DNA of 54,338 nt. Source: Lentisphaerota bacterium (GTDB lineage Bacteria > Verrucomicrobiota > Kiritimatiellia > UBA8416 > JAUUYL01). The first letter of the stretch is position 1, and each line of letters opens with the position of its first letter. The position numbers and the translations under genes are program-made. The notes below the pieces were generated by a model, which was not told the origin of the DNA, ran no database searches, and saw nothing but the letters and a program-made list of their open reading frames with translations. Of the stretch, positions 1 through 54,338 are shown one piece after another. The stretch covers positions 1-54,338 of the forward strand of contig JAUUYL010000007.1 in NCBI GenBank assembly GCA_030590485.1, written 5' to 3'.

Positions 1-1
1 C

Positions 2-211
2 TCCATTGCCAGAAAACTGTTGAGTAGCTTTAAAGGCACTGCGCTCAAAAGGGATATGGAGTCTGTCTTGAAGAAAATGTCTGAGTCGCTTGAAGGGAAG
101 TTCTCTTTCGACTTGGATCGAATGACGCCTAAACGTCTTGCTCTGAGAGTAGAGGAGAAGATGAAGATGGGGTTGGGTGAGAGAGGCGGTCAAGGTCGTC
201 GGGGGTATTGA
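2..211 (+). CDS. Possible 3' end of an unidentified gene (partial)
   Basis: The frame is open from the left edge of the window and stops at TGA 209-211. It gives about 69 residues that are lysine- and glutamate-rich and probably helical (KRDMESVLKKMSESLEGKF). I do not recognise a family. The last 80 bases overlap the 3' end of the convergent mobB-mobA gene, so one of the two C-termini may be incidental. The first 120 bases are not explained by any other gene, which is the main reason to list it. It could equally be a chance open frame. Confidence 0.3.
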   Translation, partial: SIARKLLSSFKGTALKRDMESVLKKMSESLEGKFSFDLDRMTPKRLALRVEEKMKMGLGERGGQGRRGY

Positions 212-1229
212 TATTTTGCCAGGCGGATTGGATGTTTTCGGGCGGGGCGGGTGTTGTGATTTTGTCGGCATCTGCGATGTCGCAGGGGCGGGCGAGGTTC
301 TCTAGCAGATAACGGGCGCGGAAGTCGTAATGGGCGAGTAGAGGTTCGACGCCTTTTGCATCGGGCAGACGCGGGACCGTTGCCCAGACGCCGGGTGCTC
401 TTGTCGAAAGTAGCCATTCCAAGGCTTCGGGTTCAATGCAGGGGAGGTCACATGCGATAAAAAGCCATGTTGCGGAACGGTTCCAGTTCATCGCTGAACG
501 CATACCTGCCATTGGGCCCTTTACTCCGGGTGCGTCGGGAAGGATAGGAAGCTCACGTAAGGATGCGGGTATATCTCCGGCGCCGAGCAGGACGACATTG
601 TCTGTGACGGTACGGGCGGCTTGGACGATGTTCTCGATCCAGGTTTGGCCCTGATGCTTGATTAGGTGTTTTGGCGTTCCGTTCATGCGGCTGGATTTCC
701 CTCCAAATAGAATGCCGGCATATACAGGCGTTTTAAGCCATTGTTCAGGAAGCCATTGTTCGATGAATGCTGTGACGGCGTCCATTCTCTTGTCCTCAAA
801 TTCGAGTGTGAGCAGAGTTTTGCCGACTTCTTTGGGCGGGTTGTCATTGGAATCTCTTTTGAGCCATATTTTGCCGGGGCCGGGTGTCTGTTTGTGGCCT
901 TCGACCAGAATAAGGTCGTAGAAGGGGGCGTGTTTATTGACGATCATGTGCAGGGGGGTGGTGTCCTGCTGATGTTTGCGTGTAAAGCGCTGGCCGGGCC
1001 CGTTGCCGATGACATCGGCGCCAGCTTTGAAGAAGCGGTCGGTATCCTTGCCTTCCTTATCGAGTATAAGGCCATGCGCGTCATGTTTGACCACGGCGAC
1101 TTTAAGGCCTTTTCCTATGAGCCATGGAATCAGCTGTTCGACGAGAGTTGTTTTGCCTGAATCGCAAAAGCCGCATAGTGCGAGTACGGGAGTGTTGGTC
1201 GAGCAGGGTGGTTGTGGGTTTGCGCTCAA
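129..1229 (-). CDS. MobB-MobA fusion, molybdopterin-guanine dinucleotide biosynthesis
   Basis: The 366-residue protein joins two Moco-finishing activities. Residues 1-160 are MobB-like, with a P-loop GFCDSGKT at 20-27 and the VVKHDAHG segment typical of the GTP-binding adaptor. Residues 168-355 are MobA-like, with the nucleotide-binding GILFGGKSSRMNGTPK at 172-187 and a later FIACDLPC containing the metal-binding aspartate. MobA transfers GMP from GTP to molybdopterin in the cytoplasm, and MobB assists. The start is a TTG. Its Shine-Dalgarno GGGAGATAA overlaps the stop codon of the upstream MOSC-mogA gene, so the two are probably translationally coupled. It is the last gene of the moa operon. 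The serine-rich last 15 residues look like read-in and may not be conserved. Confidence 0.9.
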   Translation of the reverse strand: MSANPQPPCSTNTPVLALCGFCDSGKTTLVEQLIPWLIGKGLKVAVVKHDAHGLILDKEGKDTDRFFKAGADVIGNGPGQRFTRKHQQDTTPLHMIVNKHAPFYDLILVEGHKQTPGPGKIWLKRDSNDNPPKEVGKTLLTLEFEDKRMDAVTAFIEQWLPEQWLKTPVYAGILFGGKSSRMNGTPKHLIKHQGQTWIENIVQAARTVTDNVVLLGAGDIPASLRELPILPDAPGVKGPMAGMRSAMNWNRSATWLFIACDLPCIEPEALEWLLSTRAPGVWATVPRLPDAKGVEPLLAHYDFRARYLLENLARPCDIADADKITTPAPPENIQSAWQNINTPDDLDRLSHPTPSSSSPLLSEQDV

Positions 1230-1231
1230 GG

Positions 1232-2173
1232 TTATCTCCCGCAGTCTGATGGGTCGCCTCGAAGTTTTTCGAGTCCATGTTCAAGCGCGGGCAGAACAGC
1301 TTCCAGGTTCTCCGTTGATGAACGCTCTGAGCCGGGCAGGCTGATTATTAATGTTGAATCACGTATTCCGGATACTGCGCGTGAGAGCATAGCTCTTGGG
1401 GTTATTTTAGCTGAGGCTATGCGCATGGCCTCGTCCAGACCCGGTGTCGGGCGTTCGATTACCTGTGTGACGGCTTCGGGTGTTACGTCGGACGGGGTAA
1501 AGCCAGTTCCACCTACGGTCAGGATAAGATCGATGCTGTGTCCGTGCGAGTAATGCTTCAGTTTCTCGACAATGGCCTCCTGCTTGTCCGGCACGATGTC
1601 GAGAGTGTATATGTGGGAATTCACACTCTTTTTTACCAGCTCGCAAACGGCGGGGCCTGCGGTATCTGTGGTTTCACCGCGTGAGCAGCGGTCGCTGATA
1701 GTGATGACTGCGACTTGAAATGCATTTTTTGCTACTTCCTTGATGATTTTTGCTTCGCTGCCGGCGGAAGCGTTCCCGCTGGCTGTGACCCGGGCGAAGA
1801 GCCCGAGCCTCGGCATGATGCAGTCGCCGGTCTGGTGGTAGATGTTGCAGGGGGTGTGGCAAACTTTGCCAAGTTGAGTGATAGAGAGTTGAGCTTCATT
1901 TCCCAGCTGTATGACGCTGCCGAGCCCGAGTGTTGCGAGTGGCAGTCCGGAGAGGATAATGTTTTCGGCGAAATCACCGTCCGCGAGGTTCGGGAGTTTA
2001 TCCTGTTTTATGGACTCGACATCTTCCATGTTCAGGAGGCTGACCTGTCGATGCCAGTTGCCGGCATGTGCGTCGCCTTCTATGCCGTGGTTCTGCACAA
2101 AGCGTGCGGAGTCAACGGGTGTCTTTTTTTTGCCTTTAGAATCGCTGATACAGATTGTTTTTACTTTACCCAT
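1232..2173 (-). CDS. MOSC domain-MogA/MoaB fusion, molybdenum cofactor biosynthesis
   Basis: The protein has 313 residues from the ATG at 2173. An in-frame upstream start would run 96 bases into moaC, so the ATG overlapping the moaC stop by 8 bases is preferred. Residues 1-150 form a MOSC domain, with GIEGDAHAG and a conserved-type cysteine in HTPCNIYHQTGDC. MOSC domains are sulfur-carrier or Moco-binding modules. Residues 155-313 form a MoCF (MogA/MoaB) domain with LTVGGTGFTPSDVTPEA, the molybdopterin-adenylylating fold. The fusion suggests that adenylylated molybdopterin or its sulfurated form is handled within one polypeptide. It sits between moaC and mobB-mobA with no gaps. Confidence 0.88.
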   Translation of the reverse strand: MGKVKTICISDSKGKKKTPVDSARFVQNHGIEGDAHAGNWHRQVSLLNMEDVESIKQDKLPNLADGDFAENIILSGLPLATLGLGSVIQLGNEAQLSITQLGKVCHTPCNIYHQTGDCIMPRLGLFARVTASGNASAGSEAKIIKEVAKNAFQVAVITISDRCSRGETTDTAGPAVCELVKKSVNSHIYTLDIVPDKQEAIVEKLKHYSHGHSIDLILTVGGTGFTPSDVTPEAVTQVIERPTPGLDEAMRIASAKITPRAMLSRAVSGIRDSTLIISLPGSERSSTENLEAVLPALEHGLEKLRGDPSDCGR

Positions 2174-2648
2174 TGCCTGCTTTCCAATCTCCTGATTTTC
2201 CGCCTGTTTTCTCGACGAGTTGAATTGATTCGATTGTGATGCCTTTGTCTGCCGACTTACACATATCATAGACGGTCAGGGCTGCGACGGAGGCGGCGGT
2301 CATGGCTTCCATCTCAATGCCTGTGGAGCCGGTACATTTTGTAAATGTTTCTATATGTATAGTGTTGTCTTTTAGTTCCATCTCAACTTTGATCTGATCG
2401 ATGGAGAGTGGGTGACACATGGGAATCATCTCGTGGGTACGTTTGGCGGCCATTATCCCTGCTATACGGGCTGTTTCGACTACATTGCCTTTGCTTACTG
2501 CACCTGTTTTGCGGAGGAGTCCGGCGATTTTCGGGCCGAGGTTGACTGTGGCTTTGGCGCGCGCGGTTCTGACTGTGGGTGGCTTGTTGCCTACGTCGAC
2601 CATTTGTGCTTCGCCGCTTTCAGAAATATGTGAGAGTTTTCCGCTCAT
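2166..2648 (-). CDS. moaC: Cyclic pyranopterin monophosphate synthase MoaC
   Basis: The 160-residue protein has the usual MoaC length. Diagnostic motifs are MVDVGNKPPTVRTARA near the N-terminus, KRTHEMIPMCHPL in the middle and GIEMEAMTAASVAALTVYDM near the end. MoaC converts the MoaA product, 3',8-cyclo-7,8-dihydro-GTP, into cyclic pyranopterin monophosphate. A GGAGG Shine-Dalgarno lies 8 bases before the ATG, inside the final codons of moaA. The gene overlaps the following MOSC-mogA gene by 8 bases, so the operon is tightly coupled. Confidence 0.97.
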   Translation of the reverse strand: MSGKLSHISESGEAQMVDVGNKPPTVRTARAKATVNLGPKIAGLLRKTGAVSKGNVVETARIAGIMAAKRTHEMIPMCHPLSIDQIKVEMELKDNTIHIETFTKCTGSTGIEMEAMTAASVAALTVYDMCKSADKGITIESIQLVEKTGGKSGDWKAGNG

Positions 2649-2652
2649 GAGA

Positions 2653-3624
2653 TCAACCTCCTATAGAGACCATGCTTTCGGGTATGGTGAATTCTTTGCT
2701 TGCTCTTTTTAGGGACATAGCCTGTTCGATGCAAGATTTTAAATCTCTGGAAGCGGTTGGCGATGGTTTCAGAAGTTCGCGTACGTAAGTCCTGTTGTTC
2801 AATGCGAGGCATCCGGAGATATGTCCATTGGAGGAGAGTCTCAGTCTGCGGCATCCGTTGCAGAAGGGGTGTGAGTAGGGCGAAATGAATCCCACGATTC
2901 CTTTTTTGCCGTTTTTGTTTTTTGCATGATAGCTGGCGCAGTTGCTGCCGGTTTCTTTTTTGATGGGACTGAGTTCAAAGTCATCGGTCAGCAATTTGAT
3001 GGTGTCTGAGGTCGAGAAGAAATGTTTGTCAAAATCGTACGAGAGTGTTCCGACGGGCATCAGTTCCAGAAATCGCGGGGTGAGTTCATTCTCCAGAGCG
3101 TAGTTAAGGATGTCGGCGACTTCGTTGTCGTTAATGCCTTTCAAGACCACGGTGTTCAGTTTTATGGGCTGCAGTCCGACGGCTTTTGCTTTTTCGATAC
3201 CATTGAGTGTGTGGGCGAGGGTGCCGCAGCGTGTCAGTTTCTTGAATGTTGAGTCGGAAAGGGAGTCGAGGCTGACATTAACTCTTTTGAGTTCGGAGTC
3301 CTTGAGCACCTGAGCTTTTTTGCCGAGCAGCTGACCGTTGGTAGTTATTCCTATATCCGGAATATTTATATCGTGCAGTTTCTGGATCAGTTGTTCGATA
3401 TTTTTGCGAACCAGTGGGTCGCCGCCTGTTATTCGGACTTTGTCGACGTTATAGTTGTATTGGAGGTTGCTGACAAAGGTGATGATTTCTTCGTAGGATA
3501 GGATGTCATGATGGTTGCATAGTGTTAAGCCGCCTGGCGGCATGCAGTAGAGGCATCTGAGCTGGCAACGATCGGTAACGGCGACTCGCAATGAGATGGA
3601 GTCTTTCTTAATTGGTGCTATCAT
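2653..3624 (-). CDS. moaA: GTP 3',8-cyclase MoaA (radical SAM)
   Basis: The protein has 323 residues. The radical-SAM CxxxCxxC is seen as VTDRCQLRCLYCMPPGG near the N-terminus. The second [4Fe-4S] site is seen as CNGCRRLRLSSNGHISGC near the C-terminus. The protein ends in Gly-Gly, as functional MoaA proteins do. It performs the first committed step of Moco synthesis from GTP. The ATG at 3624 is chosen because GGAG stands 10 bases upstream and homology starts there. The frame stays open further upstream only because the structured leader happens to lack stops. It is first in the operon and probably regulated by the leader described next. Confidence 0.96.
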   Translation of the reverse strand: MIAPIKKDSISLRVAVTDRCQLRCLYCMPPGGLTLCNHHDILSYEEIITFVSNLQYNYNVDKVRITGGDPLVRKNIEQLIQKLHDINIPDIGITTNGQLLGKKAQVLKDSELKRVNVSLDSLSDSTFKKLTRCGTLAHTLNGIEKAKAVGLQPIKLNTVVLKGINDNEVADILNYALENELTPRFLELMPVGTLSYDFDKHFFSTSDTIKLLTDDFELSPIKKETGSNCASYHAKNKNGKKGIVGFISPYSHPFCNGCRRLRLSSNGHISGCLALNNRTYVRELLKPSPTASRDLKSCIEQAMSLKRASKEFTIPESMVSIGG

Positions 3625-3750
3625 AAACGTTAATCTCCTTTCCAAACACGGGAGGCGTAATCGTTTCCTTTTACACCCTCGATTCTGCTTCATGCAGAAT
3701 AAACCGGCCAGCTCATCGTTGGTTGCCCTTTAGACGGGCTGGCTCGAAGA
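3625..3750 (-). promoter_or_regulatory. Candidate Moco (molybdenum cofactor) riboswitch in the moaA leader
   Basis: Reading the minus strand, the leader folds into ordered helices. GCCAGC (3740-3745) pairs with GCTGGC (3707-3712) and encloses a CCC/GGG hairpin followed by GGGCAACC. Next is a perfect 7-bp hairpin, ATTCTGC/GCAGAAT, with loop ATGAA (3682-3700). Finally CTCC (3651-3654) pairs with the moaA Shine-Dalgarno GGAG (3635-3638), within CGCCTCCCGTG...GGAAAGGAGA. Sequestering the Shine-Dalgarno in the last helix fits translational control. Position before moaA and these sequence blocks match what I recall of the Moco RNA motif. The match is from memory and not from a covariance search. 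Confidence 0.62.
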
Positions 3751-3759
3751 TCAGGGGAC

Positions 3760-3787
3760 ATGGTAGACTAATCCAATTGCAATGCAA
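3760..3787 (-). promoter_or_regulatory. Candidate promoter of the moa operon
   Basis: On the minus strand TTGCAT (3782-3787) and TACCAT (3760-3765) are separated by 16 bases. The implied transcription start, near 3753, falls just before the first helix of the candidate riboswitch. The -10 match is imperfect. Confidence 0.35.
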
Positions 3788-4278
3788 TCTAAACAGTGGA
3801 AACAGTTATTTATTGGACGTAGAGGATGGAGCTGGTTGGTGTGCGGGAAGAAAATCGATGATTAGACCAGTTTTTTATTGCAATAGTGGAATTCAGGTGC
3901 CAGATTGCTAACACTCTGAATCCTAGAGAATTTGTAGATATTAAAATGGTCACAAGCGGTATTGTTGGCGTTTCATGCTATGGCGGTATTGGCGGGCAGG
4001 AAAGACGATGTTGTTCGATGTTGCGTCGGGTGACGTAGGGCCTGTGCTGGAGAATATGTCCGGCGCTTGATGAAAGAATGTTCGAAAGCAAATTAGCTCG
4101 TCCGCAGAATGTGTGGGCTGCGGGGATTCGGATCAGCGTTATGATAGCCTGCATGAGTTTGTGAAGGCTATGAAGAAGGCTTTGTAGGGCGGGGGCGTCT
4201 ATTTCTTGACAATTCTGGCTGATTATGTGCAAATGTATGAACTTTTCTTGAATATACAACCTATGAAAGGGTCCGACT
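3788..4278. other. Gene-poor stretch with a possible gene relic
   Basis: I see no intact gene here. One short plus-strand frame, about 4060-4187, reads as plausible protein: SSSAECVGCGDSDQRYDSL, then HEFVKAMKKAL and a stop. The frame is closed by stops upstream, so it may be the decayed end of a gene. A TTGACA at 4207 could be the -35 element of the fucP promoter, but no convincing -10 follows at the right distance. Open frames on the minus strand here are antisense to the fucP start. Confidence 0.4.
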
Positions 4279-5631
4279 ATGAGTGAAGAAACAACTTCCG
4301 TAGAGAAGAAGAAACAGCCAGTAGTGTCTCGAGAGGTATTGATACCTTTTATTATGGTAACTGCCCTTTTTTCATTATGGGGGTTTGCCAATGATATCAC
4401 TAATCCGATGGTAGCTGCTTTCAAAAAGATACTGCTCATCAGTAATTTCGAGAGTTCACTTGTTCAGTTCGCCTTTTATGGTGGTTACTGTGTTATGGCT
4501 ATTCCTGCCGCTATTTTTATTAAGCGCTACAGCTATAAGTCAGGAATCCTTCTCGGTCTGGTGTTGTATTCTGCTGCTGCGCTCTTTTTCCCGATTGCTG
4601 GTCATATGATGGCGTTCTGGGCGTTCTTGCTGGCCTATTTCGTAATGACTTGTGGATTGTCGTTTCTTGAGACTACCTCTAATCCTTATATACTGGCGAT
4701 GGGAGATGAATCTACTTCAACCCAGCGTCTTAATCTTGCTCAGTCTTTCAACCCTATGGGTTCTCTGATGGGTATGTGGGTTGCGTCGAATTTCATTCTT
4801 AATAAATTGTTTATTGTGGTTCCAGAGGGGACTCCGGCAGAGGAAGAGGCTGCTCGCCTTGCGCTCTCAGCGAGTGATCCGCAAAAATGGACAGAAGTTC
4901 AGCAGTTTGACTTGAGCGTTCTTCAGGTTCCTTATTTCACCATCGGACTGGTTGTGTTGGCCGTGCTGGTGATATTCATCTTTGCAAAGCTTCCTAAGGC
5001 GCAGGCAGATGATGACAAGACCTTGCATCTTATTCCGACTGTTAAGAGGTTGGTTAAGAACAAGAAGTACATTGAGGGTGTTGTTGCTCAGGCCTTTTAT
5101 GTCGGAGCGCAGATCATGTGCTGGACATTTATTATTCAGTATGCGGCCAGTGAGCTGGATATGCCGCAGGCTGTAGCGCAGAATCACAATATCATCGCGA
5201 TGATAGTTTTCTGCAGTAGCAGATTTGTATGTACGTTCCTGCTAAAATTTGTCAGCCCGGGCGGTTTGTTGGGTACGTTGTCAGTTGTTGCGCTTGCCTT
5301 GATAACGGGTGTAATCTTTATTCCGGGCATGCTGGGCTTGTATTGTCTCATGGCGACATCCGCATGTATGTCCCTGATGTTCCCGACCATTTACGGTATT
5401 GCGCTTAAGGGGCTTGGTGATGATGCCAAGTTGGGTGCTTCTGGTTTGATTATGGCGATTGGCGGTGGATGTCTTATGCCGCCGATGCAGGCTTGGATTA
5501 TGGACAAAGCTGATTTTGATCTTGGTTTTATGATGTTATCAAGTGTTCGTGTCTCCTTCCTTCTCCCATGGGTTTGCTTTATTGTAATTGCAATCTACGG
5601 GTTTAGGACTCATATGCTTCATCAGGACTAG
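4279..5631 (+). CDS. fucP: L-fucose:H+ symporter FucP (MFS)
   Basis: The 450-residue protein has about twelve hydrophobic segments. Its FucP hallmark is the region around LFSLWGFANDITNPMVAAF at residues 35-54, followed by QFAFYGGYCVMAIPA and, later, SFLETTSNPYI. It imports L-fucose across the inner membrane with a proton. A poly-lysine stretch precedes the first membrane segment. The gene lies just upstream of fucI on the same strand, but a terminator and a separate promoter stand between them. No fucose kinase, aldolase or regulator is in the window. Confidence 0.93.
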   Translation: MSEETTSVEKKKQPVVSREVLIPFIMVTALFSLWGFANDITNPMVAAFKKILLISNFESSLVQFAFYGGYCVMAIPAAIFIKRYSYKSGILLGLVLYSAAALFFPIAGHMMAFWAFLLAYFVMTCGLSFLETTSNPYILAMGDESTSTQRLNLAQSFNPMGSLMGMWVASNFILNKLFIVVPEGTPAEEEAARLALSASDPQKWTEVQQFDLSVLQVPYFTIGLVVLAVLVIFIFAKLPKAQADDDKTLHLIPTVKRLVKNKKYIEGVVAQAFYVGAQIMCWTFIIQYAASELDMPQAVAQNHNIIAMIVFCSSRFVCTFLLKFVSPGGLLGTLSVVALALITGVIFIPGMLGLYCLMATSACMSLMFPTIYGIALKGLGDDAKLGASGLIMAIGGGCLMPPMQAWIMDKADFDLGFMMLSSVRVSFLLPWVCFIVIAIYGFRTHMLHQD

Positions 5632-5654
5632 AAACAAGACAAACAGATAAACCA

Positions 5655-5686
5655 AGAGGAGTGGTAAAGCCGCTCCTCTTTTTTTG
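5655..5686 (+). terminator. Rho-independent terminator after fucP
   Basis: AGAGGAG (5655-5661) pairs with CTCCTCT (5673-5679) across an 11-base loop. It is followed directly by six more T residues. This is a classic intrinsic terminator 24 bases past the fucP stop. Confidence 0.85.
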
Positions 5687-5796
5687 CCGTAGCCTAATAG
5701 CGGCCGGCTCGGCGAGGCGTCCGTATTCCAAGCCCATCAGCACGAAGCCTATAATCCCATCCATCCAGTCTATCCTGTCAAATAGCCTATCAGCCC

Positions 5797-5825
5797 TTGA
5801 CTCTTTTTGTCGCAAGGAGTAATAT
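5797..5825 (+). promoter_or_regulatory. Sigma-70-type promoter of fucI
   Basis: TTGACT (5797-5802) and TAATAT (5820-5825) are separated by exactly 17 bases. A start near 5832 gives a leader of about 39 bases before fucI, which has AAAGGAG seven bases before its ATG. Confidence 0.7.
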
Positions 5826-5870
5826 TTTTAGATTCGCAAATTAACAGTATGGTTTAACAAAGGAGATGTT

Positions 5871-7736
5871 ATGAGTAGACCGAATTTCGAAAGACTATCG
5901 AAGAAGAATCGCGGGTTCGCCAAGTCAGACCGCCCGATCGTTGGGCATATACCCACAATCGCATTAACACCTGTTGTTGATGGCAGGACTGGCGCTTACG
6001 AGCCTAATCAGGAGCAGACATGGGCAATGGTTCAAAGAGTTTATGATCTTATTACATCTAAGGTGAAGCTTCCTGACGGCACACCTGTCAACGTTGTTGT
6101 TGCGCCGGAAATGGTCTACGGACCGAGAACCGCAGCGGTGGCTCAGAAGTATTATGCCGGCCAGGGCGTGAGCGCTAACATCTGGATCAGTCGTTCATGG
6201 GCATACAGTGACGAGCTGATGGGCGCCATAATGGGTGTTGGAAGTACCGAATGGCATCAGGCTGCTTATGGTTTGAATCAGACGGACAGGCCGGGCGCTG
6301 TATGGCTCAAGGCTTTTACCGCGGCGATGGATGAAAAGAAACGCCCGATTTTCTCAATCTACAATCCTGACCTGGAAGATGAGACTAAAGGCATTCCTCC
6401 ATTTGTTGAGAAGAAGCTTTTACGTTTTGCACGTTGTGCGACAGCTGCGGCGGAGATGAGAGGTAAGAACTATCTTTCTATTGGAAGTGTTTCGATGGGA
6501 ATCATCGGTTCTGATGTAAGACGTAACCTCATGCAGAACTATCTTGGCATGGGAACAGCATCATTTGACATGGTTGGTCTTAAGGGACGTCTGGATAACG
6601 GATTCTATGATCATGAAGAAGCCGACAAGGCTTTCAGGTTCATGAAGAAGAAGTTCAAGTTTGACTATGAGTACGGCAGTTATGACATGGAGAGGCCGAT
6701 GCCGTCTGACGATCTTCTGAAGACTTGTGTTAAGATGACCATGATCGTGCGTGACCTTATGCAGGGCAACCCGCGTCTGGCCAACAAGGCGGTGGGTAAG
6801 AAACAGGGCTTTAAGGCTGATATTGAGCATGCACAGGGTTTCAACGCTATAGCGTCTGGAACGCAGGGGCAGCGTCAGTGGACAGATCTTTATCCTAACT
6901 TTGACATGGCTGAATCGATGCTTTGCAGTTCTTTCGACTGGAACGGCTATCGTGCGCCGATGATTGTTGCCACAGAGAACGATTCCAAGAACGGTATCGG
7001 GATGTTGATTGCTAACCTGCTTTCCGGTATGCCTCAGCTCTTCGCGGATATCCGTACAAACTGGACACCAGAGAGCATCAAAAAGGCAACAGGCGTAGAT
7101 GTCAGTAAGATTTGCGCTAACGGTCTGATCGATAAGCGTAATTCAGGATCCGGTTCGCTGGACTATGCAGTGGATGTGATGAAATTGGTCAAGGGCAGCA
7201 AGAATATGACGATTCAGGAGATTGCTGAGGAAATTCGATCAAGCAAGGCTATTCAGAAGAAACTCATGGATGAGGCGATCGACGCTACGACTTATACTGG
7301 CGCCGATTTAATTTACTTCCCGGGTGATGGTCTCTCGAGTAGTTATCGTACGCCTGGCGGCATTCCAATGACTTCATATCGTTATAACGTCGTTGGTGAT
7401 CAATTGACATGTTCGGTTGTTGAAGGTGAAACGGTTGAACTGCCCAAGAAGGTAGCTGACCATATCAGCAAAGTAACGAACGAATCATGGCCGGAAACCT
7501 ACTGGATGCCGAGAGATATGACATCATTCGAGTATATGGACAAGATAGGGCCGAATCATGACGCCAACTCATTTGGATTGATTGGTGCGGATATGATTAC
7601 TCTTAACGCTATGCTGAGGATTCCGGTGGACATGCATAATGTTCCTAAGGAAGATATCTTCAGGCCGACAATGTGGGATCGCTTCGGCGGTGACGACTTT
7701 AGAGCTTGCAGCGAACTTGGGCCGTTGTATAAGTAA
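5871..7736 (+). CDS. fucI: L-fucose isomerase FucI
   Basis: The 621-residue protein is slightly longer than the roughly 590 residues usual for the family. It converts L-fucose to L-fuculose in the cytoplasm and uses a manganese ion. Family signatures are PIVGHIPTIALTPVVDGR near the start, VVVAPEMVYGPR, the metal-ligand region VATENDSKNGIGML around residue 365, and HNVPKEDIFRPTMWDRFGG near the C-terminus. AAAGGAG precedes the ATG. It follows fucP, so uptake and isomerisation of fucose are paired here. Kinase and aldolase steps must be encoded elsewhere. Confidence 0.96.
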   Translation: MSRPNFERLSKKNRGFAKSDRPIVGHIPTIALTPVVDGRTGAYEPNQEQTWAMVQRVYDLITSKVKLPDGTPVNVVVAPEMVYGPRTAAVAQKYYAGQGVSANIWISRSWAYSDELMGAIMGVGSTEWHQAAYGLNQTDRPGAVWLKAFTAAMDEKKRPIFSIYNPDLEDETKGIPPFVEKKLLRFARCATAAAEMRGKNYLSIGSVSMGIIGSDVRRNLMQNYLGMGTASFDMVGLKGRLDNGFYDHEEADKAFRFMKKKFKFDYEYGSYDMERPMPSDDLLKTCVKMTMIVRDLMQGNPRLANKAVGKKQGFKADIEHAQGFNAIASGTQGQRQWTDLYPNFDMAESMLCSSFDWNGYRAPMIVATENDSKNGIGMLIANLLSGMPQLFADIRTNWTPESIKKATGVDVSKICANGLIDKRNSGSGSLDYAVDVMKLVKGSKNMTIQEIAEEIRSSKAIQKKLMDEAIDATTYTGADLIYFPGDGLSSSYRTPGGIPMTSYRYNVVGDQLTCSVVEGETVELPKKVADHISKVTNESWPETYWMPRDMTSFEYMDKIGPNHDANSFGLIGADMITLNAMLRIPVDMHNVPKEDIFRPTMWDRFGGDDFRACSELGPLYK

Positions 7737-7832
7737 AGAGGGGGCAGGGGACGGGGGGCAGGGGGTATTAAGTAGTAACACATTTAATTTTTACCCGCTC
7801 GACTAATTGGTAGAAGGGATTATAATCGGGGC

Positions 7833-8936
7833 ATGATTGAGACTATACAGCATGCTTTGATGGTTACCGGCTTTGTTTTCGTGATGATGTTGGTGATCGA
7901 GTATCTCAATGTTCTCACTGCTGGCGGCACGGACAAGTTCTTTAAGCGCTGGACCTGGGGGCAGTCGGTCTTCACATCTTTTCTCGGCGCCACCCCTGGC
8001 TGTCTGGGCGCCTATGCGGTCGGAAGTCTTTATATTCACAGGGTTGTTACGTTTGGCGCGCTTACTGCGGCGATGGTGGCGACTTGCGGTGATGAGGCGT
8101 TCCTGATGTTGAGTCTATTTCCTGAGAAGGCTCTGATTATCTTTCTTGTCCTGTTTGTTGTTGGAGTGCTTGCGGGTACGGTGACGGACTTGCTTCTCAA
8201 GGGGCGTAAGACTCAGCCGACTAAGGTTTTGGAGGACTATCAGGCTACGCATCATGAAGAGGCGCGTTGCATTCCTTTCTCGCGTGCGGAGTTTATTGGG
8301 CAGTGGAAGAAATGCTCTCCGCACAGGGTGATATTGTCGCTGGTTCTGTCGTTGTTTGTACTTGGTATTGCGGCGGGTAGTATTGGCCATCAGCATTTAG
8401 GTGTTGATACGCATGCGCAGGAGCACCATGGCCATGAACACATGGAGGCTAGCGAGCAGGGTGTCAGTCATGCGTGGGACTGGGCGAGGGTAACGTTACT
8501 CATTGTGAGTATTATAGGTTTGTTCGTAGTTGTTACGGTACCGGAACATTTTTTGGAGGAGCATTTCTGGCATCATCTTGTGCGGGTTCATTTGTGGAGG
8601 ATGTTCTTATGGATTTTTGGGGCGATGGCGATAGTGCAGGTTTTGTTGACGTTTGTTGATCTGCAGGGCCTTGTGCAGGAGCATGCCTTGCCGGTATTGC
8701 TTTTGGCCTGTCTGATTGGATTGATACCGCAGTCGGGTCCGCATATAGTTTTTGTAACCTTGTATGCTGAGGGGTCGATACCTTTCAGCATTCTGTTGGC
8801 GAGTTGTATTGTGCAGGATGGGCATGGGTTGGTGCCGATACTGTCGCATTCGCGCAGGGCGTTTATTGCCGTAAAGGCAGGAAAGTTTGTACTAGGCCTC
8901 GCTATCGGCCTTCTTGGCCTCTGGCTCAATTGGTGA
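7833..8936 (+). CDS. Putative heavy-metal exporter/permease, ArsP_2-like (10 TM)
   Basis: The 367-residue protein is strongly hydrophobic, with about ten membrane segments in two halves. Each half carries a related motif: SFLGATPGCLGAY early and LIPQSGPHIVFV late. A cytoplasmic or periplasmic loop near residues 185-215 is histidine-rich (HQHLGVDTHAQEHHGHEH), suggesting metal binding. This architecture matches the putative 10TM heavy-metal exporter family, sometimes annotated as a manganese transporter. Substrate and direction are not established. TATAAT at 7819-7824 lies very close to the start. The gene follows fucI after a G-rich stretch (7739-7765) and its end overlaps an alternative upstream start of the next gene. 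Confidence 0.75.
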   Translation: MIETIQHALMVTGFVFVMMLVIEYLNVLTAGGTDKFFKRWTWGQSVFTSFLGATPGCLGAYAVGSLYIHRVVTFGALTAAMVATCGDEAFLMLSLFPEKALIIFLVLFVVGVLAGTVTDLLLKGRKTQPTKVLEDYQATHHEEARCIPFSRAEFIGQWKKCSPHRVILSLVLSLFVLGIAAGSIGHQHLGVDTHAQEHHGHEHMEASEQGVSHAWDWARVTLLIVSIIGLFVVVTVPEHFLEEHFWHHLVRVHLWRMFLWIFGAMAIVQVLLTFVDLQGLVQEHALPVLLLACLIGLIPQSGPHIVFVTLYAEGSIPFSILLASCIVQDGHGLVPILSHSRRAFIAVKAGKFVLGLAIGLLGLWLNW

Positions 8937-9033
8937 TGTGGTGTTGCTTATAAAACCCGAGGTTGTTTCGGCTTTAAAACAGCCCCTGATGCATTTTCTG
9001 TACAGAACCGCGCTGTTTTATTACTATCGGCTC

Positions 9034-11976
9034 ATGAAAAAGTGGATAAGACTATTTCAGGTGGCTTTGGCGGCGTGTTTTGTCATGTCCGGTACGGCGT
9101 GTGCGGGTGAGATAACTCTGCAGATCAAGGCGGGATCCACGCATCGCGAGAATACTGTAATCGTTTTTACGGAGATTACGAATCTGGGCAATGTCTCAGC
9201 GCATAATGTCTGGGTCGAGGCTGAGGTGTTCGGGCGGACTGGTCAGACTGAGACGCATGAATTACTTCCGGTAGATGCCACGTCTAAGGATTCCCTGTTG
9301 ATGGGCGAGTTGCCCGAGTTGCGCGGTATTTATACAGTTGTTATAAAAGTCCATTACGAGGATGCTAATGGGCATCCTTTTACGGCGTTGAGTTACATAC
9401 CGTTTATCAGCAAGATGCCGGAATTGCCTGATGATGTGATATCAGGGGAGATAGATCAGGTCTCTGTCAGGAAGAGTGAAGATGTTCGGGTGGTACTCAG
9501 ACAGGAGGGGATAGATGGTGGTGTGGGGCTGGCGGTTAGCTTGCGGATAGTGCTCCCCGATGAGATGGAGAGCGATGTATCCAGTGCTGAGGTCGGGTTG
9601 GTTGATGCGCTTGAGCGGGAGATGAATTTCAGCATTTATAACAAAAGTGCTGTAGCTGGAAGTGTTTACTCTTTTTATGTCATTGCTGATTATGAATGGG
9701 AAGGGCTACATAGGAGTATTCCTTTGCTCGGAGTCGTGGAGATACTCGAGCGTACACCCTGGCCGTCTTACACGAAGAGTTTTGCCATTGGCCTGCTTGT
9801 CTTGTTGGGCGTGTGGCTTTTGGTTGTTAATCTCTGGCGGGGCAAGAATTTTAAGCCCATGGCGCTGGCTGATATACCTTATCTGGATATGTTGATTCTG
9901 GGTGTTATATTTCTCTTTACCTTATACCAGCTGCAGCCGCGTTATCTTTTTATGGATACATTGACGGTTGGTGGTGATATGGCGGCGCATAATCATATGG
10001 CAAGCCACTTACGGGAACAGCTGTTTGGGCATGGCAGGTTGATATCATGGAGTCATGGCTGGTGGTGTGGGTTCCCGATGTTTCAGTATTATTTTTGTCT
10101 TCCATATCTGGTGATGGCCTTGCTGGATATTCTATTGCCGTTTAATGTGGCTTTTAAACTTGTGAGTGTGTCTGGAATGCTTCTTTTACCGGCGGCGGTC
10201 TATGTTGGTGCGAGGATAATGCGTGCGGCGAGGCCGATTCCGATAATATGTGCGATTATGATGGTGCCGTATTTGTTTGTGCGGGCTCATACGATGTGGG
10301 GTGTCAGCGCTTACAGTACATTGGCGGGAATGATATCGAACAGTATCAGTTTTCCGATAATGATATTATTCATAGCATCGGCATGGCGTGATTCTGAGGT
10401 GGGGAAGTTCCGTGTTGGTATAGGGGTGCTTTTCGCGTTGCTCATGGCGTCTCATTTCTTCACGTCCATTGTGGCGGCGTTGACTGTGTTGGTATTTCCG
10501 CTTCTAAAGCCTGGAGCTGGCATCAAGAAATCGTTCATGGTGCTTGCTGGCGAGGCGATATTGGGATTGGCGCTGATGGCATGGTGGATAATTCCTCTTG
10601 TTGCAAAGAACGAGTTCAGTGTGGAATTTGGAACGAACTGGGATGTACCGTTTTTTCAGCGTGACGCAAGTTTCCCCTATGTGTCTATTATGGCGTTTCC
10701 AGCTTATGCTCTCTTGTTGTTACCGTTTGTCGGTTTTGGGCTTTGGCGTGGTCTGCGTGATAGAGATTCATTTCTGATCATTGCGCTTGGCATGTTTGTG
10801 GTTTCAACATTTTTGTTTCTGTTTGGATTTCATATTGTGGGGCATGTGTTTGTTAACATCAGGCTCTGGCCGTTTATGTTCTACTCGTTTCTGATTCTGG
10901 TTGCCTATGGCATGGGTCGATTGGCAGGCAAGCTTAAAGGTGTAGGATTGGCGCTTATAGCGTTGTTGCTGGTGGCGTTGGTCTTTGGTGTAGAGCAGCC
11001 TAATGATGCTGATGATTGGGCAAAGTGGAACTTTGAGGGTGTGGAGAACAAGAGGGCGTATCCGGTCATTGCGGATCTTGTAGTGCCGTTGAAAGGTACT
11101 CCTGGCCGGCTTGCTAATGATTTGAGTGATGCGAATGATAAGGGGTTAGGTTCCAGCCGCGCGTTTGAGTTGGTTCCACATCTTACGGGTAAGCCGATAC
11201 TTGAGGGCGGGATTGTCAATTCGGCTGTAGGGTCTATATTCTCTTATTATATTCAGGGTGAAACATCTGAGAGCTGCGCGGGATTTCCCTCTATCGTAGA
11301 GCCGACCGGGTTCAACTTTACCAATGCCACTAAGCATCTGGAGTTGTTTAACGTTAAGCATTTTATTGCGCGCTGGGCGGGGACGAAGAAGGCACTTGCG
11401 GAGTCGTCCGACTGGAAGTTTATGAAAAGGTCGTTGGATTGGGAACTTTATGAGTTAACAACGCACGACGGCAGTTATGTGGTTATTCCTGAGAACTATC
11501 CGGTGGCGATGAATGTTGGTAATTGGAAGCAGGCGGGGCTTGATTGGATATATGATGCGGGCAATATCGATCAGCTGTATATTCTGTTGCGCGGCGGTGA
11601 GCAGGCACCTTCCGGAGTGGATGAAGCTCGCGATATGGGTTATTCCGAAAGAAAGCCGACTGGCGCAGATAAGCATGTTGTATCGGTGAGTGAATATACC
11701 GCTGAGCGGATAGCGTTCAAGACTGATGGCATTGGGTTGCCTCATCTTATCAAGTGCACATATTATCCTAACTGGAAAGTTCGCGGTGCGGACAAGGTGT
11801 ATATGGTTACACCTTGTTTCATGTTGGTGTATCCTGAGAGTGAAGATGTTGAACTTTACTATGGTTCATTATTTTCTGATAATGCTGGCAGATTGATTAC
11901 TTTGCTGGGTGTATTATTCTTGTTGGTGTATATTGGAAAGAGAATGTCAGATGTCCGTACGAAACAATCTTCTTAA
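9034..11976 (+). CDS. Large PTPS-related membrane protein with exported N-terminal domain
   Basis: The protein has 980 residues from the ATG at 9034. An upstream in-frame start would overlap the previous gene and hide the signal peptide. A signal peptide (LAACFVMSGTACAG) is followed by about 240 residues of beta-rich, Ig-like exported sequence. Then come roughly a dozen membrane segments with the motif GGDMAAHNHMASHLREQL and WCGFPMFQYYF. These resemble the PTPS-related/GT-C-like integral membrane family, whose early loop carries acidic and histidine residues. The C-terminal 280 residues are soluble. It overlaps the following GT9 gene by 26 bases, suggesting a joint role in surface glycan assembly. 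Activity is inferred only from fold resemblance. Confidence 0.7.
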   Translation: MKKWIRLFQVALAACFVMSGTACAGEITLQIKAGSTHRENTVIVFTEITNLGNVSAHNVWVEAEVFGRTGQTETHELLPVDATSKDSLLMGELPELRGIYTVVIKVHYEDANGHPFTALSYIPFISKMPELPDDVISGEIDQVSVRKSEDVRVVLRQEGIDGGVGLAVSLRIVLPDEMESDVSSAEVGLVDALEREMNFSIYNKSAVAGSVYSFYVIADYEWEGLHRSIPLLGVVEILERTPWPSYTKSFAIGLLVLLGVWLLVVNLWRGKNFKPMALADIPYLDMLILGVIFLFTLYQLQPRYLFMDTLTVGGDMAAHNHMASHLREQLFGHGRLISWSHGWWCGFPMFQYYFCLPYLVMALLDILLPFNVAFKLVSVSGMLLLPAAVYVGARIMRAARPIPIICAIMMVPYLFVRAHTMWGVSAYSTLAGMISNSISFPIMILFIASAWRDSEVGKFRVGIGVLFALLMASHFFTSIVAALTVLVFPLLKPGAGIKKSFMVLAGEAILGLALMAWWIIPLVAKNEFSVEFGTNWDVPFFQRDASFPYVSIMAFPAYALLLLPFVGFGLWRGLRDRDSFLIIALGMFVVSTFLFLFGFHIVGHVFVNIRLWPFMFYSFLILVAYGMGRLAGKLKGVGLALIALLLVALVFGVEQPNDADDWAKWNFEGVENKRAYPVIADLVVPLKGTPGRLANDLSDANDKGLGSSRAFELVPHLTGKPILEGGIVNSAVGSIFSYYIQGETSESCAGFPSIVEPTGFNFTNATKHLELFNVKHFIARWAGTKKALAESSDWKFMKRSLDWELYELTTHDGSYVVIPENYPVAMNVGNWKQAGLDWIYDAGNIDQLYILLRGGEQAPSGVDEARDMGYSERKPTGADKHVVSVSEYTAERIAFKTDGIGLPHLIKCTYYPNWKVRGADKVYMVTPCFMLVYPESEDVELYYGSLFSDNAGRLITLLGVLFLLVYIGKRMSDVRTKQSS

Positions 11977-13078
11977 GGCTGTAGACGCTACTGTTGGAGC
12001 GTTGATGTGCCGTTTTTTGAGTTTATCGCCCCGTGCTGTCAACCATGCCGATAAGTTTCCTGATCTTGACCGGAACGGTATTGGAAGGATATTGCTTATA
12101 CGGCCCGGCGGGATGGGTGATATGGTTGTGTTGTGGCCTGTAATCAGAATGCTTGAGAAGGCATGTCCTGATGCTGAGATCGATATAGTATGTGAGAAGC
12201 GTAATATATCGGTATTAAAGATTGCGGGGTTTAAAGGGAGGGCAATGGTTTATGATGGCAATCCATTCTCTTTTCTTGGGAAGCTTCGCGGAAATAAGTA
12301 CGACCTGGCGATTGACACGGAACAGTTTCATCATTTTTCTGCAGTGTTTGCGTTCTTGAGTGGGGCGCCGGTCAGGATTGGGTTTAAGATAAATCCCCGG
12401 CGTAATCCTTTGTATACGCATTTGGTCAATTATTCACTTGAGGGGTACGAGGGTGGTCAGTTTCTTGAATTGGTCAAGGCTGTATTGGGGGATCTGCCAG
12501 AGTATGAATTGAAGGGCTGTATGTCGGGTGAAGGTTTGGAGGTTCCTGGTGTGGTATCTGAGCGGATTCCGAGTGGTGATGGATATGCCGTGCTTCAGCC
12601 TGGTGCGAGTACGCATTATAAGCAATGGTCTGTGGATAAGTATGCTGGTTTGGTTTCGGGTCTGCTTGATAAGCAGGAGCTGAGTGTTGTCTATGTAGGA
12701 GATGGGCAGGATGTGCGGAGGTGTGTGGATATTAACGCGCGGGTTTCTGATGATACGAGGTGTTTGTCGTTGGCGGGCGAGCTTGATTTGGTGGTGGTCG
12801 CGGCACTTATTAAGGGCTCGCGTGTTTTTGTTGGGTCTGATTCCGGGTTGGCGCATCTGGCGGTTGCGCTTGGGGTGCCGACGGTTATTTTGTTTGGGCC
12901 GAGTGATCACAGGAAGTGGGGAGTAGAGAATGACCAGCATGCGGTTGTGCGGAAGGATATGCCGTGTTCGCCGTGCTTTATTTTTGGGTATAATAAGCCC
13001 TGTGACAGTATCGCATGCATGCGGCAGATTGAGCCAGCAGATGTTCTCGCTGCAGTCGCAATCGTCCTGCAAGCGTAG
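11951..13078 (+). CDS. Glycosyltransferase family 9 (ADP-heptose:LPS heptosyltransferase-like)
   Basis: The protein has 375 residues from the ATG at 11951, preceded by GGAAAGAGA and overlapping the upstream gene. N-terminal RILLIRPGGMGDMVVLWPVI and C-terminal VFVGSDSGLAHLAVALGVPTV followed by LFGPSD are the two GT9 signatures. The family adds heptose or related sugars to LPS core on the cytoplasmic face. Cysteines in MPCSPCFIFGYNKPC near the end are common in this group. The stop codon falls in the loop of a perfect palindrome (13067-13085). Confidence 0.9.
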   Translation: MSVRNNLLKAVDATVGALMCRFLSLSPRAVNHADKFPDLDRNGIGRILLIRPGGMGDMVVLWPVIRMLEKACPDAEIDIVCEKRNISVLKIAGFKGRAMVYDGNPFSFLGKLRGNKYDLAIDTEQFHHFSAVFAFLSGAPVRIGFKINPRRNPLYTHLVNYSLEGYEGGQFLELVKAVLGDLPEYELKGCMSGEGLEVPGVVSERIPSGDGYAVLQPGASTHYKQWSVDKYAGLVSGLLDKQELSVVYVGDGQDVRRCVDINARVSDDTRCLSLAGELDLVVVAALIKGSRVFVGSDSGLAHLAVALGVPTVILFGPSDHRKWGVENDQHAVVRKDMPCSPCFIFGYNKPCDSIACMRQIEPADVLAAVAIVLQA

Positions 13079-13085
13079 CTTGCAG
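13067..13085. repeat. Perfect 8-bp palindrome with a three-base loop spanning a stop codon
   Basis: CTGCAAGC, loop GTA, GCTTGCAG. The TAG stop of the GT9 gene (13076-13078) lies across the loop and second arm. There is no T-run, so it is not a standard terminator. Confidence 0.8.
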
Positions 13086-13132
13086 TCTTGATTTTACTCT
13101 TAATCTATTTCCCGGAGCCTATAAATTCTTTC

Positions 13133-13204
13133 CTTCGATATTCGACATTCGGTGTTCGATATTAATCACGCCGTAGGCACGGTTCATCACGCCGCAGGCG
13201 TGAT
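13133..13204. repeat. ATATCGA word repeat plus three-base-loop palindrome
   Basis: The first half is an inverted copy of the ATATCGA/ATGTCGA word family, seen here as TTCGATATTCGACATTCG. After a degenerate copy it ends in the palindrome ATCACGCC, loop GCA, GGCGTGAT (13186-13204). It fills the gap between two convergent genes. Confidence 0.8.
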
Positions 13205-13268
13205 TATCGATTATCTCGTCTTCTGCCTGATCCGCGCTTGAAGCCTGGCTTCTGATTTCTGGTTTCTG

Positions 13269-14123
13269 TTACTTAATAAACTGGCCGCAATGTTCGCATT
13301 TTTCGGCAGATGTTGGGTTTGTGAGTTTGCAGAATGGGCATTCCCTGAAGCGTTCGCGGTTGTCATCCTTTGAGAACTCCTTCACTTGGGTTTCTCGTGG
13401 TGCGGCGGTTTGTGGGCGAAAGAATCTGCCTTTGTATAGATGAGGCATATGCATTTTGTGGATGATTATCAAGAGGCACAGAGCAAGGAAGTACATCGTG
13501 ATGTATTTATTTTGGCTAAGTGATTTATCCAATGCGGCTGCCAGGTGTTCGAAGTTTGTTTTCTGAATGCTGTGCTTAACGAACTTTTGCGGTTCCCTGA
13601 GTGCATTGATTTTGTTTTGTTGTGTAGGTTTAGCCTGTATGTCTATTTTTGCTGGTGCCTTGGTTTTCTCAGGTATGGGCGCGGGTTCAGGTTTGGGCTC
13701 AGGTTTAGACTCCGGCGCTGGCGCTGGTTCAGGTTTTAATTCTGGTTCTGTATCTGGATCAGGCAGTGTGTTCAGGTTTATGGAGTGTTTTTTCTTTTTC
13801 CTGTCTGATGTCTTCTTTTTTCCTGTTTGAACTCTTGTGGCGGGATCTGTTGCTTCCAGTGATGGGGGTTTGGAGCCAAATATTGATGCGAGGTTTTCTG
13901 TGTAGCTACGGTCGTCCTTGGATAGGTCTGCGAAGTTAATGGGTCTTTTGTTGCCGTTGTCTGTTTTTATGATTATCCAATGGCCTTCAATGCGATGGAA
14001 TGAGCCGTCGATGGTGTCGCCGTTCTTGAGGGTCCATGTGCGCGCTGATGCGGTTGTTGCAGATATGGTTAAGAGGGTGAGTAGAAGTATGAGTTTTAGT
14101 ATTTTGCCATATGATTTAAGCAT
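13269..14123 (-). CDS. SHD1-like domain protein with Pro/Glu repeats, TM segment and C-terminal zinc ribbon
   Basis: The protein has 284 residues. The ATG at 14123 is chosen because GGGAGAGACC stands directly before it. An N-terminal signal peptide or anchor (ILLLTLLTISATTASA) is followed by an SHD1-like module (WTLKNGDTIDGSFHRIEGHW, then LSKDDRSY). SHD1 modules are common in planctomycete and verrucomicrobial exported proteins. A low-complexity PEPAPAPESKPEPKPEP stretch follows, then a membrane segment (YFLALCLLIII) and a final CPFC...CEHC zinc ribbon. Two hydrophobic segments put the ribbon back on the cytoplasmic side if the first is an uncleaved anchor. Function is unknown. Confidence 0.75.
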   Translation of the reverse strand: MLKSYGKILKLILLLTLLTISATTASARTWTLKNGDTIDGSFHRIEGHWIIIKTDNGNKRPINFADLSKDDRSYTENLASIFGSKPPSLEATDPATRVQTGKKKTSDRKKKKHSINLNTLPDPDTEPELKPEPAPAPESKPEPKPEPAPIPEKTKAPAKIDIQAKPTQQNKINALREPQKFVKHSIQKTNFEHLAAALDKSLSQNKYITMYFLALCLLIIIHKMHMPHLYKGRFFRPQTAAPRETQVKEFSKDDNRERFRECPFCKLTNPTSAEKCEHCGQFIK

Positions 14124-14190
14124 GGTCTCTCCCGGTTTCTGGGAATTGTACAACATGCAAGAGGCAGAATGCAAGTAGGCATATGGATAG

Positions 14191-14221
14191 ACACGTGCGA
14201 CGTGTACTCGCCGAAGGCGGT
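14191..14221. repeat. Tandem short palindromes between two minus-strand genes
   Basis: ACACGT, loop GCG, ACGTGT (14191-14205) is followed immediately by CGCC, loop GAA, GGCG (14209-14219). Both are of the three-base-loop class. Confidence 0.6.
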
Positions 14222-14226
14222 GTTTG

Positions 14227-14928
14227 TTACGAGGACGCAGTCCGTTTAACGGCTTTCACGGCCAAGGCGTTAGCCATGGTTGTGGGTAGAATTTTCTCGA
14301 TCCAGTAGCGCAGTGGGATTTTCGAGTGGAGTTTGGGGCATTTTGCGTGGGTGGTTACATCGAAACCGGCAGTCTCGAGCAATGTGCAGAGCCCTTTGAG
14401 AGTGTAGTAGTTCAGGGTGTGGTATCCGTCCTTGTCGGAAAAATTTCTTCCAACGCGGCCCGACAGGGAATAGAGACGGTTGAATAGGGATACGGCATTG
14501 GGAACCATGACCACGAACATACCGCCGGGTTCTAGAACGCGGTGACATTCGCGTATAAATGCTAAATCGGCGGGTAGATAGTCCAGAATTGAAATTGCGA
14601 CGACGGTGTCGAATTCTCCGTCCTTGAAGGGGAGTGGGTGGTTGAGGTCGTGTGCAACGACGTCCAGGTCGTATTTCTCGCTGGCCATTGTGGTTAACGT
14701 TTCGAAGTCCACGCCTATCACGGTGTTGCCGGCGTCGCGTATGGCTGTGCTGATGTCACCCTTGTGGCAGCCGAGGTCGAGGACGCGTCGTCCTGAACCT
14801 ATCCATTTTAGAGCTAGCTTGGTTTGTTGGTGCGCGAGGATCCAGCCGGGCTCTTCGTTATTTGTGGGGTGGGGTGATTTATGGAGGTAATGTTTTTCGA
14901 TCGACTGAGTTAGAGGGTTGTCTGGCAT
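14227..14928 (-). CDS. Class I SAM-dependent methyltransferase
   Basis: The 233-residue protein has motif I as RRVLDLGCHKGDIS, an acidic motif II (VIGVDFE), and GEFDTVVAISILDYLP plus HRVLEPGGMFVVMVPN for motifs III and IV. This is the Methyltransf_11/ubiE-like fold. The substrate cannot be told from sequence. GYHTLNYYTLKGLCTLLETAGF matches methyltransferases in glycan and lipid gene groups. It stands alone on the minus strand between the SHD1 protein and pgi. Confidence 0.85.
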   Translation of the reverse strand: MPDNPLTQSIEKHYLHKSPHPTNNEEPGWILAHQQTKLALKWIGSGRRVLDLGCHKGDISTAIRDAGNTVIGVDFETLTTMASEKYDLDVVAHDLNHPLPFKDGEFDTVVAISILDYLPADLAFIRECHRVLEPGGMFVVMVPNAVSLFNRLYSLSGRVGRNFSDKDGYHTLNYYTLKGLCTLLETAGFDVTTHAKCPKLHSKIPLRYWIEKILPTTMANALAVKAVKRTASS

Positions 14929-15013
14929 GAGCGAGAATTTATGTTAAAGCGCATGAGATGTCAAGGATGACGGATGTTAATGGCTTAGAAGTCCCTGTTA
15001 TTTCATGCGTATC

Positions 15014-15072
15014 GTGCAATCTGCAATCTGCAATCTGCATTCGGCACTCGGCACTCGACACTCGACACTTTC
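15014..15072. repeat. Iterated words upstream of pgi
   Basis: CAATCTG is repeated three times, then CATTCGGCACTCGGCACTCG and ACACTCGACACTTTCG follow. These are two 7-8 bp words in tandem, part of the dispersed word-repeat class in this window. Confidence 0.8.
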
Positions 15073-15124
15073 GTGTGATAGTTTGCGCTTCTGAGTTTGA
15101 AACACGAATATTATAGGATGAGTT

Positions 15125-16744
15125 ATGAGCAAACTGACAGAGATGATGGAATGGCTGGATTTGGGGGCGCATTATAATGATCTGAAAGACGTTCATCTGC
15201 GTGAATTGTTCGGTAAAGATCTGGAGCGCACTAACAATATGTCGATTGAGGCATGCGGGTTGTTTCTGGATTATTCAAAGAATCGTATTCAGGATGATAC
15301 CGTGGGAAAACTTGTTGCTTTGGCTGAGGCTTGCGGAATGAAGGATGCTGTTAAGGCGATGTTTTCCGGCAGGAAGATCAATGAGTCGGAAGACCGTGCG
15401 GTTTTGCATATTGCGCTTCGCAACAGGCGGAACAATGCGATTGAGGTTGATGGCGAGAATGTGATGCCGGGTGTTAATTCTGTGCTGGAACGGATGGCTA
15501 ATTTTGCTAACGAGGTACGTGCTGGAACCTGGAAGGGATATACGGGACGGCAGATTCTCAATGTGGTGAACATTGGGATTGGCGGGTCTGATCTTGGCCC
15601 TGCTATGGCGTGCGAAGCCTTGAAGCCTTTCAGCAAGAGGGAGATTACTGTTCGCTTTGTGTCGAATGTGGATAGTACGCATTTTGCGGAAGCGACGCGG
15701 GATCTTAATCCGGAAGAGACTTTGTTCGTGGTGGCGTCGAAGACGTTTACTACGCAGGAGACAATGACCAACGCGCAGACGGCAAGGCAGTGGGTGCTTG
15801 ACTCGATGAAGGATGAAGAGGCTGTTGCAAGGCATTTTGTGGCGGTTTCAACGAATGCTGATGAGGTTGCGAAATTTGGCATCAATACGGAGCTCATGTT
15901 TGAATTCTGGGATTGGGTTGGAGGCAGGTATTCAGTGTGGTCGGCGATAGGTCTGCCGTTGATGCTGAGCATAGGACCGCTGAATTTTATGACCTTGCTT
16001 GAGGGGGCGCATGCGATGGACTGTCATTTTGAGGAGGCGCCGCTTTGGGAGAACATGCCTGTTGTTATGGGGCTGTTGAGTGTGTGGTATAATAATTTCT
16101 TTGGTGCGCATACGCATGCGGTGTTGCCGTACGATCAATACCTGCACAGGTTTGCGGCGCATTTGCAGCAGTTGGACATGGAGAGTAATGGCAAGAGTGT
16201 TGGGAAGGATGGGGAGCCGGTTGATTGTGAGACAGGGCCTGTTATCTGGGGTGAGCCAGGCACGAATGGTCAGCATGCGTTTTATCAGTTGATGCATCAG
16301 GGAACCAGGCTGATACCTGCCGATTTTATTGGATTCTGCAAAACTCATAATAATCTTTCTGATCATCACGATAAGTTGATGGCGAACTTTATAGCGCAGA
16401 CCGAGGCCTTGGCGTTCGGGAAGACGGCTGATGAGGTAAAGGCTGATGGTACTGAGGGAACATTGGTGGCGCAAAAGACATTTGAAGGGAATAGGCCTAC
16501 AAATACGATTCTTGCAGAAGAGCTGAATCCGTTTACGCTTGGCGCACTTGTGGCTTTGTATGAGCACCGGGTGTATGTGCAGGGCGTGATTTGGGGGGTC
16601 AATTCATTTGATCAGTGGGGCGTTCAGCTCGGCAAGGTGTTGGCGAGTAAGGTTCTTGATGAGATACAGGCTGGTGATGATGCTAAGCTGGATCATGATA
16701 GTTCTACTAATGGGCTGATAAGAAGAGTGAGGGAAGGGAAGTGA
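15125..16744 (+). CDS. pgi: Glucose-6-phosphate isomerase
   Basis: The 539-residue protein has the usual bacterial length (about 550). It interconverts glucose-6-phosphate and fructose-6-phosphate. Signatures are [19 protein letters not shown], the sugar-phosphate loop [32 protein letters not shown] and the C-terminal [13 protein letters not shown]. The start ATG has AGGATGAG 5' to it. The TGA stop lies at the beginning of a GATGATTAATGAATGAG word repeat. It is not obviously in an operon. Confidence 0.97.
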
Positions 16745-16790
16745 TGATTAATGAATGAGGAGTGTATTCGTCATTCATCAATGACGTAGG
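16742..16790. repeat. GATGAAT word repeat with inverted partner after pgi
   Basis: TGATGATTAATGAATGAGG (from 16742) faces the inverted CATTCATCAATGACG (16773-16787). It begins at the pgi stop codon and runs into the C-terminus of the opposite gene, whose last residues are encoded within the repeat. Confidence 0.65.
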
Positions 16791-17124
16791 TATCTTGAGG
16801 TTCATCACTTGCGGAGTCTGAGGATTGTTTCTTGTTTTCCCCGTTGCTTTTTCCGCCTGCTTTCCGCCATGCACCGCCGTTGTATGTCCAGTTCTCTAAT
16901 GCGGCTGTTACGCTTTTAGCTCCGGATGCACGCCTGAGCTCGTTGAATATGTTACCTACGGAGGTTGGGGTCAGCTCTACCTTATGGCCGAAGACTCGTT
17001 GTAGATTACCGCGCACAGAGATTCTGCCGTTGATACTGCGCATTGACAGGTGTCCGAGGTCAATCCAGTGTCGTACTAGGACGCTACGGGATTTGCGGTT
17101 AATTTCGAGGTCGGCCTGTCCCAA
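16771..17124 (-). CDS. Conserved-looking small protein coupled to a response regulator
   Basis: The protein has 117 residues from a TTG start. The start is supported by GAGGAG 8 bases upstream, which lies in the final codons of the receiver gene. Residues 20-85 look like a compact alpha/beta domain (SINGRISVRGNLQRVFGHKV, then NIFNELRRASGAKSV). The tail is hydrophilic and disordered (GGKSNGENKKQSSDSAS). I do not recognise the family. A faint BON-like feel in ISVRGNLQRV is not enough for a call. Tight coupling to the receiver suggests an output or partner role. Confidence 0.6.
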   Translation of the reverse strand: MGQADLEINRKSRSVLVRHWIDLGHLSMRSINGRISVRGNLQRVFGHKVELTPTSVGNIFNELRRASGAKSVTAALENWTYNGGAWRKAGGKSNGENKKQSSDSASDEPQDTYVIDE

Positions 17125-17129
17125 TTGAC

Positions 17130-17534
17130 TTACTCCTCGATCTCAGCGGCTGTGCCGATGAGACCCTCAACTTTTTCGTACAGGGACGTGAGATTGAAAG
17201 GTTTATATATGATGTCCGTTGTGCCGTCGGAGAATTCGTTCTTCCACATTTCGATGATGGAGTCTGAGTGGATATCAAAAGACTTCGGGTATGCGGTTAC
17301 AAATAGAACGGGTATTTTTCGGGTTTGTCTGAGGTCCCTGTAAATCTCAAACCCGTTCTTTTTGGGCATCTTGACATCAAGCAGGGCGAGGATGATGCTG
17401 TCGTCATTAATCAGTGTTTCGACGCCTTCTTCTGGGTCATTGGATGTAACGACTTCATAGCCTTGTGACTCGAGTGCTTTTTGGAGGCACGTCAGAATCG
17501 GAGCTTCGTCGTCTATTGCCATTATTTTTTTCAT
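17130..17534 (-). CDS. Single-domain response regulator (receiver only)
   Basis: The protein has 134 residues from the ATG at 17534. The long upstream extension in the same frame is antisense to nothing real but overlaps the protease gene, so it is excluded. The acidic pair is D8-D9 (IMAIDDEAPI), the phospho-acceptor is D53 (LLDVKMPKKNG), and the conserved lysine is in DIIYKPFN. There is no output domain. It lies between a site-2-type protease and an unknown 117-residue protein in one minus-strand unit. No histidine kinase is in the window. Confidence 0.9.
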   Translation of the reverse strand: MKKIMAIDDEAPILTCLQKALESQGYEVVTSNDPEEGVETLINDDSIILALLDVKMPKKNGFEIYRDLRQTRKIPVLFVTAYPKSFDIHSDSIIEMWKNEFSDGTTDIIYKPFNLTSLYEKVEGLIGTAAEIEE

Positions 17535-17547
17535 GCTTAGACATTCT

Positions 17548-18432
17548 CTACCTTGTAAAGGGGTTTGTAAAGGGATTATCTTTGTTTGAGTCGTGAATTT
17601 CAGATTTTGTGGATGGTCCGTCGTCGTATGGGGGTGGGCTGATTTCCACCTGAGTGTCATCTGGTTGGGTTTCGGGCTGCCATGGCGGGTTATCTGGCTG
17701 AGGGTTATTATCGGGCCAGAACCATTGTGCGGATTCCTGCATTTTGACAAGCTTGTATTCGTTTTCGGCGCCGGAGTAGACGAATATTGCGATAATGACA
17801 TTAAAGATTCCGGACTCATGACCACTGAAGAATCGGGAGAGTCCGTATAGGCCGAACAGCAGGGCTAGGGACTTGCCGATTCGTGATGCTATATATGTTG
17901 CCTTGAGCTTACCTCTTTTTGGCGTCAACAATGCGCGTAGGACGCGGCCGCCATCCAGCGGGAACGCTGGTATTATATTGAAAACGGTAAGCATGCCGTT
18001 CCAAGCGCCAAGAATCCAGAAGAAAGGGATGAGTTGTATGGCAACGGTAGCGTTGTATTGAGACAGGAAGAGAACTCCGCACATACCTGTCAGGCAGAGG
18101 AAGAGGCTGACGGCGGGCCCTGCGATGGCCATCTGGAATTCATCCTTGGGGCGTGATGGGATGCTTTCCATTTTTGCTACTCCGCCAAATATGGCAAGTG
18201 TAATTTCATGAACACGACAGCCCTTTTTAATGGCAACATAAGAATGGCCAAGTTCATGCAGGGCGATGCTTGTGAAAAGTATTATGCCGGCGCAGATGCC
18301 AAATAGAAACGATAATGGATCTCCGGGCTTTGACATTGAAAATGCGATATATCCGATAATGAATAGCAAGGAGATGTTGGTTTTGATGGGGATTCCCCAT
18401 ACTGTTGCAATTTTGTAGGACGACTTAAACAT
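17548..18432 (-). CDS. Site-2 protease family protein (M50 metalloprotease)
   Basis: The 294-residue protein has HELGH at residues 59-63, within a hydrophobic segment, and the second zinc-ligand motif NIIPAFPLDGGR. Six or so membrane segments place the active site in the bilayer. The C-terminal 60 residues are a proline- and aspartate-rich tail outside the fold. Such proteases cleave membrane-bound regulators or signal peptides. It heads a unit with the receiver protein and the 117-residue protein. Confidence 0.9.
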   Translation of the reverse strand: MFKSSYKIATVWGIPIKTNISLLFIIGYIAFSMSKPGDPLSFLFGICAGIILFTSIALHELGHSYVAIKKGCRVHEITLAIFGGVAKMESIPSRPKDEFQMAIAGPAVSLFLCLTGMCGVLFLSQYNATVAIQLIPFFWILGAWNGMLTVFNIIPAFPLDGGRVLRALLTPKRGKLKATYIASRIGKSLALLFGLYGLSRFFSGHESGIFNVIIAIFVYSGAENEYKLVKMQESAQWFWPDNNPQPDNPPWQPETQPDDTQVEISPPPYDDGPSTKSEIHDSNKDNPFTNPFTR

Positions 18433-18465
18433 GGGTATTAAGATAGCATAGGCGGTGGGAAAAGT

Positions 18466-18596
18466 GAATATAGAATATCGAATAATGAATATCGAAATTA
18501 GAGGAGCAATAACCTAATAGGTAAAACTTCCTTTCTTTCGACATTCGAAATTCAGTGTTCGATATTCGATATTACCGCCAGGCGAAGCCTGGCGGT
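18466..18596. repeat. Facing ATATCGA word repeats followed by a 10-bp palindrome
   Basis: A direct copy (18466-18500, GAATATCGAATAATGAATAT) faces an inverted copy (18535-18572, TTCGACATTCGAAATTCAG). It is followed by the perfect palindrome ACCGCCAGGC, loop GAA, GCCTGGCGGT (18574-18596). The two word arrays could pair into a long imperfect hairpin. Confidence 0.8.
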
Positions 18597-18656
18597 AGGC
18601 TCTGGCATCATATCTTCTTGCGAAGAGGATGTATATTGCGGTAATGTATGGGTGCT

Positions 18657-19352
18657 ATGAAACTATCGATTGTAATACCGATTTATAATGAGAAGGCGAC
18701 TGTCAAGAAGCTGATCGACAATGTGCTGGCTGTTGATGTTGATATGGAGAAGGAGCTTGTTCTTGTTGACGATTGTTCTACCGATGGGACGCGCGAAGTT
18801 TTGAGGGAGCTCAAGGAATCTCATTCTGATTGGAAGTTTGTCTTTCATGAGTTGAACCAGGGTAAGGGCGCGGCTTTGAGAAGTGGGTTTAAGGAAGCGA
18901 CCGGCGATGTGGTCGTTATACAGGATGCTGATCTGGAGTATGATCCGAAGGATTACAATGCGTTGCTGGCTCCGATCAAGGGTGGTCATGCGGATGTTGT
19001 GTATGGGTCGCGGTTTCAGGGTGGCGGTGCGCACAGGGTGGTCTTTTTCTGGCATTCTGTTGGGAATAATTTTCTGACGTTACTTTCCAATATGATGACT
19101 GACTTGAATCTTACGGACATGGAGGTGTGTTACAAGATGTTCCGGAAAGAAGTCTTGGACGGCATTGATATCAAGGAGAACAGGTTTGGGTTTGAGCCGG
19201 AGATAACGGCGAAAGTGGCGAAGGGGGATTGGCGTGTCTATGAAGTTCCTATTTCCTATTACGGCCGTAATTATTCAGACGGCAAGAAGATCACCTGGAA
19301 AGACGGGGTCAGGGCGTTGTGGTGTATTTTTAAATATAGGTTTGTTTCGTGA
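18657..19352 (+). CDS. Glycosyltransferase family 2 (dolichol-phosphate-mannose-synthase-like)
   Basis: The protein has 231 residues from the ATG at 18657. An in-frame ATG three codons earlier is possible. KLSIVIPIYNEKATVKKLID opens the GT2 fold, LVDDCSTDGT binds nucleotide sugar, and VVIQDADLEYDPKDY carries the DxD metal site. FGFEPEITAKV and PISYYGRNYSDGKKI match DPM1-like enzymes that load sugars onto polyprenyl phosphate. The next gene, pgpA, begins about 20 bases on, so they may be co-transcribed. Confidence 0.9.
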   Translation: MKLSIVIPIYNEKATVKKLIDNVLAVDVDMEKELVLVDDCSTDGTREVLRELKESHSDWKFVFHELNQGKGAALRSGFKEATGDVVVIQDADLEYDPKDYNALLAPIKGGHADVVYGSRFQGGGAHRVVFFWHSVGNNFLTLLSNMMTDLNLTDMEVCYKMFRKEVLDGIDIKENRFGFEPEITAKVAKGDWRVYEVPISYYGRNYSDGKKITWKDGVRALWCIFKYRFVS

Positions 19353-19373
19353 AACGTGATGAGAGGTGCTGGT

Positions 19374-19850
19374 GTGAAGAAGGTTGTTACATTTATTGCG
19401 GCTGGTTTTGGATTGGGGTACAGCCCTGTGGCGTCGGGGACTATCGGTAGTCTGCTGGGTATTCCTATAATTATTCTTTTGAGCCCGCTTACTGTGGGTT
19501 GGCAGGTGGGGATTTGCGTGGGGCTTGTCTTGTTGGCTATACCGATGTGTGGTATTGCTGAGGAGTATTTTGACAAGGGTGATGATGGTCGGATTGTTGC
19601 TGATGAATATATGACGCTGCCGATTTGTATGATCGGCTTGCCATGGGATCCGTATTTTATGGTTGTCGCGTTTTTGACATGTCGTTTCTTTGATATTCTC
19701 AAGCCCCCCCCGGCGAGGCAATGCGAGCAGTTGAATGGCGGGTTGGGTGTTGTAATGGATGATGTGGTTGCATCGCTAATGAGCCTTGGCACTAATTATC
19801 TGATTTTCTATTTCGTCTGGCCGTTTGTTACTGCGAATTTCCTGAGTTAG
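19374..19850 (+). CDS. pgpA: Phosphatidylglycerophosphatase A
   Basis: The protein has 158 residues from a GTG at 19374 with GAGAGG 7 bases upstream. An ATG at 19359 adds five residues but lacks a Shine-Dalgarno. Features of PgpA are FGLGYSPVASGTIGSLLG at the start, the acidic IADEYMTLP-type segment (seen as VADEYMTLPICM), RFFDILKPPPARQCEQL and GGLGVVMDDVVAS. The enzyme dephosphorylates phosphatidylglycerophosphate in the inner membrane. It sits between GT2 and rfbD genes, each separated by 10-25 bases. Confidence 0.93.
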   Translation: MKKVVTFIAAGFGLGYSPVASGTIGSLLGIPIIILLSPLTVGWQVGICVGLVLLAIPMCGIAEEYFDKGDDGRIVADEYMTLPICMIGLPWDPYFMVVAFLTCRFFDILKPPPARQCEQLNGGLGVVMDDVVASLMSLGTNYLIFYFVWPFVTANFLS

Positions 19851-19860
19851 AGCACGGCGT

Positions 19861-20703
19861 ATGAAAATTCTTCTTTTAGGGCATGACGGGCAGATAGGCT
19901 GGGAGCTCAGTCATAGATTGTCTGTCAACGCTTCTGTTCGCGGGTTGTCTTACCCTGATATTGATTATTCCCGAATTGACGATGTTCTGAAGGTTGTTCG
20001 TGATGAAGCTCCCGATATTGTCATTAATGCTGCGGCATATACGGCGGTTGACAAGGCGGAAGACGATGCTGGTCTGGCGCAGAGCATAAATGCTGAAGCG
20101 CCTGGTCGGATTGCGGAGGAGGCGAAGAAGCTTGGTGCGGTATTTGTTCATTATTCTACTGATTTTGTTTTTGATGGAAATAAAGGAACAGCATATACAG
20201 AGGAAGATGTGCCGAACCCGCTAAGTGTTTACGGGAAGACAAAGCTTGCGGGTGATGAGGCTGTATTGGCTGTCGGAGGCAGGAGCCTTATTTTCAGGGT
20301 GAGCTGGATTTACGGGTTGCGGGGAAGTAATTTTCTTTTAACGATGCGCAGGCTCGCTGGGGAGCGGGATGAATTGGGTGTTGTGGATGATCAGGTGGGT
20401 TGTCCAACATGGTGCGGGTCTGTTGCGGAGGGTACGGCAGCCGTGCTCGACAAAGTTCTTGCGGGTGATGAGGATCATTTCGAGCTTTATAATATGGTTT
20501 GCAATGGTGAGACTAGCTGGTGTGGGTTTGCGAAGGAGATACTGGGTGATTCCGTAATTGTAAATCCGATTGCGACGGAGGAATATCCAACGCCTGCGGT
20601 GAGACCGGCATATTCCGGATTGGATTGCTCAAAACTCAAAGAAACTTTCGGTATCGAGTTGCCTGACTGGCGTGAGGCGTTGCAGGAATGCATAAACAGC
20701 TGA
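19861..20703 (+). CDS. rfbD: dTDP-4-dehydrorhamnose reductase
   Basis: The 280-residue protein is an extended-SDR enzyme. The Rossmann loop is LLLGHDGQIGWEL, and the catalytic YxxxK is in SVYGKTKLAGDEAV, preceded by YSTDFVFDG. VNAAAYTAVDKAEDD (seen as INAAAYTAVDKAE) and WIYGLRGSNFLLTMRR are diagnostic for RfbD. It makes dTDP-L-rhamnose, the last step of the pathway. The other rfb genes are not nearby. Ten bases separate it from pgpA. Confidence 0.93.
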   Translation: MKILLLGHDGQIGWELSHRLSVNASVRGLSYPDIDYSRIDDVLKVVRDEAPDIVINAAAYTAVDKAEDDAGLAQSINAEAPGRIAEEAKKLGAVFVHYSTDFVFDGNKGTAYTEEDVPNPLSVYGKTKLAGDEAVLAVGGRSLIFRVSWIYGLRGSNFLLTMRRLAGERDELGVVDDQVGCPTWCGSVAEGTAAVLDKVLAGDEDHFELYNMVCNGETSWCGFAKEILGDSVIVNPIATEEYPTPAVRPAYSGLDCSKLKETFGIELPDWREALQECINS

Positions 20704-20749
20704 CGGTCTTTGATGGTGCCCCGCCTTGTTTAACTTGTCTTTTGTTTCG

Positions 20750-21673
20750 CTAGTCTTTGCGAAAGTTTTTTGTCGGGCGGAGTGTGGCTGCGAGGTAACC
20801 CCATATTATGCCGCCGCAGAGTCCAACGCCATGTGCGGTGTTTGCTATGTGCCCTAAGAGTCCGGTCATGCAGAGGAAAAACCAGGCGATCATCATTATG
20901 ACGGTCTGCTTATGCAGGAAGAGGCCTGAAAGCGGATCAAATTTACCTCTCATCCAGATGTAACCAAGTAGTCCGTAAACTACTCCTGACATACCGCCGA
21001 ACGAGGGGCCGCTCATCAGGAATTGACCTATATTGGACGATATTCCAAAAACCATGACCATAACAGCGAGGAATATAGGGCCTGATTTTTTTTCTATCAT
21101 ATGACCCAGATCTTTAAGCCATAGCATGTTGAAGAGGATATGCCAGAGAGAGAAATGAAGAAATATAGGCGTAAGCAATCGCCATATCTGGCCTTGTTGT
21201 ATTTCGGGAAGGTTTTTATGGTAGACGATATGTGTTCCTTCGGGATTCTGTGTATATTCAGTTATCATTATTCTGGCATTGAGCGAGTCGTTGGTTCCCA
21301 GGCCCGTTAAGACGGCTGTGAATATGCTTATAAGTATTAAGAAGCTTGTAACGGAAAGAAGTTTGAGTTTGGAGATGGAAAAGAGTTCGTCGCGGGTGTG
21401 AAGATTTCTTCTGTAGACTTTTTCTTCTTTTGCTACACGTTCTTTTTGTGCCTCAAATAAGATGGATGCGTTTTTGTATTTGGTGTTGCCGGGGTTTTTT
21501 AAGAACTCTTCCGTTATGGATTTCCCTTCTCCAAGCTGGTCGCTATCGAACACCCATAGAGCCCAGGAGTCATCTTGATTGCATTCGATCTGGTTCTTTA
21601 TTTCTGAGATATGAAGATAGTTGCTTAATAATTGGGCGTGATCTTTGTTGTCAATTTGTCCTGCTTTTATCAT
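20750..21673 (-). CDS. Rhomboid family intramembrane serine protease
   Basis: The 307-residue protein has a cytoplasmic N-terminal domain of about 110 residues, as in GlpG. Six membrane segments follow. The oxyanion-side motif is WRLLTPIFLHFSLWHILFNM, the catalytic serine is in GGMSGVVYGLLG, and the catalytic histidine is in IANTAHGVGLCGG. It cleaves membrane proteins within the bilayer. It converges on rfbD and is divergent from the ebo cluster across a 241-base gap. Confidence 0.92.
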   Translation of the reverse strand: MIKAGQIDNKDHAQLLSNYLHISEIKNQIECNQDDSWALWVFDSDQLGEGKSITEEFLKNPGNTKYKNASILFEAQKERVAKEEKVYRRNLHTRDELFSISKLKLLSVTSFLILISIFTAVLTGLGTNDSLNARIMITEYTQNPEGTHIVYHKNLPEIQQGQIWRLLTPIFLHFSLWHILFNMLWLKDLGHMIEKKSGPIFLAVMVMVFGISSNIGQFLMSGPSFGGMSGVVYGLLGYIWMRGKFDPLSGLFLHKQTVIMMIAWFFLCMTGLLGHIANTAHGVGLCGGIIWGYLAATLRPTKNFRKD

Positions 21674-21914
21674 GGGTTTCCATTTTGATGGGTTCTAGTT
21701 GTTAAGCAATGATTCGCGGAACAACCCTACTGATTTTCCGTGTTAATTGCACGACATTGATTGAGCGCTGAATCATCAACCATGAAGGCATTGTTAAGAT
21801 AAGTGTGTCCTTTTCGCATAGAATATTCGTGGTTAACATCTAATTTCAAATTTCCAGCTTCAATATCTCTAATATTTTGTAGAGTTTGTACGTTTATAAT
21901 AGTAAGGTGAGCAA

Positions 21915-22745
21915 ATGACGATAATTGAACCGCATATACATATGTATTCGAGGACGACGGATGACTACCAGCGCATGTACGAGGCTGGTATCCGGGCCTG
22001 TGTTGAGCCTTCGTTCTGGATGGGGTGTGACAGGCGTTATGCTGGTACATTCTTTGACTATTTTAAGCTTATCCTTGAGTTTGAGACAATAAGGGCGGGT
22101 CGGTTTGGAATTGATCATTATGCAACTATTGCACTCAACCCGAAAGAAACAGAGGATACGGGGCTGGCTGCTGAGGTCATCGATGGACTTGGCGAGTATC
22201 TGGATCATGAGCGTTGTGTTGCAGTAGGTGAGATAGGGTTTAATAATATTACGCCTAATGAGGAATCGGCTTTCTGCCGTCAGCTGGAGATTGCCAAGCA
22301 GCGTGATATGCCTGTGATAGTTCATTTGCCGCATGTGAATAAGCTTGAGGGTACAAAGCGGTCGGCGGATATAGTAAGGGAATCAGGAATCAATGTTGAT
22401 AAGATCATTCTGGATCACAATACGGAAGAGACGATGAAGGTGAGTAAGGACTCTGGTTGTTATTGCGGGATGACTGTGTATCCTGTTTCGAAGCTTACGC
22501 CTGAGCGGGTATCGGAGATAATAAAAGAATTTGGAAGTGAGCGAATGATTGTGAATGGCTCTGCCGACTGGGGCGTATCGGATCCGCTGAGTCTCGTTAA
22601 GGTCGTTGATTACATGAGTAAGGATGGACATGATAAAAGTGTTATCCAGGGTCTTGTGTTTGATCATGCGATGGCGTTTTATGGTCCGGACTGGAATCCC
22701 AAGTTGGATATAGAGCCGCTGGATACGAGGGAATTTCAGCGATAG
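21915..22745 (+). CDS. eboB: EboB-type TatD-like metal-dependent hydrolase
   Basis: The 276-residue protein has the amidohydrolase HxH at residues 7-9 (EPHIHMYSR), GEIGFNNITPNEE for the bridging glutamate, VIVHLPHVNK and ILDHNTEETM. This is the TatD-like fold, but divergent from DNase TatD. Its position directly before a UbiA-type prenyltransferase, a nucleotide-pyrophosphatase-like protein and a dehydroquinate-synthase-like protein identifies it as EboB. Ebo clusters have been tied to export or handling of secondary-metabolite precursors in cyanobacteria. The biochemical role of EboB is not known. AAGGTGAG precedes the ATG. Confidence 0.85.
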   Translation: MTIIEPHIHMYSRTTDDYQRMYEAGIRACVEPSFWMGCDRRYAGTFFDYFKLILEFETIRAGRFGIDHYATIALNPKETEDTGLAAEVIDGLGEYLDHERCVAVGEIGFNNITPNEESAFCRQLEIAKQRDMPVIVHLPHVNKLEGTKRSADIVRESGINVDKIILDHNTEETMKVSKDSGCYCGMTVYPVSKLTPERVSEIIKEFGSERMIVNGSADWGVSDPLSLVKVVDYMSKDGHDKSVIQGLVFDHAMAFYGPDWNPKLDIEPLDTREFQR

Positions 22746-22825
22746 GGTGGTCTGTGACCGCCGACCACGGAATGATGAGCTGTGTGATGATGGGCTTAGG
22801 GACGAGTTGCGCCTGCGGTTCGGTA

Positions 22826-22862
22826 AATATCGAATGTCGAATACCTAATATCGAAGTTGAGA
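22826..22862 (+). repeat. ATATCGA word repeat abutting the eboC ribosome-binding site
   Basis: AAATATCGAATGTCGAATAC is followed by CTAATATCGAAG, and GAGAGGATT-ATG of eboC comes directly after. The same order (repeat, then a purine-rich Shine-Dalgarno) is seen before cysH and metY. Confidence 0.85.
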
Positions 22863-22867
22863 GGATT

Positions 22868-23764
22868 ATGGGTAAGCAGAATTTTAGAGCGTGGTTTCAG
22901 TTGATACGTCCTCCTAATCTTGTGACTGTGCCGGGTGATCCGTTGGTTGGTTTTCTTTTGGCCATGGTTTCTGTTCCTCATGAAGGCGATATTGATATCA
23001 TCATTGTTGTGCCTTGTATGGTGGCGTCTATGTTGCTGTACATGGCTGGACTTATGCTTAATGATTTTGCTGACAGTGGTGAAGATGGCTTGCTTCGTCC
23101 TGACCGGCCTATTCCGAGTGGTGGGGTTGCGAGAAACGCGGTGGCATCAGTGGGTATGCTCTTGCTTGCTGGAGGCGTGGCGACGGCGGGCATTGCCGGG
23201 AAACAGTCGTTGGCGGTTGCTGTATGTCTGGCGATTCTGATTTTACTTTATAACTCTGTTGCGAGAAGGATACGTCCGTTGGGTTTGTTGACAATGGGTT
23301 TGTGTCGCGGGGGTAGTTTATTGTTAGGTGCATCGGCGATTGGGTTGAATGCGCCGTTGGCTTTTGTGGCGGCGTTGGGCTTGACGTTTTATATTATGGA
23401 AGTCTCAAATATTGCAGTATGGGAAGCTGAAGGTAAGCTTGCAAAAGGGATAAGGTGGTTTCCGGCTATTGTGTTATTGGGATTGTATTTAATTGTCCAT
23501 TATCGCATTGGTGAAATATTGCCGGTGTCGATTGTGTTGTCCTTGGCGGCTTTCGGATGGGCCTTGGGACGTGCGGCCGCATTGGGTGAGGTGAAGACTG
23601 AGGGCGATATTTCCCGTCAGGTAGGTCTTTTGATCAGAGGATTGTTGCTGGTGCAGGCGTCCTTTTGTGCTATGGCTGGACGTCAGGGGCTGATTGCTGC
23701 AGGCTGTTTGCTGTTGCTATGGCCTGTTGGTATGCTTCTGGCTAGAAAGTTTTATGCATCGTGA
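22868..23764 (+). CDS. eboC: EboC, UbiA-family prenyltransferase
   Basis: The protein has 298 residues from the ATG at 22868, which has GAGAGG upstream. The open frame further 5' runs through an ATATCGA repeat and is excluded. About eight membrane segments are present, with NDFADSGEDGLLRPDRPIPS for the first aspartate-rich prenyl-diphosphate site and VSNIAVWEAEGKL in the second half. UbiA enzymes transfer prenyl chains to aromatic or other acceptors in the membrane. In the ebo context the acceptor is unknown. Its TGA stop overlaps the GTG start of eboF (GTGA). Confidence 0.9.
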   Translation: MGKQNFRAWFQLIRPPNLVTVPGDPLVGFLLAMVSVPHEGDIDIIIVVPCMVASMLLYMAGLMLNDFADSGEDGLLRPDRPIPSGGVARNAVASVGMLLLAGGVATAGIAGKQSLAVAVCLAILILLYNSVARRIRPLGLLTMGLCRGGSLLLGASAIGLNAPLAFVAALGLTFYIMEVSNIAVWEAEGKLAKGIRWFPAIVLLGLYLIVHYRIGEILPVSIVLSLAAFGWALGRAAALGEVKTEGDISRQVGLLIRGLLLVQASFCAMAGRQGLIAAGCLLLLWPVGMLLARKFYAS

Positions 23765-25065
23765 GTGATAAAAAGAAATTATTAGTAGTACAAGTAGCAG
23801 GTTTGGGATGCAATATTGTGGCCGGGCATGGTTTGGAGCAGTGGGGCGACTTGAAGTTTCGTCCGATGCAGAGTGTTTTCCCTGCAGTTACTTGTACGGT
23901 GCAGGCGGCTTTCCGGACCGGGGTGTCGCCCGACAGGGCGGGGATGCCTGGTAATGGCTTTTATGACAGGAAGCTGGGTAAGGTTATGTTCTGGGAGCAG
24001 TCCTCGGCACTTGTTACTGGTGAACGGATATGGGAGGAGTTCAGAGCGGCTGGCAAGACGGTGGCCATGCTTTTCTGGCAGCAGAGTTTAGGGGAGACGG
24101 TTGATATGGTGTTGTCTCCGGCGCCGATTCACAAGCATCATGGCGGGATGATTCAGGACTGTTACTCGCAGCCGGATGATCTTTACGGGAAAATCCGTAA
24201 TGAACTGGGGCGTGGGTTTGATTTGAAATACTATTGGGGGCCTATGGCGTCCGTAAAATCCTCACAATGGATTACTGAGGCGACGGCGTATATGCTTGGG
24301 GTGAACGATGCGCCGGATCTTTGTATGATGTATCTGCCCGGATTGGATTATGATCTGCAGAGATATGGTGTGGCGAGTGAGAAGAGCAAGGCGGCATTAA
24401 AAGATGTTTTTGGTCAGTTGAATCTGCTTAAGAGTGTGGCTGATGATAATGGATATGAGATAGTGGTGTTTGGTGATTATGCGATTGTGGATGTTGATAA
24501 GGGGCCGGTTTATTTGAACAGGGTGTTGAGGAATGCGGGTTACATGGTGATGCGTGAGGTGGACGGAATGTTGTATCCTGACTTTTACGAGAGCAGGGCG
24601 TTTGCGGTTGTTGATCATGAAGTGGCGCACATATATGTGAAGCATGAAGACGAGAAGGATGTAGTGGCGGCCTTATTGCGTAAGGTTGAGGGTGTTGAAT
24701 CTGTAAAAGATACTTTTGATGAACATGCATTTGAGATGAATGATCATAATGCGGGAGACTTGATTGCTGTTACGGAGGATGGATACTGGTTTGCGTATCC
24801 CTGGTGGGAGAATGCGAAGCAGGCGCCGGAATATGCGGCGCATGTTGATATTCACAGTAAGCCGGGCTATGATCCTTGTGAGTTATTTTTCGGGAAGGTG
24901 CCTTGGAAGGTGAGTGTTGATGCAGGGAGGATCAAGGGGTCGCATGGCAAGATCGGGGCGGGACGAGAAGTATGCTGGGTGTCCACGCTATGGGATAGTG
25001 GAGTTGAAGATTTATTGGGGCTGAGTGAGAGAGTGAAAGAATTTTTGACAGGATTAACAGGATGA
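23761..25065 (+). CDS. eboF: EboF-like type I phosphodiesterase/nucleotide pyrophosphatase family protein
   Basis: The protein has 434 residues from a GTG start overlapping the eboC stop. The alkaline-phosphatase-superfamily nucleophile is the threonine in FPAVTCTVQAAFRTG. The usual metal motif after the core (SDHGM in typical members) is replaced by FGDYAIVDVD. VDHEVAHIYV and HVDIHSKPGYDPCELF supply further histidines. The change suggests a specialised or altered metal site. The last residues FLTGLTG-stop are encoded inside a GACAGGATTAACAGGATG repeat, and the repeat forms the 5' arm of a long hairpin. Earlier members of the family need not end there. Confidence 0.85.
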   Translation: MSDKKKLLVVQVAGLGCNIVAGHGLEQWGDLKFRPMQSVFPAVTCTVQAAFRTGVSPDRAGMPGNGFYDRKLGKVMFWEQSSALVTGERIWEEFRAAGKTVAMLFWQQSLGETVDMVLSPAPIHKHHGGMIQDCYSQPDDLYGKIRNELGRGFDLKYYWGPMASVKSSQWITEATAYMLGVNDAPDLCMMYLPGLDYDLQRYGVASEKSKAALKDVFGQLNLLKSVADDNGYEIVVFGDYAIVDVDKGPVYLNRVLRNAGYMVMREVDGMLYPDFYESRAFAVVDHEVAHIYVKHEDEKDVVAALLRKVEGVESVKDTFDEHAFEMNDHNAGDLIAVTEDGYWFAYPWWENAKQAPEYAAHVDIHSKPGYDPCELFFGKVPWKVSVDAGRIKGSHGKIGAGREVCWVSTLWDSGVEDLLGLSERVKEFLTGLTG

Positions 25066-25119
25066 ACAGGATTTCTGAGGAGATTGCCCCATCCTGTTAA
25101 TCTTGTCTAAAAATTCTTT
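25036..25119. repeat. Long hairpin (about 28-bp stem) at the eboF stop codon
   Basis: The 5' arm starts at 25036 (AAAGAATTTTTGACAGGATT...) and ends at 25064. The 3' arm covers 25090-25119, with one bulged base and one G-U pair. The loop is 25 bases. Both arms are copies of the ACAGGATTAACAGGATG word family in opposite orientation. The eboF TGA lies in the 5' arm. It may end transcription or stabilise the 3' end, though a clear T-run is missing. Confidence 0.85.
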
Positions 25120-25133
25120 GGAACGATTTGAAT

Positions 25134-26312
25134 ATGAGCGATAGCGAAGATATTTATATGCAGGAGTTTGATGTGAGTTACAGGTTTCCTGTGTACTTCA
25201 CGCGGGGTGTTTTTGATCCTGAAAATACTGTTTTGCATGATTGTATGTCGAGTTTCAGCAATGGTGTTGTGCGAAAGATTCTTGTTTATGTAGATGATGG
25301 TGTTTGCAAAGCGATACCTGGGATAGGTGACTCTATTAGAAATTATCTCGAGAGTTTTTCTGACTCGTTTGAGCTCGCCAATGAGCCGGAGGAGGTGCCG
25401 GGTGGTGAGCGGACTAAGAACGGCTGGAATGTTGTTCGGAATATTATGTCGAGTATGGGTGAGGGGCATCTTTGCCGGCATAGTTTTATTTTGGCGATTG
25501 GCGGGGGTAGTGTTTTGGATATGGTTGGCTTTGCGGCATCTCTGGTGCATAGGGGTGTCAGGGTCATCAGGATACCTACATCAGTGTTGGCGCAGGGTGA
25601 TGGGGGTGTTGGGGTCAAGACGGGTATGGATGAACATGGACAGAAGAATTTTGTCGGCACCTTTGCTCCGCCTGTAGCTGTAATCAATGATTTTGATTTC
25701 CTGAAGACTTTGGATGATGAGTATTGGATTGGAGGATTGTCAGAGGCGTTCAAGGTTGCGATTATCAAGGATCCTGAGTTTTTTGATTTGCTATGCGATA
25801 AGGCGGGTGAGTTAAAGGCGAGGGATGATGAGGTGATTGAGGATGTTGTCAGGCGGGCGGCGATACTGCATCTTGATCATATCCGAAACAGTGGTGATCC
25901 TTTTGAGTTTGGGACGGCGCGGCCTTTGGATTTTGGTCATTGGGCAGCCCATAAGCTAGAGATAATGTCTAATTACCGTTTAAACCATGGACTGGCAGTA
26001 GCGATTGGGATTGCTTTGGATTCGTATTATGCTTTTCGGAAGGGTTTTCTGACGGAGGCTGAGTTAGATCGGATATTGAGTGCGTTTCAGGATGCTGGGT
26101 TGCCGATATGGGATAAGGTCTTGAACAGCAAAACGGAGAGCGGTGAACTGGTTGTGCTTAAGGGGCTTGAGGATTTTCGGGAGCATCTGGGCGGGATGCT
26201 GACGGTGACGCTTCCTGACGGGATCGGGAAGAAGATTGAGATTCATGAGATTGATGTGGGGATTGTCGCCGAAGCTATTAAATATCTGGGGGAGAGAATT
26301 AGCCGCCGATAA
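25134..26312 (+). CDS. eboD: EboD, 3-dehydroquinate-synthase-like sugar phosphate cyclase
   Basis: The protein has 392 residues from the ATG at 25134. An ATG eight codons later is also possible. NAD-binding and active-site features are ILAIGGGSVLDMVGFAA, IRIPTSVLAQGDGGVGVK, PPVAVINDFDFLKTL, HLDHIRNSGDPFEFG and FGHWAAHKLEIMSN, with NHGLAVAIGIALDS near the end. The dehydroquinate-synthase superfamily fits, but it groups with the ebo cyclases by context. The product is not known. The final residues SRR-stop are encoded by the repeat unit AGCCGCCGATAAACGCCGAT, so the C-terminus was probably set by a repeat insertion. Confidence 0.9.
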   Translation: MSDSEDIYMQEFDVSYRFPVYFTRGVFDPENTVLHDCMSSFSNGVVRKILVYVDDGVCKAIPGIGDSIRNYLESFSDSFELANEPEEVPGGERTKNGWNVVRNIMSSMGEGHLCRHSFILAIGGGSVLDMVGFAASLVHRGVRVIRIPTSVLAQGDGGVGVKTGMDEHGQKNFVGTFAPPVAVINDFDFLKTLDDEYWIGGLSEAFKVAIIKDPEFFDLLCDKAGELKARDDEVIEDVVRRAAILHLDHIRNSGDPFEFGTARPLDFGHWAAHKLEIMSNYRLNHGLAVAIGIALDSYYAFRKGFLTEAELDRILSAFQDAGLPIWDKVLNSKTESGELVVLKGLEDFREHLGGMLTVTLPDGIGKKIEIHEIDVGIVAEAIKYLGERISRR

Positions 26313-26626
26313 ACGCCGATAAACGCCGATAAACGCCGACCGTGTCCGCCGAAGCCGCGAAGGGCGTAGGCTGGATGGGTAGGATGGCTTATAGGCTTAG
26401 GAATGGTTTGCCCGCTCGCTCCCCCCGTCGCCCGCCTGCTCCCGACCATTCGGGAGGGCTGGCAGGCTAGATGCCTGGGATAAAACGGATGAGGACTTGT
26501 CGGGTTTGGGAAGATTCGACAGGATTGACAGGATGAACAGGATTTGATTATAGGCTTTGGAGAGTATCGCCCCGAATGGTCGGGGATCAAGCTCGCAGAG
26601 GCGCAGAGAGCGCGGAGTTTAAGAGA
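26294..26626 (+). repeat. Modular word-repeat array between eboD and eboE
   Basis: This 333-base stretch has no gene beyond the last codons of eboD. In order it holds three copies of CCGATAAACG, a GGATGGGTAGGATGG block, TTATAGGCTTAGG, GACAGGATTGACAGGATG, GATTATAGGCTTTGG, and finally CGCAGAGGCGCAGAGAGCGC with GGAGTTTAAGAGA, which supplies the eboE ribosome-binding site. Each block recurs elsewhere in the window in the same relative order. Confidence 0.85.
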
Positions 26627-27757
26627 ATGAAGTTGGGTTCAGGTAATACGCATTTGACTTATTGTTTGAATGTCCATCCGGCGGAGACGTGGGAGGATAC
26701 GTTTGAGTCGATTAGGACTTGTGCTGTGCAGGTGCGTGATCTGGTGGCGCCTGGAGTATCTTTCGGGCTTGGTCTCAGGATCAGTCATATAGCCGCTGTA
26801 ACTCTTGGTCATCCAGCGAAGCTTGCGGAGTTGAAGGCATTTCTGAAAGAGAATAATCTTTATGTGTTTACCATTAATGGGTTTCCCTATGGGCCTTTTC
26901 ATGGTGTGACGGTTAAGCAGGATGTTTACAAGCCCGACTGGCGTATGGATGAGCGGGTTGAGTATACGTTACAGCTGGCGGATATATTGGCTGAATTGCT
27001 TCCTGATGGGATGAGCGGGAGTATCAGTACAGTGCCATGTTCGTATAAGTCCTGGATTAAGGGGACTGCTGACCGGGAGCTTATGATTAAGAATTTGATT
27101 AAGTGTGTCAGACATCTTCAAAAGATAGAGGCTGAGACGGGTAAAGAGATTCACATTGGTTTAGAGCCTGAGCCTGATTGTTATCTGGAGACTACGGATG
27201 AGGTATTGGATTTCTTTTCGCATGATGCGTTGGCTGATGAGGGTGTGAGACGTCATTTAGGGGTATGTTTTGACACATGTCATTTGGCGGTTGAGTATGA
27301 GGATTTGTGTGAGGCATTGGATAAGATTGTTGATGCGGGGATACTGGTATCGAAGATTCAAATCAGTTCGGCTTTGAAGAGGGATATTGACGATGGATGT
27401 CAGGATGTTTTGTCGCAGTTTAACGATGATGTGTATTTGCATCAGGTGAAGAGTCGTGGTGAAGATGGGGTTGTTGTGAGTAGCCCGGATCTGAATGATT
27501 TTTTCAATGAGATGCCGGAGGGCGACTGTAGAGTTCATTGTCATGTTCCGTTGTATTTCGAGGGAAATGATGATGTGGGGTCGACGGCCTCGGAGTTGAC
27601 GAGGGAGTTTTTTGGTAAGGTTGCAGAATATGGCATTGAGCATCTGGAGATTGAGACGTATACTTTTGATGTGTTGCCTGAGGATTTGAAGAAGCTGGGC
27701 GTAGTGGGGAGTATTGTGAAAGAATATGAATGGGTGGTAGCGGCTTGCGGCCGCTAG
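26627..27757 (+). CDS. eboE: EboE, xylose-isomerase-like TIM-barrel protein
   Basis: The protein has 376 residues from the ATG at 26627, with GGAG and AAGAGA supplied by the preceding repeat. The TIM-barrel sugar isomerase/endonuclease IV fold is shown by FTINGFPYGPFHG, IGLEPEPDCYLETTDE, HLGVCFDTCHLAVEYED, VSKIQISSAL, VHCHVPLYFEG and HLEIETYTFDVLP. These place the usual metal-binding E, D, H and E residues. It completes the core ebo set except for EboA. The catalysed reaction is not known. Its TAG stop is the first three bases of a 52-bp repeat. Confidence 0.9.
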   Translation: MKLGSGNTHLTYCLNVHPAETWEDTFESIRTCAVQVRDLVAPGVSFGLGLRISHIAAVTLGHPAKLAELKAFLKENNLYVFTINGFPYGPFHGVTVKQDVYKPDWRMDERVEYTLQLADILAELLPDGMSGSISTVPCSYKSWIKGTADRELMIKNLIKCVRHLQKIEAETGKEIHIGLEPEPDCYLETTDEVLDFFSHDALADEGVRRHLGVCFDTCHLAVEYEDLCEALDKIVDAGILVSKIQISSALKRDIDDGCQDVLSQFNDDVYLHQVKSRGEDGVVVSSPDLNDFFNEMPEGDCRVHCHVPLYFEGNDDVGSTASELTREFFGKVAEYGIEHLEIETYTFDVLPEDLKKLGVVGSIVKEYEWVVAACGR

Positions 27758-27806
27758 ACTACGGACTACGGGAAAGGCATCGCGCAGAGGCGCAGAGAGC
27801 GCAGAG
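27755..27806 (+). repeat. Left arm of a 52-bp inverted repeat around the methyltransferase gene
   Basis: It starts with TAGACTACGGACTACGGG at the eboE stop codon and ends with GGCGCAGAGAGCGCAGAG. It is identical at 50 of 52 positions to the reverse complement of 28957-29008. Confidence 0.92.
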
Positions 27807-27912
27807 TTTAAGAGGATTATAGGCTTAGGGAAGATTCACAGATTGGGAAGTCCGGCAGGGATTGTCGGGCAGGTAACGAAGGGCTTGTAGGCTCTGCGGG
27901 GATTAAGAGGTG
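27807..27912 (+). repeat. Degenerate word repeats before the methyltransferase
   Basis: TTTAAGAGGATTATAGGCTT continues the modular array and is followed by AGGGAAGATTCACAGATTGG. The block ends with TTAAGAGGTGAGT directly before the methyltransferase ATG, giving AGAGG as a likely Shine-Dalgarno. Confidence 0.65.
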
Positions 27913-27915
27913 AGT

Positions 27916-28905
27916 ATGAGTGCTGATTCGGGGTTGGTTTTTGATTTGGCGACGGCGTTTTGGCGATCGAGTGTAATGTTCACGGCTTGTGAGCTTGGTG
28001 TATTTGATATGCTGGAGGGTGGGCCCTGTGCTTTGGGTGAGTCGACAAAGAGATTGCAGGCGTCTGAGCGTGGGGTGTTTGCGTTATTGGAGTCGTGTGT
28101 TTCGCTGGGTTTGCTTGAGAAGCGTGGTGATATGTATGGTAACACTGAGACCGCTTCGGTTTTCCTGACGAGCAGAAGTCCTGAGTCGTTGGTGATAACG
28201 TTACGTTTGCAGTCGGCGACATTTCCTATGTGGACGAAGTTGAAGGATGCGGTTATCAGTGGAGAGCCGGTTGTTCCTCCGTCGGATCTTTTGGGTAGTA
28301 ACAAAGAGCTTACGCGTCATTTTGTGATTGGTATGCATCAGCGTGCGATAGGGGTGGCGAAGGTCATGGTGGATGAGGTTGATTTTACGGGGCGTAAGTT
28401 GTTGGCTGATATTGGTGGCGGGCCGGGGACGTATTCGGTGATGTTGACTGAGAAGTTTCCGGGGTTGAAGTCGCGTGTGATGGATTTGGCACCTATTCTG
28501 GAGGTGTCGAGGGAGTTGATTGATGAGGCGGGTGCGAGTGATCGGGTTGAGACGGTGCCGTTTAACGCGAAGGAAGATGATTTAGAGGGTGGTTTTGATG
28601 CCGCGTTGGTTTCGGGGTTTTTGCACAGGTTGCCAGCGGAGGGTTGTATCAGGGTGTTGAAGAAGGTGTATGATGCGATGGAGCCGGGTGGTCAGGTTGT
28701 GGTGAATGATTTGTTTTCGATGGGTGATGGGCCGGAGATGGCGGTGTTGTTTGGTTTGCAGATGTTGTTGACGAATGATACTGGGCGGACGCATTCGCTT
28801 GAGGAGATGAGTTCGTATGTTGAGCAGGCGGGGTTCGGCAGTATCACCACGAAGGTCTTGCCGCCGCCGTTGCCGCACTCGTTGGTCATGGGCGTGAAGA
28901 GATAA
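27916..28905 (+). CDS. O-methyltransferase (Methyltransf_2-type, with dimerisation domain)
   Basis: The protein has 329 residues from the ATG at 27916. A GTG two codons earlier is possible. Residues 1-110 form a winged-helix dimerisation domain (ELGVFDMLEGGP, LLESCVSLGLLEKRG). The C-terminal part is the SAM fold, with LLADIGGGPGTYSVMLTEKF and VMDLAPILEVSREL, and GGFDAALVSGFLHRL near the catalytic region. Relatives methylate hydroxyls on natural-product scaffolds. It is adjacent to the ebo genes on the same strand and bounded by a 52-bp inverted repeat, so it may be an acquired tailoring enzyme of the cluster. Confidence 0.88.
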   Translation: MSADSGLVFDLATAFWRSSVMFTACELGVFDMLEGGPCALGESTKRLQASERGVFALLESCVSLGLLEKRGDMYGNTETASVFLTSRSPESLVITLRLQSATFPMWTKLKDAVISGEPVVPPSDLLGSNKELTRHFVIGMHQRAIGVAKVMVDEVDFTGRKLLADIGGGPGTYSVMLTEKFPGLKSRVMDLAPILEVSRELIDEAGASDRVETVPFNAKEDDLEGGFDAALVSGFLHRLPAEGCIRVLKKVYDAMEPGGQVVVNDLFSMGDGPEMAVLFGLQMLLTNDTGRTHSLEEMSSYVEQAGFGSITTKVLPPPLPHSLVMGVKR

Positions 28906-29008
28906 ACGATGATTGATGAATAATGAGTAATGAATGAAAGACTTCCACTCACTGTCCTCTGCGCTCTCTGCGCCTCTGCGCGATGCCTTCCCCGTAGTCT
29001 GTAGTCTA
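28906..29008. repeat. GATGAAT words and right arm of the 52-bp inverted repeat
   Basis: GATGATTGATGAATAATGAG (28908 onward) follows the methyltransferase stop. The right arm (28957-29008) is the near-perfect inverted partner of 27755-27806. Read on the minus strand, it begins with the TAG that closes the TerB-like frame of the M48 gene. Confidence 0.92.
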
Positions 29009-29200
29009 ATGTAGGAATGGTGGCATTGGGCAGCCGAGTGAGTCGGATATTGCTCGGAGGAGTTCTGCTTCTTCGAGGGTTACTTTGCCGTCTGCGGCTA
29101 CGCAGGTGATGCAGGCGTTGAGGATGGTCTTTTTTACTGCGGGTGAGCCTTCGTTGAATTTGTTGAGTGCGTCATCTACGAGTCGAAGGTTGCATTCTGT
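29006..29200 (-). pseudogene. TerB-like C-terminal segment of the M48 protease, beyond an in-frame TAG
   Basis: The M48 frame continues past its TAG (29201-29203) for 64 codons with no shift and ends at 29006. The segment reads VDDALNKFNEGSPAVKKTIL, then NACITCVAADGKVTLEEAEL and LRAISDSLGCPMPPF. This is the TerB-like tail I recognise on long M48 homologues. A C-to-T change of a CAG codon would explain the stop. Base error, true loss of the tail, and stop readthrough cannot be separated from sequence alone. TAG is used as a normal stop by other genes here, including fucP and eboE. Confidence 0.8.
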
Positions 29201-30958
29201 CTAGGGTAATAGTTTGGAATCTGAATCGAGGTGAAGTTTGCGGGTTCCTGCTGTGAATGCGTCTGCGGCTTCACTTGCGTTTTCGTTGCCCCAATGAGCG
29301 AGACATGCGAGCAGTTCGTCGCAGGAAGACTGTAGTCCCCTGATATCGTAATATTGGATTACAGGTGGTTTTGGGTTGTTGAATGCTGGTTCCAGGTGGC
29401 GGGTAATGATTTTCTGTAGTGTGTATTCGAAGAGGTCGATTTGTTCGTCGGCACGCATCATGTGGTCCAGGTTGACCATGAATGCATCGTACTGATTGTT
29501 GGAGAGTTGTTTCAGTGAGCCGATTGCGATGTCGATGACAGGGAGGCGGGCTTCATCATTTAGAGCTTCAACTTCATTCATGATCTTCATTGTCTCTGCG
29601 TGAACTGCCGGGTCGGCGTGTTCTGCGAGGCGTTTGAGCTGGTAGTCGCGAGATGCCTGTCCCTTGTTAAGAAGCATGCTGTAGATAACTGCACGTGCGC
29701 CGTATGTCTCGCGGGCGGCATTGGCTATATTCTCCGGGATTGAAGAGATGATGGAGATTGCATGGTTGATATGTTCCTGTTGTGGGGTGCCGACGGTTTC
29801 CACTACAGCGTCAGGTTCTATTGCGTAGACTATATCTGAGGCGGATTCAGTTGCAGTGAAGCCTGAGATGCCTGCTGTTGTGTCCTTTTTGTGTTTGTGT
29901 GGAGGTGAGGATTTGAAGTCGCCGTTGAAAGAAGGGTCGATTCTTTTAATTCGTTCGGGGAGGGGTGGGTGTGTTGCCATGGCGTCCATAAAGCTACTTT
30001 TCAGTCCATTTGAGAAGAAGAAGTGGCTGGCTTCTTCGGCGTGTGTGTTTTTTATGCGGGAGCTGGCATTGAAACCACCGATTCGTTTTAGGGCACCGCT
30101 GATTCCGTCAGGGTTTCTGGTGAACTGTACGGCGGATGCGTCTGCAAGGAACTCGCGTTGACGTGACACGGCGCTTTTAATCAGCTTGCCGAAAAATACA
30201 CCGATAAATCCGATAGCCATCAGACCCAGGCCGAGGAGCACAGCCGCCATGGCGCCGCCTTTGCCCTTGGAGTTGCCGCCACCACTGAAGGCGCTCACGC
30301 GCATGGTCCAGTATCCGAGCAGGGCGATGACCAGGATTCCGTGGAGCACGCCCATGAGTCGAATGTTCAGGCGCATATCGCCGTTCATAATATGGCTGAA
30401 TTCGTGGGCTATAACGCCCTGCAGTTCGTCTCGTGTAAGTTCCCTGATACATCCGCGCGTGACGCCTATTACGGCATCGCTTGGGGTGAATCCGGCGGCG
30501 AACGCATTTATGCCCTGTTCGTTTTCCATGATATAGACGGGCGGTACGGGTGTGCCCGAAGCGATGGCCATTTCTTCGACGACGTTCAGGATCTTGCGCT
30601 CATCATTATCCTTTGCTCCTGAGCTAATCAGTCTGCCGCCCAGCATTTCGGCAATGGATTTGCCGCCCTGCGCAAGCTGGCCGATTTTGAAGAAAGAGCC
30701 CATCAGTACGATAAAGAGTGTGCCGCCGATGACATACATGAGAAGCTCCGGGTTCCACAGCATCGAATAATCGATTTCGGCGGTTCCGGTTTGTTTGTTG
30801 GCAGTTTGAGCGCCAATGAACAGGGCGGCGAACAAGAGGTATATGGCTGCCATGATCAGGATGACTGCCAGTATATAGTAGCCGATCAGCATAGAAGTCT
30901 TGCGCTGAGCATCTTCCTGATGCTGAAAGAAATCCATTGTTGAGGATGTAGATGGCAT
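29201..30958 (-). CDS. M48 family metalloprotease (membrane-bound, HtpX-like) truncated by TAG
   Basis: The protein has 585 residues from the ATG at 30958; a TTG 15 bases upstream is also in frame. Two membrane segments near the N-terminus (YYILAVILIMAAIYLLFAAL and LLMYVIGGTLFIVLMGSFF) and two more flank the zinc motif HEFSHIMNGD, with SRQREFLADASAVQFTRNP carrying the third ligand. The Ala/Glu-rich C-terminal half is cytoplasmic. It likely degrades membrane proteins. It follows lemA, and the lemA-M48 pairing is frequent. The normal product would carry a TerB-like tail. Confidence 0.9.
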   Translation of the reverse strand: MPSTSSTMDFFQHQEDAQRKTSMLIGYYILAVILIMAAIYLLFAALFIGAQTANKQTGTAEIDYSMLWNPELLMYVIGGTLFIVLMGSFFKIGQLAQGGKSIAEMLGGRLISSGAKDNDERKILNVVEEMAIASGTPVPPVYIMENEQGINAFAAGFTPSDAVIGVTRGCIRELTRDELQGVIAHEFSHIMNGDMRLNIRLMGVLHGILVIALLGYWTMRVSAFSGGGNSKGKGGAMAAVLLGLGLMAIGFIGVFFGKLIKSAVSRQREFLADASAVQFTRNPDGISGALKRIGGFNASSRIKNTHAEEASHFFFSNGLKSSFMDAMATHPPLPERIKRIDPSFNGDFKSSPPHKHKKDTTAGISGFTATESASDIVYAIEPDAVVETVGTPQQEHINHAISIISSIPENIANAARETYGARAVIYSMLLNKGQASRDYQLKRLAEHADPAVHAETMKIMNEVEALNDEARLPVIDIAIGSLKQLSNNQYDAFMVNLDHMMRADEQIDLFEYTLQKIITRHLEPAFNNPKPPVIQYYDIRGLQSSCDELLACLAHWGNENASEAADAFTAGTRKLHLDSDSKLLP

Positions 30959-31060
30959 GGTTATTCGTTTCAATTGTTGCGTTTATGGTGAGATATCTCG
31001 GCAGGCTCGACATGACATGTGTATGTTGTCATTCCCAGCGCAGTCGAGGAGTCTCCGCCC

Positions 31061-31651
31061 CTAAAATTTTACTTTGACGGCTTCGCGTTCTTCTTCTGCG
31101 GCTTCGAGGAGTACTGCTTCCTTGAATCCGAGTGGGTTTGAGATAAGAACGTTCGGGAATGTTTCGCGAGATGTGTTATAGACCGTTACAGCGTCGTTAT
31201 AAGCCTGACGTGAGAACGCGATTTTATTCTCAGTTGAAGTCAGTTCTTCCATGAGTGTTGCCATGGTTTGATTTGCTTTCAGATCAGGATAAGCCTCCAT
31301 GGTCATCCGGAATCCACCGAGCGCCTTCATTAGTCCGTTTTCGGCCTGGACCAGGACTTTCATGGCGTCTGGGTCGCTCGGGTTGGCGGCGGCATTTTTG
31401 TTTGCATCCATTGCTCCGGAGCGTGCTTCTGTCAGTTTCACGAGAGTTTCTTTTTCGTGATCCATGTATCCCTTGGCTGTTTCGACAAGATTGGGGATGA
31501 GGTCGTAACGGCGTTTGAGTTGAACGTCTATTTGTGCGAATGCGTTTTTGAAGCGGTTTCTTAGTGCGACGAGTTTATTGTATATGGCCGCGATGAAGAA
31601 ACCTAATACAACTGCTATTATAAGTGCTATGGCCCATCCTGGTATCATCAT
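31061..31651 (-). CDS. LemA family protein
   Basis: The 196-residue protein has an N-terminal membrane anchor (WAIALIIAVVLGFFIAAIYN), then helical LVALRNRFKNAFAQIDVQLK, RRYDLIPNLVETAKGYMDHE and later ENKIAFSRQAYNDAV. These are the LemA signatures, and the length is normal. The role of LemA is poorly defined; it is often paired with M48 proteases, as here. AAGGAGACA precedes the tandem ATG. A GCCCG/CGGGC hairpin (31663-31677) stands just upstream and could hold back the Shine-Dalgarno. Confidence 0.93.
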   Translation of the reverse strand: MMIPGWAIALIIAVVLGFFIAAIYNKLVALRNRFKNAFAQIDVQLKRRYDLIPNLVETAKGYMDHEKETLVKLTEARSGAMDANKNAAANPSDPDAMKVLVQAENGLMKALGGFRMTMEAYPDLKANQTMATLMEELTSTENKIAFSRQAYNDAVTVYNTSRETFPNVLISNPLGFKEAVLLEAAEEEREAVKVKF

Positions 31652-31680
31652 TGTCTCCTTGCGCCCGCTTTACGGGCAAG

Positions 31681-31720
31681 TTAATAGTTAATAGTTAAAA
31701 GTTATTTGTTAACAGTTGAT
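31681..31720. repeat. TTAATAG word repeat upstream of lemA
   Basis: TTAATAGTTAATAGTTAAAA and then GTTATTTGTTAACAGTTGAT. It is a seven-base word in tandem, of the same general class as the other intergenic words but of different sequence. Confidence 0.75.
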
Positions 31721-31752
31721 GCATTGTAGGGAAAGGGGCTCAACAAAGTCCA

Positions 31753-34512
31753 TTATAAATTACATACGAGGGCGGATTTTATGATGACGTCGTTTTTTTT
31801 GATGCCGGGGGCTGGGTTGTTGTCGTATTTATCTTCGAAGACGAGGCGGAGGGAGAGTTTGGAGTTGATCGCGGCCTCGACACCTAGTTCATAGTTAATG
31901 AGATATACGTCGAAGTCTTCGAATTCGGGGAGGTATTCGAGGGCTTCCCATAGTCTTGCTGATTTGCTGATCTGCCAGTCGTATTTGCTGACGACTCGTA
32001 GATTGATGGAGTCCTCGGTGTCATCTATTGCTGTTGCGCCGACTGTGTTTGTGATATCCAGCTTTGTTTCTATGTATGCGGCACCGAGTTCTATGCTGAA
32101 GTTTTGGGTAGGGTTTTTGATGAAGTAATAGCCGAGACCGGGGCCGACTGTTATGCGGTAGTCGATGTGGGCGATGTTATCGTATTTGTAGTCGGCGTTG
32201 ATGTAAGAGTATGTGCGGTCGGTCATCAGGAAATTGTACTGTGCTGTAGCGTTGGCGTTCTCCTCCGTTGTTGTATCTTCGGATTCGCCGTAGGCATATT
32301 TGGCTTTTGCTATGAATTCGCGGGTGGTTCCTTTTCTTTGGGTATTGAAGTCGATGTTGTAGAGAGAGGTATCGCTGTTTCCGCTGGTGCGATTGAGGCC
32401 TAGGGCCACATTTTGTTTCCATTCGGGTTCCTGTGCCTGTGATATTTTTACGAGGGCGAGAAGAAAGGTTATGACGAGCAGTACCCAAAGTCGCCAGCGA
32501 GAGAATCCTTTTATATTGGCTTTGCGTGGCAGGGGTGGTGTTTCGGTGAATACCCGGCTTTGCTTGAATGTAAGGCGCATGCGTGAATTGATTGCCCATC
32601 CAACGCCTTCGAGTATGGAGCTGAGGTCGCGGCGTTTGAGTTTCATCAGTGCAATTAAGCAGGCGGGTGCCATTACTGCGAGTATGGCCATGAGTATGCC
32701 GCCGATAGTTTTTGCGGGGCCGAGGCTCCCGATAGTTTTCACAAAGAAAGCTACGGCAGAGGTGACTGCAGCGAATGCTACACCTCCGCCCATCAGGAGT
32801 CCGCCTGCCATCATGCCTTTTGACTGTTGGGGTGGGGCGATGGCGCTTGAAGTGGCTGCGTCCAGTTTCTTCTCCGCAGCGGTTGTCATTGCCTCGATCT
32901 TGCCTGTCAGCAGTTTTCCGATTCGCTGGAATGGTGCGACCAGGGTTTCGCCTACGCGGATGGGGTTTTCGATAATATCTATTACTTTTGCGTCGAGCAG
33001 TTTGCCGCGCAGATCACAGAAGATGCCTCGTTTGCCGATGCAGAGGTTGCCTTTTGTTCCTGAGGTGACGGGCACGGCTATGATATATTTATCTTTGTTG
33101 TTTTCGGGTATTATCTCTACATAGAGTATGAATATATCGCTGGTCTTTGCTATTTCGCTGTGATGTTTGAGGTTTTCTACTTTTACGCTGAAGTTTAAAA
33201 TGCGTCCATCGATGATCAGTGTTCCCATTTCGAAGGCGGCTCTGGTGTCCGGGTCGTAGAGGTGTGGGAAGCTGGTGAAATTATTTACGAACGTTATGAT
33301 GTTTGCCTGGTACAGGATAAGTTTCTCGACGAGGTTGATGTTGTCCTGGATCAGGGCGGTCTTGTTGCTGTTGGCAATTATACGGCTTGTTTCCTTTTGG
33401 AAGCGCTCATCGAGATAGACCGTCAGTTTTTCCAGACCAAGATCTTCGACGCTGCCGCCTTTCTTGGTATTGTACCATTCTTCGTATATCACGAAGGTGT
33501 TTTTAATTGTCAGCCAGTCGTCTTTGGAGAGGTTTTTCATGGACTGGTTCAGCACGGGCATCATTACTTCGGCGCGGAAACGTTGGAGCATGGATGCGTA
33601 GAAAGGGTTGATCGTGTCGCTGAATCGGAGTGTCTGTTGTTGGTCCGGGTTGGCTAGCGGGGAGTTCTTCATAAAGTTTTTTAGTGACTGAACGTTTTTT
33701 GTGTCTTCCGGGTTGAGTTGTTCCGCGTGTGGTTTGATATGTTCTTCGATACGCGGGTCGAAGGTGATGGCTTCGCTCTGTGCGAAATACTGGTCTATCT
33801 TCTCGCGGATATGGAGGAATGCCTGGAAAGCGCTATGGGTGTTGTTGCCAAGCGGCATCAATTCTGTGTTTCGTCTTCCTTTAGGGATGGCAGTTTTCTT
33901 GTGCCAGTCAATCCGTGCTGTGATTTCCGTGATAAACTCTTCCAGTTTCTCGGTGTTGACGCCCTTGTCTTTCGGGTTCTCGGTGTCTTCAGGGAGTCCG
34001 CCGATAGTATTTATGATGTCGATGATGAAGTCCTTGATCTTGGGATCGGATGCGGCGTCGGGTGCGGCTATTCCTGCGTGGCAGTGAGGGGCTTCCTCGA
34101 GTTTTGATTTTATTTCCCGTACTTGCTGCAGTGTGATTGATGATGTATCGGCTTTGCGTAGTTCAACCAGCATCTTGTTTGCGGCTGTGATGATCTTTGC
34201 TCCGTCTGCGGTGTCCTTGTTGACGGCGTTGATGTTTAGTGCTTCTGCTTGTTCGTTTATGCCGGTGTGGTCCGTGAGGGTGTCGAGTAGCCATTTGATG
34301 CCGCGTTTGACCTCGTAGCACATAATGCGTTTATTATCATCTATATCGAGGTAATCCAGAAATTCGGCGTCGCTGTTTATTGATACGGTAGGTGCGCCGG
34401 TGGCGACCCAGTGAGCTTCTTCGAGTGTGAGGACGTGCTTCAGGTCTGAGACAGACTTTATTTGCAGGTGGTAGGAATGTCCGAACCTCTCGAATGTCAT
34501 TTTATTGCTCAT
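31753..34512 (-). CDS. 919-residue protein: unknown N-terminal region, TM hairpin and C-terminal DUF481 beta-barrel
   Basis: Residues 1-560 are soluble and mostly helical, and I do not recognise them. Two long hydrophobic segments follow (GGLLMGGGVAFAAVTSAVAF and IGGILMAILAVMAPACLIAL, about 570-630), then KLKRRDL. Residues 670-694 look exactly like a signal peptide (WRLWVLLVITFLLALVKISQAQ). Residues 695-919 are a DUF481 (YdiY-like) outer-membrane barrel, with NVALGLNRTSGNSDTSLYNI and alternating beta segments. A cytoplasmic-type region, inner-membrane helices and an outer-membrane barrel in one chain are hard to place topologically. An in-frame ATG at 32580 would give a normal secreted barrel but has no clear Shine-Dalgarno. 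Confidence 0.7.
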   Translation of the reverse strand: MSNKMTFERFGHSYHLQIKSVSDLKHVLTLEEAHWVATGAPTVSINSDAEFLDYLDIDDNKRIMCYEVKRGIKWLLDTLTDHTGINEQAEALNINAVNKDTADGAKIITAANKMLVELRKADTSSITLQQVREIKSKLEEAPHCHAGIAAPDAASDPKIKDFIIDIINTIGGLPEDTENPKDKGVNTEKLEEFITEITARIDWHKKTAIPKGRRNTELMPLGNNTHSAFQAFLHIREKIDQYFAQSEAITFDPRIEEHIKPHAEQLNPEDTKNVQSLKNFMKNSPLANPDQQQTLRFSDTINPFYASMLQRFRAEVMMPVLNQSMKNLSKDDWLTIKNTFVIYEEWYNTKKGGSVEDLGLEKLTVYLDERFQKETSRIIANSNKTALIQDNINLVEKLILYQANIITFVNNFTSFPHLYDPDTRAAFEMGTLIIDGRILNFSVKVENLKHHSEIAKTSDIFILYVEIIPENNKDKYIIAVPVTSGTKGNLCIGKRGIFCDLRGKLLDAKVIDIIENPIRVGETLVAPFQRIGKLLTGKIEAMTTAAEKKLDAATSSAIAPPQQSKGMMAGGLLMGGGVAFAAVTSAVAFFVKTIGSLGPAKTIGGILMAILAVMAPACLIALMKLKRRDLSSILEGVGWAINSRMRLTFKQSRVFTETPPLPRKANIKGFSRWRLWVLLVITFLLALVKISQAQEPEWKQNVALGLNRTSGNSDTSLYNIDFNTQRKGTTREFIAKAKYAYGESEDTTTEENANATAQYNFLMTDRTYSYINADYKYDNIAHIDYRITVGPGLGYYFIKNPTQNFSIELGAAYIETKLDITNTVGATAIDDTEDSINLRVVSKYDWQISKSARLWEALEYLPEFEDFDVYLINYELGVEAAINSKLSLRLVFEDKYDNNPAPGIKKNDVIIKSALVCNL

Positions 34513-34634
34513 GGGAAGAAAGTGTAGGGTGTCGATGAGGAAGGGTCAAGTGGGTTATGGGAAATTCTAGGTTTTGAATATTGTTATTTGTGGCATAAAG
34601 AGGAATAATGGGAGGGAGAGATTGGGGGAGATGA

Positions 34635-34763
34635 ATGGCGGGACCTTGTAAGGTAATGGTAGTTGTTGATGAGCCGTCGGTAGCCGGGATTACCCGGATG
34701 ACGCTAGAGTCTGGGCTCAGCGCAGATGACTTGCTGAGACTCAATCGTGACTACTGGGAGTAA
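34635..34763 (+). CDS. Possible small protein of 42 residues
   Basis: It runs from ATG to TAA with a strong Shine-Dalgarno, GGGGGAG, five bases upstream. The sequence MAGPCKVMVVVDEPSVAGI begins it and SADDLLRLNRDYWE ends it. I do not recognise it. Its last 23 bases overlap the opposite-strand transposase remnant, so it may be a fragment left by an insertion rather than a working gene. Confidence 0.35.
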   Translation: MAGPCKVMVVVDEPSVAGITRMTLESGLSADDLLRLNRDYWE

Positions 34764-34878
34764 ATGTTCTGGCTTTAATTCCATATTTACGCGCAAGTTT
34801 CGGGATCAAATGTGAAGGAATTAGTTCGCAAATCTGACGGAATATGACAAGATATTTCTTGGCTGATTTGACTGGCAT
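34741..34878 (-). pseudogene. Truncated IS4-type transposase (DUF4372 N-terminal remnant)
   Basis: From an ATG at 34878 with CAGGAGATC upstream, 45 residues read like the start of DUF4372/IS4 transposases: LVIFRQICELIPSHLIPKLA, then RKYGIKARTFTPSSHD and a stop. Full elements continue for about 350 more residues through the DDE domain. Nothing further is present on either side, so this is a scar. Confidence 0.65.
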
Positions 34879-34997
34879 AATACGATCTCCTGGATTTAGT
34901 TGTTTAGAAGATTGCAGCCAGTCGGTCGGTCACTATAAAGATTTTTTCGATTATGTATGGGATACTAGTGACTAAAGAATATTGTTAGGATATCGCC

Positions 34998-36830
34998 ATG
35001 GAGCATGCAATATCAGCGGTTAATACTGTAGACAATATGATTCCTGCTCAGATGGTGGCGTTTGGTGTTCTTTTGCTTGCGGCTCATCTGGGTGGGCGTT
35101 TGTTTGGGCGAATGCATTTGTCTGAGTCCTCGGGGCAGCTTCTGGGTGGTGTTGCTGCAGGGCCCTGGGTATTGAAAGCAATCGGGTTGACGCCTTCCTT
35201 AAGTGTTTTGTATGAAGGTGCTGTGGGTAGTTTTAACTATTTTGTCTTTATATTCATCAGTGTAGTGGCGTTTAGTATTGGTGAAGAGCTTCGTATTTCG
35301 CGTCTCAAGACGGTTGGTCGTTCCGCTCTTATTATTTGTCTGATAGAGTCGTTTGCAACGTTTGCCTGTGTTTCCGCGGGGCTGTATTTGATGGGTGGGC
35401 TGACATTGATCGAGGCGTTGGTGGTCGGTTCGATAGGTATAGCGACTGCGCCGGCTGTGACATTCGTGCTTCTTAATAGGTTGCGGGTAGAAGGCCGGCT
35501 TCGGAATATTCTCGGAAGCGTAGAAATAATGGGCGATATTCTCGGGGTGATAATCTTTTCCTTCCTGCTGCAGATCGCTAAAAGTATATCGGTGGAAATG
35601 CCGCTTTCCGAGGGTGCCGAGAGGGCTATTGTACTGCCTATTATAAAGGATCTGATTCTGGCTCATCTTGCAGGCGCGGCCATATTCTTTTTGTTGCGTA
35701 TTCTTGTCGGGCGTCGTCGGAAACCCGTGCTTCTTGACGACGATGCTGACACATCGAACGGGCTTCTTTTCCGCATGCTTGCCGAGCATCCTTCGCCATC
35801 GGTTCAGATTTTTGTTGTTGTTGTCGGTGCTGTTGCAGTGGGAGCCGGGGTGGCGTATTATTTTCATATTCCTTTTATACTCTCGGCTGCATTCGCAGGG
35901 TTTCTTGTGGCGAATTTTCATTCTCATGCTATTTTTGATTCTCTCAAGATCAACAATATATCATCTCTATTCAGTCTGGCGTTCTTTGCCATTGTCGGAT
36001 CGACCGTGAGGCTTGACGCATTTGACGGGTCTACTGCGGTTCTTGTTCTTGTTTATGTTGCTTCCCGCACGTTTGGGAAGGTGTCGGGTACCTGGCTGGG
36101 CTGCAAGATTATGAGGGAAGACCGGAAAATCGCATCCTGTCTGCCTTATCTGATGTTTCCGCAGGCGGCGGTTGCTGCCGTGGAAGCGGTTTATGCCAGC
36201 GCAGTTCTGGGTAATATCCTTATTTCGACAATAATATTGCCAGCTATTGTTCTTTTTGAGATCGGTGGTGCAATTATGTCCGAGCGTACGCTTAAACGCT
36301 GGCGCACATGGGTTGCTGGTGAAGAGGAAGCGATGAAGGCCACCAAAAGCAGCGCACCTTCGGAGGCGCTGCGTTTGTTGTTGTCGATCCTGCGGCCCGG
36401 ATGTATTGCTCTGGATCTGCAGGAAGATTCTAAGGAGGCTATTCTTAAAGATTTGCTCGATCGGGCTTCTGATTCATCGCCAAATGGTATAAACCGCGAT
36501 GAGGCGTTTCATCTGATAATGGAACGTGAGGCGTTGATGCCTACCGGGATGGGGCATGGTATAGCGATTCCTCATTGCCGGCTGTTGGATATTGATCAGC
36601 CGATCATGGTCTGGTGCAGGCACCGTTCAGGCGTCGTATTTGGCGGGGTTGATGATCAGCCTTGTCATCTCATCGTCATGATTATCAGTAACGTTGGCGA
36701 TCCAAATGAACATATGCGGCTGCTAAGCGCATCAGCCCACTTGCTTGCTAATGAGGATACCCGTCAGCAGCTTTTCCTTGCCAAGACAGAGGACGAGTTC
36801 GTGCGAGTCATCCGCAATGCGTCAAAGTAG
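34998..36830 (+). CDS. Cation:proton antiporter (CPA-type) fused to a PTS EIIA-like domain
   Basis: The 610-residue protein has about twelve membrane segments in residues 15-430 (LLLAAHLGGRLFGRMHLSES, GQLLGGVAAGPWVLKAIGL). It resembles CPA2-type sodium/proton antiporters. Residues 455-610 are an EIIA-2 (fructose/nitrogen-PTS) domain with H526 in MGHGIAIPHCRLL, the phosphorylation site of such domains. The fusion suggests that phosphorylation by a PTS phosphocarrier gates ion transport. No PTS genes are near. It stands alone and converges on metY. Confidence 0.88.
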   Translation: MEHAISAVNTVDNMIPAQMVAFGVLLLAAHLGGRLFGRMHLSESSGQLLGGVAAGPWVLKAIGLTPSLSVLYEGAVGSFNYFVFIFISVVAFSIGEELRISRLKTVGRSALIICLIESFATFACVSAGLYLMGGLTLIEALVVGSIGIATAPAVTFVLLNRLRVEGRLRNILGSVEIMGDILGVIIFSFLLQIAKSISVEMPLSEGAERAIVLPIIKDLILAHLAGAAIFFLLRILVGRRRKPVLLDDDADTSNGLLFRMLAEHPSPSVQIFVVVVGAVAVGAGVAYYFHIPFILSAAFAGFLVANFHSHAIFDSLKINNISSLFSLAFFAIVGSTVRLDAFDGSTAVLVLVYVASRTFGKVSGTWLGCKIMREDRKIASCLPYLMFPQAAVAAVEAVYASAVLGNILISTIILPAIVLFEIGGAIMSERTLKRWRTWVAGEEEAMKATKSSAPSEALRLLLSILRPGCIALDLQEDSKEAILKDLLDRASDSSPNGINRDEAFHLIMEREALMPTGMGHGIAIPHCRLLDIDQPIMVWCRHRSGVVFGGVDDQPCHLIVMIISNVGDPNEHMRLLSASAHLLANEDTRQQLFLAKTEDEFVRVIRNASK

Positions 36831-36868
36831 TTGCGGTAAACGCCACCGTCAAATGTCGAAGCTCTATA

Positions 36869-38185
<1,317 letters not shown>

Positions 38186-38214
38186 CTAGTTTCAGTTGAT
38201 CAAAATGACACTTT

Positions 38215-38231
38215 GTATACATGTAGTATAC
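38215..38231. promoter_or_regulatory. Paired GTATAC palindromes upstream of metY
   Basis: GTATAC occurs at 38215-38220 and 38226-38231, 11 bases (about one helical turn) apart. A third copy lies in the promoter of the divergent rrf2 gene. They are a candidate operator for the adjacent Rrf2 protein. Confidence 0.5.
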
Positions 38232-38359
38232 TATCTAATTGCTCGGATAATCTATGAGAGTTGCGATGCGTGCGCAACGTAAATCTGCTGTTTTTTGTTA
38301 ATCTTTCGTGTTTCCCCTGTGAAAAAAGGCTGTTTTGCAAGTTTCTTAAATATTTACTA

Positions 38360-38388
38360 TTGACAGATTTAGGGGTATACCTTAATAT
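38360..38388 (+). promoter_or_regulatory. Consensus sigma-70 promoter of rrf2 with an internal GTATAC palindrome
   Basis: TTGACA (38360-38365) and TAATAT (38383-38388) are separated by exactly 17 bases. The spacer holds GGGGTATACC, whose core GTATAC is at 38375-38380, in a position where a bound repressor would block polymerase. This fits autoregulation. Confidence 0.8.
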
Positions 38389-38420
38389 GAGTAAAACAAT
38401 CGGAATAGTAAGGATTAAGA

Positions 38421-38861
38421 ATGAGAATATCGTCAAAAACTGATTATGCGCTTCGGACGGTGATAGATCTGGCTCTGCACGGGTCGGAGGGTGTTGTTCG
38501 GGCTGGTTCTATAGCTGAGAGGCAGAGTTTATCGAGGGATTATCTGGGGCAGATTCTTATGAGTTTGAAGGCGGCTGGTATGGTAAACAGTAAGAGGGGG
38601 TTATCTGGTGGGTATATGCTGGCGAAGGATCCTTCGGAGATAACATTGCTTTCGGTGATAGATCTGACTGACCCGTCATTGGTTTCTGTGCCTATGGAGG
38701 GTACGGCGGAAGTGGAGAATGTTGAGAAGAGTGTGGTGGTGGATATATGGAAGGAAGTCACGGGGCATGTGGCGGGGGAGCTTGGCGCTATTACGATTCA
38801 GGATATTTGCGATAGGATAGCGGAGAAGACGAGCGGTCGGGCGTCAGATTATGCGATATGA
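38421..38861 (+). CDS. Rrf2 family transcriptional regulator (CymR-like)
   Basis: The 146-residue protein has a winged helix-turn-helix: ISSKTDYALRTVIDLALHG, SIAERQSLSRDYLGQILMSL and GGYMLAKDPSEITLLSVI. There are no cysteines, so it does not hold an iron-sulfur cluster as IscR does. It resembles CymR-type sensors of sulfur supply. It stands between metY (divergent) and cysH (same strand) at the head of the sulfur island, so regulation of sulfur assimilation is the natural inference. Confidence 0.88.
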   Translation: MRISSKTDYALRTVIDLALHGSEGVVRAGSIAERQSLSRDYLGQILMSLKAAGMVNSKRGLSGGYMLAKDPSEITLLSVIDLTDPSLVSVPMEGTAEVENVEKSVVVDIWKEVTGHVAGELGAITIQDICDRIAEKTSGRASDYAI

Positions 38862-38864
38862 GAG

Positions 38865-38962
38865 AATTGATGATTGATTAATAATGAACGATGAATGGGA
38901 ACGAGCCGGTGGCTCGGGAATATCGAATATCGAATACTGAATGTCGAATATCGAAGGGAATA
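38865..38962 (+). repeat. GATGAAT and ATATCGA word repeats between rrf2 and cysH
   Basis: TTGATGATTGATTAATAATG (from 38866) is followed by GAATATCGAATATCGAATAC and TGAATGTCGAATATCGAAG, after which the cysH leader begins. Both word families are in direct orientation. Confidence 0.85.
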
Positions 38963-38968
38963 GTACGG

Positions 38969-39679
38969 ATGAATGATGTTGGTTATAAAGAGTTTGGGTA
39001 TGATGGGAATGGTGAGGCGGGAGATGTGCTTCGCTGGGCTTTGGAGAAATTTCATCCCAAGATAGCGATTGCCTGTAGCTTTCAGCATGCGGTGCTTATT
39101 GATATGGCTGTGCGGATAAATCCTGAGGTTAGGGTCTTTTCAATCGATACCGGACGTTTGCCGGAAGAGACATTTGAATGTGCAGCTGACATTGAGAATC
39201 ATTTTGGAATCAAAATAGAGTGGATTCTGCCAAAACAGGATTCGGTCGAGAAGATGATGCGCGAAAGCGGGCCGTTTTCCTTTAAGGAGAGTCTTGATGC
39301 GCGGCGCGGTTGTTGTGCTATTCGCAAGGTGGAGCCGTTGAACCGCATGTTGTCGGGTCTGGATGCATGGATAACTGGTGTGCGGAGTGATCAGAATGTG
39401 ACCAGGAAAGAGACGCGTAAGATCTTTCGGGATGATGCGCACGGCGACGTCATCAAAGTTAACCCATTGGTGGATTGGAATTACGACCAGATCAAGGATT
39501 ATGTAAAGGCGCGGAAGCTACCGTACAACAGCTTGTTTGAGAAGGGGTATTCGTCGATTGGCTGTGCCTGTTGCACGAGGGCTGTTGAGTCGGGTGAGGA
39601 TATAAGGGCAGGACGCTGGTGGTGGGAGAACCCGGAACATAAGGAATGCGGATTGCATGTCAGGAATTGGGATATATAG
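38969..39679 (+). CDS. cysH: Assimilatory APS/PAPS reductase CysH
   Basis: The protein has 236 residues from the ATG at 38969. The open frame upstream runs through ATATCGA repeats and is excluded. The nucleotide loop is IACSFQHAVLIDMA, and the two cysteine pairs of the [4Fe-4S] form are in RRGCCAIRKVEPL and IGCACCTRAVESG. The presence of both pairs indicates an APS-type reductase that makes sulfite from APS. It ends in GLH-type sequence. It opens the run of sulfur genes whose later members reduce sulfite and build thiocarboxylate. Confidence 0.94.
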   Translation: MNDVGYKEFGYDGNGEAGDVLRWALEKFHPKIAIACSFQHAVLIDMAVRINPEVRVFSIDTGRLPEETFECAADIENHFGIKIEWILPKQDSVEKMMRESGPFSFKESLDARRGCCAIRKVEPLNRMLSGLDAWITGVRSDQNVTRKETRKIFRDDAHGDVIKVNPLVDWNYDQIKDYVKARKLPYNSLFEKGYSSIGCACCTRAVESGEDIRAGRWWWENPEHKECGLHVRNWDI

Positions 39680-39687
39680 GGGGAAGA

Positions 39688-39796
39688 CTGTGGATGGTGG
39701 ACTGTGGACTGTGGACTGATGGGCTGTGTGTTTGTGGGCTTTGGGATATTTAATATCGAATGTCGAATGATGAATATCGAATATCGAAGGTGAGAG
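39688..39796 (+). repeat. GGACTGT and ATATCGA word repeats upstream of the second metY
   Basis: GTGGACTGTGGACTGTGGAC is followed by GGGCTGTGTGTTTGTGGGCT, then AATATCGAATGTCGAATGAT and AATATCGAATATCGAAGGTG. The end GAAGGTGAGAGA serves as a Shine-Dalgarno for the small upstream frame. Confidence 0.85.
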
Positions 39797-39797
39797 A

Positions 39798-39818
39798 ATG
39801 ATAGGCTGTGGAATATGA
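39798..39818 (+). CDS. Possible upstream leader peptide MIGCGI overlapping metY
   Basis: ATG-ATA-GGC-TGT-GGA-ATA-TGA has AAGGTGAGAG directly upstream. Its TGA overlaps the metY ATG by ATGA, so ribosomes ending here could start metY. The peptide carries one cysteine, which would fit sensing of cysteine supply, but this is speculation and the sequence also resembles degenerate repeat words. Confidence 0.3.
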   Translation: MIGCGI

Positions 39819-41053
39819 AGATTGATACTAAGGTGATACATGGGGCGTATAAGCCGGATGGGGAGACTGGGGCGACGGTTGCGCCGTTGGTGATGAGCAC
39901 GTCGTTTACGCATGAATCGGCTGAGGATATTGAGGCGGTGTTTAATGGCAGGGCGCCTGGATATGTTTATTCGCGCATCAGCAATCCTACGATCATGGCC
40001 TGGGAGCGGCGTTTGACTGAGCTCGAGGGCGGTATGGCTACTATTGCCTGTGCGTCGGGGATGGCGGCGATCAGCACTTCTATTCTGGCGTTGGCTGGAG
40101 CGGGTGATGAGATCGTATCCGGCAATAGTCTTTTTGGCGGCACGTATTCTCTGTTTGCGCATACTCTTGCGAGGTATGGAATAAAGACTGTTTTTGTTGA
40201 ATCGACTGATGTGTCGGCTTATGCCAAGGCGATTACTGACAAGACGAAGGTTATTTTTGTGGAGACTATTGGAAACCCAAAGATGGACGTTCCTGATTTG
40301 GCTGCGATCGCGACGTTGGCAAAGGAGAATGGGATTGTGTTTGTAGTAGACAGCACTGTTACGACGCCAATTATGGTCAGGCCAAAGGAATTCGGGGCGG
40401 ATATAGTGGTTCATTCTTCGTCAAAGTTTATTAATGGTCATGGGAATGCTTTAGGGGGTGCTATTGTTGATTGCGGCACGTTCGATTGGTCGGGAGATCG
40501 TTATGAACATTTGCATGACTATCATGCGAAGGCGGGGAGTTTTGCGTTTATGGCGGCATTGAGGAATCAGTATTTCAGGGATATAGGAGCATGCATATCT
40601 CCATTTAATGCGTTTCTTACTAATATGAGTGTTGAGTCGTTGGCGGTCAGGATGGAGCGGCATTGCGATAACGCGCTTGAGTTGGCGGGGCGGCTTGATA
40701 GTGACAAGCGTGTTGAGCAGGTTCGATATCCGGGCTTGGCCGGGCATCCTGGTAATAAGGTTGCAGAGGCTCAATTTGACGGTATGTACGGAGCGGTTCT
40801 GGGTTTCAGGCTGGGGTCGAAGGAGCGATGTTTTCAGTTTATCAACGGCCTGAATCGAGTGCAGAACCTTGCCAATCTTGGTGATGCCAAGACGCTGGTG
40901 ATTCATCCGGCATCGACGATATGTCATGACCTGAGTGAAGCTGAGAGGCAGGCGGTTGGGGTGACGGATGATCTGGTGCGGATGTCGGTGGGGATTGAGA
41001 ATATAGAAGATATTTGGGAAGATGTTAATAATGGGCTGGATTCTTTGAAATAA
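39815..41053 (+). CDS. Second MetY-type sulfhydrylase, linked to the sulfur carrier
   Basis: The 412-residue protein is a PLP enzyme (ATVAPLVMSTSFTHESAEDI, GMATIACASGMAAISTSILA, VVHSSSKFINGHGNALGG, NLGDAKTLVIHPASTIC). It is shorter than and distinct from the MetY at 36869. It lies 23 bases before the sulfur carrier gene. In Wolinella a MetY of this kind accepts sulfur from a protein thiocarboxylate to make homocysteine. The same job is inferred here from context. It has a poor Shine-Dalgarno of its own and may be coupled to MIGCGI. Confidence 0.88.
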   Translation: MKIDTKVIHGAYKPDGETGATVAPLVMSTSFTHESAEDIEAVFNGRAPGYVYSRISNPTIMAWERRLTELEGGMATIACASGMAAISTSILALAGAGDEIVSGNSLFGGTYSLFAHTLARYGIKTVFVESTDVSAYAKAITDKTKVIFVETIGNPKMDVPDLAAIATLAKENGIVFVVDSTVTTPIMVRPKEFGADIVVHSSSKFINGHGNALGGAIVDCGTFDWSGDRYEHLHDYHAKAGSFAFMAALRNQYFRDIGACISPFNAFLTNMSVESLAVRMERHCDNALELAGRLDSDKRVEQVRYPGLAGHPGNKVAEAQFDGMYGAVLGFRLGSKERCFQFINGLNRVQNLANLGDAKTLVIHPASTICHDLSEAERQAVGVTDDLVRMSVGIENIEDIWEDVNNGLDSLK

Positions 41054-41076
41054 ACTACAGAAGATGGAGATTGAAA

Positions 41077-41298
41077 ATGGAATTGCAAATAAATGGTGAA
41101 GGTGTTGAGGTTGGTGATGCCATCTCGGTTTCAGAGTTGTTGAAGGTGCAGGAAGTGAAAATGCCTGATATGGTCAGTGTTGAACTGAATGGAGGCATAA
41201 TACAGCGTGATACGTTTGATACTACGGTGTTGGCAGATGGTGATAAGATAGAGTTTATGTATTTTATGGGTGGCGGGAGTAGGAGAAGTGCTGATTGA
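41077..41298 (+). CDS. ThiS-like sulfur carrier protein (HcyS-like) with C-terminal extension
   Basis: The 73-residue protein has the ubiquitin-like beta-grasp of ThiS/MoaD. The ATG at 41077 is preceded by GGAGATTGAAA. The functional end is YFMGGG (glycines 65-67). It is followed by SRRSAD, a six-residue tail, before a stop set in a GATGAATAATGAATGATG repeat. Carriers of this kind are activated only after a JAMM protease trims the tail to expose Gly-Gly, and a JAMM gene follows. It would carry sulfide as a thiocarboxylate to the MetY next door. Confidence 0.85.
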   Translation: MELQINGEGVEVGDAISVSELLKVQEVKMPDMVSVELNGGIIQRDTFDTTVLADGDKIEFMYFMGGGSRRSAD

Positions 41299-41330
41299 TG
41301 AATAATGAATGATGAATGATTGATGGGAAA
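41293..41330 (+). repeat. GATGAAT word repeat between sulfur carrier and E1-like genes
   Basis: TGATTGATGAATAATGAATG and ATGAATGATTGATGGG. It includes the stop codon of the sulfur carrier. Confidence 0.85.
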
Positions 41331-41338
41331 AGGTTGTT

Positions 41339-42145
41339 ATGAATTTGAGTGAAGAACAGATTGAGAGATATTCGAGGCATATTATATTGTCGGAGGTAGG
41401 GGGGAAGGGGCAGGAGAAGTTGCTGGCCAGCAAGGTATTGTTGGTTGGTGCGGGCGGTTTAGGTTCGCCTGTGGGTTTGTATCTTGCTGCTGCCGGCATT
41501 GGCACAATAGGTGTTATTGATGGTGATGTAGTTGATATGACAAATCTTCAGCGTCAGGTATTGCATAGCACTGCGGATCTGGGACGGCCGAAGGTTGAGT
41601 CTGCGAAGGCCACGATGACGGGCATCAATCCTGATGTGGAGGTGAAGACTTATTATGAACTGCTTAAGGCTGATAATGCTTTGGATATAATAAAGGACTA
41701 TGATTTTATCGTTGATGGGATGGATAACTTTGCAGGCAAGTTTCTGTTGGCGGATGCATGTCATATGGCGGGTAAAGCGTATTCACATGCTGGCATACTG
41801 CGTTTCGATGGTCAGACCATGACTGTTGATCCAGGGAAGAGCGCATGTTACAGGTGTGTATTCAATGCGCCGCCGCCGGCTGGGTCTGGGCCGACGTGTT
41901 CTCAGGCTGGTGTGTTGGGAGTGTTGCCTGGTGTGATTGGAAGTATTCAGGCAACTGAAGCGGTCAAGTATTTGCTGGGGATCGGCGATTGTCTTATGGA
42001 CAGGTTATTGGTCTACAATGCGCTTACCATGACATTTCGTAATGTGAATCTTAAGAAGAACAGCAGTTGTGCTTTGTGCGGTGAGAACCCGACGATAACG
42101 GAGCTTAAGGATGCGGAGCAGGCTGTGTGTGATTTGAAAGCGTGA
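41339..42145 (+). CDS. ThiF/MoeB-like E1 adenylyltransferase (HcyF-like)
   Basis: The 268-residue protein has the E1 fold: ERYSRHIILSEVGGKGQEKL, LLVGAGGLGSPVGLYLAAAG for ATP, DGDVVDMTNLQRQVLH, VDGMDNFAGKFLLADACH and two CxxC zinc knuckles (CYRC and CALC). It adenylates the C-terminal glycine of the sulfur carrier, after which sulfide forms the thiocarboxylate. It lies between carrier and protease, as in the Wolinella hcy locus. MoeB itself would be expected near moaD, which is not here. Confidence 0.9.
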   Translation: MNLSEEQIERYSRHIILSEVGGKGQEKLLASKVLLVGAGGLGSPVGLYLAAAGIGTIGVIDGDVVDMTNLQRQVLHSTADLGRPKVESAKATMTGINPDVEVKTYYELLKADNALDIIKDYDFIVDGMDNFAGKFLLADACHMAGKAYSHAGILRFDGQTMTVDPGKSACYRCVFNAPPPAGSGPTCSQAGVLGVLPGVIGSIQATEAVKYLLGIGDCLMDRLLVYNALTMTFRNVNLKKNSSCALCGENPTITELKDAEQAVCDLKA

Positions 42146-42229
42146 AGAGTGATGCGTGAAACGTGAAACGTGATGATTGTGGGCTGTGGGGAATTGATGA
42201 GTAATGAGTGATGAATGGGTTTAGGGATT
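42146..42229 (+). repeat. GTGAAACGTGAT and GATGAAT words before the JAMM gene
   Basis: GATGCGTGAAACGTGAAACG then TGATGATTGTGGGCTGTGGG and TGATGAGTAATGAGTGATGA. The JAMM gene may start in the repeat (ATG 42215) or, more likely, at 42230. Confidence 0.7.
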
Positions 42230-42637
42230 ATGATGAAGGTTGGGGAGGATATTTACGAGGAACTGGTTGAGGCGGCGCGGGAGGATGCTCCGCTTGAGGC
42301 CTGTGGGATTCTTGCTGGCGTTGATGGTGTTGTGGAGAAGTTTTACAGGATGACTAATTCTGATGCTTCGGCTGAGCATTACACTATGGTTCCGGAAGAG
42401 CAGTTTGCGGCGGTGAAGGATATGCGCGAATTGGGTCTGACAATGTTGGCGGTATGGCATAGTCATCCGGCGACGCCGGCAAGGATGTCTGAAGAGGACA
42501 TTAAATTGGCTTATATGCCTGAGACGATATATGCAATCTTGTCGCTGGAGAATCCTGCGGAGCCAGTGTTAAAGGGTTTTGAAGTGGTAGATGGGGAGGC
42601 GAATGAAGTTGAAGTGGAAACAGGAAATAGGCAATAG
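42230..42637 (+). CDS. JAMM/Mov34 metalloprotease (HcyD/Mec+-like)
   Basis: The protein has 135 residues from the ATG at 42230, with AGGG upstream. An upstream ATG at 42215 lies in a repeat. The zinc motif is WHSHPATPARMSEED, with the upstream glutamate in LEACGIL. This is the standard EX(n)HSHPX(n)SxxD. Small single-domain members trim C-terminal residues from sulfur carriers such as CysO and HcyS. The carrier at 41077 has such a tail, so the two are an inferred enzyme-substrate pair. Confidence 0.92.
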   Translation: MMKVGEDIYEELVEAAREDAPLEACGILAGVDGVVEKFYRMTNSDASAEHYTMVPEEQFAAVKDMRELGLTMLAVWHSHPATPARMSEEDIKLAYMPETIYAILSLENPAEPVLKGFEVVDGEANEVEVETGNRQ

Positions 42638-42643
42638 GATTAG

Positions 42644-42848
42644 GGGAGAATTAGCCGCCGATGAACGCCGATGGATAGGATGGGATTGTAGGCTTTGTGT
42701 TTTTAGACAGAATTAACAGAATGATCAGAGTAGGATTATAGGCTCTGTTTCTTTTGACAGGATGAACCGGATGATTAGAACAGGCAGAAAGCGGTAAGAC
42801 TTTACAGTCCACTGTCCATAGTCCGATAGTCCGGGCAAGGGGGGGTAA
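42644..42848 (+). repeat. Modular word-repeat array before the sulfite reductase
   Basis: Order of blocks: GAATTAGCCGCCGATGAACG, CCGATGGATAGGATGGGATT, GTAGGCTTTG, TTTAGACAGAATTAACAGAA, GGATTATAGGCTCTG, TTTTGACAGGATGAACCGGA, then ACAGTCCACTGTCCATAGTC. No gene is present in this stretch. Confidence 0.85.
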
Positions 42849-42852
42849 TATT

Positions 42853-45117
42853 ATGAGTAAGAGTAAGTTTTATGAGTTGCCGGGGAATTTGGCTGAGGAT
42901 ATAGATGCGCATGAGAGTGATGTGAAGCGTTTTTTATCGGGTGATCTTGCGCCTGGTATATTTAAAGCCCGGCGTGTGCCGAGGGGAATATATGAGCAGA
43001 GGAAGGATGGAACATACATGATGCGTGTCAGGGTGGCTGGTGGAATGTTTACTGCTGAACAGGGGCGCAAGCTGGCGGATATTGGCGAGCAGTATGGGAA
43101 TCTTCATGTCACGACCAGGCAGGATGTGCAAATTCACAATGTCGATATAGCGGATAGTCCGGAATTGATGCGGCAATTGATGTCTGTCGGGTTGACGAGT
43201 AAAGGCGGCGGCGGCAACACGGTACGAAATGTTGCGGCATGTCCTTTCGCTGGAATATGTCCTTCGGAGGTATTTGATGTTGCACCGTATGCTTATGCGG
43301 TGACGGAATATCTTATCACGCTTGAAGGCAGTTATAATCTTCCTCGCAAATACAAGATAGCTTTCAGTGGTTGTGGCGCGGACTGTGCTCTGGCGCGTAT
43401 TAATGATCTGGGTTTTATAGCGAAAGAAAAGGATGGAAGGCCAGGTTTCGAGATGTATGGCGGCGGCGGAATGGGTGCGGTCTCTCGTCCTGGTGATCTG
43501 CTGGAGGACTGGATCTCGGCTGATGATGTAGTCAAGATATCGGAAGCGATGCGGCGTTTGTTTGACAGGACCGGTGACAGGCACAACAGGAGTAAGGCGC
43601 GTTTACGTTTTGTTTTCGAACGGCTTGGAGTGGAGGCGGTCAAGGATGAGTTGCAGAAGGAGCTTGATGGTCTTGATGGGGTTCCTGAATGCGCGGTGGA
43701 ATCTGTTATACGCAGCCCAGAGAAAGCCACGGTGCCCGATGAGTTTTCGGAGGGTGGCGTGAGTTTCTTTAAGCAGCATCAGGATGGTTTTGTTGCCATA
43801 CGGTTGCGTTTGCCAATGGGGTTTATTTCCTGTGCAGATTTCAGGCTCATAGCTGATGTGGCTGAAAAATACAGTGAAGAGAAGAGTCTGGTGACTACGC
43901 GCGGTCAGGATCTGCTTTTACGGTTCATAAATGAGGGCGATATAGGTGAAGTGGCGCAGGCTCTATCGGGATTGAGTGTGAATGTTTTGAAGCCGGGTGC
44001 GCTGGATCATTTTGTTGCCTGTGCTGGTGCGTCAACCTGTCGGTTGGGTTTATGTCTGGCGCGTGGTGCGGCTAGGGCTTCTGCTGAACATCTTGATGAA
44101 GTTGGACGTGATATGGACGGTGTAGATATCAATATCAGTGGATGTCCTAATGCATGTGGTCAGCATCCTGCGGCTTCAGTCGGGTTTTTTGGTGCGGCTA
44201 TGCGTGAGGCCAAGCGGCTTGTGCCTGCTTACAGGGTGGTTCTTGGCGCGAAGAACGATGAGGATGGAGTGAGGTTGAGTGAATCTGTAGGGATGCTTCC
44301 TGCGAGAGCCATGCCGGCTTTTATTGATGAGTTGACTGAGGATTATCACTCGGGCCGTGATAACGACGAGGGATTCTCGGCGTATTATGAGCGGCGCGGA
44401 AAAGAGTACTTTGCGGAAATGGTTGTCAGGCATAAGGATGTTCCTGCATATGAGGAGAATTCTGATTATTACAAGGACTGGGGTGTAGACGAAGACTTTT
44501 CATTGGCAGGACGTGGAGCGGGAGAATGTGGAGCTGGCGTGTTTGAGGTGGTCAGTGATGATATTGCTGCCGCGAAGAAAGCATTGGAATCGGGGGATTT
44601 GGATAAGGCGTTTCTCTGTTCGATAAGGGCGTTATTGATAACGCGTGGTGTGGATTCCAGCGATCCGGGTGAGATCCAGAAGGCATTCGAGGAGTATTTT
44701 GTCGGCACGGGTCTGGTAGGGGATGAATATGCGGTGGCCAGGGACGATTTGCAGAAAGGCAATGTGACAGGATTATTAGACAGGGTTGAGCTGCTGTATT
44801 CTTCGCTGGATGCGAATCTAAAGTTCAATTTGTCTGATGATAAGAAGGTAGATGTTTCGCCGGATGAAGGGGCTGATGTTGCTGTCGGAAAAGTTGAGGA
44901 GTATGACTTAAAAGGCGTGGGATGTCCCATGAACTTTGTGAAAGCCAAATTGAAGTTGGAAATGCTTGCGATAGGCGATACGCTGAGAGTGACGCTTGAT
45001 GATGGTGCTCCGGTTCAGAACGTTCCGGCCAGCTTCAAGAGTGAAGGGCAGGAAATCGTGGAAACTGTTGATTTGGGTGATGGACATTGGCGGGTATCTG
45101 TCAGAAAAATATGTTAG
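42853..45117 (+). CDS. Siroheme sulfite/nitrite-type reductase fused to a helical linker and a TusA domain
   Basis: The protein has 754 residues. Residues 1-545 form a complete siroheme reductase, with IYEQRKDGTYMMRVRVAGG, GNLHVTTRQDVQIHNVD and GNTVRNVAACPFAGI. The iron-sulfur/siroheme cysteines are C390, C396, C431 and C435 (CAGASTC and GCPNAC). Residues about 555-675 are helical (ALESGDLDKAFLCSIRALLI). Residues 680-754 are a TusA/SirA domain with C691 in GVGCPMNF, where most TusA have CPxP. It would reduce sulfite to sulfide and may hand sulfur on as a TusA-bound persulfide. The gene follows the JAMM gene after a repeat array. Confidence 0.92.
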   Translation: MSKSKFYELPGNLAEDIDAHESDVKRFLSGDLAPGIFKARRVPRGIYEQRKDGTYMMRVRVAGGMFTAEQGRKLADIGEQYGNLHVTTRQDVQIHNVDIADSPELMRQLMSVGLTSKGGGGNTVRNVAACPFAGICPSEVFDVAPYAYAVTEYLITLEGSYNLPRKYKIAFSGCGADCALARINDLGFIAKEKDGRPGFEMYGGGGMGAVSRPGDLLEDWISADDVVKISEAMRRLFDRTGDRHNRSKARLRFVFERLGVEAVKDELQKELDGLDGVPECAVESVIRSPEKATVPDEFSEGGVSFFKQHQDGFVAIRLRLPMGFISCADFRLIADVAEKYSEEKSLVTTRGQDLLLRFINEGDIGEVAQALSGLSVNVLKPGALDHFVACAGASTCRLGLCLARGAARASAEHLDEVGRDMDGVDINISGCPNACGQHPAASVGFFGAAMREAKRLVPAYRVVLGAKNDEDGVRLSESVGMLPARAMPAFIDELTEDYHSGRDNDEGFSAYYERRGKEYFAEMVVRHKDVPAYEENSDYYKDWGVDEDFSLAGRGAGECGAGVFEVVSDDIAAAKKALESGDLDKAFLCSIRALLITRGVDSSDPGEIQKAFEEYFVGTGLVGDEYAVARDDLQKGNVTGLLDRVELLYSSLDANLKFNLSDDKKVDVSPDEGADVAVGKVEEYDLKGVGCPMNFVKAKLKLEMLAIGDTLRVTLDDGAPVQNVPASFKSEGQEIVETVDLGDGHWRVSVRKIC

Positions 45118-45144
45118 AGTTGATGCGAGAAAAGGAGAACGTTG

Positions 45145-46089
45145 ATGAAATATTACAAAGATAATTCGGAATCTATAGGTAATACGCCATTGGTCAAGAT
45201 AAGTAAGTTGGCTGGTGATAAGGCGCTGGTTTTAGGGAAGGTGGAAGGTCGGAATCCTGGCTATTCTGTAAAGTGCAGAATTGGTGCCAACATGGTGTGG
45301 GATGCTGAAGAGCGTGGCGTTTTGAAGGCGGGGATGGAGATTGTTGAGCCTACGAGCGGTAATACCGGGATTGCACTCGCGTACGTTGGTGTGGCCAGAG
45401 GTTATAAGGTCCGGTTAACCATGCCAGATACAATGAGTATTGAGAGGCGCAAGATATTGAAGGCGCTTGGTGCGGATCTGGTTTTGACTGAAGGGGCCAA
45501 GGGGATGCCTGGTGCTATTGCCAAAGCTGAGGAGTTGGTTGCAGAGGATCCTGAAAAATACTTCATGCCGCAGCAGTTCAAGAATCCTGCAAACCCGGAT
45601 ATTCACGTTAAGACGACCGGGCCGGAGATATGGGATGCGACTGATGGGAAAATTGATGTGCTGGTATCGGGTGTTGGTACTGGCGGCACGATCACAGGTC
45701 TTTCGAGATATTTTAAAGAGGTGAAAGGTAAGGCTGTTCTTTCAGTGGCGGTGGAGCCGGAAAACAGTCCGGTTATTACGCAGGCGTTGGCTGGAGAGGA
45801 ATTGAAGCCGGGTCCGCATATGATTCAGGGGATAGGTGCAGGGTTTATACCGGATGTTCTGGATCTTTCCATGATTGATAGGGTGGAGCTGGTTAATAAT
45901 GATGAGGCTTTTGATTTTGCTCGTCGACTGACAAGTGAAGAGGGCATTCTGTCGGGTATTTCCAGTGGTGCGGCTGTTGCGGCGGCGGCGCGTATTGCGC
46001 AGGAAGCTGAGTTTGAGGGTAAGACTATTGTCGTTATACTGCCTGATTCCGGAGAGAGATACTTGTCTACTGCGTTGTTTTCTGAGTAG
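45145..46089 (+). CDS. cysK: Cysteine synthase (O-acetylserine sulfhydrylase)
   Basis: The protein has 314 residues from the ATG at 45145, which has AAAGGAG ahead of it. PLP features are [31 protein letters not shown] with the Schiff-base lysine, [14 protein letters not shown] and [17 protein letters not shown]. The ending [19 protein letters not shown] is typical for CysK. It forms cysteine from O-acetylserine and sulfide. It is the last gene of the sulfur run, 27 bases after the reductase-TusA fusion. Confidence 0.95.
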
Positions 46090-46096
46090 GGGGATG

Positions 46097-46190
46097 GAGA
46101 AGAATTGGCCGCCGATGGACGCCGATGGACGCCGATGGATAGGATGGACGGAGATGATGGGCTCGGGGGCATGAAGAACTGATGGATGTA
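46097..46190 (+). repeat. GCCGATGGAC word repeats after cysK
   Basis: GAATTGGCCGCCGATGGACG then two more CCGATGGACG/T copies and ATAGGATGGACGGAGATGAT. The stretch from 46191 to 46353 holds no gene; a CGCGCGCGCAAGCGCAG run lies at 46278. Confidence 0.8.
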
Positions 46191-46353
46191 AAATTTCGAA
46201 GTGTAATGAACTTCTGCGGTTGGAAATTATTCAGTTTTACATTTTACATTCAAGCGTAGCGTCGTATTCCCTGCTACCTGCGCGCGCGCAAGCGCAGTCC
46301 GTTAGCTCTTGTTTTGAAAGTGTTTTTGTAGTAGTATTAATGGTGTGAGAGAA

Positions 46354-46761
46354 ATGAATAAAACGTTTAGATTGGCAATGGGGTTGTGGGTCACTATGTT
46401 TGTGGTGTTCTCGGCAATGCCTGGTGTTGTCATTTGCGTTGGTTCTAATGGGCATATTACTGTTGAGGCTGAGCATGATAATCACTGTGATGGTGAAGAG
46501 CATGTTCACGATCAAGTACAGCATGAAGATGACTCATGTGGCGGTGATTGTTTTGACATTTCTTTCTCATATGATGGTGGCCCTCAGATCGCAAGGAATT
46601 TGAAGCGTGGGATGTCAGAGACGCGTATGGTTTTGTCTCTCGTTCCTGTTGTCATTCAAAATGATTTATTACTTGCGGGTAGCGTTCAGGTTCGCAAAGG
46701 ACCTTCAGAAGCTACCACCTTATCTTTATTTGCGCAACAGACAGTCGTCATGCGTACATGA
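46354..46761 (+). CDS. Small exported His/Cys-rich protein, metal-related
   Basis: The protein has 135 residues from the ATG at 46354, with GTGAGAGA upstream. A signal peptide (LAMGLWVTMFVVFSAMPGVV) is followed by ICVGSNGHITVEAEHDNHCD, EEHVHDQVQHEDDSCGGDCF and other His/Cys-rich sequence. I do not know a named family, but such proteins are seen next to CzcCBA genes. It precedes the RND operon by 85 bases and probably binds metal in the periplasm. Its stop lies in a three-base-loop palindrome. Confidence 0.75.
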   Translation: MNKTFRLAMGLWVTMFVVFSAMPGVVICVGSNGHITVEAEHDNHCDGEEHVHDQVQHEDDSCGGDCFDISFSYDGGPQIARNLKRGMSETRMVLSLVPVVIQNDLLLAGSVQVRKGPSEATTLSLFAQQTVVMRT

Positions 46762-46775
46762 TCAGTTCCTGATCA
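46759..46775. repeat. Perfect 7-bp palindrome with three-base loop at a stop codon
   Basis: TGATCAG, loop TTC, CTGATCA. The first three bases are the TGA stop of the His-rich protein gene. Confidence 0.8.
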
Positions 46776-46846
46776 GTCTCTCCGGTTATATTTTAGTACA
46801 ATAAAAAACCGGTCTATCTTGTTAATCACACACAAAGGAAAACTAT

Positions 46847-48208
46847 ATGAGGTCTAGAACTATAATAAGAATATTGATGTGTTTTGTTTTCGGCGTTCTT
46901 TTCGCCGGATGCGCATCGACATCCATGCCGGTGCCGAGGGCGTTGGGTGCTCAATACACTGCTGTTGGTCAGAAAGGCTGGCAGGACTCCGTGATGAAGA
47001 CCATTGAGCCGTCAGGTGAGCTCAACCTGAATCAGGCGCTTGCCCAGGCGCTTCTAAAGAATCCCGAGCTTATAGCTTTTTCGTATGATGTGCGCATCGC
47101 CGAAGCACGTATTCTGCAGGCAGGTGCGTTTCCTGATCCCACAATTCAGTTTGAGGTGGAGGAATATGATCACAGGGGAAATGGGATGGATGATGCAGAA
47201 GTATCCTATGCACTTGGTCAGGTTATAGAGTTGGGCGGGAAGCGGCATTGGCGAACAAAAGTTGCAATTGCCCAGGGTGCTCTTGCTGGATGGAGCTATG
47301 AAAGCAAGCGGCTTGAAGTGTTTTCAGAAACTGCGCGTCTTTTTATGGCTGTCATAACTGCCGAGAAGACGCTCGAGCTTACAGAGTCTACAGTGGATTT
47401 GGCGGCAAACACGTTTCGTGCCGTACAAGGCCGTGTGGAAGCAGGGAAAGAGCCGCCGTTTCAGGCGTCAAAAGCATCGGCAGAACTGGAGCTTACAAAA
47501 ATAGAGCAGGTCGATGCGAAGAATGCGCTCGAGCTGGCAAAACGAAGACTTGCCGCAATGTGGGGATCTGAGACGCCGCGTTTCAGTTCTGTCTCAGGTG
47601 ATATAGATAAAATAACACCTGTACCTTCGTTAGATATTTTGAGGGGCAAGCTTTCGCAGAACCCTAATCTGGCCAGATGGGATGACGAGGTGGCAATGCG
47701 TAAAGCTACTCTTGCGTCGGAGAAGGCAAAGCTTATTCCTGACTTGCAAGGTGTTGTCGGAGTTCAGACTTACGAAGAGGACGGCAGTGATGCATTGAAG
47801 TTTGGTGTTAAAGTAAATTTGCCGCTTTTTAGCCGAGCTCGTGGCGGTATTGTAGCTGCAGGCAGTAAGCTTGCCAAAGCTGAAGAGAATCGCAAGGCCG
47901 CCAAGATAACACTTGTGACTGATCTTGCTGCGGCTTATGCAGATCTTGCGACTTCGCACAGTAAAGTTATGGCTCTGAGAAAGAAGGTGATTCCGGCAAT
48001 GGAAGAATCGTTCAATGCGGCTCAAGAGGGATATCGTCAGGGAAAGTTCAATTTTATGGATGTATTGGATGCACAGCGCAGTCTGTACAAGACGAGAAAC
48101 GCTTCTCTCGGGGCGCTGTTAGCTTACCATGCGGCAGTTGCAGAAATACAGAGGATTACCGGAACAAGTATTGAAGAATTGAATAAAATACAAAAGGAGA
48201 CGAAATAA
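46847..48208 (+). CDS. Outer-membrane efflux channel, CzcC/TolC-like lipoprotein
   Basis: The 453-residue protein has a lipoprotein signal, LMCFVFGVLFAGCAS, with the lipobox cysteine at about residue 25. Coiled-coil-like repeats (LNLNQALAQALLKNPELIAF and a second copy of the motif) are typical of TolC-family channels. It forms the outer-membrane duct of the tripartite pump. Its TAA overlaps the ATG of the adaptor gene by one base, so the three pump genes are co-translated or closely linked. AAAGGAAA precedes the start. Confidence 0.92.
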   Translation: MRSRTIIRILMCFVFGVLFAGCASTSMPVPRALGAQYTAVGQKGWQDSVMKTIEPSGELNLNQALAQALLKNPELIAFSYDVRIAEARILQAGAFPDPTIQFEVEEYDHRGNGMDDAEVSYALGQVIELGGKRHWRTKVAIAQGALAGWSYESKRLEVFSETARLFMAVITAEKTLELTESTVDLAANTFRAVQGRVEAGKEPPFQASKASAELELTKIEQVDAKNALELAKRRLAAMWGSETPRFSSVSGDIDKITPVPSLDILRGKLSQNPNLARWDDEVAMRKATLASEKAKLIPDLQGVVGVQTYEEDGSDALKFGVKVNLPLFSRARGGIVAAGSKLAKAEENRKAAKITLVTDLAAAYADLATSHSKVMALRKKVIPAMEESFNAAQEGYRQGKFNFMDVLDAQRSLYKTRNASLGALLAYHAAVAEIQRITGTSIEELNKIQKETK

Positions 48209-49800
48209 TGAAACTGTTAAGAATTATAATTGCAGCATGCCTGTTTGGCTTTGCTGTTGTTTGTGTTGCTGTTGAGAAACAGGTGGAATGTGAAGATGAC
48301 TGTGCAAACTGCGAGACTTCGGGTAAGGATGCGGGACATGCCGATGAGGATGAGCATGAGGGACATGCGCATGGCAGTGAGGCACCGAAGCGAATAGAGG
48401 TCACCGCAAAACAGGTTAAACAGCGTGGCATTAAAACCGTGCGTGCTGTCAAAGGTTCGGTTCGTAAGAAGATACGCGTGCCCGGAGAGGTTAAGGTGAA
48501 CTCTGATCGAGTTGCGCATGTAGTTTCTCGTGCGGCGGGAATCGTCAGAAACGTGAGAGGCAAACTCGGTGATGCGGTAAGGCAGGGCGATATACTCGCG
48601 CTGGTTGAGAGTGAAGAATTCGCCGCAGCGAAACTGGATTTTTATGCCAAGGAAACGGAGGTGGGGTGCTGCGAGATCACGTTGCCTCGAGCCAAAGAGA
48701 TATACGAGAACGTAGCAAAGCTTATAGATCTGCTCGACAAGGGTGCTTCTGAAGATGACATCAAGAAGTTGGATGGAACCGAGATGGGCAGTTATCGAGG
48801 GCAGTTGCTCGTTGCTCATGCGGCTTACATATCCGCAAAGACGACATATGAACAGGAGTTGGCTCTTCGCGCCAAGAAGATCAGCAGTGTCAGGGAGATG
48901 CTTAACGCGGAAACGGTAATGAAACAGGCGCGCGCCAACTTTCAGGGTATTATGGATACCGCCCGCTACGAGACGTTGGTTCAATATTCCGAAGCACTGC
49001 AGGAACGGCAGCTGGCAGGATTCAATGCGGTGGCGGCAGAGAAGAAACTTCGCTTGAAAGGAGCGGATGACAAAATCATTAGAGAACTTCGTGCACTGGT
49101 TCCCAAGATAGATACCTTGAAGCCCTGTAAATGCAGCGATCCTGAATGTAAATCAGGTAAATTGCCTTTGCTGGGCGATGTGCTTGGTAATGATGCGGAG
49201 TTTGCTCTTTATGTTATGACGGCACCTATTGGCGGACGTCTGATAGCGAAGCACATTGTCATGGGTGAGTCAATTGACAGTTCGACAGAGGTGTTTACTA
49301 TTGCTGATCTTTCCTCGGTATGGGTCGATCTCGCTGTCAGTCAGGAAGATATATCCGCTGCCCGCGAGGGGTATCCTGTTGCGATAATTTTTCCTGACGG
49401 TGGAACAGCAAATGCGAAGATTAGTTTTGTGTCATCTGTAGTCGATTCGAAGACTCGCACGATTCTGGCGCGAGCGGTCTTGGATAACGGTAAAGGCCGG
49501 TTTCGGCCGGGAACGTTCATCGAGGCTGTGATTCGCGTGCCATCAAATGCGGAGGTAATTGTGGTTCCGAAAAGAGCGGTGCAGCTGATCAATGATTATC
49601 CATGCGTGTTTGTGTGGGATAAGGGCGGCTTCGAGGTGAGGGAAGTTGAATTGGGCATCTCAAATGAAAATCAGGTCGAAATCCTCAGTGGTTTGAATGA
49701 GGGTGAAATTCTCGCAGGTGTAAATGCGTTTCATCTGAAAGCCGAATTTATTAAATCTGCGGCGGGCGACCTTGGCGATCATCATGGGCATGATCATTAG
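48208..49800 (+). CDS. RND efflux periplasmic adaptor, CzcB-like, with His-rich ends
   Basis: The 530-residue protein starts with a signal peptide and a metal-binding stretch (CEDDCANCETSGKDAGHADE, EHEGHAHG), and ends in DHHGHDH. The membrane-fusion core has RAAGIVRNVRGKLGDAVRQG for the lipoyl half and GRLIAKHIVMGESIDSSTEV further on. A KPCKCSDPECKSGK loop adds cysteines. It joins the inner-membrane pump to the outer channel and may deliver metal to it. Confidence 0.92.
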   Translation: MKLLRIIIAACLFGFAVVCVAVEKQVECEDDCANCETSGKDAGHADEDEHEGHAHGSEAPKRIEVTAKQVKQRGIKTVRAVKGSVRKKIRVPGEVKVNSDRVAHVVSRAAGIVRNVRGKLGDAVRQGDILALVESEEFAAAKLDFYAKETEVGCCEITLPRAKEIYENVAKLIDLLDKGASEDDIKKLDGTEMGSYRGQLLVAHAAYISAKTTYEQELALRAKKISSVREMLNAETVMKQARANFQGIMDTARYETLVQYSEALQERQLAGFNAVAAEKKLRLKGADDKIIRELRALVPKIDTLKPCKCSDPECKSGKLPLLGDVLGNDAEFALYVMTAPIGGRLIAKHIVMGESIDSSTEVFTIADLSSVWVDLAVSQEDISAAREGYPVAIIFPDGGTANAKISFVSSVVDSKTRTILARAVLDNGKGRFRPGTFIEAVIRVPSNAEVIVVPKRAVQLINDYPCVFVWDKGGFEVREVELGISNENQVEILSGLNEGEILAGVNAFHLKAEFIKSAAGDLGDHHGHDH

Positions 49801-49801
49801 A

Positions 49802-49835
49802 GGATTGATGAATGATTAGTGATGAATAATGAATG
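49802..49835 (+). repeat. GATGAAT word repeat between adaptor and pump genes
   Basis: GATTGATGAATGATTAGTGA and TGAATAATGAATGATGAGAC. ACGAGGATTACGAT follows and carries the Shine-Dalgarno GAGGATT of the pump gene. Confidence 0.8.
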
Positions 49836-49863
49836 ATGAGACACGAGAGACGAGGATTACGAT

Positions 49864-52800
49864 ATGATTGAAAAACTTATACATATAGGATTGAAACACA
49901 AGTTGCTTTCTGTGGTGACTACCATTGCTGTGGTGGCGCTTGGTGCTTATTCGTTGAGCAACTTGTCGATAGATGCTTTCCCTGATATCAGTCCAAACCT
50001 TGTTCAGGTTTTCGTGGAGGTTGATGGGATGGCGCCTGAAGAGGTTGAGCAACTTGTCACAAGGCCAACTGAGACTGCCATGCGCAGTATACCCGGGGTT
50101 GAGAAAATACGTTCGCTGTCATCACTTGGCTTGTCTACGGTGAACATCTATTTTGAAGATGATGTGGATATTTATTTGGCAAGGCAGTTGGTTTCTGAGC
50201 GGTTGAAAACGGCAGAGGAGTCTATTCCTGCAGGCGTCGATATGCCGCATGGTCTTGAGATGGGTCCGCTGGCAAGTGGCATGGGCAAGATTCTGGCCTA
50301 TTATATTGATTCAGACAGTGATGATATCACTGAGTTGCGTACGGTTCATGAATGGGTGATTAAACGTGGCATCGAAACTGTACCTGGCGTGGCGAAGGTG
50401 ATCAGTCAGGGTGGCTATATTCGTCAGTACGAAGTTGAGTTGTCGCCTGAGAGGTTGCTGTCTCATAATCTCAGTGTTACGGATGTTCATGAGGCTATCG
50501 GGCTGAACAATGCTAATGTCGGTGCTGGTATTATTACGCGCGGCAGCGAGGAACTTATTGTCCGAACACTTGGGCGTGTGGGGACTGTTGAAGAGATTGC
50601 CAATACAATTGTCAAGAGTGTCGATGGTAAGCCGGTGATGGTAAAGGATGTAGGGGCCGTTAGTATTGGTCAGGCGTTTCGTCGTGGTGTTGCGATTCTT
50701 AACGGAAAGCGCGAAGTTGTTTTGGGCGGAGTATACAAGCTGCACCGGGCAAATTCCTTTGAAGTGATAGGACGGCTGCATGAGAGAATCGATGAGATCA
50801 ATGAAACTCTTCCTCCCGGCATGGAGATTGTGCCCTATTATGATCAGGCTGATCTTGTGGGCAGCAGTGTCCGGGCTGTTCGCAATGCGTTACTGCTTGG
50901 ACTTGTAATGGTCTCGGTGGTGGCGTTTCTATTTCTGGGCAATTTTCGTAATGCATTGATAATGGTCTACTCGTTACCGTTTGCAATAATGTTCGGTATT
51001 GTGCTTATGGAGCGCAACGGTATTCCGGGGGATTTGATATCGCTTGGTGGGATGGCTATTGCGCTTGGTATGATTATTGATGCGACGATCATTATGGTTG
51101 AGAAGTTGCAGACAGCTGCTGGCGATCCTCGAGATAAGGAAGCCAGCGAGAGAGCTATTTTGTCTGCGGCGCAGGAAGTCGGCCGGCCGATAGTGTTCGC
51201 CGTGGCGGTGATAGCGACTGTTTTTCTGCCTATTTTTACGCTAGGCGAGATAGAGGGGAAGATGTTCAGGCCGTTGGCGTTTGCTGTTGTGTCGACTATG
51301 CTGGGGTCTTTAATCTATGCATTGTTGATTGCGCCTATATTTTTCCGTCTATTGCATCGGACTGACAAGAAACGCGCGGGTCACGCGCCGGGCAGAATTC
51401 TGCATCGTTTGCTGGAACGTTACGAAATTATGCTTGAAAAGACTTTAAAGCGTCCGTTCAGGCTTATTTTGATTCTGTTGGTGCTTCTGGTGTTGGGGTC
51501 GGCGGGATTCCTTAGGCTGGGTCGTGAATTTGTGCCTACCTTACAGGAAGGCACTATTAACTGTTATGCCTATATGAATCCCAATGTTTCGTTAGATGAG
51601 ATACGGAATGTCTGCTCGGATATTGCGAAGATAGCGGTCAAGATACCGGAGATAAAAGACGTCATATCGGATATTGGTTATGGTGAAGTAGGTCCGCATA
51701 TGCATCACACTAACTACGGATGTATAACAATTACGCTGAAGCGGCGTTCTTTTTGGAAACGGGAAAAGAGCCAGAAGGAAGTGGTGGCGGTTCTTGATGA
51801 AAAGCTGAAAGGGATGCTGGGTGTGACGATTGGTTTTTCTCAGCCGATTGCGCATGAGGTTGACGGGCTTATCGCGGGTTCTGGTGCTCAGGTTGTTATG
51901 AAGGTTTTTGGTGATGACATGAGTAAGCTTAAGGCTATTGCAGGAGAGGTTGAGCATCTTGTGTCGGGAGTTAAAGGTGTGGCTGATCTCAGGGTTGAAC
52001 AGACCGATGGTCAGACGCAGATACAGGTGATTCTCAATCCGATAAAGCTTTCCCGATACGGGCTCAATAAGCATGAGGTTCAAACGGTGGTGCATCAGGC
52101 GCTTACAGGCGAGGTGGTTGGCGAGGTTTTTGAGGGAGAGATGACTTCGAGAATACTTGTCAGGCTCGACAAGCGCTATCAGGAAGATCGTGAGGAGCTT
52201 GGAAGTCTGCTGATACTTACTCCGTCGGGTTCTCATGTGCCTCTGAGTAGTTTGGCTGACATCAAGACATTGACCGGGCTCAGACAGATAAGCCGTGAGA
52301 ATACACAGCGTTATATATCGGTAAACTGCAATGTGCGTGGGCGCGATGTAGGTTCCTTTGTGAGTGAGGCGCAAGCTGTGGTCAGCGAGGCTGAAATTTT
52401 ACCACCTGGATACAGGGTCGTATGGGGCGGACAGTTTGAGCTGCAGAAGGCGGCGGGGCGCAGGCTGGCTGTTGTGATGCCTCTGACATTACTGTTGGTG
52501 TTGGCGATGTTGTACGGGCTGTTTGGTTCTGTACGAGTTGCTGTTTTGATTATGCTGAATGTTCCCTTGGCGTTGGTTGGCGGTGTGCTGGCGCTCGCCG
52601 TGTTTGGTGAGAATGTGAGTATACCTTCGTCTATCGGGTTTATTGCGCTGTTTGGTATTGCGTTGACCGATGGTGTTGTTCTGGTGTCGCGATTCGAGAA
52701 GTTGAGGAAGGATGGTACGATGCTCATGGATGCTGTTATGTCCGGCTGCCGTTCTAAATTCAGGCCTGTTCTAATGACTACCGTGACAACAGCACTTGGG

Positions 52801-52953
52801 TTGTTGCCCTTGATTGTCATGTCGGGAACTGGAAGCGAGATACAGCGGCCATTGGCTATTGTTGTTGTGTTCGGTCTTGTGACGTCAACGGCGGTTACGC
52901 TGTTTGTTCTTCCGCCCGCATATGTCTGGATGGAGAAGAAGTGGGGAGAATAA
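49864..52953 (+). CDS. Heavy-metal RND efflux pump (CzcA/CusA family)
   Basis: The 1029-residue protein is of full RND length, with two six-helix halves and porter domains. SIDAFPDISPNLVQVFVEVD and EEVEQLVTRPTETAMRSIPG open it. The TM4 segment GGMAIALGMIIDATIIMVEK holds D406. It lacks the DFG...DG form of classic CzcA and looks closer to the AxAxG...D form of copper/silver pumps such as CusA. The metal is therefore more likely monovalent, which agrees with a CsoR-type repressor downstream. It works with the two upstream proteins to expel metal. Confidence 0.94.
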   Translation: MIEKLIHIGLKHKLLSVVTTIAVVALGAYSLSNLSIDAFPDISPNLVQVFVEVDGMAPEEVEQLVTRPTETAMRSIPGVEKIRSLSSLGLSTVNIYFEDDVDIYLARQLVSERLKTAEESIPAGVDMPHGLEMGPLASGMGKILAYYIDSDSDDITELRTVHEWVIKRGIETVPGVAKVISQGGYIRQYEVELSPERLLSHNLSVTDVHEAIGLNNANVGAGIITRGSEELIVRTLGRVGTVEEIANTIVKSVDGKPVMVKDVGAVSIGQAFRRGVAILNGKREVVLGGVYKLHRANSFEVIGRLHERIDEINETLPPGMEIVPYYDQADLVGSSVRAVRNALLLGLVMVSVVAFLFLGNFRNALIMVYSLPFAIMFGIVLMERNGIPGDLISLGGMAIALGMIIDATIIMVEKLQTAAGDPRDKEASERAILSAAQEVGRPIVFAVAVIATVFLPIFTLGEIEGKMFRPLAFAVVSTMLGSLIYALLIAPIFFRLLHRTDKKRAGHAPGRILHRLLERYEIMLEKTLKRPFRLILILLVLLVLGSAGFLRLGREFVPTLQEGTINCYAYMNPNVSLDEIRNVCSDIAKIAVKIPEIKDVISDIGYGEVGPHMHHTNYGCITITLKRRSFWKREKSQKEVVAVLDEKLKGMLGVTIGFSQPIAHEVDGLIAGSGAQVVMKVFGDDMSKLKAIAGEVEHLVSGVKGVADLRVEQTDGQTQIQVILNPIKLSRYGLNKHEVQTVVHQALTGEVVGEVFEGEMTSRILVRLDKRYQEDREELGSLLILTPSGSHVPLSSLADIKTLTGLRQISRENTQRYISVNCNVRGRDVGSFVSEAQAVVSEAEILPPGYRVVWGGQFELQKAAGRRLAVVMPLTLLLVLAMLYGLFGSVRVAVLIMLNVPLALVGGVLALAVFGENVSIPSSIGFIALFGIALTDGVVLVSRFEKLRKDGTMLMDAVMSGCRSKFRPVLMTTVTTALGLLPLIVMSGTGSEIQRPLAIVVVFGLVTSTAVTLFVLPPAYVWMEKKWGE

Positions 52954-53160
52954 ATATCGAATATCGAATACTGAATATCGAAGGTAAGAGGCTTGTGGGC
53001 TCTGTGGGATTAGACAGAATGAACAAAATGATCAGAATGGGATGATAGGCTTATGAGAGTCTCGCGCAGAGGGCGCAGAGTTTAAGAGAAGTGATGAATG
53101 CTGAGTAATGAATTATGAGTTTAAGAGGGGGCGGAAGAGAGAATTGATTAATAAGAGTAA
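52954..53160 (+). repeat. Modular word-repeat array after the pump gene
   Basis: Blocks in order: AATATCGAATATCGAATACT, GAATATCGAAGGTAAGAGGC, GGGATTAGACAGAATGAAC, GATGATAGGCTTATGAGAGT, CGCGCAGAGGGCGCAGAGTT, TAAGAGAAGTGATGAATG, then AGTAATGAATTATGAGT. No gene is present in this stretch. Confidence 0.85.
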
Positions 53161-53172
53161 TGGAGGATAGAA

Positions 53173-53343
53173 ATGAAGAAGCAGATAGTTATAGGTTCGA
53201 TGATGGTAATTGCCGCTCTGGTGGCAGGGTGCGGCAAACCGGAGGTGGAAGTGGAGGCAGTTGAAGAGAAGAGCTGGGCGCCCGAAATGGTTGATGAGAA
53301 TGCCGGTCACGACCACACGGATCACACTGGTCACAATCATTGA
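53173..53343 (+). CDS. Small His-rich lipoprotein (56 residues)
   Basis: The start MKKQIVIGSMMVIAALVAGC has a lipobox cysteine at about residue 20, and GGAGGATAGAA precedes the ATG. The tail is NAGHDHTDHTGHNH, ideal for metal binding. It lies between the metal pump and the metal repressor. It is too short for routine gene finders to rank. A role as an anchored metal chelator or chaperone is inferred. Confidence 0.8.
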   Translation: MKKQIVIGSMMVIAALVAGCGKPEVEVEAVEEKSWAPEMVDENAGHDHTDHTGHNH

Positions 53344-53351
53344 GATTAGCC

Positions 53352-53419
53352 AGATGTTGTCCGAAAAGATTTCGGACAACATCTAACCAGGTCGTTTGTA
53401 CGCTCGGCGAGCGTACAAA
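53352..53419. terminator. Two consecutive perfect palindromes, possible terminators
   Basis: A 15-bp stem with loop AGA (53352-53384; arm AGATGTTGTCCGAAA) follows the lipoprotein stop by 8 bases. A second, 11-bp stem with loop GGC (53395-53419; arm TTTGTACGCTC) follows. Neither is followed by a T-run in a classic way, so their use as terminators is uncertain. They belong to the three-base-loop class. Confidence 0.7.
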
Positions 53420-53516
53420 TTGGTCGTTTCTTGTCCGCCTCTGGAGGAAAGAGTATCCGAGTAAGTGCGGAGTGGCAGTTTAGCTGCCCTGAAGTTGAGA
53501 AACCCAATTCTTTTGC

Positions 53517-53545
53517 TTGCATTATACCCCCTACGGGTATAGAGT
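53517..53545 (+). promoter_or_regulatory. csoR-type promoter with overlapping operator
   Basis: TTGCAT (53517-53522) and TAGAGT (53540-53545) are 17 bases apart. The operator ATACCCCCTACGGGTAT (53524-53540) fills the spacer. It is the inverted C-tract/G-tract form bound by CsoR/RcnR-type repressors. It supports self-repression relieved by metal. Confidence 0.78.
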
Positions 53546-53566
53546 ATAGATAGAAAGAGGGGTTTT

Positions 53567-53845
53567 ATGAGTGCACACAGCACAAGGCATGACGAGAATT
53601 TGAAGCGTTTGGCGAGGGTCGAGGGGCAGATCAGGGGTATCTCGCGTATGGTGGAGGATGGTGCTTATTGCATAGATATCATTACGCAGGTTCAGGCTGC
53701 GCAGTCGGCATTGAAGGCAATAGGGCAGCGTATTCTTGAGAAGCATATTGATCATTGTGTTAAGGACGCGATAGGCAGTAAGTCTAAAGGCGAGACGGAC
53801 GTGAAGATCAAGGAATTGATGAAGGTTTTGAAACGCAGTTGTTAA
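53567..53845 (+). CDS. CsoR/RcnR-family metal-sensing repressor
   Basis: The 92-residue all-helical protein has the family fold (RLARVEGQIRGISRMVED, AAQSALKAIGQRILEKHI). The copper-sensing fingerprint C-H-C appears as C35, H60 and C64, as in CsoR. RcnR-type nickel sensors have additional histidines near the N-terminus; H4 and H8 are present, so the metal is not certain. It faces its own operator and precedes a metal-binding protein. It could control the upstream pump. Confidence 0.9.
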   Translation: MSAHSTRHDENLKRLARVEGQIRGISRMVEDGAYCIDIITQVQAAQSALKAIGQRILEKHIDHCVKDAIGSKSKGETDVKIKELMKVLKRSC

Positions 53846-53872
53846 GAATAATGCATAAAGCAGGAGTTGGCT

Positions 53873-54316
53873 ATGAAGATCAGAGTGTTGGCAATATTGT
53901 TGATGGCGGGAATGGTCATGGCGGAGGGGGAGAAGAAAGAGTTAAAGCCGCAGACGGTTTGTCCTGTAATGGGCGGGAAGATAAACAAGAGTGTTTATTA
54001 TGACTTCGAGGGCAAGCGGATTTATATGTGTTGTGCAGGATGCACTAAGGCGCTGAAGAAGGACACGAAGAAGTATCTCGATATTATGGCAAAGCGTGGC
54101 GAGAAGCCGGCTTTGTTGCAGGCGGTATGTCCTGTAATGGGTGGTAAGATCAATAAGAAGTTGTATGTAGATCATGATGGTAAGCGGATATACATGTGCT
54201 GTGCGGGATGCAGTAAGGCGCTCAAGGAGGATCCGGCTAAGTATATCAAGAAGCTTGAAGATTCCGGTGTTGTTCTTGACAGGGTTCCCGAGGCGAAATC
54301 CAAAAAGAAGAAGTAA
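53873..54316 (+). CDS. Exported protein with two TRASH/YHS-like metal-binding repeats
   Basis: The protein has 147 residues from the ATG at 53873. A short signal peptide (VLAILLMAGMVMA) is followed by two near-identical domains. Each has CPVMGGKINK, then GKRIYMCCAGC. The tail is lysine-rich. The cysteine arrangement is that of heavy-metal-binding TRASH/YHS modules. Duplication of the whole domain is clear. It follows the repressor by 27 bases and probably binds the same metal. Confidence 0.87.
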   Translation: MKIRVLAILLMAGMVMAEGEKKELKPQTVCPVMGGKINKSVYYDFEGKRIYMCCAGCTKALKKDTKKYLDIMAKRGEKPALLQAVCPVMGGKINKKLYVDHDGKRIYMCCAGCSKALKEDPAKYIKKLEDSGVVLDRVPEAKSKKKK

Positions 54317-54338
54317 ATGAATAATATCCTTACAATCA

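Follow-up and report, generated by a model that had tools for sequence, protein, structure and literature searches.

The window, a stretch of 54,338 nucleotides from a contig of a Lentisphaerota bacterium (JAUUYL010000007.1), encodes a siroheme sulfite reductase (Sir) that continues within one reading frame of 754 codons into a HEPN-like helical domain and then a TusA domain (Table 1). The fusion is genuine, occurs widely and belongs to a pathway that is already known. By homology, the operon around it is of the HcyS/HcyF/HcyD/MetY type, a protein-thiocarboxylate pathway that is proved in Wolinella succinogenes and hence a system already known. We assign a probability of about 0.6 to the reading that the fusion protein is the sulfite reductase of such a pathway to homocysteine and methionine (probably also to cysteine), in which C691 of the TusA domain would relay sulfur from the siroheme site as a persulfide to the ThiS-like carrier. 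Relative to the openly licensed literature that we searched, what is new is the recognition of Sir-HEPN-TusA as an architecture shared by a whole family, of the helical segment as HEPN-like and of a cluster motif retained in the first half of the reductase; earlier reports may exist.

Table 1. Features of the sir operon and of the encoded fusion protein (window coordinates)
Feature	Position	Strand	Basis or remark
Rrf2-family regulator	38421..38861	+	profile/ORF
CysH-type (P)APS reductase, source of sulfite	38891..39679	+	profile/ORF
MetY-like O-acetylhomoserine sulfhydrylase	39815..41053	+	40.6% identical to MetY homologue of the W. succinogenes locus
ThiS-like sulfur carrier, HcyS-like, ending YFMGGG-SRRSAD, needs trimming	41071..41298	+	48% identical to W. 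succinogenes carrier (YFMGGGA end)
ThiF/MoeB-type E1 without rhodanese domain, HcyF-like	41339..42145	+	57% identical to W. succinogenes protein
JAMM/JAB metalloprotease, HcyD-like	42215..42637	+	44% identical to W. succinogenes protein
Sir-HEPN-TusA fusion gene, 754 aa	42853..45117	+	single intact ORF, ATG start
Siroheme sulfite reductase module, residues 1-540, two pseudo-symmetric halves	42853..44472	+	Pfam and Foldseek
Sulfite-pocket residues R89, R125, K166, K168	43117..43356	+	own alignment to E. coli SiR R83, R153, K215, K217
Half-1 cluster motif C130-X5-C136 ... C174-X3-C178 (extra set)	43240..43386	+	alignment
Half-2 cluster motif C390-X5-C396 ... C431-X3-C435 (usual catalytic set)	44020..44157	+	alignment
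HEPN-like helical domain, residues 553-652	44509..44808	+	model, Foldseek, profile comparison
Flexible linker, residues 653-680 (disordered core 654-678)	44809..44892	+	pLDDT about 30-40
TusA domain, residues 681-754	44893..45114	+	Pfam and Foldseek
CysK cysteine synthase	45142..46089	+	TIGR01139, 452 bits, cut-off 351

Domain architecture of the fusion protein

The reductase module contains two stretches each of the Pfam families NIR_SIR (4.3e-45) and NIR_SIR_ferr (4.5e-32). Foldseek comparison of this module with the PDB returned plant nitrite reductases, NirA from Mycobacterium and the sulfite reductases of E. coli and maize. The C-terminal tail matches Pfam TusA (PF01206) over residues 683-752 (2e-16, 60 bits against a cut-off of 28.6) and superimposes on E. 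coli TusA from the IscS-TusA complex (3lvj) with an rmsd of 1.6 Å over 71 columns. The AlphaFold model of the whole protein has a mean pLDDT of 82.5. Ten further genomes of the class encode full-length relatives with 41-59% identity, and one more relative lies on a cut contig. In a collection with one genome per species, the HEPN-TusA part has at least 519 relatives. Since these relatives recur in such numbers, the fusion is far beyond what chance could produce. The initial annotation had described a sulfite reductase joined to a helical module and a C-terminal TusA; the intact frame, the Pfam domains and the relatives in other genomes confirm this description. Sequence comparison places the same fusion in hundreds of bacteria, including W. 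succinogenes. We asked whether a TusA-free split gene in one relative (L011, G037:C10) represents a naturally unfused form. There, the reductase frame runs on across the TusA sequence, which lies in a different frame and has the motif CPTN, and the HEPN-like domain is for the most part absent; a deletion, a frameshift or an assembly error is the more likely explanation.

The helical segment, previously left unassigned, matched no Pfam family in a direct search with the window sequence alone, and 6 of 26 members of the fusion family matched Pfam HEPN (PF05168), all below the cut-off. The segment is modeled well (pLDDT 92); Foldseek ranks the HEPN protein AF0298 first (probability 0.91, E 0.21) and places two further bacterial HEPN or HEPN-type entries among the first six. 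When the family profile was compared with that of MNT-type HEPN proteins encoded by relatives, the match exceeded reversed and shuffled controls and was not significant (P = 0.028). The assignment is carried by sulfite reductases of Bacteroidota (about 700 residues), which have a terminal helical domain and no TusA. All 13 of these proteins examined match Pfam HEPN (best E 1.6e-8; the cut-off is 22 bits, and the first member reaches 31.9), and their helical domain aligns with that of the window family in profile-profile comparison with a probability of 98 and an E value of 1.5e-13. Through this link, together with the Foldseek result, we classify the segment as HEPN-like. Like the window protein, the Bacteroidota proteins combine a reductase with this helical domain, starting at GEC; unlike it, they have no TusA, and the sequences read contain no half-1 cluster cysteines.

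To count conserved residues, we aligned the window protein with 80 relatives (81 fusions). The RX4-6H nuclease motif of HEPN domains matches in only 24 of them and hence is not conserved; judged from these residues, RNA cutting by the HEPN-like domain is not expected. At the start of the domain, a cysteine in the motif GECGAG (C559, window 44527-44529) is near-invariant (80/81, with one gap) and possibly serves as a second sulfur-handling thiol. The same cysteine is also kept in the Bacteroidota proteins without TusA.

Operon context and the Wolinella succinogenes locus

The genes are ordered Rrf2, CysH, MetY, ThiS, ThiF, JAMM, Sir-HEPN-TusA and CysK. As in HcyS-type systems, the carrier extends past its GG (YFMGGG-SRRSAD), and E1, JAMM and MetY are encoded in the same cluster as orthologues of the W. 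succinogenes proteins (57%, 44% and 41% identity). Carriers at other loci mostly consist of YFMGGG followed by a variable tail. The operon MetY scores below the cut-off of its family and may be a carrier-dependent version; a second, canonical MetY is encoded at 36869-38170 on the minus strand, divergent from the operon MetY and facing away from the operon. Downstream, at 46847-52953, open reading frames for an outer-membrane factor, a membrane-fusion protein and an RND pump resemble a heavy-metal efflux system.

A family search around a Helicobacter locus led to a genome that encodes a Sir-HEPN-TusA protein of 764 residues. The asparaginase from this genome is identical at 330 of 330 residues to PDB entry 5k4g, which, like 1wsa, we take to be the W. 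succinogenes enzyme. Sequence identity thus designates the 764-residue fusion as the Sir of the W. succinogenes locus. It adjoins genes for a JAMM protein, an E1 and a carrier ending in YFMGGGA, with CysH/CysD-like, CysN-like and MetY genes close by. It shares with the window protein the three-domain architecture, the CPMNFVK motif, the neighbors and 36.6% identity over the whole protein, and differs in having no half-1 cluster cysteines. The window operon in turn adds CysK and encodes a carrier with a longer tail (SRRSAD instead of A). With its C-terminal alanine, the W. succinogenes carrier presumably corresponds to the HcyS-Ala described by Krishnamoorthy and Begley. A separate TusA relative, a YedF-like protein, is encoded near the W. 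succinogenes sir locus (L151:5882-6472, minus strand).

Later papers cite the study by Krishnamoorthy and Begley (2011) for the pathway by which W. succinogenes makes methionine with a protein thiocarboxylate. Earlier, Iyer, Burroughs and Aravind (2006; PMC1779556) had described an operon class, including that of W. succinogenes, in which the E1 is always without rhodanese and SirA/TusA is always present, and had predicted that SirA acts like a rhodanese in these operons. Their neighborhood 4e contains, as does the window, ThiS, JAB, a rhodanese-less E1, SirA, PAPS reductase, sulfite reductase and O-acetylhomoserine sulfhydrylase; SirA is given there as a separate component, and the passages on this neighborhood do not mention a Sir-HEPN-TusA fusion. 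The same paper notes that the sulfite reductase of some actinobacteria carries ThiS itself as a C-terminal fusion. The sulfur relay that the initial annotation proposed is therefore close to a published prediction.

Among the 80 best-scoring loci of the at least 519 (one genome per species), thiS-thiF-jamm-sir is a repeated gene order, found in lineages that range from Kiritimatiellia to Campylobacterota and Halanaerobiales. For counting carrier genes, we used the 55 of these 80 loci that have at least 3 kb of upstream sequence, a sample that leans towards close relatives. By script, ThiS, ThiF and JAMM are all upstream in 39 of the 55 loci and at least one of them in 45. Reading the maps by hand raised the number of loci with carrier genes to 47, by adding L077, where the trio is upstream and the script had picked another reductase gene, and L096, where ThiF and JAMM are downstream. 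In five of the eight genomes without nearby carrier genes, a ThiS and a JAB gene are encoded elsewhere as a pair, no more than about 2.3 kb apart; the search of these eight genomes found no such pair in three (L058, L064 and L091), a point against the proposed pathway role. The proposed tie between the fusion and carrier genes thus holds, and the fusion is not common without them. At two loci, a second frame that matches the Sir profile is no more than about 10 kb away from the fusion gene (L045:12438-15224 and L077:16514-19231).

Proposed sulfur relay through C691 and its alternatives

C691 is part of a CPMN motif (window 44923-44934). The initial annotation was right about these residues and took CPMN for a local deviation from the CPxP of TusA proteins; instead, the whole family has CPxN (81/81). 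C691, P692 and N694 are invariant in all 81 fusions and the remainder of the TusA domain is variable. With the cysteine invariant and the asparagine fixed as well, we can eliminate the possibility that CPMN marks a dead TusA; the exchange of CPxP for CPxN could reflect a changed role. No other TusA was found in the source genome.

In the proposed relay, CysH would supply sulfite, and the siroheme-[4Fe-4S] site, composed of a pocket from half 1 and a cluster from half 2, would reduce it. C691 of the TusA domain, tethered by the HEPN-like domain and the floppy linker, would accept the sulfur as a persulfide. TusA would then offer this sulfur to the ThiF-adenylated C-terminal glycine of the ThiS-like carrier, whose tail JAMM would trim, and MetY and CysK would consume the thiocarboxylate or sulfide. 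TusA would thereby replace the rhodanese that is missing from the E1. A TusA domain on a disordered linker of about 25 residues, as modeled, is what we would expect of a swinging carrier. The fusion itself, the invariance of C691, the operon membership and the orthology to the W. succinogenes Sir are directly observed; beyond them, we infer a persulfide on C691, its delivery to ThiS and a transfer at the S(0) level rather than as sulfide.

A thiol and sulfide do not form a persulfide without an oxidant. The relay therefore needs sulfur at the S(0) level from the siroheme site, of the kind that DsrAB hands to DsrC, or a persulfide formed in another way. For this reason, the original suggestion of a capture of sulfide as persulfide is chemically impossible unless an oxidant takes part; the species transferred would have to be S(0)-level sulfur that stays behind on the siroheme, unless the enzyme just releases sulfide. 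According to a 2026 study (PMC13188885), four assimilatory enzymes release S(0) as their direct product and cysteine synthases prefer glutathione persulfide. Whether the product that leaves assimilatory sulfite reductase is sulfide or S(0) is in dispute (PMC13188885), and an enzyme with a built-in sulfur acceptor and a known operon end product makes this dispute directly testable.

The strongest competitor of the relay, to which we give a minor though substantial share of the probability, is that TusA only serves as a docking module or scaffold that brings ThiF and ThiS close, while free sulfide attacks the ThiS acyl-adenylate or feeds CysK and MetY directly. In W. succinogenes, Krishnamoorthy and Begley are said to have identified bisulfide from Sir as the nucleophile that attacks the carrier acyl-adenylate. 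Since the Sir of that organism is the same fusion, release of sulfide is conceivable, and TusA may not be obligatory. The position of CysK immediately downstream and catalytic residues that are those of an ordinary assimilatory SiR also agree with a docking role. A pure scaffold, however, need not preserve C691, P692 and N694 in 81 of 81 proteins while the domain otherwise varies. This invariance, the lack of another TusA in the genome and the rhodanese-less E1 lead us to favor the relay over a scaffold.

It is improbable that the TusA domain instead receives its sulfur from a cysteine desulfurase, in the way that IscS loads TusA in E. coli, for sulfuration of tRNA or cofactors, with the fusion to Sir being regulatory. 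The source genome contains two good matches to desulfurase-type proteins, which could act as alternative loaders; this TusA is the only one in the genome, and its fold matches the TusA of the IscS-TusA complex. Against this, the gene accompanies sulfate-assimilation and ThiS/JAMM genes, not tRNA or Moco genes.

Sulfite pocket and two cluster motifs

The four pocket residues of half 1 are invariant in every readable fusion, and so the protein has the R/R/K/K set of assimilatory SiR. The lysine at K168 (77 of 77 readable fusions) is the sulfite-reductase state by alignment, as nitrite reductase has asparagine at this position (PRKW-N in 3b0h). Nitrite as the substrate is thus very unlikely in spite of the best PDB and Foldseek matches being nitrite reductases, given this lysine and an operon devoted to sulfur assimilation. 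The half-2 counterparts of the pocket residues are not conserved among the fusions, which argues for a single catalytic site with its pocket in half 1 and its cluster in half 2.

The four cluster cysteines noted initially (C390, C396, C431 and C435) are all there; the total is eight, and the set in half 1 had been overlooked. In the alignment, the half-2 CX5C...CX3C set is kept in 80-81 of 81 fusions. The half-1 set is complete in 44 of the 72 fusions with readable positions (the window protein and 43 others) and wholly missing in 28; in the remainder of the 81 it is partial or lost to contig ends. The solved nitrite reductases aligned to the window protein have no cysteines at the half-1 positions. 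E. coli CysI, plant SiR and NiR and Mycobacterium NirA share with the window protein the two-half fold, the half-2 cluster and the sulfite pocket; the window protein differs from them by the extra half-1 motif and by its HEPN-like and TusA domains. A structural paper from 2023 (PMC10229431) traces assimilatory enzymes back to a duplication and fusion, with one site only being kept. The window protein departs from this pattern of one siroheme-[4Fe-4S] site, as its half-1 motif is complete. If it binds a cluster, the retained motif would be a living sample of the intermediate predicted by this duplication-fusion history, in a purifiable protein. Since the pocket opposite the putative half-1 cluster is not conserved, this cluster would probably have a structural role or relay electrons.

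A second cluster set is not exclusive to the fusion, because both CX5C/CX3C sets are also present in 12 nitrite/sulfite reductases from the same class that are not fused. In a quick tree, which has no settled root and an outgroup row (L017) on a very long branch, the dual-motif state is strongly clustered. It is common to the non-fused enzymes and to most fusions from PVC, Actinomycetota, Armatimonadota and Chloroflexota, and is missing from those of Campylobacterota, Bacteroidota and Halanaerobiales. Retention of the half-1 motif with several losses is the simplest reading of this distribution.

By analogy, DsrAB with DsrC also combines two cluster-bearing halves with a sulfur-accepting partner. 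One could speculate that the fusion is a one-chain assimilatory counterpart, in which a Sir with two cluster sites, the state before loss, stops at S(0), its own TusA cysteine takes the persulfide and free sulfide is never an intermediate. We consider this doubtful. DsrAB forms a heterodimer and its motif is CXnCCX3C, and DsrC is a separate protein unrelated to TusA; the window protein is a single chain with the assimilatory motif and TusA in place of DsrC.

The non-fused dual-motif enzymes include those at L015, L018-L022, L024, L025, L027, L028 and L030. Several non-fused reductases of this kind adjoin open reading frames with GltD-like cysteine patterns (IPCQ..CP ... RVC.RPCE), possibly the electron donor.
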